A stretch of 39,711 nucleotides of DNA. Source: Syntrophobacter sp. SbD2 (GTDB taxonomy: Bacteria > Desulfobacterota > Binatia > UBA9968). A program made the translations under genes and the position numbers. Below, one piece after another: positions 1 to 39,711 of this stretch (positions within the stretch are counted from its first letter, which is position 1; each line of letters starts with the position of its first letter). A model generated the notes under the pieces. That model was not told where the DNA came from, ran no database searches, and saw only the letters and a program-made list of their open reading frames with translations. The stretch is taken from contig CAMDBU010000040.1 in NCBI GenBank assembly GCA_945889495.1, forward strand, positions 1-39,711. The letters are read 5' to 3'.

Positions 1-198
1 ATGGCCGCGGTGCACCCCGCATAAGGGTCAAAGAGTGAGGTTTTTTCACAGCTACGGCAGGCGATGATGAAATCTATCACTGGCAGAACTACAGCCGCCG
101 ACACAGTGCGATTTACAATGGGGTTTTTCAGCAGAATCACTACTTACTCTTTACTACTTACTGTTTTCCAATGAATTGAGAAGAGCGAGGAAGCAAAG
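1..198. other. Left-edge non-coding stretch, possible tail of an upstream gene
   Basis: Frame 1 opens with a short reading frame that stops at 22-24 (TAA). It could be the last codons of a gene outside the window, but this cannot be decided. The rest has no convincing gene. The 10-mer ACTACTTACT occurs twice, at 139-148 and 153-162, which resembles the iterated-word repeats seen elsewhere in the window but without an inverted partner. The GAGG at about 187-190 serves the gene that starts at 199. Confidence 0.35.
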
Positions 199-2229
199 AT
201 GTCACGCAATCAAATCCGTTTCGAGTTCGAGAAGGCCACGCCGTTCGCCGGCGGTAAATCATTCGGTACTGTCGGAGCCTATGAGCGGCTGCTCGGCATG
301 GCCCATTTCGCCATCGATCCCAATGAAAAAGATTTGCCGTTTGTCTGCGATTTGGAATTCGCACCGCGCAATCCGGACGGCCTGGTCGAGTTCAAGGCGG
401 TGATCGATTTGGTCAAGCCGGTGGATATGGCAAAGAGCAATCGCAAGCTCTTGTTCGATTTTTCCAATCGCGGCGGGCGCGGCGCGTTTACGCGGCTCAA
501 CGACGGTGGCGGCGACTATACGAAAGCCGGCGCGGCGGGCAACGGCTTTCTCAACAAAGCAGGCTACACCGTGGTGACGGTGGGTTGGCAGGGCGATCTG
601 GTTTACACCGGCAGCAATGTCGTCGCCTTCGTCCCTGAAGCGCGCCAGAACGGCCAGCCGCTGCGCGGCCGAGTGCGCCAAGAGTTTATTTCCGACAAGA
701 AGGGCGTGCTGTCCATGCCGGTGAGCGGCGCGGCGAACGTTCAGTGCTATCCGGTGCTCAATCCGGCCACTGCGACTTTGACTCTGCGCGAGAAAGAAGC
801 CGATGCGCGGGTGGCGGTTCCCGCCGGCGAGTGGCAGTTCGCCAAAGCTGCTGCAACGGCTGTAGGGGCGAAAGATTTTTCGCCCCTACTAACACCCTCC
901 AACACCGATCTCTACGTCAAGGGCGGTTTCAAACCCGGCTGGATCTATGAACTGATCTACGACACCGAAGGCTCGCGGGTGATGGGCTTGGGCTATCTGG
1001 GACTGCGCGACGCGGTGGCGTTTCTGCACTACGGCGCGAAGGATTCCGCCGGCACGGCCAATCCGCTGGCCGGCGCCATCGACAAAGTCTACGGCTACGG
1101 CGCGTCCTTGGCCGGCCGGGTGGTGCGAGAGTTCGTCTATGAAGGCTGGAATCGCGACTTTGATGGACGCAAAGTTTTCGACGCGGTGCAGACCCATACC
1201 GGCATCGGCCGGTTGTATTTCAACATGCGCTTCGCCCAGATCGGCCGCTATCCGCGCCAGCATGAAGAGCACTCCTATCCGTCGGAGCGCTACCCGTTTA
1301 ATTTTACCGCGATCCCCGATCCGTTCACCGGCAAGAACGACGCGGTGATGAAGCGTCCCGATAGCGATCCGCTGCTGATTCATTGCCATACCTCGAGCGA
1401 ATACTGGGAGCGCCATGGCTCCATGACCCACACCGATCCGCGCGACGGCAGTGACGCCGAGATTCCGGCCAATGTACGCATGTACATGCTCGCCGGTTCG
1501 CCGCACGCGGCGATTGCCGCCGATAATCCGAAATGGGTCGGCCAGCTGCCGCCGAGTAATTTCTCGCCGCAGCCGTTTTTGCGCGCCTGTTTCATCCTCA
1601 TGGACCGTTGGGCGAGCGAAGGCATCGCGCCGCCGCCCAACCATGTGCCGCGGCGCGATGCCGGCCAATTGGTTTCACCGGAAGAAGCGTTGAGGAAATT
1701 CCCAAAAATCCCCGGCGTCAATTTGCCGGCGACGCCGAGTCGCTTGCCGCTGTGGAACTACGGTCCGGACTTCGACAGCAAAGGCGTTATGAGTATTTTC
1801 CCGCCCGAAGCGGTGGCGGGCAAAGAGTATCCGATCCAAGTGCCGCAAGTGGACGTCGACGGGAACGATCTCGGCGGCGTGCGCTATCCCGACATGCAAG
1901 CGCCCATCGCCACTTATATCGGCTGGGCGCTGCGCAAAGCCGGCTTCGCCGAAGGCGAACTGATGATGACCAACGGTTGCCTGTTGGCCTTCGCCCGGAC
2001 CAAAGCTGAGCGGGAAAAAATCGGCGACCCGCGTCTGTCCATCGAAGAACGCTATCCGAGCCATCAAGCCTACGTCGATATCGTCAAGCGCGCGGTCGGC
2101 GACCTGATCGACCAAGGTTTCATGCTGCCGGAAGACGGCGAGGACTACATCGCCGCGGCGCAGCGGAAAAATCCCCTCGACCCGGTGACGATCATCGAGC
2201 CGCTGGTGACGGCGGGGAAGGAAGATTAA
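199..2229 (+). CDS. Large alpha/beta hydrolase domain protein (Abhydrolase_10-like)
   Basis: A 676-residue protein with the look of the large alpha/beta-hydrolase-domain family (Abhydrolase_10 type). Conserved stretches include GGRGAF near residue 92, GFKPGWIYELIY near 243-254, and a nucleophile-elbow-like GASLAG at 301-306 with Ser303 as the likely catalytic serine. No signal peptide is seen, so it is probably cytoplasmic. The natural substrate is unknown; related proteins are annotated only as hydrolases. The ATG at 199 follows GAGG with 8 nt spacing. A perfect 28-bp palindrome at 862-889 is read in frame as part of residues 222-230, just before the GFKPGW block, and looks like an inserted element. 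Family assignment is fairly sure, function is not. Confidence 0.85.
   Translation: MSRNQIRFEFEKATPFAGGKSFGTVGAYERLLGMAHFAIDPNEKDLPFVCDLEFAPRNPDGLVEFKAVIDLVKPVDMAKSNRKLLFDFSNRGGRGAFTRLNDGGGDYTKAGAAGNGFLNKAGYTVVTVGWQGDLVYTGSNVVAFVPEARQNGQPLRGRVRQEFISDKKGVLSMPVSGAANVQCYPVLNPATATLTLREKEADARVAVPAGEWQFAKAAATAVGAKDFSPLLTPSNTDLYVKGGFKPGWIYELIYDTEGSRVMGLGYLGLRDAVAFLHYGAKDSAGTANPLAGAIDKVYGYGASLAGRVVREFVYEGWNRDFDGRKVFDAVQTHTGIGRLYFNMRFAQIGRYPRQHEEHSYPSERYPFNFTAIPDPFTGKNDAVMKRPDSDPLLIHCHTSSEYWERHGSMTHTDPRDGSDAEIPANVRMYMLAGSPHAAIAADNPKWVGQLPPSNFSPQPFLRACFILMDRWASEGIAPPPNHVPRRDAGQLVSPEEALRKFPKIPGVNLPATPSRLPLWNYGPDFDSKGVMSIFPPEAVAGKEYPIQVPQVDVDGNDLGGVRYPDMQAPIATYIGWALRKAGFAEGELMMTNGCLLAFARTKAEREKIGDPRLSIEERYPSHQAYVDIVKRAVGDLIDQGFMLPEDGEDYIAAAQRKNPLDPVTIIEPLVTAGKED
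862..889. repeat. Palindromic element translated inside a coding sequence
   Basis: Perfect inverted repeat with 12-bp arms (GTAGGGGCGAAA and its complement) and a 4-nt loop. It lies inside the hydrolase gene and is read in frame as VGAKDFSPLL. A related palindrome core (TAGGGGCGGG followed by its inverse) occurs in intergenic DNA at 24870-24894. The behaviour resembles palindromic elements known to insert in frame into genes, such as those of Rickettsia; that link is by analogy only. Confidence 0.7.
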
Positions 2230-2315
2230 AGATAATCTAACTCTACAGCAGGACAGAAAGTTGAGTTATTAACGTCTGATCCAGATGGTTTCGTTCACTT
2301 AGTAAATGGTGATAC

Positions 2316-3134
2316 ATGCCCGCTTCGACGCCTGTAGTCAGACAACGTATAAGAGAGCGTTATCGGCAGTGCCCGATCGACTGCCCGATTTACCTGGATA
2401 CCGTTATTGAATCACTGAGTGATTTCTTTGCGGTATTTCATTCGCTGCTGGAACCCAAGAAGGTTTTCTGGTTTCGAGGCCACTCGAAGAGGGAGTATAA
2501 GCTTTGTCCATCGGCGCTTCGTTACGGTGACCGAATCAATCGAGATTCAGCTTTGGCGCTAATAGCAGATATGAAGAGGTTTCTCGAAATGAAACTTCCT
2601 CGGCCACCAGCTGCCGAGGATCAGCTCGGATGGATGCAAGTTGCTCAACATTATGGCTTACCTACCCGTTTGCTAGATTGGACCCAAAACGCTGCGGTTG
2701 CGCTATTTTTTGCATGTTGCTCTCATCAGGACGACGATGGTCTCGTCGCAATTCTGAACCCTATAGAACTGAATCTGCGTGTAGACTCACGATCGCCTCG
2801 TGTGTTTAACGCCCAGCGTGATCTGCCGATTATCTCCCCGTACCTCGAACTCAATGGAGATGCTGTTAGACGTAGAGGGCGGCACACAATTGCACTCAAT
2901 CCTACATGGAACACCGAGCGCATTGCGATGCAACAAGGGGCTTTTACATTGCACGGGTCACGCCAATTTGATCTTGACCGCACCCAGGCGAGCTCTCTGT
3001 TGTACGTACCAATACTACGCGAACACAAAGCCTCCCTTCTAAGTGAGTTAGAACGAGTGGGGATTGGTGAAATGTTCATTTTCCCGGAGCCTGAGCATGT
3101 CTGCGCACACCTCAGGCGAGCCGCTCATTTATGA
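2316..3134 (+). CDS. FRG domain-containing protein
   Basis: A 272-residue protein with the motifs that define the FRG domain: FWFRGHS at 51-57, and the block QHYGLPTRLLDWT at 111-123 followed by a hydrophobic ALFFAC segment. There is no signal peptide or membrane segment. FRG proteins are widespread in mobile and defence-type neighbourhoods, but their biochemistry is not established. The next gene starts 8 nt after the stop with its ribosome site overlapping this stop, so the two are probably translated together. Base composition is clearly more AT-rich than the flanking hydrolase and aldolase genes, suggesting acquisition by transfer. Domain call is secure; role in defence is inference. Confidence 0.85.
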   Translation: MPASTPVVRQRIRERYRQCPIDCPIYLDTVIESLSDFFAVFHSLLEPKKVFWFRGHSKREYKLCPSALRYGDRINRDSALALIADMKRFLEMKLPRPPAAEDQLGWMQVAQHYGLPTRLLDWTQNAAVALFFACCSHQDDDGLVAILNPIELNLRVDSRSPRVFNAQRDLPIISPYLELNGDAVRRRGRHTIALNPTWNTERIAMQQGAFTLHGSRQFDLDRTQASSLLYVPILREHKASLLSELERVGIGEMFIFPEPEHVCAHLRRAAHL

Positions 3135-3142
3135 GGTGATTT

Positions 3143-4327
3143 GTGTCGGACCATATTCCACTGATTTCCAGTGACGACGCCGGATCTTTTGCAAAACAAG
3201 TCTTCCACGATTCGGCGGTGATGCGCGTGTCGTTGGAGCGGGCAGCTCAACTCATCGCTCACGCCCCTCACGCGTCGAAGATATGGATTGATCCAGGCGT
3301 TGACGGTTGCGACGACATAGTCTCCCGGCAAGGCACGCCGGGTAACAAGAACTCGTGGTTCGATTTTATGAGTAAGCTGCCTCACTTTGAAAAATTTGCG
3401 CAGATGGGATTTATCGCAAAACCAACGCAGCCCGAAGTTAACGCATTTGTGAAGGAAGTGCTGAATCGGTGTATGGCTTACAAGCCAGCTTGGATTACAA
3501 TTCCTCAACTTCCGACCACTAATGGCACTGAGAGAAATAAGATCAATCGCGAATTGGCACAGGCCACCGGGGAATGGAAGTCTAGTAGCGGTTATTCAGG
3601 ACGCTTAATTCTTCCGTTAGTGTTTACACACCAAGAGCAAGTCAACGGAAAAACCAGTCGAAATCCAAAGGTACAACTAGCCGAGCGTTGTTACCGTGAC
3701 GCACAGGCAGATGGCTTTTGGGTCGTTGACAAGAGCCTGACCGACGACAATGGTTCTGCGACTCTGCGCAATAAGCGATTCCCTGGAATAATCGCTCTTC
3801 ATGACGAATTGAACGGAAAAATTGCATCGAAGGTGAGGATCGGTGGGCCTTACTGGGGCCTTAATCTTGTGCTTTGGGCGAAAGGACTGATTGATTTTCC
3901 GTTGATTGGCGTAGGCTCAAGCTTTCAGTTTTATCTGTCAGGTGGGCCTTCTCGTTCAGCGAGCGTAAAGATTGCTATTCCATCGCTCAGGCGACGCGTT
4001 GGCGTCGGGCCTAAGCTTACCGGGTGGCTTGACGCTTCAATCGCAAAGCTGGCGAACTCCCATCCCGCACATGCAGAATTTGTTGATTTGCGAAAAAAAC
4101 TAACTGTATTGAGCCAATCAATTCGAGCGAGAGAACAGGTCGCGACATTCTACAAGCAATGGTACGACGGAATTGCAGCGGCTCCTAAGGCTGGACGACC
4201 AATGGCCTTGTTTCAAGATCTCTCGGCCGCATACGCGCTTGGCAAATCCCTTCCAGCGATTGATGATGAAGGCACAGCGAGACGACCAGAGGCCGTGGCA
4301 GAGTCCTTTATGATGAGCTGCCTTTAA
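3143..4327 (+). CDS. Unknown protein coupled to the FRG gene
   Basis: A 394-residue protein I do not recognise. It starts at GTG 3143, just after the ribosome site GAGGTG that overlaps the end of the FRG gene. Hydrophobic strand-like segments alternate with helical stretches (KIWIDPGVDG near 46, PAWITIPQLP, RLILPLVFTH, GFWVVDKSL, then a GGPYWGLNLVLWAKG block near 231), compatible with an alpha/beta barrel of the TIM type. That is a guess from pattern only. There is no signal peptide. Its stop overlaps by 4 nt the stop of the convergent nuclease-like gene, so the three genes form a compact unit. AT-rich relative to the surroundings. Confidence 0.75.
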   Translation: MSDHIPLISSDDAGSFAKQVFHDSAVMRVSLERAAQLIAHAPHASKIWIDPGVDGCDDIVSRQGTPGNKNSWFDFMSKLPHFEKFAQMGFIAKPTQPEVNAFVKEVLNRCMAYKPAWITIPQLPTTNGTERNKINRELAQATGEWKSSSGYSGRLILPLVFTHQEQVNGKTSRNPKVQLAERCYRDAQADGFWVVDKSLTDDNGSATLRNKRFPGIIALHDELNGKIASKVRIGGPYWGLNLVLWAKGLIDFPLIGVGSSFQFYLSGGPSRSASVKIAIPSLRRRVGVGPKLTGWLDASIAKLANSHPAHAEFVDLRKKLTVLSQSIRAREQVATFYKQWYDGIAAAPKAGRPMALFQDLSAAYALGKSLPAIDDEGTARRPEAVAESFMMSCL

Positions 4328-5034
4328 CTACGACGCTGTGATCGCCAGAATTTCTCGACACAGTATAGTTGAATGGCGGGATCAGGAATTGCGTGTAGCG
4401 GCGTCGACGGAACGAGAACGTGGCAAGAACGTTTTCCAACGCCAATCACGCCAATTCCTTCATGGAGGTACCGAGACCACTTCGACGAGTCTTTCGCAAT
4501 TCGCTCTGCAGTCCGTATCGGGAACGCAACGAACGACTCTTGTGCAAAGCCGAGATTGGAGATTGCCTGTCGAAACGCTTCGTCAACTCTTGTAAGTTTC
4601 AACTCAACTGCGACCAAGCGTTCATGAAGCGGCATCCAGCCGTTTAGCTTTTGGAGCCTTCCATTTTTGTTTTTTAGGACAAAGCGGTCGGTAATTAAAC
4701 GTTCAACTTCAATAACGACTACTTCTTCTGGAATAGCGTGTTCGAAGTTCTTCTTTAGGCGATCTAGCGAAACGGATTTCGTCGTTTCGACCTCTGGAAC
4801 ACTCAAGAGTAACGCTGCTCGCGTTATCGACGAGATAGACTTAGTCTGTTTTAGTCGACGTCGGTAATCCACACGCTTACTGTTAAGTGTCACGCCCACA
4901 AGGTCGCAGATGCCCCAAGGCGTTATGAACTCCCGCCGTGTCTGGAGGCCGGATAATTTCATCCAGCGAACCACGCTCGGCGTCATTTCCGACTCGCGTT
5001 TGAACATAATTATCACCCCGCCGACAATGCCCAC
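4324..5034 (-). CDS. PD-(D/E)XK-like nuclease family protein
   Basis: A protein of up to 236 residues with a core that fits the PD-(D/E)XK nuclease fold: E35, then GICDLVGV with D44, then LVAVELKL with E144 and K146, followed by a helix containing Q156 and a final strand FVAFP. This D-(x)n-ExK plus Q-helix arrangement is typical of restriction-endonuclease-like folds. The GTG at 5034 has AAGGTG upstream; an in-frame ATG at 5007, preceded by GGGGTG, is an equally good start. It faces the FRG pair convergently. The fold call rests on motif reading only. A DNA-cleaving effector in a defence island is the leading interpretation. Confidence 0.65.
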   Translation of the reverse strand: MGIVGGVIIMFKRESEMTPSVVRWMKLSGLQTRREFITPWGICDLVGVTLNSKRVDYRRRLKQTKSISSITRAALLLSVPEVETTKSVSLDRLKKNFEHAIPEEVVVIEVERLITDRFVLKNKNGRLQKLNGWMPLHERLVAVELKLTRVDEAFRQAISNLGFAQESFVAFPIRTAERIAKDSSKWSRYLHEGIGVIGVGKRSCHVLVPSTPLHAIPDPAIQLYCVEKFWRSQRRS

Positions 5035-5216
5035 CCTTTCACCTTATTGCGCTATCAGCATTTAATCTAACTATCAATTGCCCTAACGAACAAGCATGTG
5101 AGGTCGATGCGATGTGGACGGAATCGGGTGGTACAGATCATGAAATAGTCAGGGGGCAAAAGAATTGAGGGCGAACCTTGAATTGTTCGCTCTCTCGCTC
5201 AAGGGATAGCAAGTGT

Positions 5217-5366
5217 CAGGTATTGGTAGTGGTTCAGTTAGCCCGAGATCTCTCACTTCGTTCGAGATGACAACTGGACTTTTCTGCTGTCATTTCGAGC
5301 GTAGCGAGAAATCTTTCTTCGCATGATGACGTGCGCCGACCCATACTGAACCACTACCCAGGTATT
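5217..5366. mobile_element. MITE-like non-autonomous element with 8-bp target duplication
   Basis: The 134-bp element spans 5225-5358. Its ends are perfect 14-bp inverted repeats, GGTAGTGGTTCAGT at 5225-5238 and the complement at 5345-5358. It is flanked on both sides by CAGGTATT (5217-5224 and 5359-5366), a perfect 8-bp direct repeat that reads as a target-site duplication. The interior carries two inverted copies of a 27-bp unit (5246-5272 and 5288-5314) also found elsewhere in this window. No coding potential, so it would need a transposase in trans. Confidence 0.8.
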
Positions 5367-5462
5367 CATTCTTCACTTGTTATCAAAATTCTTCGATGAT
5401 CGCCTCGAACCGCCGACCGGTGGGCGGTTGACGGTGAGGCTAATCGGCGACATAAAGGCTTT

Positions 5463-5762
5463 ATGACCACTCTGAAGATTGCCTCTCCGAAGAAAAATCT
5501 CGGCCGGTGGTTGGCAGCTGCCGCCCGTGGCGAGGACAGCGGCGTCGTTTTTGGCGCCGATATCGTCGCTTTGCGCAAGGTGAGCGTCGAGTCAACGGAC
5601 TACGCCCAACGCGAGTACGGAGCGCTCCCCGAACAGGTTGTAGCTCTCGAAAGAGCAATCGAGAAGCGTTATCGAAGCTTGCGGTGGGGCAAAACCTTCC
5701 CCGACGACGATTCGACAATTCAGGAATCTTTTGGAGTAAGCTGCCGACCACCGATCCTTTGA
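5463..5762 (+). CDS. Phd/YefM-like antitoxin, apparently orphan
   Basis: A 99-residue small protein beginning LKIASPKKNLGRWLAAA, which resembles the N-terminal DNA-binding part of prevent-host-death type antitoxins; the tail is charged. AAGG lies 4 nt before the ATG. No partner toxin follows: the next gene, 45 nt downstream, is a class II aldolase. It lies about 100 bp beyond the MITE-like element, so loss of a partner by rearrangement is possible. The family call is tentative, made from N-terminal resemblance and size. Confidence 0.5.
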   Translation: MTTLKIASPKKNLGRWLAAAARGEDSGVVFGADIVALRKVSVESTDYAQREYGALPEQVVALERAIEKRYRSLRWGKTFPDDDSTIQESFGVSCRPPIL

Positions 5763-5807
5763 TCGCCCGGAGACTGCGGGAGTTTTCGACTGATCCCTAC
5801 ACATACC

Positions 5808-6596
5808 ATGACCGACATTACCGCCAGTCCCTACCCACCTTTTGACGGAGTCGAGCCACACGGCACTGTTCGCTCGATCGCGGACGAGCGGGCGCATCGC
5901 AAGCGGATTTGCGCGCTTGGGTACCGCATCTTCGGCGCGATGCGGTGGGGGATGCTCGGCGACGGCCATATTTCGGCCCGCGATCCGGAGTTCAGCGATC
6001 ACTTCTGGTTGCTCGACTGGGGTATTTCTTTTAGCGCGGCGACGGTTGGTAAGTTGGTGCTGGTCGGGCCCGGTGGCGAAGTGAAGGATGGCGACGGCAA
6101 CGCCACCGGTACGGTCAACACGGCCGGCTACAACATCCACTATCCGCTGCTCGCGGCCCGTGCCGACGTCGTCAGCGCGGCGCACACGCACACCGCTTTC
6201 GGTACGCCATGGTCGGCCAATGTCGAGCCGTTCCGCGCGCTCAGTCAGGAGGCCTGTGCCTTCGTCTTCGACCAGGCGCTGTTCGACGATGAAGAGGTGG
6301 AAGTGCTGTCGATCGATGGCGGCAAGCGCATCGCCGCGGCGCTGGGCGACAAGAAGTTGTGCATCCTGCGCAACCACGGTCTGCTCACGGTGGGCCGCTC
6401 TGTGGAGTCAGCGATCGGCTGGTTCGTGATGGCCGAACGGGTAGCCGAAGTCCACGTCAAAGCGCCGCTCGGGCGAGCGATTTCGGATGAAGCCGCGGCG
6501 CTTGCCGCATCGACCCTCGCCGCCGATGCGGTGGGCTGGCGAATGTTCCAGTGGCTGCAACGCTCGCTGGTTCCGGATCCATCAGTTGTTGACTGA
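5808..6596 (+). CDS. Class II aldolase/adducin family protein
   Basis: A 262-residue protein of the class II aldolase/adducin family, the usual length. The zinc-binding pattern is visible: H126 and H128 in AAHTHTAFGTPWS and H190 in LRNHGLLTVG. GDGHISARDPE near residues 51-61 matches the conserved glycine and substrate-phosphate region of the family. Members act as sugar-phosphate aldolases, epimerases, dehydratases or decarboxylases, so the reaction cannot be named. There is no signal peptide; cytoplasmic. It stands alone between the antitoxin-like gene and the molybdenum hydroxylase genes. The start ATG has no strong ribosome site. Confidence 0.85.
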   Translation: MTDITASPYPPFDGVEPHGTVRSIADERAHRKRICALGYRIFGAMRWGMLGDGHISARDPEFSDHFWLLDWGISFSAATVGKLVLVGPGGEVKDGDGNATGTVNTAGYNIHYPLLAARADVVSAAHTHTAFGTPWSANVEPFRALSQEACAFVFDQALFDDEEVEVLSIDGGKRIAAALGDKKLCILRNHGLLTVGRSVESAIGWFVMAERVAEVHVKAPLGRAISDEAAALAASTLAADAVGWRMFQWLQRSLVPDPSVVD

Positions 6597-6806
6597 ATCG
6601 GCGCGGTGAACGCGCCTTAGTCATGCTTGACGCCAGCTCGGTTTGTGGACTATCTCTGATTTGTTGTTATTAACCTGAGAAGCCAACCGCAACGGTGCTT
6701 GACTTGGAGCGGCGCGCCTTCGCCCCGCTCGCCGGCACAAATGAAAAAAGAAGAGCAGTCTGGCGATAAGACCCACGGTCTGCTGACTGCCGAGACACTT
6801 TGAGAA

Positions 6807-7271
6807 ATGAGAAAAGCTATTACACTGACCGTCAACGGTCGCGAGCGCGGCGTCGAGGTTGAAGCCAGGACAACCTTGCTCGACTTGGTGCGCGAACAGT
6901 TCGGCTTGACCGGCGCCAAGCTGGGTTGCGACATTCAAGTGTGCGGCGCCTGTACCTTGTTGGTCGACGGCAAACCGGTGAGCGCGTGCTCGATGCTGGC
7001 GGTGGACGCCGACGGTTGTGCCGTCGAGACCATCGAAGGTTTGGGCAGCAAGGATAAGCTCCATCCGCTTCAAGAGGCGTTCATGGAGTTCGGCGCCTTG
7101 CAGTGCGGCTATTGCACTTCCGGTTTCATCCTCACGGCCAAAGCGCTGCTGGCGGAAAATCCCCAGCCCAGTGACGCGCAGATCCGCGATTATTTGGCCG
7201 GCAACTTTTGCCGTTGCGGTTGTTATCAGGAGATCATGCAAGCGGTGAAGAACGTCGTGGGGGAATCGTGA
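6807..7271 (+). CDS. [2Fe-2S] subunit of a molybdenum hydroxylase (CoxS/XdhC type)
   Basis: A 154-residue iron-sulfur subunit of the xanthine dehydrogenase/CO dehydrogenase family. The N-terminal plant-type cluster site is C41, C46, C49 and C61. The C-terminal cluster site is C100, C103, C135 and C137, in GYCTSGF and NFCRCGCY. The last motif has GC where many members have TG (CRCTGY). It passes electrons from the molybdenum site in the large subunit. The large subunit follows after a 92-nt gap containing a strong hairpin. The FAD subunit usually found with such pairs is absent. Confidence 0.93.
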   Translation: MRKAITLTVNGRERGVEVEARTTLLDLVREQFGLTGAKLGCDIQVCGACTLLVDGKPVSACSMLAVDADGCAVETIEGLGSKDKLHPLQEAFMEFGALQCGYCTSGFILTAKALLAENPQPSDAQIRDYLAGNFCRCGCYQEIMQAVKNVVGES

Positions 7272-7276
7272 TCGTG

Positions 7277-7319
7277 GCTCGTGCTCGTGATCGGACGAAC
7301 ACGAACCACGAGCACGAGC
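7277..7319. repeat. Iterated-word hairpin between hydroxylase subunit genes
   Basis: Perfect 13-bp arms GCTCGTGCTCGTG (7277-7289) and complement (7307-7319) around a 17-nt loop, starting 5 nt after the stop of the iron-sulfur subunit. The arm is itself a repeated short word (GCTCGT twice). It lacks a following T-run, so a classical terminator is unlikely. It could stabilise or attenuate the transcript. Confidence 0.7.
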
Positions 7320-7363
7320 ACGAATGATCGGCCAAGAGCGCAAACAAAAGACGAGACAAGATC

Positions 7364-9676
7364 ATGGAACTCGCGGACATCGGTAAAACCTTCCGCCGGC
7401 TCGATTACCTAACCAAGGTAACCGGGCGGGCGCAGTATTTGGCCGACATGAATGTGCCGGGGATGCTGCATGGGAAAATTCTCCGCAGCCCCTACCCGCA
7501 CGCGCGGATATTGCGCATCGACGCCAGCAAGGCGGAGAAAGTTCCCGGCGTCATGGCGGTATTGACGCGGGACGATATTCTGCACGACGAAGGCATCGAG
7601 CCGTTCTACGGCCCGGTGTTCAAAGATCAGACGATTGTTGCCACCGAAAAAGTCCGCCATGTCGGCGATCCCGTCGCCGCGGTAGCGGCATTAACAATTG
7701 ACGCGGCGGAAGCGGCGTTGAAACTGATCGAGGTCGACTACCAAGAGCTGCCGGCGGTTTTGAATATCGACCAGGCCATCAAGCCCGGCGCCATGCTAGT
7801 GCATGAATCGGTGAAGCTGCCGACTTCCGGCTTCGCCGATCTGGCTGAGATCAAGCCCATCGACGGGACCAATCTATGCACGCACTTTCGCCTCAACCGC
7901 GGCGACATCGATAAAGGATTCGCCGAGGCGGATCGGATTTTCGAAGATACTTTCACCTTGCCGGCGACCCAGCATTGTTTTCTCGAAACCCACGCTTGCA
8001 TCGCGTCCGTCGAACCAGGCGGGCGCATTACCGTGTGGGCGACGACGCAGAATCCGTTCGTCGTGCGCACCCAATTGGCCAACATCTTCAAAGTTCCAGT
8101 CGCCAAAGTCCGCGTCATTGTGCCTTACCTGGGCGGCGGCTACGGCGGCAAAGTTTATCCCAAGGTCGAGCCGATCACCGTGGCGCTGTCGCAGAAAGCC
8201 GGCCGGCCGGTGCGTTTAGTTTTGTCGCGCGAAGAAGTTTTTTACACCATCACCAAACATGCGGCGGTGATCCGCATGAAGACCGGGGTCAAAAACGACG
8301 GCACGCTGGTGGCGCGCGAGTGCGAGATTCATCTCGACACCGGCGCCTACGCCGAGATCGGCCCGCGGGTGGCGAAAAAATCCGGCTACACCGCCGCCGG
8401 GCCGTATAAGATTCCCAACTTAAAAATCGATTCCTACTCGGTCTACACCAACAAGCCGCCGGCGGGGGCGTTCCGCGGCTTCGGCGTGTCGCAATCGGCC
8501 TGGGCGGTGGAATCGCAGATGGACATCATCGCCGCGGCATTGAACATCGATCCCGTCGAGCTGCGCAAACAAAACGGCTACAACGAGGGCGATAAATTCG
8601 TCACCGAAGAAACCTTGCGCGCCATCGGCTTGAAAGAGTGCATCGATCAGGTGGCGAAATCGATTGGCTGGGAGACGCGAGACGAAGATAGGGAGCAGAA
8701 TCGGTCGAGCATTCGCCGCGGTAAGGGCTTGGCTTGCATGATCAAGGCGACCATCACGCCGTCGATTTCCTGCGCGGTGGTCAAGCTCAATGAGGATGCC
8801 AGCCTATCTATTTATAGCGGCACGGTGGAGATGGGGCAGGGGTCGGAGACCGTGCTGGCGCAGATCGCCGGCAAGGAGTTGGGGATTCCAATGCCGACCA
8901 TTCAAGTGTTGGGCGTCGACACCGATGTGGTGCCCTATGATCTGACCACCTCGTCGAGCCGTTCGACTTTTCACATGGGCAAGGCGGTGCAGCTGGCGGC
9001 GCAGCATATCAAGCGCCAGCTCAAAGAGATCGTCGCCAGCGAATACGGCGTGCCCGAAGACAAGATCGATTTCGCCGACGGCAAGATTCGCTTGCCGGAG
9101 AGCCAGCTCGATTATTCTGAAGTAATGTTCAAACGCTTCGGCATGCAGGGCGGGACGTTGGTCGGCGAAGGGCAAGTGAAAACTTCCACCAAGGACGAGT
9201 TCGGCGAGAAGAGCACCTCGGCGTTTTGGTTTCTCGCCGCCGGCGCCGCCGAAGTGGAAGTCGACCTGGACACCGGCAAATTCAAATTGCTCAAATACGC
9301 CAGCGCCGTCGATGTCGGCAAGGCGCTCAATCCGCTCGGTTGCCAACAGCAGCTGGCCGGCGCGGCGATCACCGGCATGGGCCAGGCGATGTTTGAAGAG
9401 ATCGCCTACGACAACGGCCAACTGATCAATCCGAATCTAGTCGACTACGTCTTGCCCGCGCTCGGCGACATGCCGGCGGTGATCGATTCCATCGCCGTCG
9501 AATTTCCCGACCGCAACGGTCCGTTCGGCGCCAAAGGCATTGGCGAGAGCGCGCTCATCCCGGTCGCGCCGGCCATCGCCAACGCGATCTACGACGCCGT
9601 CGGTGTGCGGATTAAAGATTTGCCGATTAAGGCGGAGAAGATTTTTGTGGCATTGGCAGATTTGGATCGACAATAG
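7364..9676 (+). CDS. Molybdopterin-binding large subunit of a molybdenum hydroxylase
   Basis: A 770-residue catalytic subunit of the xanthine dehydrogenase/aldehyde oxidase/CO dehydrogenase family, the usual length. Visible cofactor motifs are YLGGGYGGK near 255, GAFRGFG near 366, GTVEMGQGSET near 487, and GAKGIGES near 722-729 with E728 as the expected catalytic base. The CO dehydrogenase signature loop with the copper-ligand cysteine is not seen, so CO oxidation is unlikely. Hydroxylation of an aldehyde, purine or N-heterocycle is more probable, but the substrate cannot be read. It has the small [2Fe-2S] subunit directly upstream and no FAD subunit nearby. ATG 7364 follows purine-rich GAGACAAG. 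Confidence 0.92.
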   Translation: MELADIGKTFRRLDYLTKVTGRAQYLADMNVPGMLHGKILRSPYPHARILRIDASKAEKVPGVMAVLTRDDILHDEGIEPFYGPVFKDQTIVATEKVRHVGDPVAAVAALTIDAAEAALKLIEVDYQELPAVLNIDQAIKPGAMLVHESVKLPTSGFADLAEIKPIDGTNLCTHFRLNRGDIDKGFAEADRIFEDTFTLPATQHCFLETHACIASVEPGGRITVWATTQNPFVVRTQLANIFKVPVAKVRVIVPYLGGGYGGKVYPKVEPITVALSQKAGRPVRLVLSREEVFYTITKHAAVIRMKTGVKNDGTLVARECEIHLDTGAYAEIGPRVAKKSGYTAAGPYKIPNLKIDSYSVYTNKPPAGAFRGFGVSQSAWAVESQMDIIAAALNIDPVELRKQNGYNEGDKFVTEETLRAIGLKECIDQVAKSIGWETRDEDREQNRSSIRRGKGLACMIKATITPSISCAVVKLNEDASLSIYSGTVEMGQGSETVLAQIAGKELGIPMPTIQVLGVDTDVVPYDLTTSSSRSTFHMGKAVQLAAQHIKRQLKEIVASEYGVPEDKIDFADGKIRLPESQLDYSEVMFKRFGMQGGTLVGEGQVKTSTKDEFGEKSTSAFWFLAAGAAEVEVDLDTGKFKLLKYASAVDVGKALNPLGCQQQLAGAAITGMGQAMFEEIAYDNGQLINPNLVDYVLPALGDMPAVIDSIAVEFPDRNGPFGAKGIGESALIPVAPAIANAIYDAVGVRIKDLPIKAEKIFVALADLDRQ

Positions 9677-9700
9677 TCATTCGCCAACGAGGAATAGCTC

Positions 9701-10171
9701 ATGAACGCAATTCGCAGCAGTAGATTTTCAGTGGTTCATCTGATCGCCATGTTGGCGGCGTTGGCGATGTTCAACGGCTGCCTGACCGCTTACCTCGAGG
9801 AGGACCTGAAACGGCAGCAGGCACAGATGAAGGAGCAGGATGCCGAGATGGCGCGCCAGCGCAAAGAATTGGAAGCGATCGCCGCCGGTAAGCAGCTGCA
9901 GGACAAGAGCCAGCAGGATTGCAACCGCGCCTTCCGCGATTACTTCGACAAGGCGCAGCTGTCGACCAACCGTGACGAACAGATTTCGCTGTACCGCCAG
10001 GGGTTACAGATTTGTCCCGATGACGATGTGGCGCATTACGAACTCGGCCGCGCTTTGGTCGACGCCGGCCGGCGCGGCGACGCGGAAAAAGAATTCGAAG
10101 CGGCGCTCAAGATCAATCCCGGTTTCGCCGAAGCGCGCCGGCAGTTGGATAGTCTGCGCGGCAGCCGCTGA
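9701..10171 (+). CDS. Putative lipoprotein with coiled coil and TPR repeats
   Basis: A 156-residue protein with an N-terminal hydrophobic signal (residues about 9-25) ending in FNGC, a plausible lipobox with the lipidated cysteine at about residue 27. A charged Q/E/K-rich helix (about 30-65) looks like a coiled coil. Residues about 85-150 contain two TPR-like helix pairs, including AHYELGRALVDAGRRGDAEKEF. Likely anchored in the membrane facing the periplasm as a scaffold. GAGGAAT upstream gives a ribosome site. It lies 24 nt after the hydroxylase large subunit, probably in one transcript. No specific function can be given. Confidence 0.75.
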   Translation: MNAIRSSRFSVVHLIAMLAALAMFNGCLTAYLEEDLKRQQAQMKEQDAEMARQRKELEAIAAGKQLQDKSQQDCNRAFRDYFDKAQLSTNRDEQISLYRQGLQICPDDDVAHYELGRALVDAGRRGDAEKEFEAALKINPGFAEARRQLDSLRGSR

Positions 10172-10196
10172 AATCTCCACCCAACTGCGACCGTCC

Positions 10197-10976
10197 ATGA
10201 CTAAATCTCTAGCTGTGACTCTACTGGCGGTTGTTCTGGCGAGAGCTTTTCCGGCCAACGCAATCGATGACAAAAAACTCGTCGATCTGACCTACGAGTT
10301 TAGCGCCGAGACCCAGCATTGGCCGACCGCGAAACCGTTTCACTTTGAAAAGGTCGCCGAAGGTAAGACAGCCGCTGGCTTCTGGTATTCCTCCTACAAC
10401 TACGGCGGCTCGGAGCATGTCGGTACGCATCTGGACGCGCCGTTTCATTTCGCCGAAGGCAAATGGACCGCCGAGCAAATCCCGCTCGGCCAATTGATCG
10501 GTGCCGGCGCGGTCATCGATGTCAGCCGCCAGGCTGACAAGGACGCCGATTACAGTTTGCAGCTGAGCGACATTCGCGCTTGGGAAAAAGTTCATGGTCG
10601 GATTCCCAATGACGCCATTGTGCTGATTCGTTCCGGCTGGGGAAAATATTGGCGCGATCGCAAGCGTTACTTCGGCACTGACGTTGCGGACGATACCGAC
10701 AACCTGCATTTTCCCGGACTGGCTCAAGAGGCGGCGGAATTCTTGGTCAAGCAGCGGCGCGTCAAAGCGGTTGGTATCGACACGCCGAGCATCGATCATG
10801 GGCCATCGAAGCAGTTTCCTACCCATCAAATACTTGCCGGCGCTAACCTGGCGATTTTCGAAAACGTCGCCAACCTGGATCGCCTGCCAGCGAAGCGGGC
10901 GACGATTTACGCCATTCCCATGAAGATCAAAGGCGGCAGCGGCGCGCCGCTGCGGATCTTTGCCATCCTGCCTTGA
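10197..10976 (+). CDS. Secreted cyclase family protein (kynurenine formamidase-like fold)
   Basis: A 259-residue protein of the cyclase/kynurenine formamidase family. The metal-binding signature HVGTHLDAPFHF is at 74-85, giving H74, H78, D80 and H84, and the second conserved block VGIDTPSIDHG is near 197-207. Residues 1-22 form a signal peptide, so it acts outside the cytoplasm. The reading frame extends upstream to 9840, but that part overlaps the lipoprotein gene in another frame; ATG 10197 gives the signal peptide and full family length. It probably hydrolyses an amide or cyclic imide. The gene is 25 nt after the lipoprotein gene. Confidence 0.85.
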   Translation: MTKSLAVTLLAVVLARAFPANAIDDKKLVDLTYEFSAETQHWPTAKPFHFEKVAEGKTAAGFWYSSYNYGGSEHVGTHLDAPFHFAEGKWTAEQIPLGQLIGAGAVIDVSRQADKDADYSLQLSDIRAWEKVHGRIPNDAIVLIRSGWGKYWRDRKRYFGTDVADDTDNLHFPGLAQEAAEFLVKQRRVKAVGIDTPSIDHGPSKQFPTHQILAGANLAIFENVANLDRLPAKRATIYAIPMKIKGGSGAPLRIFAILP

Positions 10977-11019
10977 TGGCCAGCGATCTTGGTTCACGCT
11001 AGTGATGTTGAGGCGATCG

Positions 11020-12039
11020 ATGACGATGAAGCGGTATTTGCCGATGCTTTGGTCGATGGCGGTCTTGGTCGTGCAGGGGTTACTGTACGCGAACGCTCTA
11101 CCAGCCCAGGAAACCAATCTTAAGCCGCTCAAGTTGGGCGGCGGCAGTTTCGTCACCACCATTGCTCAGGCCAATGGGATTTTTTCCAAGTATGGCTTGC
11201 GTGTCGAGATACCGCGTTCGGCAACCGGTGGTTCGGAAGAGGTGCGGCGCTGGCTCGCCACCGGTGAGATCGACCTCGCCGACTACGGCGTCGACAACGC
11301 CATCGCGATGGTCGAGAACGCCGGGGTCGATGTGATCGTGGTTGCCGGGACGGACTCCACCCCGACCGAGCTGATGGCCCAGCCGGAGATCAAGACGCTC
11401 GCCGATCTGCGCGGCAAGACCGTGCTGGTCGACGCGCCCAATACCCAAAACGCTTTGGCCTTGAAAAAAATTCTCACCTCGGTTGGACTCAACGCCGGCT
11501 TTGACTACGTCATGCAAGAAGCCGGCGGCACCGGCGCGCGGGTCGCCGCTATGCTCTAGCAAAAAGATTTCGCCGCGACCATGGCATCGGGCCAGACCGC
11601 GGTGCAGGCGCGCCAGGGCGGTCTGGTGAGTCTGGCGACCACGGCGATTATTTTCGGTCCAACGCTGCGCTACGGTGTATTCACGCGCCGCCAATGGGCG
11701 CGGCAGAACAGCGATCTGTTGGTCCACTTTCTCGCGGCGCAGATCGAAGCGCTACGTTGGATCATGAATCCGCTCAACAAAAACCAAGTGATCGACATCA
11801 TCGCCAAGCAAACCAAGCTGCCGCGCCAGTTGGCGGGACAAATCTATGACCAAGACACGAGCGCCAACGGCCTGGCCAAAGACGCCGCCATCGATGTCGA
11901 GCGCTTGAGCAACGTCCTCAAGTTCCGCGCCGAGGTGGAAGGCAGCTGGGGCGGCAAGGCTCCGGCGCCAGACCGTTACTACGATGCGAGCTATCACGCC
12001 AAGGCTTTGGCGCTGGTGAATGGGAACGACGCGAAATGA
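11020..12039 (+). pseudogene. NMT1/THI5-like ABC substrate-binding protein with an in-frame TAG
   Basis: Reads as a roughly 340-codon periplasmic substrate-binding protein of the NMT1/THI5/NitT group: signal peptide, LKLGGGSFVTTIAQANGIF, then GEIDLADYGVDNAIAM and LADLRGKTVLVDAPN. A single TAG at 11557-11559 (codon 180) interrupts it; the same frame continues without further defects to 12039, so both halves belong to one gene. CAG-to-TAG would be one transition. The ATG at 11020 follows GAGG with 6 nt spacing. No permease or ATPase gene is adjacent. Either a young pseudogene, a sequencing error, or low-level read-through. Confidence 0.8.
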
Positions 12040-12065
12040 TTTGTGTCGTTAGAAGATTCGGAATG

Positions 12066-12190
12066 TCTCCCGCAAAGGCGCAAAGGCGCTAAGGGACGGG
12101 CTTCGCCCGTCATTGGGAAAGGGAAGATTTCTCCCTTCGGTCGAAATGACAAGTCTTCCGAACTTTGCGCCTTCGCGCCTTTGCGGGAGA
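12066..12190. repeat. CAAAGGCG-box inverted repeat with nested 27-bp unit
   Basis: Left arm contains TCTCCCGCAAAGGCGC (from 12066). Right arm contains its near complement, ending TTTGCGGGAGA at 12190. Between them lie a small hairpin of GACGGGC and GCCCGTC and a copy of a 27-bp unit at 12125-12151 that occurs in exact inverse at 31941-31967. It fills the gap between the interrupted substrate-binding gene and the next hydrolase. No coding potential. Confidence 0.75.
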
Positions 12191-12299
12191 AAATCCGACT
12201 CCGATAATCTGTTCGCCACTGCGCGCCAAGCGGCGGCGGTCTCGCATTGACAGGGCGCGATTGGATCGGCTACGGTCGGCGCCGTGGAGGAAATCGATT

Positions 12300-13100
12300 A
12301 TGGCGGAACATTCTAACTCAACCTTCGCGGGCCATGCGGATTTACCGGGCGTGCGCTTATGGTACAGCGATAGCGGCGGCAGCGGCGTGCCATTAATCTT
12401 GCTGCACGCCAACACCGGCAATGCCGACGGCTGGCAGTACAACATTCCCGGCTTCGCCGCGGCGGGCTACCGGGCCATCGCTTTTGACCGGCGCGGGTTT
12501 GGCCGCAGCATGGCGAATCCGCAAACCGGGCCGCAGCCCGGCACCATCGCCGACGATCTGCATGAGCTGGTGGAACATTTGAAACTCGAGCGCTTTCATC
12601 TGGTTGGCGTCGCCGGCGGCGGCTTCGCGGCCTACGATTACGTGCTCTGGCATCCCGAGCGGCTGCGCAGCTTGGTGGTCGCCGCCAGCGGCGGCGCGAT
12701 TGTCGATGAGGAGTTGGCGAAGATTCGCGAGCGCACGGCGCTGCCCAATTTTCGCAGCTGGCCGCCGGAATTTCGCGAAGTCAGTATGGGTTACATGGCG
12801 ACTAATCCGGAAGGTCTCAAACTCTGGTTGGCGATCCACGATAATTCCATGCAGCAGGGCATGGCGGCTCAGCCGCAGCGCCAGACGATTACCTTCGCCA
12901 AGCTGGCGACCATCCGCGTGCCGACATTGCTGATGCCCGGCGACCAAGACTTGCAAGCACCGCCCTGGGTGATGCGCTGGCAGCTGGCGCATATCAAACA
13001 CGCCAAGTTTGTCGTGCTGCCCGAAGCGTCGCACTCGATCAATTGGGAGCAGCCGGAAACTTTCAACCGCGAGGTGCTGGCGTTTGTTGGTGGCTATTAG
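12300..13100 (+). CDS. Alpha/beta hydrolase with Ala at the nucleophile position
   Basis: A 266-residue alpha/beta-hydrolase fold protein. The oxyanion region LLHANTGNA is at 34-42. The elbow reads GVAGGG at 103-108, so position 105, where Ser, Cys or Asp acts as nucleophile, is Ala. The acid (D215/D217 in MPGDQDLQ) and His245 (ASHSINW) are kept. The ATG at 12300 has GGAGG 9 nt upstream; the longer frame back to 12165 runs through repeat DNA and is rejected. There is no signal peptide, unlike its paralogue at 15727. It may be a non-hydrolytic enzyme or a ligand-binding protein. The fold is certain, the activity open. Confidence 0.88.
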   Translation: MAEHSNSTFAGHADLPGVRLWYSDSGGSGVPLILLHANTGNADGWQYNIPGFAAAGYRAIAFDRRGFGRSMANPQTGPQPGTIADDLHELVEHLKLERFHLVGVAGGGFAAYDYVLWHPERLRSLVVAASGGAIVDEELAKIRERTALPNFRSWPPEFREVSMGYMATNPEGLKLWLAIHDNSMQQGMAAQPQRQTITFAKLATIRVPTLLMPGDQDLQAPPWVMRWQLAHIKHAKFVVLPEASHSINWEQPETFNREVLAFVGGY

Positions 13101-13158
13101 CGCATCACGCTCCGCGCCGGACGAAGTTTCACCGGCAAGAACTTATGGAGGGATCGGC

Positions 13159-14220
13159 ATGACTCATGGAGCAGTGGTCAGATTTGCCGCGGCTGCGGCG
13201 CTGCTTTTTTTCGTAGCGCTTTGTACTGCAAGCGGCTTTGCTCAAGCGCCATTTTACCAGGGGAAAACCATCACGGTGGTCGCCGGCACCGCGCCGGGAG
13301 GCATCGGCGACAACCGGGTCAAATCGCTGGCGCCGTATCTGCGCAAATATATCCCCGGCAATCCTACTATCGTCGTCGAGTACATGGACGGCGGCGGCGG
13401 GCGCCAAGTCGGCAATCACATGGCGCGCAACGCCCGTCCCGACGGCCTCACCATCGGCGCCTTCAGCAGCAGCGTGATTTCGATGAACATTCTGCGCGAG
13501 AGCGGCGTGATGTACGACGTTGACAAGTTTCTTTACTTGGGCTCGCCGGAAAGCACCAGCCACCTGGTGTTTTACACCAGAAAGGATGCCGGTCTGGGCA
13601 ATTTGGAAAAACTCCGCGCCGCAGTAGGCGTCCGAGTCGGCGCCCGGCCGGTGGGCCATAGCGCCTATACCGCGGCGCGTTTGTTCGCCTACTATCTTGG
13701 TTTGAAAGATCCCCGCTTCATCCCCGGCTACGCGGCGCCGGAACTCGATGTCGCTCTGCTGCGCGGCGAGGTCGATGCCAGAGCCAACACCTCGGCGTCG
13801 GTGTGGCAGCGCAATCCCGACTGGCTGGAAAAAGGCTTGATGGACTTTCACGCCGCCTTGGAAGTCCCCAAGGGCGTCAAGCCGCCGCGCTTCGCGCATA
13901 TTCCAGAGATCGAGAGCTTCGCCAAATCTGACAAGGAGATCAGGCTGCTCACCATGTCGCGAACTTTTCGCATCACCGGATCGCCCTACGTGATGCCGCC
14001 GGGAACGCCGAAAGAGCGCGTCGAGACTGTACAAGACGCGATGCGCAAAGCGCTCAAAGATCCCGACTTCCTCCGCGAATACCGCAAGGTCGTCGGCGAA
14101 GACGCCGATCCACTGATGCCCGAAGAACTAGCCAAAGCGATCCGCGACACCCCGCGCGACGCCGAATTGATCGAGATCTATAAAACGCTGTCGGGCCCGG
14201 CGGCGCTGCCGGCGCGGTAG
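13159..14220 (+). CDS. Bug/TctC-family tripartite tricarboxylate receptor
   Basis: A 353-residue periplasmic solute receptor of the Bug (TctC) family. The signal peptide ends at about residue 29 (SGFAQA), and the mature start APFYQGKTITVVAGTAPGG is typical. Also seen are YIPGNPTIVVEYMDGGGG and the C-terminal PPGTPKERVETVQDAMRKAL. Family members bind carboxylates and hand them to TctAB-type membrane proteins, none of which are in the window. The ATG at 13159 has GGAGGGA 5 nt upstream. The frame extends back to 13009, overlapping the hydrolase gene, but lacks a signal there. Substrate unknown. Confidence 0.9.
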   Translation: MTHGAVVRFAAAAALLFFVALCTASGFAQAPFYQGKTITVVAGTAPGGIGDNRVKSLAPYLRKYIPGNPTIVVEYMDGGGGRQVGNHMARNARPDGLTIGAFSSSVISMNILRESGVMYDVDKFLYLGSPESTSHLVFYTRKDAGLGNLEKLRAAVGVRVGARPVGHSAYTAARLFAYYLGLKDPRFIPGYAAPELDVALLRGEVDARANTSASVWQRNPDWLEKGLMDFHAALEVPKGVKPPRFAHIPEIESFAKSDKEIRLLTMSRTFRITGSPYVMPPGTPKERVETVQDAMRKALKDPDFLREYRKVVGEDADPLMPEELAKAIRDTPRDAELIEIYKTLSGPAALPAR

Positions 14221-14327
14221 GTGCAACCCAAAGCAAATATATATTGACGTCCCATTAGAATGTTGCGATCTGCACGAAGACTAATTTGTCTTGCTAAGCG
14301 GTATCGGCCATTGAAGGAGGAAGCTCT

Positions 14328-15368
14328 ATGCGTTCGACTTTATGTCGGTCTTCGCGGTTCCTTCATTTTTTGCTTCTCGCGCTGGGCTTTCCGGCTATTA
14401 CGATTGCCCAGCCCTTGCCGCGCTCGGTGACGGTGGCGTCAAATCCACCGGGCACGGTGTTCTACGCGCTGGCGAGCGGGTTGGCCAAAGTCGCCGGCGA
14501 CGGCGCGCCGTTTTCGATGGTGGTGCAGCCCTATTCGGGCACCAGCACGTTCTTACCGTTGCTCGATAGCGGCGAGATCGATTTTGGCATTAACAACGCG
14601 GTCGATATGGCGCTGTCCTACCAGGGGCCGGAGCGGTTGAAGATCGGCGGGCGCAATCCGTTTCAGCATACGCCCAATGTTCGTTTAGTCATGCGCGGGG
14701 CGATTTTGATGACCGCGCTGCTGGTGCGCAAGGATGCGCCGATGAAGAGCGTGCTCGACATCCGCGGTAAACGCTTGACCGGCGAGTATCCGGCGCAGCT
14801 GGCCAATTGGTACAACATCTTCGGCTTTCTCGCCGGCGCCGGGATAAGTTTCGCCGACGTCAAGATCGTGCCGGTGCCGGGTGCCAACGAAGGCGTCGAC
14901 GCGCTGATTCAGGGACGCGCCGATGTCGCGCTCCACGCGGTGGACTCGGCCAAGGTCAAAGAAGCCGACGCGGCGGTCGGCGTGCGCCATATCTCGCTCG
15001 ACTGTTCGGTCCAGGGCGAGAAACGGCTGCGCGCCGCGGTGCCCGGCTACTATCCGCACTGGATCAAACGCGGCCAGGCGGCGGCCATCGCCGAGGACAC
15101 CTGCGTCAACGCCTACGATATTTATCTGACGACCAACAAGAGTTTGCCCGACCGCGTTGTCGCCATGGTGCTGAAAAATATTTGGGATAACACCGATAAG
15201 CTCCTGCCGCTCCATCCGAGCTTCAAGGATTGGACGCGCCAGCGGGCGGTGGATGCCGACGTGACCATGCCGTACCATCCGGCGGCGGTGCAGTTCTTCA
15301 AGGAGCGCAATGTTTGGCCGGCGGCGATGGACGACGCGCAGCGCAGACTGTTGGCGCTTAATCCGTAG
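14328..15368 (+). CDS. TAXI-family TRAP transporter solute receptor
   Basis: A 346-residue protein of the TAXI (TRAP-associated extracytoplasmic immunogenic) family. There is a signal peptide to about residue 27 (ITIAQP). Family-type segments follow: PPGTVFYALASGLAKV, VQPYSGTSTFLPLLDSGEIDFGINN, LVRKDAPMKSVLDIRGKRL and GYYPHWIKRGQ. It should bind an organic acid or amino acid in the periplasm. TRAP membrane subunits (DctM/DctQ) are not encoded nearby. GGAGG lies about 8 nt before the ATG. It follows the Bug receptor by 107 nt. Confidence 0.88.
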   Translation: MRSTLCRSSRFLHFLLLALGFPAITIAQPLPRSVTVASNPPGTVFYALASGLAKVAGDGAPFSMVVQPYSGTSTFLPLLDSGEIDFGINNAVDMALSYQGPERLKIGGRNPFQHTPNVRLVMRGAILMTALLVRKDAPMKSVLDIRGKRLTGEYPAQLANWYNIFGFLAGAGISFADVKIVPVPGANEGVDALIQGRADVALHAVDSAKVKEADAAVGVRHISLDCSVQGEKRLRAAVPGYYPHWIKRGQAAAIAEDTCVNAYDIYLTTNKSLPDRVVAMVLKNIWDNTDKLLPLHPSFKDWTRQRAVDADVTMPYHPAAVQFFKERNVWPAAMDDAQRRLLALNP

Positions 15369-15396
15369 TAGGGGGTTGAGCTCGGCAGGAAGACGA

Positions 15397-15660
15397 TGCA
15401 ACCACGAAAAACACGAAAGACACGAAAATCGGAGGATGCCTCCGAATGTCTTGTTGTGTGCCTTCTGCGAAAAGAGTCGCTCTGGGAATGTCTACGTGAA
15501 GAATTGTCGTGTGTAGTCCGTCATACCGGCGCAGGCCGGTATCCAGGTTGGGCGGGGTGGACGAAGATGGATGCCGGCCTGCGCCGGCATGACGAGTCAA
15601 AGAGACAACCCGACTTTCATTGTCCGCAGACGAGCGTAAGCTCATGAACACTTCGTGGTT
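15397..15660. repeat. Composite repeat block between TAXI receptor and hydrolase
   Basis: Within the 358-nt gap 15369-15726. It begins with an ACGAAA-word array near 15400-15430 (CACGAAAGACACGAAA). It also holds a strong 27-bp inverted repeat, 15519-15545 against 15568-15594 (25 of 27 positions match), built on CCGGCGCAGGCCGG. Near 15650 TTCGTGGTTAAA is the inverse of the left-end word ACCACGAA, so the whole block has outer inverted ends. No gene seen. Confidence 0.75.
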
Positions 15661-15726
15661 AAATCTTTTTTGACCGATTGGCTCGGCTGCGCTCGGCGCC
15701 GAGCAATGATGTAGCGGAGGACGCCG

Positions 15727-16587
15727 ATGATTCATGCAAGTCGCGTTATGGTTGGGCTAGTTGCGTCTTTGTGTTTCGCAACGGCATTGGCGGCGCAGAC
15801 CGCGCCGCGCTTTGCTGGACATGTGGAGCTGCCGGGTCTTCGGCTATGGTACAGCGACAGCGGGGGCAGTGGTGTGCCGCTGGTGTTGCTCCACGCCAAC
15901 ACCGGCAATGCCGACAGCTGGCAGTACAACGTTCCGGGCTTCGTCGATGCGGGTTATCGGGTTATCACATTTGACCGGCGCGGCTGGGGACGCAGCATGG
16001 CGAACCCCGACAGCGGCGCGCAGCCCGGCACCATCGCCGACGATCTCCATGGCCTGGTGGAATATTTGAAACTCGATCGCTTCCATCTGGTCGGCGTCGC
16101 CGGCGGCGGCTTCGCCGCCTACGATTACGTGCTTTGGCATCCCGAGCGGCTGCGCAGTTTAGTGATCGCCGCTAGCGGCGGCGCCATCGTCGACGAGGAA
16201 ATGCGCAAGCTCCGCGACCAGACCGCGCTACCGGGATTTTCCAAGTGGCCGCCGGAGTTTCGCGAAGTGAGCATGGGCTACATGGCGACCAACCCGGAGG
16301 GTTTGAAACGCTGGCTCGAGATTCACCACAACTCGCGTCAGCCGGGCGCGCCGGTGCAGCTCGAGCGCACCAAGATCACCTACGGAAAACTCGCGACCAT
16401 TCGCGTGCCGACGCTGCTCATGCCCGGCGACCAAGATCTGCAAACGCCGCCTTGGGTCATGCGCCGTCAGCTCGCTCATATCCCCGGCGCCAAGTTTGTC
16501 GTCCTGCCTGAAGCCGCCCACTCGATCAATTGGGAGCAGCCGGAGGGGTTCAATCGCCATGTGCTGGAGTTTATTCGCGGGCACTAG
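15727..16587 (+). CDS. Secreted alpha/beta hydrolase paralogue with Ala nucleophile position
   Basis: A 286-residue paralogue of the protein at 12300, with most residues shared, plus an N-terminal signal peptide (about 1-23, ending LAAQT). The elbow again reads GVAGGG, with Ala125 at the nucleophile position. D235/D237 and His265 are retained. Keeping the same substitution in two diverged copies argues against a sequencing error. GGAGG at 15716-15720 lies 6 nt before the ATG. Being exported, it could act on the same periplasmic compounds that the surrounding receptors bind. Its 3' part is repeated downstream of the toxin-antitoxin pair, at 17494-17832. Confidence 0.88.
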   Translation: MIHASRVMVGLVASLCFATALAAQTAPRFAGHVELPGLRLWYSDSGGSGVPLVLLHANTGNADSWQYNVPGFVDAGYRVITFDRRGWGRSMANPDSGAQPGTIADDLHGLVEYLKLDRFHLVGVAGGGFAAYDYVLWHPERLRSLVIAASGGAIVDEEMRKLRDQTALPGFSKWPPEFREVSMGYMATNPEGLKRWLEIHHNSRQPGAPVQLERTKITYGKLATIRVPTLLMPGDQDLQTPPWVMRRQLAHIPGAKFVVLPEAAHSINWEQPEGFNRHVLEFIRGH

Positions 16588-16696
16588 TGGCAGGCGGGCA
16601 GAGGCTTTCTCCGACTTTCTTGATAGCGTTGAAATTTCCAGTGTAACATCGATGCACCGGTCCTGGCTTCTCCATTTGATCCATCGCGAAGCTTAT

Positions 16697-16714
16697 TGTA
16701 CAGTCAGATGTACA
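16697..16714. promoter_or_regulatory. Candidate operator of the toxin-antitoxin pair
   Basis: Two copies of the palindromic hexamer TGTACA (16697-16702 and 16709-16714), 6 nt apart, just before the ribosome site AGGAG (16718-16722) of the antitoxin gene. Centre spacing is 12 bp. Antitoxins of this class usually repress their own promoter at such dyads; that use here is inferred. Confidence 0.45.
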
Positions 16715-16728
16715 TATAGGAGTTAGTT

Positions 16729-17028
16729 ATGAAGCAGCTATCGTTGACTGAAGCGCGAGCTCAACTCAGCACACTGGTTGCGGAAGTCGACAAGGGGCAG
16801 GGGCCCATTGCGATTGCCCAGCGATCCAAGGTCAGGGCGGTTCTCGTCGATCCAGACTGGCACGGCCGAGTAGTAGAAGAACTCGCCCACTATCGAAAAC
16901 TCGTAAAGCCACCTCCGTTAAAGCTCCAGGGCAGTATGACTTTGGCTGGAGATTTGGACGAAGCGTTGGCCGAGATCAAGAAGGAACGCGAACGCTCTTT
17001 TGATCGGCTCATCACCGGGCTAAAGTGA
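16729..17028 (+). CDS. Phd/YefM-family antitoxin
   Basis: A 99-residue antitoxin. The N-terminus KQLSLTEARAQLSTLVAEV is the classic Phd/YefM DNA-binding fold, followed by IAIAQRSKVRAVLVDPDW. The charged C-terminus (about 70-99, EIKKERERSF) would wrap the toxin. It neutralises the PIN toxin encoded next, whose GTG start overlaps this stop by 4 nt (GTGA), so translation is coupled. AGGAG precedes the ATG, and a TGTACA double site upstream is a likely autoregulatory operator. The pair sits between two copies of hydrolase 3' sequence. Confidence 0.9.
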   Translation: MKQLSLTEARAQLSTLVAEVDKGQGPIAIAQRSKVRAVLVDPDWHGRVVEELAHYRKLVKPPPLKLQGSMTLAGDLDEALAEIKKERERSFDRLITGLK

Positions 17029-17426
17029 TTTACGTCACCGATACTCACCCGCTAGTCTTCTGGTCGTCGAATCGCAGGGCGCGACTAGGAAAACGAGCCC
17101 GCCGTATCTTTCAAGAGACCGAGCAGGGCAAGCATTCGATCATCGTCCCAATTACGGTCCTGGAAGAAATGAACAGGTTGGTAGAACGGAACGTGATTCA
17201 TCTGGATGTATCGTTTCGTCGCTGGGCCGAGGAACTCGAACGTTCGCCAAACTATCAAGTCCAGTCATTCACGTTGGAAGTTTTAGTTGAGTTGGTAGCG
17301 CTGGCCGCGATCCGTGACCCGGCAGACCGAGCCATCGTAGCGACAGCCCGGCATCTACGCTCCCCCCTGATCACGGCGGATGAAATCATTCAAAATGGAA
17401 ATTGGGTTGATACGGTTTGGGACTGA
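17025..17426 (+). CDS. vapC: PIN-domain toxin (VapC type)
   Basis: A 133-residue PIN-domain ribonuclease toxin starting at GTG 17025. The acidic active-site set is visible: D6 (VTDTHPL), E47 or E48 (VLEEMN), D98 and D101 (RDPADRAI) and D119 (LITADE). VapC toxins cut specific tRNAs or rRNA sites with a divalent metal. The length is normal and no catalytic residue is missing, so it should be active. It is held in check by the upstream Phd/YefM-like antitoxin. The symbol denotes the family only. Confidence 0.88.
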   Translation: MIYVTDTHPLVFWSSNRRARLGKRARRIFQETEQGKHSIIVPITVLEEMNRLVERNVIHLDVSFRRWAEELERSPNYQVQSFTLEVLVELVALAAIRDPADRAIVATARHLRSPLITADEIIQNGNWVDTVWD

Positions 17427-17493
17427 CTGCGCGTCGCGGCTAGCAGTCTAGCCTCGTGAGACTACTTTGGTGGCGTCTGGAACCGCTGTCTCG

Positions 17494-17832
17494 AGTGGCT
17501 GCCGGAGTTTTGCGAAAGTGGACTGTCTAGCGACCAACCCGGAGGGTTTGAAACGCTGGCTCGAAATTCACCACAATTCGCGCCAGCCGGGCGCGCCGGT
17601 GCAGCTCGAGCGCACCAAGATCACCTACGAAAAACTCGCGACCATTCGCGTGCTGACGCTGTTGATGCCCGGCGACCAGGATTTGCAAACCCCGCCTTGG
17701 GTTATGCGCCGCCAACTGGCCCATATCCCCGGCGCGAAGTTCGTCATCCTGCCCGAAGCGGCGCACTCGATCAATTGGGAACAACCGGCGGCGTTCAATC
17801 GCCAAGTGTTGGAGTTTATCCGTGGGCACTAA
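17494..17832 (+). pseudogene. 3' fragment of a third alpha/beta hydrolase copy
   Basis: Corresponds to about the last 113 codons of the hydrolase at 15727, from the WPPEF region to the C-terminal EFIRGH, with roughly 90% nucleotide match over the parts compared. The first 60 bases are degraded: the conserved GYMATNP is reduced to a diverged stretch before ATNPEGLKRWLEIHH. The 5' two thirds, including the elbow region, are absent, and the toxin-antitoxin pair lies where they would be. The open frame begins at GTG 17467 but no functional start is expected. Confidence 0.85.
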
Positions 17833-17841
17833 GTTGAATCT

Positions 17842-17931
17842 CCCGCAGCTTGCTGCGGGCACAGTTAAATGGGGTTTCCAAAGGGGGCGAGCATCCCCTT
17901 TGGTCGTCTGCGGGGTCCATTCCCCGCAGAC
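17842..17931. terminator. Three consecutive hairpins between convergent genes
   Basis: Three perfect hairpins: 17842-17859 (CCCGCAGC, 2-nt loop), 17878-17903 (CCAAAGGGG arms, 8-nt loop) and 17906-17931 (GTCTGCGGGG arms, 6-nt loop). They lie between the plus-strand hydrolase fragment and the end of the minus-strand gene at 17989. None has a clean T-run. Bidirectional termination or a repeat cluster are both possible. Confidence 0.5.
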
Positions 17932-17988
17932 GAAATTTCTGATTGAACGCCGCGGTAGACGATTCCAGCTGTAGACTCGAACCGCGGG

Positions 17989-18738
17989 TTATTCGCCCGC
18001 CGGTTCCAATCCGCCTTTAATCCACACCGGTCGGGTGACGGCGCGGCTGAGGTAGCGTGTTAGCGCGAGTGCCGGCTCGGGGTCGGCGTTGGTGAGCGGC
18101 ACCGCCGCGTCGTAGACGATGTAGACCTGCACCGCGGCGGGCACCGGTCCAGCGAGGGCGACGCCTTTGGCGCGCGGAATTTCGCTGACGTTGTACAAGC
18201 CGATGTCGATGTCACCGCTGCCGATCAACTCTTGGCCGTTATTTGTCAGCCGCAGTTTTGGTTTGACCGTTTCGGCGATGCCAAGATTGGCCAGGACTTT
18301 GAGCGCATTGGGTCCGCTGAGACCGCCGGTGGCCGAGTCGCTGAGGGTCAGCGAGCGCGCCTCGGTGAGCGCTTTGCGGGTCGACTCCACGCTGGAAAGA
18401 TCGAGACCCACGCCTTCGCGCACCGCCAGGCCAATGCCGACCCGCACTAGCGGCCGGCGCGTGCCGGCGCGCCACGATGCATCGCGCGCGGCGGCGGCCT
18501 CGGTGGCCATGATCACCAGGTCAAATATTTCGCCCGCCTTGAGCCGATCGTTGACCGGGCCGGGGGAACCAAAGGTAAAGCCCACCTGATGGCCGGTTTC
18601 TTTAGTGAAAGCCGCGGCGAGTTCCCGCGCGGGAATGTTGACTGCGTTGTAGGCGAGCACTTTGATCTCCGCCGCGCTGGCGTGAGCCGTGGTGAGAAGA
18701 GCTGCGGTCAACAAGATAATGCGAATGGAGTTAGCCAT
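17989..18738 (-). CDS. ModA-like molybdate-type substrate-binding protein
   Basis: A 249-residue periplasmic binding protein of the molybdate-type (ModA-like) superfamily. There is a signal peptide to about residue 22 (AHASAAE), then IKVLAYNAVNIPARELAAAF, FTFGSPGPVNDRLKAGEIFDLVIM and a conserved SDSATGGLSGPNALKVL. Many members annotated this way bind other small anions or organic acids, so molybdate is not assumed despite the molybdenum enzyme in this window. The ATG at 18738 is preferred because AGGAG lies 9 nt upstream and it gives a clean signal peptide; the frame extends to 18777. No ModB or ModC is nearby. Confidence 0.85.
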   Translation of the reverse strand: MANSIRIILLTAALLTTAHASAAEIKVLAYNAVNIPARELAAAFTKETGHQVGFTFGSPGPVNDRLKAGEIFDLVIMATEAAAARDASWRAGTRRPLVRVGIGLAVREGVGLDLSSVESTRKALTEARSLTLSDSATGGLSGPNALKVLANLGIAETVKPKLRLTNNGQELIGSGDIDIGLYNVSEIPRAKGVALAGPVPAAVQVYIVYDAAVPLTNADPEPALALTRYLSRAVTRPVWIKGGLEPAGE

Positions 18739-18785
18739 GGGGATTTTCTCCTGAGTGGTTAACGCTATTGTGAACATTAAAATAT

Positions 18786-18922
18786 CTCGGATTCGGATAT
18801 TGCTCTCGCAAAGGCGCTAAGGACGCCAAGTTCGGAAAGAAAGGATCGATCCAAAATCGTTGTTCAGAATTCTTCTTCCGACCTTTGCGAGCTTTGCGCC
18901 TTTGCGAGAGATACTCCGAGTC
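18786..18922. repeat. CAAAGGCG-box inverted repeat
   Basis: Left half has CTCTCGCAAAGGCGCTAAG from 18803. Right half carries the inverse, GCGCCTTTGCGAGAG, to 18910. The outer words CTCGG and CCGAG close the structure. It occupies the gap upstream of the ModA-like gene. Same family as 12066-12190, 24571-24704 and 31893-32053. Confidence 0.75.
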
Positions 18923-18936
18923 CTAACTATCGCCAA

Positions 18937-20046
18937 CTATTTCCTGACATACTTGGTGATGCCGCGCAGTTGCGCTTCGGCGCTGAAGACATTGCCGGCG
19001 GCGTCGATGGCGATGCCTTCGCCCATGGCGCCGTCGAGGGAAGTGGCCGACGCGTGGGGTGGGATGAACACCGTCACTTTGCCGTCTTTGAGACTGCCGA
19101 TGCGGATGCCGCGCTGCCAGCCCGGATGAACCTTGTCCGTCGACTCCGAGTCGGCGGTGTAAATGACATCGTTCTTGTCGATGGCCAGGCCGCTGCTCCG
19201 GCCGAAGTCGGTGTACTCGGTGATGAATTTCCCATCTTTGGTGAGAATCTGAATGCGATGGTTGTGGCGGTCGGCGACGATCAGCCGGCCCTGGGAGTCG
19301 AACTCGATGCCGTGCGGCGTGCGAAACTCTCCCGGACCGGTGCCGGTCTTACCGATGGTGCGAAGAAACTTGCCGTTCTTGTCAAACACCGAGATGCGCC
19401 CAACTAGATTGGCATCGGCGACGTTGGTATGGCTCTCGGCGACGTAGATATCGCCATTGCCCGGATCGGTGACGACGTCGTTGGGATCGGTCAAGGCTTC
19501 GGGAGGATTGCCGCGCACGCCGGGTTTGCCGAGGGTCATCAACACCTTGCCTTCGGGGCTGAACTTGACCACCACGCTGCCTTTGTTTCCTTCGCCAGGA
19601 AACTTGCCGAGCTCGTCGGGGCTCGCGGTGCGCGCGTCTGTGACCCAGACATTGCCGTCGCGGTCGACATGGATGCCATGGGGCCAAACGAACATGCCGG
19701 CGCCAAAGCTTCTGACCTCTTTGCCGGATTCATCGAAGAGATGGACCGGGTTCACTTTGCTGCCGAGACAGCCAGGATTGATTCCCGCCGAGCAGCGGTC
19801 GGTGGCCCATACCGACTTGCCGTCACGATCGATGGCGACGCCGTTGGAGCCGCCCTAAGGGCGCGCTTCGACATTGAGCTGCGCCCAGTCGCGGATCACG
19901 CTGTAAGGATTGGCGCCCGTGTTGACCGGCGCGACTTTGTCGGTCTCCGGCGTGCCGCCGCGCTGCTGGGCGTGGACTGGGCTTGCCGCAATCCCCAAAA
20001 CTATCAGCGCAATGAACGCGGATCGCGTAAAAATTGCAGTGGTCAT
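18937..20046 (-). pseudogene. Secreted NHL-repeat protein with an in-frame TAG
   Basis: A beta-propeller protein of the NHL/SMP-30 type, about 369 codons. Signal peptide from M1 (20046) to VHAQQ, then repeated blades such as PHGIHVDRDGNVWVTDAR, PHGIEFDSQGRLIVADRHNH and GEGIAIDAAGNVFSAEAQ. A TAG at 19855-19857 (codon 64) interrupts it between EARP and GGSNGVAIDRDGK, where related propellers often have a Trp; TGG-to-TAG would be a single change. No other lesion is present and the frame is identical on both sides. GGAG lies 7 nt before the ATG. Such proteins bind or hydrolyse small ligands such as lactones or amidated peptides; function here is unknown. Confidence 0.8.
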
Positions 20047-20111
20047 CGGCCCGCTCCTCAGCCTCGCGCGAGTCGTCAGCGACTCGACGCGTGTTTCATT
20101 CCCGGCAATCT

Positions 20112-21164
20112 TCAACGGATTTGAAAGATCTCTTTCCAGATCTTTTGGTATCTCGGCATCTCTTTGAGATCGTCGATGCCGAGCATGTAGGTGGTGGTCG
20201 GGCGGACTTTTTCCAGCGGCTCGACGTTGGGATGGGCCGGGGTCTCGCCGGCTTGGGCCCAGACTTTCTGGCCTTCTTCGCTGAGCGCCCAACGGGCCCA
20301 GAGCAAAGCGCCGAGGGGGCGCGGCGCGTCTTTGATGATCGATACGGCGCCGCCCACTTCGCCGACGCCTTCGCTCATCAGCGGCAGGATCGGCGCGCCT
20401 TTTTTCACCCGCGGCGGGAAGTGATGCGAGTAGCAGGTGAAACAGACGGCGCGCTGGCCGGCGACCAGAAACTCGGCGAGATCGGAGTGGCCGCGGTGAA
20501 ACTCCACTTGGTTGGCGGCGATCTTCTTGAACAGCTCGATGGCCTTGTCATCGTTTTTGTATTTACGTTTGGCGAAGCCGATGAGCAGTTGATGATCGCG
20601 GTCTTCGCCCATGATGTTTTTCGCCCACTTGGGGTTGGTCAGGTCTTCGAAGCTGGTGGGCTCCTCGCCTTTCTTCACCAGATTGGTGTTCCAACCGATG
20701 ATGTAATACTGGGTGTCGGTGGCGACCCAGGTGTCGCTCTTCAACTGGGCGGGGTAGGCCGCTGCCTCGGGCACGCTCAACGGCGCAAGCAGTTTTTGCT
20801 CGACGGCTTGGGCGATGTAAACCAGCGAGCCGCTGTAGACGTCGGCGAGCATGCGGCCGCCGCGCGCTTCGGCGATGATGCGCGCGATCAGTTGATTGGG
20901 CGTGCCGTCGATATGGTTGACCGTGACGCCGGCAAACCGCTTCATGAAAGCCGGCAGGATTACTTCGATGGAGCGGTTCGACAACGAGGCGTAAACCGTA
21001 ACCTTGCCGCCTTCTTTCTTGACCCGTTCGGCGAGTTGGTCGAGGGATTCGGCCGGTGCTGCCGCGCTGGCGGCCCAGACCGGCGCGCGCGCCAACAGCG
21101 CGGCGAAAATAATCATGGCAACGCTTAGTCCTAACCATTTAGCGATCGTGCTTGGTCGAGTCAT
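20112..21164 (-). CDS. Fe3+-type extracellular solute-binding protein
   Basis: A 350-residue periplasmic binding protein of the iron/spermidine-putrescine superfamily (AfuA/FbpA-like fold). The signal peptide ends at about residue 32 (VWAAS). Fold-typical segments are GKVTVYASLSNRSIEVILPAF, GRMLADVYSGS, YIIGWNTNLV, FEDLTNPKWAKNIMGED and ALLWARWALSEEGQKV. Many homologues in metagenomic lineages bind organic anions rather than iron, so the ligand is open. It is transcribed with the downstream NHL gene (65-nt gap) and follows the two NitT-type genes on the same strand. No permease is adjacent. Confidence 0.88.
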   Translation of the reverse strand: MTRPSTIAKWLGLSVAMIIFAALLARAPVWAASAAAPAESLDQLAERVKKEGGKVTVYASLSNRSIEVILPAFMKRFAGVTVNHIDGTPNQLIARIIAEARGGRMLADVYSGSLVYIAQAVEQKLLAPLSVPEAAAYPAQLKSDTWVATDTQYYIIGWNTNLVKKGEEPTSFEDLTNPKWAKNIMGEDRDHQLLIGFAKRKYKNDDKAIELFKKIAANQVEFHRGHSDLAEFLVAGQRAVCFTCYSHHFPPRVKKGAPILPLMSEGVGEVGGAVSIIKDAPRPLGALLWARWALSEEGQKVWAQAGETPAHPNVEPLEKVRPTTTYMLGIDDLKEMPRYQKIWKEIFQIR

Positions 21165-21297
21165 GACAATGTCCTCCAGATTTACGAGTGAAGTTTATCC
21201 GCGCGCGTCGTCGATTCTGCAAAACCATCCGGTCACGCGATGGCCATGCCATAGCACCGATTGGCTTTCTTGGGAAGTAATTCGTTGGCAGTCCAAC

Positions 21298-22248
21298 TTA
21301 TCTGGCGCCCGGCAGCAGCGAGAAATCGATAAACTTCTGCGGGTCGACATCGGCGGGAATCGGTCGTTCTTGGCGCAAGAGATCCAAGTAGCCGCGCGCG
21401 ACTTTGAGCGGCAGGCGGCCGTCTTTGTTGAGCATGCTCAACAATGTCTCGTAGGTGCCGTTGGATTCGGTCGGCGTGATCTTGAATTTGTCGGCGATCA
21501 TTTTTGCCGTGTCGCCGCGGTTAGCGCGAATCCAGGCGATGGCGTCCACTACCGCTGCGATGGTTTTCTGTACGCGCTCGCGGTTGTTGGTCACTTCGGC
21601 GCGGGTGGTCATCAGGCCGGAGGTTGGGATGTCGAGCAGGTCGCCGATCATCTGGAATTTCTTGAAACCTTTGGTCACCGCTTTGTCGTCGTAGGGTGAG
21701 GTTAATACGGCGCCGGCGACCTGTTCGCTGGCCAGGGCGGCGAAGCTGCCGGCGGTGCCGCCGGTCAAGATGTAGCCCACTTCCTTTTCGTTCAGTTCAT
21801 ATTTTTTGAACCAAGCGGTCATCAGTTGATGGCCGGTGGTGCGCAGGCCGGATACGCCGATCTTTTTGCCGAGCAGGTCCTGCGGCCGGTTGATTTCCTG
21901 CTTGGTCACCAGCATCCACGGCGTGATCTGATAAAAATTCAACACCACCACCAGTGGCAAGCCGGCCACCGCCGCGGAAATACCCGTCGACAGCGACGGG
22001 AAAAAATTGATGTTGCCGTTGATCAGCGCCTGGGGTTGGATCGAGGTGTTCATCTGAATGAACTCGGCTTCGAGGCCGGCGCGTTTGAGAAAGCCTTTTT
22101 CCTGAGCGACGTAAAGCGGCATGTAGGAGAGCGCCAGCGACGGCAGACCGACGCGGATTTTTTGCAGCGCCTCGGCGCCATGGCCGGCGCGTGGTGACCA
22201 ACAGCTCATCGATAGCGCTATCGTGATGGCTAGCAGTGGACGTTTCAT
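21298..22248 (-). CDS. NitT/TauT-type ABC substrate-binding protein, copy B
   Basis: A 316-residue periplasmic binding protein of the NMT1/SsuA/TauA group: signal peptide to about residue 24 (GHGAEA), then IRVGLPSLALSYMPLYVAQ, KGFLKRAGLEAEFIQM, NRPQDLLGKKIGVSGLRTT and YILTGGTAGSFAALASEQVAG. It is nearly collinear with the gene at 22291, same length and mostly identical, so the pair arose by tandem duplication. Family ligands include nitrate, sulfonates, taurine and pyrimidine precursors; not resolvable here. It lies 42 nt downstream of its copy in the same transcript. No ATPase or permease follows. Confidence 0.9.
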   Translation of the reverse strand: MKRPLLAITIALSMSCWSPRAGHGAEALQKIRVGLPSLALSYMPLYVAQEKGFLKRAGLEAEFIQMNTSIQPQALINGNINFFPSLSTGISAAVAGLPLVVVLNFYQITPWMLVTKQEINRPQDLLGKKIGVSGLRTTGHQLMTAWFKKYELNEKEVGYILTGGTAGSFAALASEQVAGAVLTSPYDDKAVTKGFKKFQMIGDLLDIPTSGLMTTRAEVTNNRERVQKTIAAVVDAIAWIRANRGDTAKMIADKFKITPTESNGTYETLLSMLNKDGRLPLKVARGYLDLLRQERPIPADVDPQKFIDFSLLPGAR

Positions 22249-22290
22249 GGGTTGGCTCCCTGGCGATAAATTGGACGATGAGCGCGGCGG

Positions 22291-23241
22291 CTACTTCGCA
22301 GCCGGCAGCATGGAAAAATCCAAAAACTTCTGCGGGTCAACATCGGCGGGGATCGGCCGTTCCCGGCGCAGACTATCGAGATAGCCATGCACGACTTTGA
22401 GCGGCAGACGGCCATCTTTGTTGAGCATGCCGAGTAACGTGTCGTAGGCGCCGGCCGCTTCGGCGGCGGTGATCTTGAACTTCTCGGCGAGCATGGTGCT
22501 GGTGTCGGGCCGGTTGGCGCGGATCCAGGCGATGGCGTCGAACACCGCCGCGATGGTTTTCTGCACGCGGTCGCGATTGTTGGTTATCTCCGCGCGGGTG
22601 GTGACCAGACCGGCGGTGGGGATGTCGAGGAGATCGCCGATCATCTGGAACTTCTTGAATCCCCGGCTTACCGCCTTGTCATCATAGGGCGAGACCAGGA
22701 CGGCGCCGGCGACCTGCTCGGTGGCCAGGGTGGCGAAGCTCCCGCCCGTGCCGCCGGTAAGGATGTAGGTCACGTCTTTTTCGTTCAGTTCATATTTCTT
22801 GAACCACGCGCTCATCAGCTGGTGCGGTGTGGTGCGCAAACCAGAGACCGCGATCTTCTTCCCGAGTATGTCCTGCGGCTTGTTGATGTCTTTTTGCGTC
22901 ACCAGGGTCCACGGCGTGAAGCCATAAAAATTCATCACCACCACCAGCGGCATGCCGGCGACCGCCGCTGGGATGCCGGCTGAAAGGCCGGGGAGAAAAT
23001 TGATGTTGCCGTTGATCAACGCTTGGGGCTGGATCGAGGTGTTCATCTGAATGAACTCAGCTTCGAGACCGGCCCGTTTGAGAAAGCCTTTGTCCTGGGC
23101 GACGTAGAGCGGCATATAGGAGAGCGCCAGCGAAGGTACGCCGACCCGGAGCTTTTGCAGCGCCTCGGCGCCATAACTTAGCCGCGCTAACGGGCCGATG
23201 ATTGTTAGCAGGATCATGATCGTTGGCAATTGGCGTTTCAT
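22291..23241 (-). CDS. NitT/TauT-type ABC substrate-binding protein, copy A
   Basis: A 316-residue paralogue of the gene at 21298. Signal peptide to about residue 24 (LSYGAEA), then LRVGVPSLALSYMPLYVAQ, QDILGKKIAVSGLRTT and YILTGGTGGSFATLATEQVAG. Differences from the copy cluster in the signal peptide and the C-terminal half, while ligand-facing segments near residues 30-90 are almost unchanged, suggesting similar ligands. AAGGAG precedes the ATG. It is the first gene of the minus-strand run that continues to the ModA-like gene. Divergent from the plus-strand gene at 23390. Confidence 0.9.
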   Translation of the reverse strand: MKRQLPTIMILLTIIGPLARLSYGAEALQKLRVGVPSLALSYMPLYVAQDKGFLKRAGLEAEFIQMNTSIQPQALINGNINFLPGLSAGIPAAVAGMPLVVVMNFYGFTPWTLVTQKDINKPQDILGKKIAVSGLRTTPHQLMSAWFKKYELNEKDVTYILTGGTGGSFATLATEQVAGAVLVSPYDDKAVSRGFKKFQMIGDLLDIPTAGLVTTRAEITNNRDRVQKTIAAVFDAIAWIRANRPDTSTMLAEKFKITAAEAAGAYDTLLGMLNKDGRLPLKVVHGYLDSLRRERPIPADVDPQKFLDFSMLPAAK

Positions 23242-23389
23242 GGTTGGGCTCCTTGGAAATCGTCGACTGGGAGGTTTTTACCGCAAAGGACGCAGTGAAC
23301 GCAAAGGGCGCGGCATGCCTTCTTCCCATGTTGACAGGCGGGAACGCGGCTTTTACAGTGGGCGGCGTTGCACCGAGGTTAATATTGTC

Positions 23390-24517
23390 ATGTTAGCTAA
23401 GACTCTACTTGCGCTACTATTTACACTTTCGAGCAACGTCGCCGGCTTCGCCGCCGATGCGCGGCCGGCGTGGCGCGTCGAGTGGGACAAGACCATCGCC
23501 GCGGCGGAGAAGGAAGGGGCGCTGAGCCTTTACGTTTTCGAAGCCGGGCCGCTCACCGAAGAAACCGTGCAAGCTTTCGAGCGGGCGTATCCGAAAATCA
23601 AAGTCAGCCAGCTGCGTGGCCGCGGCAACGATCTCGGCCCGCGCATCGTCGCCGAACGACGCGCTGGCAAATATCTGGTCGATCTGTTCGCCGGCGGCAA
23701 AGGGACCGCCTTGGGCACGCTTTACGTCGGCAAACTGCTCGACCCGATCAAACCGCTGTTGCTGCTGCCGGAAGTGTTGGACGAATCCAAGTGGTATCGC
23801 CGCGAGCTCAAGTACGTCGATCCCGAGAATAAATATATTTTTGTCTACATCGGCAACGCCGGCGGCGTCGAGATCAATTACAACTCGACCTTGGTCAATT
23901 CCAAGGATTTCACTTCTTACTGGGACCTGACCCAGCCCAAGTGGAAAGGCAAAATCGCCGCCACCGATCCGCGTTCCCGCGGCATGGACAATCCGGTGCT
24001 GTTTTTTTACTACCACGCCAAACTCGGCCCGGAGTTCATCCGCAAGCTCTACGGCGACATGGAGGTCACCATCGCGCGCGACTATCGCCAGCCGGTGGAT
24101 TGGCTGGCGTCGGGGCGTTACGCGCTGTGCATCCCCTGCGTGTCCGACGAAATGGACAAGGCGATGGACCAAAAGTTGCCGGTGGGACAAATTCTCCGGC
24201 TGAAAGAAGGCGGCACGCTGAGCTCTTCCGGCGGCACGCTGACGCTACTGCAAAACGCGCCGCACCCCAATGCGGCAAAGGTGTTCGTCAATTGGCTGTT
24301 GTCGCGGGAAGGCCAGACCATCGTGCAGAAAGGCCGCAAGGGGCGCGCGCGCACGGCGTCCAATTCGCTGCGCATCGATATTCCAAAGACCGATCTGCCG
24401 GATGAGGTACAGCGGCGCGATGGGGTCGATTATTTTGATGCCGACGACGACAACTTCGCCGACCGCCGGCCGGCGGATAAGTTGTTTAATGAGATCTTCG
24501 GCAAGAAGGACAAGTAG
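23390..24517 (+). CDS. Fe3+-type extracellular solute-binding protein
   Basis: A 375-residue periplasmic binding protein of the iron-type superfamily. The signal peptide ends near residue 21 (AGFAAD), followed by EWDKTIAAAEKEGALSLYVF, GRGNDLGPRIVAERRAGKY, YWDLTQPKWKGKIAATDPRS and HPNAAKVFVNWLLSREGQ. The ATG at 23390 is chosen because it gives the signal peptide; the open frame back to 23198 runs through CAAAG-box repeat DNA. A GAGG 12 nt upstream is a weak ribosome site. It is plus-strand among mostly minus-strand receptors and divergent from the NitT-type pair. Ligand unknown. Confidence 0.87.
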   Translation: MLAKTLLALLFTLSSNVAGFAADARPAWRVEWDKTIAAAEKEGALSLYVFEAGPLTEETVQAFERAYPKIKVSQLRGRGNDLGPRIVAERRAGKYLVDLFAGGKGTALGTLYVGKLLDPIKPLLLLPEVLDESKWYRRELKYVDPENKYIFVYIGNAGGVEINYNSTLVNSKDFTSYWDLTQPKWKGKIAATDPRSRGMDNPVLFFYYHAKLGPEFIRKLYGDMEVTIARDYRQPVDWLASGRYALCIPCVSDEMDKAMDQKLPVGQILRLKEGGTLSSSGGTLTLLQNAPHPNAAKVFVNWLLSREGQTIVQKGRKGRARTASNSLRIDIPKTDLPDEVQRRDGVDYFDADDDNFADRRPADKLFNEIFGKKDK

Positions 24518-24570
24518 AGGGAAGCGGATTCACCACCGAGGACCTAGCGCGGCGGAGCCGCAACTGAATT

Positions 24571-24704
24571 TCGGAATCTCTCTCGCAAAGGCGCTAAGCT
24601 CGCAAAGGTCGGAGAATCGGAATCACAATCACGGTTTATGATTTTAACCATCTTCTTCCGAACTTGGCGTCTTTGCGCCTTGGCGAGAGGAATATCCGAT
24701 TCCG
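24571..24704. repeat. CAAAGGCG-box inverted repeat
   Basis: Left half TCGGAATCTCTCTCGCAAAGG from 24571, right half CGCCTTGGCGAGAGGAATATCCGA to about 24700, imperfect complements about 60 nt apart. Together with the next block it fills most of the 394-nt gap 24518-24911, where no gene is seen. Confidence 0.7.
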
Positions 24705-24784
24705 GGTTGGTTCGGGTGTTCTAACATTTGCGCAAGCGGCGCAAATTGTCGGCTATATTAGTACAGAGATCACAGAGGGGAAGA

Positions 24785-24894
24785 ATCGGAGTATCTCCCG
24801 CAAAGACGCAAAGTTCGGAAGAAGAGATTGGCCGCAAAGAACGCAAAGGACACAAAAGGGACTGGGATCGTAGGGGCGGGTTTTAAACCCGCCC
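24785..24894. repeat. CAAAG-word direct array and GGGCGGG palindrome
   Basis: Direct iterations of a CGCAAAG word (about 24796-24850) are followed by a palindrome with 10-bp arms GGGCGGGTTT and AAACCCGCCC at 24874-24894. The sequence GTAGGGGCG at 24870 is the same start as the in-gene palindrome at 862. The block ends 17 nt before the next start codon, close to its ribosome site. Confidence 0.65.
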
Positions 24895-24911
24895 GGGTTT
24901 GGGAGCATGAC

Positions 24912-25916
24912 ATGATGAAGTGTGCTGAGCGAGGCTTGGTAGTTTTGATTTTCACCCTGTTGATTCTTCCCGGGCCGGCGGCGGCGCAGGACCGGCCGCT
25001 GAAGAAAATTTACTGGGGCGTGTCGACGTTGTCGCCGACACTGTGGATCCCCTGGATCGCCAAGGAGGCGAAGATTTTTGAGAGGAACGGCCTCGATGTC
25101 GAGGCGGTTTTGCTCAATGGCTCGGGGCGGACTTCTCAGGCGATGCTGTCGGGCAGTTTGTTCGCTGCATCAGTGGCGCTGCCGCAAGTGATGTTGGCGG
25201 TGCTCAACGGCGCCGACTTGGCCAACGTCGCTCACGGCATCGGCGTGCAGGCGAGCCGGCTGATGGTGCGGCCGGAGATTCGCCGGGTGGAAGATCTCAA
25301 AGGTAAGAAGATCGGCATCTCCAGTTTGGGTTCGGCGGGCGATTTACTCTTCGGTTACGTGCTTAGGAAGTACGGCATCGACACCACCCGCGATCTCTAC
25401 TGGCTCGCCGTCGGCAACACGGGGGAACGCTTGCAAGCGCTCTACAACGGTTCGGTGGATGCCGCCGATCTTTCCTATCCCGCCGATGTTCAGGCGGAGC
25501 GCAAAGGCTTTCGCCCTTTGCTCGACGCCAAAAAGGAGATCGTCTACCCGACCGCGTCGGTGGTGACCCGGCGCCGGACGATCAAGGAAGACCGCGACAC
25601 GGTGATGCGCTTCGTGCGCTCCTTTGTCGAGGGCATCGCCTACCTCAAGCAAAACAAGGAAGCGAGCAAACAGGTGCTCGCCAAATACCTACGCTCCAAT
25701 GACGCCGAGTACCTCGAAGGGTCATACCAGAATTTTCGCGATGATTTTATCGCCGCGCCTTATCCGATCACCAAGGGGCTCGATGCGATCTACGAGATCG
25801 TCGCCCACCGCCGCGCCGATATCCGCGGCCACAAACCCGAAGAGTTCGTCGACACCAGCTTCGTCGCGGAGTTGGAAAAGAGCGGCTTCATCAAGAAGCT
25901 GTACGAGGGGAAGTGA
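24912..25916 (+). CDS. NitT/TauT-type ABC substrate-binding protein
   Basis: A 334-residue periplasmic binding protein of the NMT1/SsuA group. Signal peptide to about residue 25 (GPAAAQD), then YWGVSTLSPTLWIPWIAKEA, FERNGLDVEAVLLNGSGRTS, RVEDLKGKKIGISSLGSAGD and TGERLQALYNGSVDAADLSY. GGGAG lies 6 nt before ATG 24912. The reading frame upstream to 24828 runs through a repeat block and is not credible as coding. It is on the plus strand, preceded and followed by repeat-filled gaps, so probably a single-gene transcript. Distinct from the duplicated pair at 21298-23241. Confidence 0.88.
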   Translation: MMKCAERGLVVLIFTLLILPGPAAAQDRPLKKIYWGVSTLSPTLWIPWIAKEAKIFERNGLDVEAVLLNGSGRTSQAMLSGSLFAASVALPQVMLAVLNGADLANVAHGIGVQASRLMVRPEIRRVEDLKGKKIGISSLGSAGDLLFGYVLRKYGIDTTRDLYWLAVGNTGERLQALYNGSVDAADLSYPADVQAERKGFRPLLDAKKEIVYPTASVVTRRRTIKEDRDTVMRFVRSFVEGIAYLKQNKEASKQVLAKYLRSNDAEYLEGSYQNFRDDFIAAPYPITKGLDAIYEIVAHRRADIRGHKPEEFVDTSFVAELEKSGFIKKLYEGK

Positions 25917-25924
25917 GAATTACC

Positions 25925-26204
25925 CTTCACCACGAAGACGCGAACGGCACGAAGGTCGGATAAGATTTTCACCACAGAGGACACAGAGATCACAGAGGAA
26001 AGAATTGGGTTCGGAATACTAACCGCAGAGAACGCAAAGGACTCAAAGGTCGGAATCGGAAGAAGAATTTAACCACAAAGAGCACAAAGGTCACAAAAGG
26101 GAAGATTCGGATTCGGTCGATTAACCGCAAAAAGCTCAAAGGCCGCAAAAGGCATGCATCCGATTTTTCTATGTGCCCTTTGTGCTCTTTGTGGTTAATT
26201 CCGT
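25925..26204. repeat. Tandem array of degenerate CACAGAG/CAAAG words with an inverted copy
   Basis: The 296-nt gap 25917-26212 is a chain of related units: CACCACGAAGACGCGAACGG, then CACCACAGAGGACACAGAG, ACCGCAGAGAACGCAAAGG, ACCACAAAGAGCACAAAGG and ACCGCAAAAAGCTCAAAGG. One inverted unit ends CTCTTTGTGGTTAA near 26200. Unit spacing is 45-60 nt and irregular. No gene is visible. It separates convergent genes (24912 on plus, 26213 on minus). Confidence 0.8.
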
Positions 26205-26212
26205 TTCCCAAC

Positions 26213-27277
26213 TCACGCGCCTTTGCGGCCGGTTTCTTTTAGTAGCTTGTCCCACCGTTCCAGTTCTTTTTCGTATTTATCCAGGGTGTATTCGCGTTCG
26301 GGGCGCCATTTTTTGAAGCCGTAATTTTTCCCGGCGTTGCCGTAGTGGAATTTTTCTAAAATTCCTTGGCCTTCGGCGCCGAGTAGGTAGTCGGCGAGCA
26401 GCAGGGCGGCGTGGGGGTGGGGCGGTTGGGCGGCGATGGCGACGCCGCCGACGTTGGTTGGTACGACATCCATGGCGACCCATTCCACCGGCGCGCCCTT
26501 TTGCTGGGCGACGATCACATGGTTGCGAAAGATCGCTGCGCCGGCGATCAGCTCACCCGACGCGATGAGGTCAAGTAACGCCGGCGGGATGATCGTGTGC
26601 AGGGCGATGTCTTGGCCTCTGAGTCGCTTCAAAAATTCCGGGCCGCGGGTCTTCAACATGCCGGCGATGGATTTATTGCTGGTGTCGTCCAGGGTGAGGC
26701 CCATTCGCCCCTTGAGCGCGGGATGGAGCAGGCCGTCGTAGTTTTTTGGCACGGCGTCCTTCGGCAATAAGTTCTTGTTGTAGCCGAAACCGATGTAGGA
26801 CTCGCGCGCGGTGCCCCAGAAATATAACCCGCGCTCGCCTTTGACCTTGGCGTCGTCCGGATAATTGGCGAACGCCGGTGAGTGGTAGGGGCGCAGCAGA
26901 AAAGCTTCGCGCTGAAACATCAAATTGGCTTCGGTGGTTTCGATGGTGTCGACGATGGCTTTTCGGGCCTTGCTTTCCTCGACCATGCGGTTGGTGATCT
27001 CGCCGCCGTTGGTGCGGTAGGCTTCGATCTTGACGCCGGCATATTTGCTCTCGAAGGCTTTGATCATCGCCTTGTAGGAATCGCCGGCCAGCGACGTGTA
27101 CCAGGTCGCTTTGCCTTCGGTCTTGGCGCCGGCGTAGAGCACCGCTTCGCGGTCCTTGCCGTTGTAGGTGACCAGCTCGGAGATGGTCATTGCAGCATTG
27201 GGCTTACGCGCTTGGGCGCGCAGCTCACCGGGCAACAGGACGGACAGGACCGATAGGACCAAGAGTAAGAGCGGCAT
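26213..27277 (-). CDS. Fe3+-type solute-binding protein, tandem copy 4
   Basis: A 354-residue periplasmic binding protein, last of four tandem paralogues. Signal peptide to about residue 22 (GELRAQA), then ATWYTSLAGDSYKAMIKAF, FWGTARESYIGFGYNKNL, NYDGLLHPALKGRMGLTL, VPTNVGGVAIAAQPPHPHAA and a KYEKELERWDKLLKE tail. The preferred start is ATG 27277 with GGAG 10 nt upstream. Closest in sequence to the copy at 27341. The shared RESYxGFxYNK and PPHPHxA blocks suggest one ligand class for all four. No transport membrane subunit follows. Confidence 0.88.
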   Translation of the reverse strand: MPLLLLVLSVLSVLLPGELRAQARKPNAAMTISELVTYNGKDREAVLYAGAKTEGKATWYTSLAGDSYKAMIKAFESKYAGVKIEAYRTNGGEITNRMVEESKARKAIVDTIETTEANLMFQREAFLLRPYHSPAFANYPDDAKVKGERGLYFWGTARESYIGFGYNKNLLPKDAVPKNYDGLLHPALKGRMGLTLDDTSNKSIAGMLKTRGPEFLKRLRGQDIALHTIIPPALLDLIASGELIAGAAIFRNHVIVAQQKGAPVEWVAMDVVPTNVGGVAIAAQPPHPHAALLLADYLLGAEGQGILEKFHYGNAGKNYGFKKWRPEREYTLDKYEKELERWDKLLKETGRKGA

Positions 27278-27340
27278 GTTGGACAATCTCCTTGAGGCAG
27301 TTTTAGCGCGGCGCTTGCGGACTCTCAAGCCGAGAGCGAT

Positions 27341-28414
27341 CTACTGGGAGCGGCGGCTGATCTCTTTCAATTGCTTTTCCCAGCGCTCCAAGTCCTTTTC
27401 GTATTTGTCGGTGGCGATGCCATGGTCGGGGCGCCATTTCTTAAAACCTAGATTTCTTGCCGCGCTGCCGTACTCATATTTGTCCAACACCGCTTGGCCT
27501 TCGGGACCGAGCAGATAATCGGCCAGCAGCAGGGCGCCATGGGGATGGGGCGGTTGGACGGCGATGGCGGCGCCGCCGACGTTGGTCGGCACGATGTCCA
27601 TGGGCAGCCACTCCACCGGTGCGCCTTTGCTAATCGCGTTCAAAGTGTGGTTGCGAAATATTCCCGGCGACGCCAGCACTTCGCCGGAAGCGATTAATTC
27701 CAACAACGCCGGCGGGATGATCGTGTGCAGGGCGATTTCCTGGACCTTCAATTTTTTCACGAACTCTGGTCCTTTGACGCGCAGCATGGCGCCGATCACT
27801 TTGTAAGCCGGATCGCTCACCGACACGCCCATGCGGCCCTTGAGCTCGGGATGGAACAGGCCGTCGTAGTTTTTCGGCACGGCGTTTTTCGACAGCAATT
27901 TCTTGTTGTAGGCGAAACCGATATAGGACTCCCGAGCGATGCCCCAGAAATATAGACCGCGCTCGCTTTTCTCCTTGGCGTCTTCCGGATAGCTGGCGAA
28001 GTGCGGCGAATGATAGGGACGCAGGAGAAAAGCGTCGCGCATGAACATCAAGTTGCCCTCGGTGGTCTCGACGGCGTCGACGATGTAGCGCTTGGCCTTG
28101 GACTCCTCCATCATGCGCACGGTCATGTCGGAACCGGAGACCCGGTAAGCCTCGAGCTTGACGCCGGGATACTTGGCATCAAAAGCTTTCGCCATGCCCT
28201 TGTAGGAGTCGCCGGAGAGCGAGGTGTACCAGGTGACTTTGCCTTCGGCTTTGGCGCCGGCATAGAGCACCGCTTCACGGTCCTTGCCGTTGTAGGTGAC
28301 TAGCTCGGAGATCGTCATTGCAGCATTGGGCTTGCGCGCTTGGGCTTGGAGGTGACTGGGGAATAGGACGTATGGGAGGGATAGGACCGATAGGACTAAT
28401 ATTAGGAAATGCAT
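27341..28414 (-). CDS. Fe3+-type solute-binding protein, tandem copy 3
   Basis: A 357-residue paralogue. Signal peptide to about residue 24 (SHLQAQA), mature start RKPNAAMTISELVTYNGKDR, almost the same as copy 4. Other family blocks are VTWYTSLSGDSYKGMAKAF, RESYIGFAYNKKL and IIPPALLELIASGEVLASPG. ATG 28414 with GGAG 9 nt upstream is the start; the frame runs on to 28528 only by reading the end of the next gene out of frame. It is 63 nt upstream of copy 4 and 23 nt downstream of copy 2, so one operon. Confidence 0.88.
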   Translation of the reverse strand: MHFLILVLSVLSLPYVLFPSHLQAQARKPNAAMTISELVTYNGKDREAVLYAGAKAEGKVTWYTSLSGDSYKGMAKAFDAKYPGVKLEAYRVSGSDMTVRMMEESKAKRYIVDAVETTEGNLMFMRDAFLLRPYHSPHFASYPEDAKEKSERGLYFWGIARESYIGFAYNKKLLSKNAVPKNYDGLFHPELKGRMGVSVSDPAYKVIGAMLRVKGPEFVKKLKVQEIALHTIIPPALLELIASGEVLASPGIFRNHTLNAISKGAPVEWLPMDIVPTNVGGAAIAVQPPHPHGALLLADYLLGPEGQAVLDKYEYGSAARNLGFKKWRPDHGIATDKYEKDLERWEKQLKEISRRSQ

Positions 28415-28437
28415 CGCGAAACTCTCCTCTGGTGCGT

Positions 28438-29493
28438 TTAGCGCTGGCTGATCTCGCGGGCGAGCTTGCCCCACTTGATGCTGTCTTTTTCGTAGTCGTC
28501 CACCGAGCGGCCCTGATCTTGATACCATCTTTTGAAGCCATAGTCCGAAGCCGGGTGGCCGTAGTTAAACTTATCGAGCACCTTGGGCGCGTCGTTGAGC
28601 AGGAAATCGATCAGCAACAGCGCGCCATGGGGATGGGGCGCGTGGGCCGCCAGCGCCACTGAGCCGGCGTTGGTCGGCACCAACTCCATGGGCACCCAGC
28701 CGACGGCCGAACCGCGTTCCGCCGAGACCATGGCGTGGTTGCGAAAGATTTGCGGCGACCCAGCGATTTCGCCGGAGGCGATCAAGTCGGCCAACGCCGC
28801 GCTGCTGACGGTGTAGGCTTTGATCTCCTGGGCTTTGAGTTTTTTGACGAACCCTTCGCCTTTGACTTTGACCATGGCACCGATGGCGCGCATGGCCGAT
28901 TCGTTGAGCGTGATGCTGAGCTTGCCTTTGAGTTCGGGGTGTAACAGGCCGTCGAAATTTTTCGGCACCGCGCCGGCGGCGATTTGCGTCTTGTTGTAGC
29001 CGAAGCCGAGATAGGATTCGCGGATTGTCGTCCACTGGCTCCAGCCCTTGTCGGCGTGCTCGATGGCGTCGTCGGGATATTTGCTCAAGTGCGGCGAGAA
29101 ATAAGGCTGGATTAAATTATTCGCCCGCGCCAGCACTAACGAGTCTTCGGAAGTTTCCAAAGCGTCAGCCGCCGGCCGGCGCGCTTTGGCTTCCTCCAAC
29201 ATACGCACGATGAAATCGCTGCCGCCGGCGCGGTAGACGTCGAGCCGGATGGCGGGATATTTCGCCTCGAAGGCGCGTACAATCGCTTTGTAGGAGTCGC
29301 CGGCAAGGGAGGTGTACCAGGTCAGTTTGCCTTCGCTCTTGGCGCCGGCGTAGAGCATGGCTTCGCGGTCTTTGGCGGTGTAGGCGGCGAGTTCGGCGAT
29401 GGTGGAGGGCTTGCGCGGTTGGGCGGCGAGTCTCTGAGGGAATAGGAGGGATGGGACTGACAGGAATAATAGGACGTATAATCGGCAATGCAT
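28438..29493 (-). CDS. Fe3+-type solute-binding protein, tandem copy 2
   Basis: A 351-residue paralogue. Signal peptide to about residue 24 (RLAAQP), then PSTIAELAAYTAKDREAMLY, LTWYTSLAGDSYKAIVRAF, IRESYLGFGYNKTQ, NFDGLLHPELKGKLSITLNE and YTVSSAALADLIASGEIAGS. It shares the TVSSAAL and ITLNES blocks with copy 1 but not with copies 3 and 4, where IIPPALL stands, so the array consists of two older pairs. Start ATG 29493; the frame upstream to 29607 is out-of-frame sequence of copy 1. It is 23 nt from each neighbour. Confidence 0.88.
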   Translation of the reverse strand: MHCRLYVLLFLSVPSLLFPQRLAAQPRKPSTIAELAAYTAKDREAMLYAGAKSEGKLTWYTSLAGDSYKAIVRAFEAKYPAIRLDVYRAGGSDFIVRMLEEAKARRPAADALETSEDSLVLARANNLIQPYFSPHLSKYPDDAIEHADKGWSQWTTIRESYLGFGYNKTQIAAGAVPKNFDGLLHPELKGKLSITLNESAMRAIGAMVKVKGEGFVKKLKAQEIKAYTVSSAALADLIASGEIAGSPQIFRNHAMVSAERGSAVGWVPMELVPTNAGSVALAAHAPHPHGALLLIDFLLNDAPKVLDKFNYGHPASDYGFKRWYQDQGRSVDDYEKDSIKWGKLAREISQR

Positions 29494-29516
29494 CGCGTCG
29501 ATCTCCTTGGGTGTGA

Positions 29517-30566
29517 TCACCGCTGGGTGATTTCCTTGGCGAGCTTTTCCCACTTCTCGCTGTCTTTTTCGAATTGCTCGAAGGAGCGGCCGAAGCCGGG
29601 GTACCAACGTTTGAACGGTAGCGTGTTGGACGGGTGGCCGTATTGAAATTTCTCCATGACCTTACGCGCTTCGGCACCGAGCATGAAGTCGACAAACAGC
29701 GATGCCGCGTGCGGGTGGGGCGGCTGAGCGCTGAGGCTCATGCTGCCGGAGTTGGTCGGCGCCAACTCCATGGGCACCCAACTTGCCGGCGAGCCGCGCT
29801 CGGCAGACACCATGGCGTGGTTTCGATAAATATGAAACGACGCGCCGAGTTCGCCTGACGCCATGAGATCCACCAGCGCGGCGCTACTGACGGTATAGAT
29901 GCGGATCTGCTGGGCTTTGAGCTTTTTCACGAAGGCTTCGCCTTTGATCTTGATCATGGCGCCGATCATGCGCGCCGAACTTTCGTTGAGCGTGATGCCC
30001 AATTTGCCTTTGAGCCGCGGATCGAGCAGGCCGTCGAAACCTTTGGGCACGGCACTGGCCGGCACTTGATCCTTGTTGAAACCGAAGCCCAGGTAGGACT
30101 CGCGAAAAATCGTCCAGAAAGTCAGCCCGGCATCGGCTTTTTCCTTGGCGTCGCTGGGATAGCTAGCGAGGATCGGTGAGTTGTAGGGCCGAGTGAGGCC
30201 GTAGACCTTCGACACCATGGTGAAGTCGTAGGTGGTCTCCAGCGCGTCCATGGACGGCCGGCGAGCTTTAGTCTCTTCCGACATGCGCGCGACCAAATCG
30301 CTGCCGCCAGCGCGAAACGCTTCGACGCGCACGCCGGGATATTTGGTCTCAAAAGCCCGCGACAAGGCTTTGTACGAATCGCCGGCTAAGGACGTGTACC
30401 AAGTGATCACGCCTTCGCCCTTGGCGCCGGCGTAGAGTAGCTGCTCGCGGTCGGCGCCCATGTAGGTGGAGATTTCCGATACAGTGGCAGGTTTGCGCGG
30501 CTGGGCCGCTGCCTGATCGGGCAGCAGCGCTGTGACGAGTGTTAGGGCAATGATCGCTTGCAACAT
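29517..30566 (-). CDS. Fe3+-type solute-binding protein, tandem copy 1 (operon head)
   Basis: A 349-residue paralogue and first gene of the four-gene run. Signal peptide to about residue 21 (DQAAAQP), then ITWYTSLAGDSYKALSRAF, FRESYLGFGFNKDQ, GFDGLLDPRLKGKLGITLNE, VPMELAPTNSGSMSLSAQ and a C-terminal FEKDSEKWEKLAKEITQR. ATG 30566 has GGAG 9 nt upstream. Upstream lies 198 nt (30567-30764) with no recognisable gene, where the promoter should be. Length and fold match iron-type binding proteins; the real ligand is unknown. Confidence 0.88.
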   Translation of the reverse strand: MLQAIIALTLVTALLPDQAAAQPRKPATVSEISTYMGADREQLLYAGAKGEGVITWYTSLAGDSYKALSRAFETKYPGVRVEAFRAGGSDLVARMSEETKARRPSMDALETTYDFTMVSKVYGLTRPYNSPILASYPSDAKEKADAGLTFWTIFRESYLGFGFNKDQVPASAVPKGFDGLLDPRLKGKLGITLNESSARMIGAMIKIKGEAFVKKLKAQQIRIYTVSSAALVDLMASGELGASFHIYRNHAMVSAERGSPASWVPMELAPTNSGSMSLSAQPPHPHAASLFVDFMLGAEARKVMEKFQYGHPSNTLPFKRWYPGFGRSFEQFEKDSEKWEKLAKEITQR

Positions 30567-30764
30567 GCGTTTGGTCTCCTGGTCGCTCTGCTTGCCACGG
30601 GGACTGGCGGCGGCGCGAAACTCTCCCGCCCCGATAACATGGGCTATTGAAGCGAGTCAATGCGTGGACGATGCGACTTTCTCGCGTGGCGTGCGCGGCG
30701 ATTCCGCGTTGCCTGAATAGCGGCGATCACGCGACCGACATGGCGATGTAGTTCTATGGGGCAG

Positions 30765-31859
30765 CTAGCGATTGGCCTCTTCGATATACTTGCGCAGAAA
30801 GTTCACCACTTCGGGTGACGCCGCCGACGCTTGTTTGAACAAGCGCTCGCCGGTGTCGCCGACCTCGAAGCGCGGTTGGAAGCGCATGACTGCAATGGCG
30901 TCGAGCAGGAAATCCTGATCCTTGGACAGGCCGTCGAAGGCTTTGCGCAAAATTGCAATCGACTCCGCCGGCACCTTGGGCGGCAGCAGCACCATTCGGG
31001 TCATGTTGGTGCTCGACATGTTGGCCGCCTTGAGGGCTTCGTACTTGATGCCCGACGGTGGCTTGCCGAACAATTCCTTGTAATAAAAGCTGAACGGTAA
31101 GAGCTCGGGGACGTCGCGGCTGACTAAAATCTCGCCGCTGGGCGCGACCAGGTCGGTGTAATAGAGCGGAATCACCATGCCGGTCTTGACCATGTTGGGT
31201 TCCACCTGCGTACGATAGGCGGGCAGGGTCTCGTCGTGATATTGGGCCTCGCCGCGCTGCACCGCCAGGCGGGCGTCGGAGCTATTGTTGTAGCCGGTGA
31301 CGTAATCGTATTTGAGGCCGAGCAGATCGAAGGACAGACGGAAGCGCACATCCTTGGAGCTGCTGACGCCCAAGCCGGCGGCGCGGAATTTTTGCGCCTT
31401 GACGAAGTCCGACGGCTTCTTCATGCCCGGCGCCACGTCGGCGCGGATATACGACACGGTGACGCCGTGAACGCCGGTGATGAAACCGAACTTGCCGAGA
31501 TCGACGCGCAAGGCCGGGTCTTTGATCTGGTGTTGAAACAAGCTGCCGGTGAAATAGGCCGCGGTCATGCCGTCGGCCTTGGCGACTTCGCCGATGTAGT
31601 TGACCGCCGTCAGTCCGCCGCCGCCGCCCATGGCTTGAATCGTCACCGTCGGATTGCCGGGAATGTGGCGGGGCAAATGCTTGGCGAAGATGCGGCTCTC
31701 GATGTCCGTCGGCCCGCCGGCGGCGAAGTTGATAATGATGTTGAGGGTCTTGCCCTGATAGAAGGGCGCTTTCTCGGCGGCGAAAACCGCGCTTGAGGTT
31801 GCCGAAGAAATTGCCAGCCCGCAGAGAACGATCAACCGCCGCCAACGTCGACGTGCCAT
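30765..31859 (-). CDS. Bug/TctC-family receptor
   Basis: A 364-residue periplasmic receptor of the Bug family. The signal peptide follows an unusually basic start (MARRRWRRL) and ends near residue 28 (AVFAAEKA). The mature protein begins PFYQGKTLNIIINFAAGGPT, with HIPGNPTVTIQAMGGGGGLT and a FRAAGLGVSSSKDVRFR central block. Start ATG 31859 is chosen for GGAG 7 nt upstream and the signal peptide; the frame extends to 31946 through repeat DNA. No TctA or TctB is present. It likely binds a carboxylate. Confidence 0.88.
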   Translation of the reverse strand: MARRRWRRLIVLCGLAISSATSSAVFAAEKAPFYQGKTLNIIINFAAGGPTDIESRIFAKHLPRHIPGNPTVTIQAMGGGGGLTAVNYIGEVAKADGMTAAYFTGSLFQHQIKDPALRVDLGKFGFITGVHGVTVSYIRADVAPGMKKPSDFVKAQKFRAAGLGVSSSKDVRFRLSFDLLGLKYDYVTGYNNSSDARLAVQRGEAQYHDETLPAYRTQVEPNMVKTGMVIPLYYTDLVAPSGEILVSRDVPELLPFSFYYKELFGKPPSGIKYEALKAANMSSTNMTRMVLLPPKVPAESIAILRKAFDGLSKDQDFLLDAIAVMRFQPRFEVGDTGERLFKQASAASPEVVNFLRKYIEEANR

Positions 31860-31892
31860 CTGGTTTCTCCTTGATTCGCTATTGCTAAGAAT

Positions 31893-32053
31893 TCTCGGAT
31901 TCGGAAATGACTCCCGCAAAGGCGCAAAGTTCGGATTGGCTGTCATTTCGACCGAAGGGAGAAATCTGTCTTAGATCCCTCGCATTCGCTCGGGATGACG
32001 GGCATGCCCGTCACCTTTGCGTCTTTGCGCCTTTGCGAGAAAAATTCCGAGAC
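31893..32053. repeat. CAAAGGCG-box inverted repeat with nested units
   Basis: Outer words CTCGGATTCGGAAATG (left) and AAATTCCGAG (right) enclose CTCCCGCAAAGGCGCAAAG and its inverse CTTTGCGCCTTTGCGAGA. Inside, 31941-31967 is an exact 27-bp inverse of 12125-12151, and 31973-32000 is a variant of the same unit. It fills most of the gap upstream of the Bug receptor, 31860-32070. Confidence 0.78.
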
Positions 32054-32070
32054 TTAAGTTGCGACCACGC

Positions 32071-33066
32071 TCACAAGCCGAATACCTTGCGGAACTCCTT
32101 TGCGTGGTCGTCCAGTCCTGAGTACACCTCTTTGGGCACCGCTTTCAACTTCAATTTGCTTTGATCCATCTTCGCCGCCAGCGGTTTGACGTCGCTGCGC
32201 GCTGGGATACGGCGCATCTCGCGGATCATTTCCTGGCCCTTTCTTGAGGTCGCGAAGTTGATCAAGAGTTTCGCCGCATTGGGATGGCTCGCTTTGGCGC
32301 TGAGGCCGATGCCGCTGATGGTGCAGACGATGGGATCGAAAGTTTCGATCCAGTCCACCGGCGCGCCGTCCCGTTTCATTCTCTCGATGCGAAAATTATA
32401 AGCCCAGGCGAGCGGCACTTCGCCGGCGCCGACCAGCTGGGCGGTGAGGCCATGGCCGCGGCGCCAGAGCGGCTCCTGCTTGGCCAGCTGCTGCATGTAC
32501 TTGACCGTCCGCTCTCGGCCCCAGACGGTTTGCAAAGTGCCGTACCAGTCGTAGTCGGTGGAGTCCATCAGCATCTGGCCTTTCCAGCGCGGATGCAGCA
32601 GGTCTTCGTAACTTCTCGGCGCGTCCTTGGCGGCGAGCATTTTGGTGTTGTAGGCGAGCACGAGATTGTTGACGAACACGCCGGTCCAATAGCCCTGGGG
32701 ATCCTTGAATTGATCCATGAACTGGTCGCGCTCCGGCGCCAGATAGGGGGCGACGATCTTGCGCTCGATCATGGTGGCGATGGAACTGGTCGACATGACG
32801 TCAAAGGCCCAGCGGCCGGCGCGGATCTCGCTGAAAATCCGATTGACCAGTTGTTCTTCGCCGGCGCGCACCAGCTCGGCGTTGATGAACGGGTACTCTT
32901 TTAAAAACGCGTCGAGCAGTGGCTTCGACGTGTCGATAGCCATGGACGTGTACCAGACCAGCTTGGCTTCTTTTTTGGCGCCGTCGACGAGGGCGGATTG
33001 GGATTGCGCGGAAAGATTGCTGGCGTAGAAGCAGAGGAAAACCGTGAAGAAGAGTTTTAATCTCAT
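32071..33066 (-). CDS. Fe3+-type extracellular solute-binding protein
   Basis: A 331-residue periplasmic binding protein of the iron-type superfamily. Short signal peptide to about residue 20 (SNLSAQS), then KLVWYTSMAIDTSKPLLDAF, LVRAGEEQLVNRIFSEIRAG, NNLVLAYNTKML, YEDLLHPRWKGQMLMDSTDYDW and SHPNAAKLLINFATSRKGQ. It is not one of the four tandem copies; similarity to them is only at fold level. It is the last gene of the strand run headed by the CoA transferase (CaiB-ACAD-ACAD-SBP), so its ligand may be the acid those enzymes process. That link is inferred from order only. Confidence 0.87.
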   Translation of the reverse strand: MRLKLFFTVFLCFYASNLSAQSQSALVDGAKKEAKLVWYTSMAIDTSKPLLDAFLKEYPFINAELVRAGEEQLVNRIFSEIRAGRWAFDVMSTSSIATMIERKIVAPYLAPERDQFMDQFKDPQGYWTGVFVNNLVLAYNTKMLAAKDAPRSYEDLLHPRWKGQMLMDSTDYDWYGTLQTVWGRERTVKYMQQLAKQEPLWRRGHGLTAQLVGAGEVPLAWAYNFRIERMKRDGAPVDWIETFDPIVCTISGIGLSAKASHPNAAKLLINFATSRKGQEMIREMRRIPARSDVKPLAAKMDQSKLKLKAVPKEVYSGLDDHAKEFRKVFGL

Positions 33067-33086
33067 GCGGCTTCTCGCGCTGAAAG

Positions 33087-33147
33087 ATCGTCCAGGGTCT
33101 AGCGTCTAGAGTCTGGCGTTGTTCGGAACCCGAGACGCTAAACGCAT
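33087..33147. repeat. Iterated-word inverted repeat after the acyl-CoA dehydrogenase stop
   Basis: TCTAGCGTCTAGAGTCTGGCG near 33099 iterates a GTCT-AGCG word, and GAGACGCTAAACGC at 33132-33145 is an inverted version (shared core TAGCGTCT). The right arm ends 2 nt from the stop codon of the minus-strand gene at 33148. Weaker than the two hairpins further upstream in this operon but same placement. Confidence 0.5.
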
Positions 33148-34269
33148 TTATGCCCTCGGATACAACGCATCGACCATCAAGCGCTTATGATGGCCCGGCG
33201 TGCCGAGGTATTGATAGAGCGAATGGGCGAGCACGCTGTGAGCCATCATCGGATGGCTGTAGTCGGTGCCCGGCCCGGCCCAGACCATGTGCGCGTAGTT
33301 GGTGCCGTGGTAGTAGCCGTCGCTGGCGGTGGCTTTGGCTTCGTGAACGCCGGCCCGGCACTCCAGGCCGGCTTCGATGCGCCAGATCGCTTCGTAGGTC
33401 GCCCAGCGCGCGGTGTCGAGGCAGATCGAAATATCGACGCAGTGATCTTGCACGCGTTGAAATCTGCCGATGAGCTGGCCGAAGACCACCCGCGAGTTGG
33501 TGTATTCGCAGGTGATGTCGAAGACTTCTTGAGTGGCGCCAACTTGGTAAGCGGATAGGATCGGCAGCGCCTTGTCCAAGGCGTTTTCCAAGGTCGCCCA
33601 GTTGGCGCCGCTGGAGCCCAGCAGATTATCGGTGCTCACCGCGACGTTGTTGAAGCGCACTTCGAACATCGAGATCATGAAACCGATATGCTGGGTGATG
33701 GTGACGCCGGGGGCTTTGGCGTCGACCAGCAGGAAAACCACTTTGCCTTCCTCGGTGCGGGCGGCGCAGAGAAAACTGGTGGCGGCGTCGGCGTCGAAGA
33801 CAAAACGCTTGGTGCCGTTTACCATATAGCCGCGCGGGGTTTTGCTCAGCCGGGTCTCCACCGCTTCCGCGCCCCAGTAGGCGGACTTGTCGGCGATGGC
33901 CGGAATAACAATCGACTTGCCGCTGCACAGCGCCGGCAGCAGCTCTTTTCTTTGCGCGTCGGTGCAGGCTTCGAAAATCATCTGCGCGCTCAAGATTCCC
34001 GACGTAAACAGCGGTCCGGGCACCGGGCCATGGCCCAACTGCTCGAACACCACGGCGCAGTCCATGGGCGCCAGGCCGGCGCCGCCGCATTCCTCCGGCA
34101 GCATCATACCGAGCCATCCCAGGTCGGCGGCTTTCTTTATGATCTCAGGGCGGAATACTTGTTTGTTTTTATACCACTGGGTCATCTGGTGCGCCGGCAC
34201 TTCAGCCTTGACGAAATCGGCGGCGACCTTTTTCAACATCTCTTGGTCTTCGGTTAGTCCTAGGTCCAT
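33148..34269 (-). CDS. Acyl-CoA dehydrogenase family protein, likely partner subunit
   Basis: A 373-residue flavoprotein of the acyl-CoA dehydrogenase family: DLGLTEDQEMLKKVAADFV at the start, LGWLGMMLPEECGGAGLAPMD, and FGQLIGRFQRVQDHCVDIS in the C-terminal helical domain. Near the C-terminus, where many relatives have GGIGFTWEHD with the catalytic Glu, this protein reads AGPGTDYSHPM, so the base seems to be missing. With the second dehydrogenase gene directly upstream it may form a heteromeric enzyme, as known for paired FadE proteins of steroid degradation. This alignment was made by eye. A dehydrogenation step on a CoA-activated acid is the probable role. Confidence 0.85.
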   Translation of the reverse strand: MDLGLTEDQEMLKKVAADFVKAEVPAHQMTQWYKNKQVFRPEIIKKAADLGWLGMMLPEECGGAGLAPMDCAVVFEQLGHGPVPGPLFTSGILSAQMIFEACTDAQRKELLPALCSGKSIVIPAIADKSAYWGAEAVETRLSKTPRGYMVNGTKRFVFDADAATSFLCAARTEEGKVVFLLVDAKAPGVTITQHIGFMISMFEVRFNNVAVSTDNLLGSSGANWATLENALDKALPILSAYQVGATQEVFDITCEYTNSRVVFGQLIGRFQRVQDHCVDISICLDTARWATYEAIWRIEAGLECRAGVHEAKATASDGYYHGTNYAHMVWAGPGTDYSHPMMAHSVLAHSLYQYLGTPGHHKRLMVDALYPRA

Positions 34270-34328
34270 CTCAATTCTCCTTGGCTACTTACGCCGGGTT
34301 AAACAAACGATTATCTCCTCGCGACCGG

Positions 34329-34397
34329 GGCGTGAGGCATGAGGCTTGAGGCGCGAGTCAGAATCCGACTCATGCCTCATGCCTCGTGCCTCATGCC
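34329..34397. repeat. Long iterated-word hairpin between dehydrogenase genes
   Basis: 31-bp arms at 34329-34359 and 34367-34397 with a 7-nt loop; most positions pair. Each arm is made of GAGGCATGAGGC-like words repeated. The right arm ends 2 nt from the stop codon of the upstream minus-strand dehydrogenase (34400). It would form a strong RNA stem in the intercistronic region. Confidence 0.75.
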
Positions 34398-34399
34398 TA

Positions 34400-35614
34400 T
34401 TAATGTGTTTCCGGCGCGGTTTCCTTGGTCGGACGGCCGAGGCCGAGGCGACGGGCGAAGATCAACCGGTCGGTGTCTAAGGTGCCGCCGCCATGGAGCT
34501 GGCCGGGGCCGGTGCGCACGGCGTACTCGAAGTCGATGACTTCATGGACCGAGAGATTTTGCACCAGGGCGTCGGCGCCCATGATCCCCTGCAAGCGCTC
34601 GCCGTTGCGCAGGCGCAACATTCTCTGGAAATACCGTTGCTGCGGGCCGCCGTAGGGATGGGGTTTCTTGGCGAAGCGGCACCAGTAAATCAATTGATTG
34701 AAACGGCGCAGGGTATTCAACTCAATGGTCATCTCGGCGACCAGGTCGCGCACCCGCGGATCTTCGATGATCGGCTTGCCGTCGATGTGGGTGTTGCGGC
34801 AGTACTCGACGACGCGTTCGATCAACGGATCGACGGCGATGCGGCCGTCGCCGCCATGCTCCAACTCCATGTGAGTGCTGGCGACTTTCCAGCCGTTGTT
34901 CTCGCCGCCGATTAGATATTTTTTCGGCACCCGGACGTTGTCGAAGAAGACGGCGTTCTTGATGCCCATCATCAGATTCATATGCTGAATCGTGATGCCG
35001 GGCAGATTGGCCGGGATATGCAGCCAGGCGAGATTTTCATGGCGCTTGCCCTGCGGGTTGGTGCAAACCAACGTCCAGAGATAATCCGGCGGCAGATGAT
35101 GGCCGACCATGACTTTCTGGCCGTTAACGATGTAGTCGTCGCCGTCGCGGATCGCTTTGGTCTGGCAGTTGGCGATGTCGCTGCCGCCGTGCGGTTCGGT
35201 GAGCACCTGCCAGACGCAGATTTGCGCCTTGGTGATGGCCGGCAAAAATTCCGCCTTCTGTTCCTCGGTGCCCCAGCGCACCAACACCGGTGCAACGATG
35301 CGCGCCAGGGTGTAAAAGGTGTGGGACAGGTTGAGACCGTATTTGAATAGTTCGGTTTCGAGCACCATCTGATGATCGATGGTGAGCTCGGCGCCGCCGT
35401 ACTTTTTTTCCATCAGCGGGAACAGCCAGCCCTTGGCGCCCAATTTTTCGGCCAGGCCGCGGCGGAATTTATACTCGTCGTCGTCTTCGCGGGTCGACCA
35501 GGAAGCCGACCAGCGCAGGTGCTCGTGGCCTTTGAACTGCTCGGCGATCCAAGCCGCCGCCTCTTTGCGGAACTCCACGACCTGGGGTGGATCTGCACTT
35601 ATGTTAAAATCCAT
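34400..35614 (-). CDS. Acyl-CoA dehydrogenase family protein
   Basis: A 404-residue flavoprotein of the acyl-CoA dehydrogenase family, normal length. FAD and substrate motifs include VLTEPHGGSDIANCQTKAIR (family form TEP/GSD), NGQKVMVGHH and, at the C-terminus, LHGGGTLDTDRLIFARRLGL, the usual GGT..IxR segment. The Glu found at this segment in medium-chain enzymes is Gly here, so the base must come from elsewhere, possibly E in the HMELEHGG helix, as isovaleryl-type enzymes use another position. It sits between the CoA transferase and the second dehydrogenase on one transcript. It should oxidise an acyl-CoA made by the CaiB-type enzyme. Confidence 0.9.
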   Translation of the reverse strand: MDFNISADPPQVVEFRKEAAAWIAEQFKGHEHLRWSASWSTREDDDEYKFRRGLAEKLGAKGWLFPLMEKKYGGAELTIDHQMVLETELFKYGLNLSHTFYTLARIVAPVLVRWGTEEQKAEFLPAITKAQICVWQVLTEPHGGSDIANCQTKAIRDGDDYIVNGQKVMVGHHLPPDYLWTLVCTNPQGKRHENLAWLHIPANLPGITIQHMNLMMGIKNAVFFDNVRVPKKYLIGGENNGWKVASTHMELEHGGDGRIAVDPLIERVVEYCRNTHIDGKPIIEDPRVRDLVAEMTIELNTLRRFNQLIYWCRFAKKPHPYGGPQQRYFQRMLRLRNGERLQGIMGADALVQNLSVHEVIDFEYAVRTGPGQLHGGGTLDTDRLIFARRLGLGRPTKETAPETH

Positions 35615-35636
35615 GGTTCACTCCTTTGTGTGTTCA

Positions 35637-35709
35637 GGTTTCGGGTTACGAGTTACGGGTTTCGAGTTGGGGAGGGGAACCCGAAACTCGTAACTCTAAA
35701 CTCGTAACC
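35637..35709. repeat. Iterated-word hairpin between CoA transferase and dehydrogenase
   Basis: 32-bp imperfect arms at 35637-35668 and 35678-35709 with a 9-nt loop, made of GGGTTACGAGTTACGGG-like words. The right arm ends 3 nt from the stop of the CoA transferase gene (minus strand, 35713). Same placement as 34329-34397 but a different word. Confidence 0.72.
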
Positions 35710-35712
35710 AAT

Positions 35713-36894
35713 TCATATCACTTTGTTAGCCCGTAATTCCACGATGGCCGCTTGGTCATAACCCAACTGCGCCAATACTTCTTCGGTATTCTCGCCCAAC
35801 AGCGGCGCCGGGCGGAAAAATTTTGGCGGCGTGCCCGACATGTTGATCGGGCTGCCGACTAGATTACTGACGCCCATCTTGGGATGGCTGATTTGCTTCG
35901 GGATGCCCAGATGTTTGATCTGCGGGTTGTCGAACACTTCGTGGATCGTGTTGATCGGCGCGTTGGGGATGCTGTTGGCGTCCAGGCGCGGCAGCCAGTA
36001 GTCGCGCCGCTTCTTGGCAAACGCTTCACGCAGCATTTGGACGATCTCGTCATGGCGGTCGCTGCGCTGCTTGCGGCTCTCGAAGCGCGGGTCGCCAACC
36101 CGCTCGTCCAACTCGCCGGCTTTGAGCAGGCCGTACCAAGCTTCGTTGTGGCCGGACAGATGGACCATGAAAGGTTTCTTATCGCAGTCGAGCAGGCTGT
36201 AGATCCGCCCCTTGGGAAAGTTCTCTCGCGACACCGCTTCGCCGCCGTTCAGATAATCCGAGACGTGGGACTCGATAAAGGCGATGGCGACCTGCAAGAG
36301 CGACACATCGATGAATTGGCCGAGACCGGTTTTGCCGCGCGCCAACAGCGCCGCCATGATGCCATGGGCGGCGAAGATGCCGGCGGTATGATCGACGAAT
36401 GAAACGCCGGCGACCTTGGGATCGTCGAGGTCGGTGACCAAACTCATCATGCCGCTCAGCGCCTGGCCGATGGTGTCAAAACCCGGCTTGTCGCGGTAAG
36501 GCCCGCTCTGGCCATAGCCGGAGATCGAGCAGTGGATCAGTTTGGGATTCAACTTCGCCAGCTCGTCGTAGTCGAGGCCCAGCTGCTGGCGCGTCGGCGG
36601 CCGGAAGTTTTCCAGGAATATGTCGGCGCTGGACAATAGCTTGAGCAATATCTCGCGGGCTTTTTTGTCGCGCAGGTTAAGCGTGACGCTTTTTTTATTG
36701 CGATTGAGCGCCCGGAAGCTCGGGCCGTAGCCTTCGTATTTGGGATTTCTACCGCGATGGGTGTCGCCGCCGTTGGGCAGCTCGATTTTAATCACATCGC
36801 AGCCCAGGTCGCCGAGCAAGCTGCCGGCGTAGGGGCCGGCGACATGGCCGCTGACATCGATACAAGTATAACCTTCTAATGCGCCGGAGATCAT
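35713..36894 (-). CDS. CaiB/BaiF-type (family III) CoA transferase
   Basis: A 393-residue family III CoA transferase, normal length. Typical blocks are CIDVSGHVAGPYAGSLLGDLG near 11-31, VIKIELPNGGD, LNRNKKSVTLNLRDKKAREI, FLENFRPPTRQQLGLDY and GYGQSGPYRDKPGFD. The catalytic aspartate is D168 in FVDHTAGIFAAHG. It moves CoA between carboxylic acids, activating a substrate such as an aromatic, terpenoid or short-chain acid for the dehydrogenases downstream. First gene of the run that continues through two acyl-CoA dehydrogenases to a solute-binding protein. Start ATG 36894; acid identity unknown. Confidence 0.92.
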   Translation of the reverse strand: MISGALEGYTCIDVSGHVAGPYAGSLLGDLGCDVIKIELPNGGDTHRGRNPKYEGYGPSFRALNRNKKSVTLNLRDKKAREILLKLLSSADIFLENFRPPTRQQLGLDYDELAKLNPKLIHCSISGYGQSGPYRDKPGFDTIGQALSGMMSLVTDLDDPKVAGVSFVDHTAGIFAAHGIMAALLARGKTGLGQFIDVSLLQVAIAFIESHVSDYLNGGEAVSRENFPKGRIYSLLDCDKKPFMVHLSGHNEAWYGLLKAGELDERVGDPRFESRKQRSDRHDEIVQMLREAFAKKRRDYWLPRLDANSIPNAPINTIHEVFDNPQIKHLGIPKQISHPKMGVSNLVGSPINMSGTPPKFFRPAPLLGENTEEVLAQLGYDQAAIVELRANKVI

Positions 36895-37019
36895 CGTCGT
36901 TTCACAACCTCAGCCCTTTCACTTATCGCAATCAAAAATGGTTTTCCACCTCGGGGATCGGGGGGAGGTTCCAATCGTTCAAGCCGTTCCATATACTTCC
37001 AATGCTTTCGGATCGGTCC

Positions 37020-37083
37020 AAGGGAGCGCGGGATTTCCAGCCCGTGTTAGGAAAGACGCGGACAAGAATGTCCGCGCTCCCTT
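37020..37083. repeat. Nested palindrome between divergent genes
   Basis: Outer 12-bp arms AAGGGAGCGCGG (37020-37031) and complement (37072-37083), with an inner perfect hairpin GCGGACA-AGAA-TGTCCGC at 37058-37075. It lies in the 277-nt gap 36895-37171 between the divergent CoA transferase and PPOX-type genes. No open frame of note there. Confidence 0.7.
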
Positions 37084-37171
37084 AGGAATTTCACCTTTGG
37101 GATTTCGGCTTGACGGATCGCGGTGGGCGGCGGTATAGCTGCAACACTTCAAGTTTCGGAGGAACCGCAAG

Positions 37172-37579
37172 ATGGAATGGAAAGATGCATTACCGCTGTT
37201 GCGCGATCATCATACCGGAGTGGCGAGCACGATCACGCCGAAGGGGCGCGTGCAGTCGACCATCGTGTCGACGGCGGTGCTCGACGGCAAGGTCGGCGTG
37301 GCGACGCGGCCGGGCACGGTCAAGGAGAAAAACATCAAGCGCACGGGTCGGGCGACGATCACGGTATTTCGGCTCGACAACCGGCGCTATGTCACCGTCG
37401 AAGGGTCGGCGGCCATCGAGCCTTGGCAAGATACGCCGGCGCATATCAAGCGGTTGAAGGATTTTTACGACTCCATGGGCCGGGCCACCGGCACCGACGA
37501 GGCGTTTACCAAGCAGATGCGCGATGAACGGCGTAGCTTGGTTCTGGTGACGCCTGAGCAGCTTTATGGCAGCATGTGA
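37172..37579 (+). CDS. PPOX-class split-barrel flavin/F420-dependent protein
   Basis: A 135-residue protein of the pyridoxamine-5-phosphate oxidase-like split-barrel family, the PPOX class often annotated as F420-dependent. Visible elements are HHTGVASTITPKGRVQSTIV near 12-31, VGVATRPGTVKEKNIKRTGR near 41-60 (phosphate-binding residues) and YVTVEGSAAIE. It likely binds FMN or F420 and reduces a small organic substrate. GGAGG lies 8 nt before the ATG. Followed after 39 nt by the GST gene on the same strand. Cofactor choice cannot be told from the sequence. Confidence 0.82.
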   Translation: MEWKDALPLLRDHHTGVASTITPKGRVQSTIVSTAVLDGKVGVATRPGTVKEKNIKRTGRATITVFRLDNRRYVTVEGSAAIEPWQDTPAHIKRLKDFYDSMGRATGTDEAFTKQMRDERRSLVLVTPEQLYGSM

Positions 37580-37618
37580 GCGATTTATTTAACGGCTCGA
37601 CAAACCGGAGGTAATCTC

Positions 37619-38245
37619 ATGATGACGTTATTTTTCAGCCCGGGCGCTTGCTCCTTGGCTTCCCATATCGGTCTCGAAGAAACCGGCGCGCCCTACGAGC
37701 TCGCGCCGGTCTTGCTGGCCAAGAAGCAGCAACGCACCGAAAGCTATTTGAAGATCAATCCGCGCGGCAAAGTGCCGGCGCTCAGCGTCGACGGCAAAGT
37801 GCTGGTCGAGAACACGGCGATCCTGACCTACCTGTCGCGGCGCTTTCCGGAAAAGAAGCTACTGCCGGCCGACCCGGCCGAGGAATCGCGCTGCATCGCC
37901 ACCATGTGCTGGTTCTCCGGCGTCGTCCATCCTTCCTACCAGCGCTCGCTGCACCCCGAACGCTTCACCGAAGATGAAGCGGCGCAAGCTGGGATCAAAG
38001 AAAACGGCCAAAAACAATTCTGGGCCAATCTCCAAGAGATCGACGGGATGATCCAAGCCAACGGCTGGGTCATGGGAAAAGAGTTCACCGTGGTCGACGG
38101 CTACGCCCTGGTTTTCTACGGCTGGGCCGCGCGCAGCGGCATGCCGGTGACCGAGCTCAAAGCCTACACGGCTTGGCGCGAGCGCATGCTGCAACGCCCG
38201 ACGGTGAAGAAAAGTGTCGACAGCGAAGCGAGCGTGGCGGTGTGA
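37619..38245 (+). CDS. Beta-class glutathione S-transferase
   Basis: A 208-residue glutathione S-transferase. The N-terminal LFFSPGACSLASHIGLEE is the bacterial beta-class signature, with Cys11 (Cys10 if translation begins at the second ATG, 37622) as the glutathione-linked residue. NPRGKVPALSVDGKVLVENT carries the cis-Pro and the Glu/Asn-Thr glutathione contacts. The C-terminal helical domain is complete. GGAGG is about 7 nt before the ATG. It probably detoxifies electrophiles or removes groups from aromatic catabolites, in line with the surrounding catabolic genes. The pair with the PPOX-type gene looks like an operon. Confidence 0.9.
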   Translation: MMTLFFSPGACSLASHIGLEETGAPYELAPVLLAKKQQRTESYLKINPRGKVPALSVDGKVLVENTAILTYLSRRFPEKKLLPADPAEESRCIATMCWFSGVVHPSYQRSLHPERFTEDEAAQAGIKENGQKQFWANLQEIDGMIQANGWVMGKEFTVVDGYALVFYGWAARSGMPVTELKAYTAWRERMLQRPTVKKSVDSEASVAV

Positions 38246-38374
38246 GCGTTGGCGCGGCTAGGCGTGCGCCGCTGACGGCAGTGGCAAATAGCCAGAGCAA
38301 GTTAGCGCTGGAGAATTGCGAGAGCTAAAGGTGCGGCGCCGACTTCACGTTGGTAGTGTCGGGAGCGGATCGCT

Positions 38375-39445
38375 ATGAGGTTCAGGGTTTTTGCTTGCGC
38401 GCTTTTCCTCTGTGCGCTGGTTTATCCGGCCAGTGATTTTTTTTGCGCCTGGCTAATCGGCATGGCGGACGCCGGCGCGCAGACGGCGCCGTTTTATGCC
38501 GGCAAGACGGTGCGCATCGTCACCTTCGATCCGGTGGGCGGTTATAATTTCTTGGGCCGGCTACTGACCCGCCATCTGCCAAAGTATATTCCCGGCCATC
38601 CCAATTTCATCCTCCAGGTCATGCCCGGCGCCGGGTCGGTGATCGCCACCAACTATCTGGCTCAAGTGGCGAAGCCCGACGGGCTGACCTTGGGCATGCC
38701 CAATCAGCGTGTTTATATGGCGCAACTGCTGGGCAATAAGGAAGTCAAATTTGACCTGCGCAAATTCAATTGGCTGGGTTCGCCCGACCGCAATCCCTCG
38801 GTGCTCTACATGCGCGCCGATTCCGCCTACAAATCCATCGAAGACATTGTCAAAGCTAAAGTGCCGCCCAAGTGCGGCAGCGCCGGCTTGGAAGGGGCGA
38901 GTTTCGTGCTCGCCCTGGAAGAAATTCTCGGCGCCAAGCTTGACGTGGTGAGCGGCTATGCCGAGGCTAGACAAGTCGATCTAGCGGTGGAGCGCGGCGA
39001 GGTGGTGTGCCGCTTTATCGGTATCGCGGCGCACTCCAACCGGGAGCCGTTCCTCGATTGGCACGCCAAGGGCTTCGACCGCCATATTCTCCAAACCGGC
39101 CGGAAGCGTGACCGCAGTGCTGCCGACACGCCGACGATCTTCGAGCTCATGGAGCGTTACGGCACGAGCGACGTCAATCGCCGACTAGTGCAGGTGCTCA
39201 CCGCCGCCGAGGAGTTCGGTCATCCGTTGGTGGCACCGCCGTCGACACCGCCGGATCGGGTGAAGCTGTTACGCCAGGCCTATGCGAAAGCTTTGAGGGA
39301 CCCGGAGCTGTTGGCCGAAGCGCAAAAGGCGCAATGGGACCTCGATCCCGTCGCCGGCGAAGATCTCCAGGAGCTGGCGCGCCGGGTGGTCGAGCAGCCG
39401 CCGGCGGTCATCGAGCAGATTAAGAAAATTTTGCGCGCCAACTAA
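38375..39445 (+). CDS. Bug/TctC-family receptor
   Basis: A 356-residue periplasmic receptor of the Bug family. The signal region is long, about 1-36 (ADAGAQTA), followed by APFYAGKTVRIVTFDPVGGYN. Typical blocks are YIPGHPNFILQVMPGAGSVIA, VAKPDGLTLGMPNQ and PPSTPPDRVKLLRQAYAKAL. Related to the receptors at 13159 and 30765 but clearly diverged from both. It should bind a carboxylate. The 129-nt gap before it (38246-38374) holds nothing recognisable. A short frame cut by the IS630-family element follows. Confidence 0.88.
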   Translation: MRFRVFACALFLCALVYPASDFFCAWLIGMADAGAQTAPFYAGKTVRIVTFDPVGGYNFLGRLLTRHLPKYIPGHPNFILQVMPGAGSVIATNYLAQVAKPDGLTLGMPNQRVYMAQLLGNKEVKFDLRKFNWLGSPDRNPSVLYMRADSAYKSIEDIVKAKVPPKCGSAGLEGASFVLALEEILGAKLDVVSGYAEARQVDLAVERGEVVCRFIGIAAHSNREPFLDWHAKGFDRHILQTGRKRDRSAADTPTIFELMERYGTSDVNRRLVQVLTAAEEFGHPLVAPPSTPPDRVKLLRQAYAKALRDPELLAEAQKAQWDLDPVAGEDLQELARRVVEQPPAVIEQIKKILRAN

Positions 39446-39501
39446 AAACGCCACTGGCGTTGACCGCGGCGTTGGCGCGCAGTGTAATTGAAAGCGAGGC
39501 A

Positions 39502-39585
39502 ATGATGGATCGAATAAAAATTGGTTTTCTCGGCTCGTCGCCGACCTCGAGCCCGCATCTCGCTAGTGTAGTGTTACACACTTGA
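39502..39585 (+). pseudogene. Gene start apparently cut by the insertion element
   Basis: ATG 39502 opens a frame reading MMDRIKIGFLGSSPTSSPHL, a plausible N-terminus of a binding or Rossmann-type protein, which meets a stop at 39583-39585. The last codons fall in the presumed left end of the IS630-family element, so the gene was probably disrupted by insertion. The rest of the gene would lie beyond the window if still present. Too short to assign a family. Confidence 0.4.
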
Positions 39586-39711
39586 GGGAACTTAGTTTGA
39601 TTCACAGACTCCAATGCTATAACAACGAAGCTGCGTGGAGGATGGGAATGAGAGTTGCCCCAGAGATTGTGTTGACCGATGAGGAACGAGCCGAGTTGAC
39701 GAAGCAGAGTC
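39566..39711 (+). mobile_element. Left end of an IS630-family insertion element (partial)
   Basis: The transposase start at 39648 marks an IS630-family element entering from here to beyond the window edge. The left end is probably near 39566-39571, following TA at 39564-39565 or 39569-39570, since this family targets TA. The region GTGTTACACACTTGAGGG is the likely terminal repeat but its partner is outside the window, so the exact border is uncertain. Confidence 0.6.
39648..39711 (+). CDS. IS630-family transposase, N-terminus only
   Basis: The 21 visible codons begin MRVAPEIVLTDEERAELTKQ, the usual N-terminus of IS630-family transposases, ahead of the helix-turn-helix region. The ATG at 39648 follows GGAGG at 39637-39641 with 6 nt spacing; an in-frame ATG at 39642 overlaps that site and is less likely. 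The catalytic DDE region lies beyond the window, so activity cannot be judged. Confidence 0.8.
   Translation, partial: MRVAPEIVLTDEERAELTKQS

Follow-up and report, generated by a model that had tools for sequence, protein, structure and literature searches.

A 134-bp MITE in Syntrophobacter sp. SbD2, very probably mobilised in trans by an IS1-type transposase of cargo-carrying transposons

Described systems closest to the element

Classical IS1 elements are under about 1.2 kb long, carry no passenger genes, end in GGnnnTG and duplicate 8-9 bp of their target. Longer IS1 elements are grouped in ISfinder as the "ISMhu11 group", which may, we presume, be the same as the transposon group described here. 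The window, i.e. the whole stretch of 39,711 nucleotides analysed from Syntrophobacter sp. SbD2 (contig CAMDBU010000040.1), contains a 134-bp element whose terminal repeats also bound much longer transposons (the partner transposons). The partner transposons resemble the IS1 family in that their transposase scores over the cut-off of PF03400, their ends start with GG and fit GGnnnTG, and their duplication is of 8 bp. They differ from it in two respects, and possibly in a third: i) they are 2.0-6.7 kb long (median 3.2 kb), vs under about 1.2 kb; ii) they have a second conserved small basic gene and a variable cargo; and iii) as a group they tend to insert at a fixed distance from -35 boxes.

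The 134-bp element and its relatives share with IS-derived bacterial MITEs a short, non-coding body, perfect inverted ends common with an autonomous element, a target duplication and many copies. Unlike those MITEs, one set of ends here surrounds at least three interior repeat types, and sites just upstream of promoters are preferred. Literature searches among open-licence papers gave no match for the name ISMhu11 or for the terminal 14-mer, unrelated papers as the best 25 of 219 matches for the letters of the interior repeat, and nothing recognised as on point for bacterial MITEs or for IS1 with passengers, cargo or defence.

Two further systems are similar in part. In the sections of PMC3129680 that concern them, transporter ISs consist of IS ends, a transposase and unrelated passenger genes. 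The partner transposons share this composition, but have a second conserved gene (69/71) and a cargo that is often defence- or toxin-antitoxin-like. REP/RAYT palindromes, as outlined in PMC3733652, are dispersed, paired inverted palindromic units. The window interior likewise consists of dispersed, paired inverted palindromic units; unlike REP/RAYT (a GTAG/CGTC-tagged palindrome with a tyrosine transposase), the window element has defined inverted ends and an 8-bp duplication, both of which speak against a REP/RAYT origin for it.

Anatomy, copies and insertion sites of the MITE family

By its anatomy the window element is an ordinary MITE (Table 1): it is short, encodes no transposase, is bounded by inverted ends and a target duplication, occurs in multiple copies and has ends common to an autonomous element. 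The 8-bp duplication and the perfect 14-bp inverted ends around 134 bp were all present as the earlier note described, and base 15 is unlike between the two ends, thus the terminal repeat is exactly 14 bp. As for the interior, which had been described as two inverted copies of a 27-bp unit found elsewhere, the units are indeed inverted and recur in the window at 12104-12151 (-) and 31939-31972 (+), but they agree at only 22/27 positions (inverted, manual count) and are relatives rather than exact copies.

Table 1. Coordinates of the window element and loci of the related transposons
Feature	Position or locus	Strand	Basis or remark
Left copy of 8-bp target duplication, CAGGTATT	5217-5224	no strand	read directly from the sequence
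134-bp MITE (non-autonomous)	5225-5358	no strand	ends, duplication, genome copies, ORF list
Left terminal inverted repeat, GGTAGTGGTTCAGT	5225-5238	+	same 14 bases start both ends of the L191 transposon
Interior palindromic repeat unit, first inverted copy, GAGATCTCTCACTTCGTTCGAGATGACA	5245-5272	-	occurs elsewhere in the genome without these ends
Interior palindromic repeat unit, second inverted copy, TGTCATTTCGAGCGTAGCGAGAAATCT	5288-5314	+	occurs elsewhere in the genome without these ends
Right terminal inverted repeat, exact reverse complement of 5225-5238	5345-5358	-	read directly
Right copy of 8-bp target duplication, CAGGTATT	5359-5366	no strand	read directly
IS1-type cargo transposons, 2-7 kb	L191, L202, L212, L214, L221, L280-L291, L292-L371		KGG protein and defence-like cargo

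Of the ORFs of at least 80 aa, none overlaps the element, which sits between ORFs of annotated size, and its strand folds at -30.2 kcal/mol vs a shuffle mean of -15.1 kcal/mol (z -5.7; 0/200 shuffles as good). A strong fold and such a position would also suit a fixed, domesticated regulatory hairpin kept for its function. This we hold to be very improbable: Rfam gave no match in window positions 4500-6500 at E up to 1, and the copies have different interiors and occupy unrelated positions.

Several other repeats were observed in the window. At 12053-12201 and 31886-32068, solo 27-bp units adjoin a second intergenic repeat (CTCCCGCAAAGGCGCAAAG type) or lie between its inverted copies, so that two dispersed repeats occur together. 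Four neighbouring related ORFs at 26213-30566 (-) (repeat families D1 and D3-D6) resemble a tandem expansion and look by eye like binding-protein genes. Related hydrolase-like ORFs (repeat families D2 and D7) lie at 12165-13100, 15727-16587 and 17467-17832, the third being a fragment, and between hydrolase-like ORFs, at 16729-17426, two short ORFs look by eye like an antitoxin-toxin pair.

The window's own genome (G000; 5.64 Mb in 239 contigs, 95.6% complete) has seven full-length copies of the element including that of the window (L005-L011), plus one truncated copy and many matches to the interior only; in total, 47 matches were obtained at E up to 10, with 40/65 candidates scored. Six of the seven full-length copies keep the duplication at 5/8 positions or more, and in two it is 8/8, namely the window copy and L009 (CGGAAGTC); L008 has no recognisable duplication. 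The insertion had been judged recent, which holds in a relative sense: the duplication and ends are intact, but identity between the window copy and the other six full-length copies of the genome is just 85-92%.

The exact terminal 14-mer was found four times in the own genome vs none for its backwards-read control. With up to 1 mismatch, the 25 genomes of the family had 175 sites (in 17/25 genomes) vs 24 for the backwards control, both summed. Thus the ends are not due to chance; at up to 2 mismatches the signal in the own genome is lost among chance matches (22 vs 57 for the backwards control). Among 150 of the 175 family sites (up to 1 mismatch), 44 of the 45 facing pairs span 114-153 bp; the single pair of 1,392 bp was rejected as an autonomous element, as it consists of two separate MITEs. 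A further 60 of these 150 sites have no mate; among those inspected, 15 show a MITE interior (one site counted twice) and four do not. Nine further unmated sites are MITEs with a diverged second end.

Terminal repeat pairs of 90-260 bp from the own genome and relatives were then compared (n=71, omitting loci L201-L230 and L279 upwards, pairs with more than 4 summed end mismatches, and elements 60 bases or less from the end of a stretch). The flanking 8 bases match at 7-8/8 positions in 53 pairs, at 5-6 in eight and at 4 or fewer in 10, while with right flanks dealt anew a 7-8/8 match occurred in 1.3% (self-pairings included). Moreover the left duplications are all distinct (71/71). One of these loci (L256) is the same site as L120 and was dropped before the target counts, which leaves 70 MITEs; no flank similarity was found among them. 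The MITE-like reading of the earlier note, and with it the multiple copies bearing different 8-bp duplications that it named as a check, is therefore supported by copies at different sites (seven full-length ones in the own genome, and all left duplications distinct across genome and relatives) and by complete transposons with the same ends.

The interiors of the 71 pairs are of several motif types: the GTAGGGGC-type in 37, the TCAT-type of the window in 19, the CACCCCAG-type in nine and others in six. Thus one set of ends encloses unrelated hairpin repeats. Conversely, 23 interior-only matches of the own genome were inspected, and 20 of them have no trace of the ends beyond control; L014 and L012 retain remnants of both ends (with 3 and 4 mismatches per end, respectively), and L016 retains one of the right end (1 mismatch). 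That the dispersed 27-bp repeat can be carried by a transposable unit, as had been proposed, is true of this element, but with end remnants in only 3/23 interior-only matches and other palindromes inside the same ends, the repeat looks like a passenger which is not generally spread by the MITE. The dispersed repeat is thus mostly found without the MITE, which most likely picked it up. Long C-rich CCCCTCACCCCAGCCC repeats were observed inside the same ends in a different family of the class (L161-L176 of G050, G057 and G061).

For 20 copies (six of the own genome and 14 of G010), the two flanks were joined and searched for in seven relatives, and the 10 copies with usable matches were aligned. 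In eight of these 10 (20 queried) the junction is crossed without the element: L134, L122, L131, L124, L132, L118 and L112 of G010, and L009 of G000. The clearest empty site is that of L122, where the junction has a single GGCGCTTT in G017 and G015 and a single CGCGCTTT in G005 and G002; all other empty-site alignments are diverged at the site. For L131, L134 and L124 the alignments in G017 are good apart from divergence at the duplication, and weaker ones were found for L118 (G015), L132 (G017), L112 (G015 and G005) and L009 (G001, with a 6-base gap), those of L132 and L112 being weak. The site of L120 is occupied in G017 too. For the window copy itself, no orthologous junction was present among the matches listed, and its upstream flank did not align in six loci of relatives. 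Hence an empty site in a relative, which the earlier note regarded as decisive, is available for other copies of the element family (8 of the 20 queried) but not for the window copy. At the site of the own-genome copy L004, G001 has a remnant of another MITE with a GTAGGGGC-type interior (L278:520-625, G001:C142), which may stem either from repeated insertion at one place or from an exchange of interior.

These data also bear on the reading that the window holds a pair of dispersed REP-like hairpin repeats merely resembling a transposon, with ends and duplication arising by chance. The interior units are dispersed palindromes, and the 20 interior-only matches without ends are what this reading would lead one to expect; on the other hand, the ends and 8-bp duplications recur at independent sites, around unrelated interiors and without flank similarity among the 70 MITEs, and the element-free L122 sites with one copy of the duplication contradict it. 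We find it hardly credible.

Partner transposons, their transposase and their cargo

A search for exact 14-mer sites across the class (148 genomes, of which 24 had a match) led to L191 in G014, a genome of the same family as the window organism. L191:648-4215 is a transposon of 3,568 bp with ends GGTAGTGGTTCAGTTTGAATT and the duplication GAAAAAGG on both sides, and the first 14 bases of both its ends are identical to the window terminal repeat. Its transposase (285 aa) matches PF03400 (IS1) at 26.8 bits over 41 residues, above the curated cut-off of 24.1, while against the NCBIfam IS1 model it reaches 63 bits, below the cut-off of 100. The predicted structure has an RNase H fold (model pLDDT 78), and its best PDB match is the ISCth4 transposase (E 2.9e-6), followed by retroviral integrases, Mos1 and TnsB. 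Three residues, D78, D149 and E213, are invariant in 14/14 transposases (D78 is at 90% or more in 34) and are putative catalytic residues; E213 falls in a low-confidence segment of the model.

Homologues of this transposase (E 1e-5) are present in 43/148 genomes of the class. At the same threshold none was found in the window's genome or in the MITE-rich G001 and G010, and the MITE-bearing G015 has transposase fragments only. Thus an autonomous IS with the same ends, the other check named by the earlier note, exists as L191 in the same family and at 61/80 further loci of the same end consensus, but not in the own genome, from which we infer mobilisation in trans.

Very probably the window element is a MITE that an IS1-type DDE transposase has moved in trans: the pairing of MITE and transposase rests on complete transposons that agree with the MITEs in their ends, in duplication length and in the favoured landing place, the last being indirect evidence. 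By this mechanism, the IS1-type transposase would bind the 14-18 bp ends of the MITE, cut with an 8-bp stagger and insert it, while the interior hairpin repeats would be passenger DNA. The enzyme that acted on the window copy, presumably of IS1 type, may have come from a transposon since lost from, or missing from, the window's assembly.

Duplications of 8 bp and, in several of them, GG ends occur also in the IS1595, IS256, IS6, ISL3 and IS66 families, which would be compatible with mobilisation by another DDE family of this kind. From the searches for IS1595 and IS256 we consider that improbable. IS1595 (PF12762) was rejected as the partner: it is absent from the own genome, and its eight matches in 6/25 family genomes lack such ends (up to 3 mismatches, in the examined loci). 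IS256 (PF00872) is not supported either: partial matches were found in 3/25 genomes (G017, G012 and G009) and none in G000, G001, G010 or G015. An end-like 14-mer with 2 mismatches does lie beside the IS256 match of G012, with no facing mate in the locus; of the four IS256 places, three have no facing pair of ends and the other locus has no end at all. Moreover L191 was found by its ends alone and not by its transposase; the other transposons were gathered by transposase and are therefore no test of this alternative.

A scan of genome_contigs gave at least 545 relatives of the IS1-type transposase, under titles naming many phyla, of which 80 were kept. Both ends and a duplication were found at 61 of these 80 loci and the duplication is 8/8 at 59, a rate to be read as 59/80 and not 59/61 because selection required 7-8 duplication bases to match, or 5 where the ends were near-perfect. 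The 19 loci dropped had no matching second end or duplication, some being cut by contig ends. Together with 10 transposons from the G-numbered genomes (among them L280, with a 6/8 duplication), this gave 71 transposons of 2,035-6,694 bp (median 3,215).

Of these, 69/71 encode a small basic KGG-motif protein, upstream of the transposase in 69/69 and on the same strand in 67/69; outside the elements, the KGG profile had one match in 447 kb of flanking sequence. One plasmid record annotates the KGG protein as "histone H1" (profile E 2e-26), and records of the plasmid collection annotate the transposase homologues as "IS1 family transposase".

Cargo candidates were present in 58 elements, and the sample consisted of the 30 longest frames, not a random choice. 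Pfam found HTH_3 in 18 of the 30, of which 15 also have Peptidase_M78 (two of the 15 under the Pfam cut-off); the others have P63C (four), N6 methylase (two), AAA_21 (two), STAND-like AAA (two) or nothing (two). A PADLOC defence model was matched at E 1e-19 or better by 22/30 frames, the best models being PD-Lambda-2_B (12), RmrA (six), HEC-04 (two), type IIG restriction-methylase (one) and mad2/methylase (one); of the remainder, two had weak matches and six none. In the transposons of the G-numbered genomes, 17/30 proteins scanned (one a KGG protein) had no Pfam family, and of 10 proteins run against PADLOC one had a strong match (L284), two weak and seven none. By resemblance, the cargo thus often appears to be defence- or toxin-antitoxin-like.

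Target preference for promoters and its meaning

The targets were read outwards from the duplication at each insertion, with TTGACA allowed up to 1 mismatch. TTGACA lies 7-8 bases from the duplication in 24/139 MITE flanks (22/70 elements; expected 1.1) and in 24/141 transposon flanks (22/71 elements; expected 1.25), i.e., 7-8 bp separate the end of the duplication from a -35 box downstream of it, whose promoter is directed away from the element. This offset was first seen in the MITEs and held when tested on the transposons, thus the transposon figure is the independent one. Like the MITE set, the transposon set showed no flank similarity.

A -10-like hexamer follows 16-18 bases on in 9/24 MITE boxes and 12/24 transposon boxes, vs 7/53 and 5/57 respectively for TTGACA-like hexamers at other offsets in the same flanks, and vs 64/1585 and 201/2891 elsewhere in the loci (Fisher 4e-7 and 2e-8; coding DNA is part of this last control). 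TTG at that offset is found on one side in 31 MITEs, on both in two and on neither in 36, the corresponding numbers for transposons being 38, three and 30. As TTG is usually one-sided, the target looks like one promoter and not a palindrome. In the transposons the promoter side is that toward which the transposase reads in 16 cases, the opposite in four and both in two (P 0.012, tentative). About two thirds of the insertions (48/70 for MITEs) have no -35 box at offset 7-8. The window copy is among them, with no such box on either side, therefore the target preference is no evidence for the window copy.

Taken together, we think it rather probable that the MITE is the visible sign of a group of IS1-type cargo transposons that spans phyla, organised as inverted end, KGG protein, cargo rich in phage-defence-like modules, transposase and inverted end, which find their targets via sigma-70 promoters. 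In this reading they insert at a set position a short way upstream of the -35 box, with a stagger of 8 bp, and thereby spare the host promoter. Recognition of the promoter DNA, or of a sigma factor or RNA polymerase bound to it, would fall to the transposase, possibly together with the KGG protein. Insertion would then stop short of the main RNA polymerase contacts, on their upstream side, and leave the host promoter intact, and such promoter-proximal landing is probably a way of finding harmless sites. We know of no bacterial insertion sequence that exemplifies promoter-guided insertion, and a search on promoter or TTGACA targeting among open-licence papers found no example.

The likely mobiliser is thereby identified for a MITE family that had been seen only as a repeat, along with an unusual target preference common to both. 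One set of ends around different hairpin repeats bears on the kinship of dispersed bacterial palindromes and MITEs, and, judging by the cargo, small defence and toxin-antitoxin modules may travel by this mobile route. The element leads, moreover, to a widespread transposon group whose insertion sites are often at a set distance from promoters; if true, promoter-guided insertion would be a simple, testable mechanism by which a bacterial transposon finds harmless sites.
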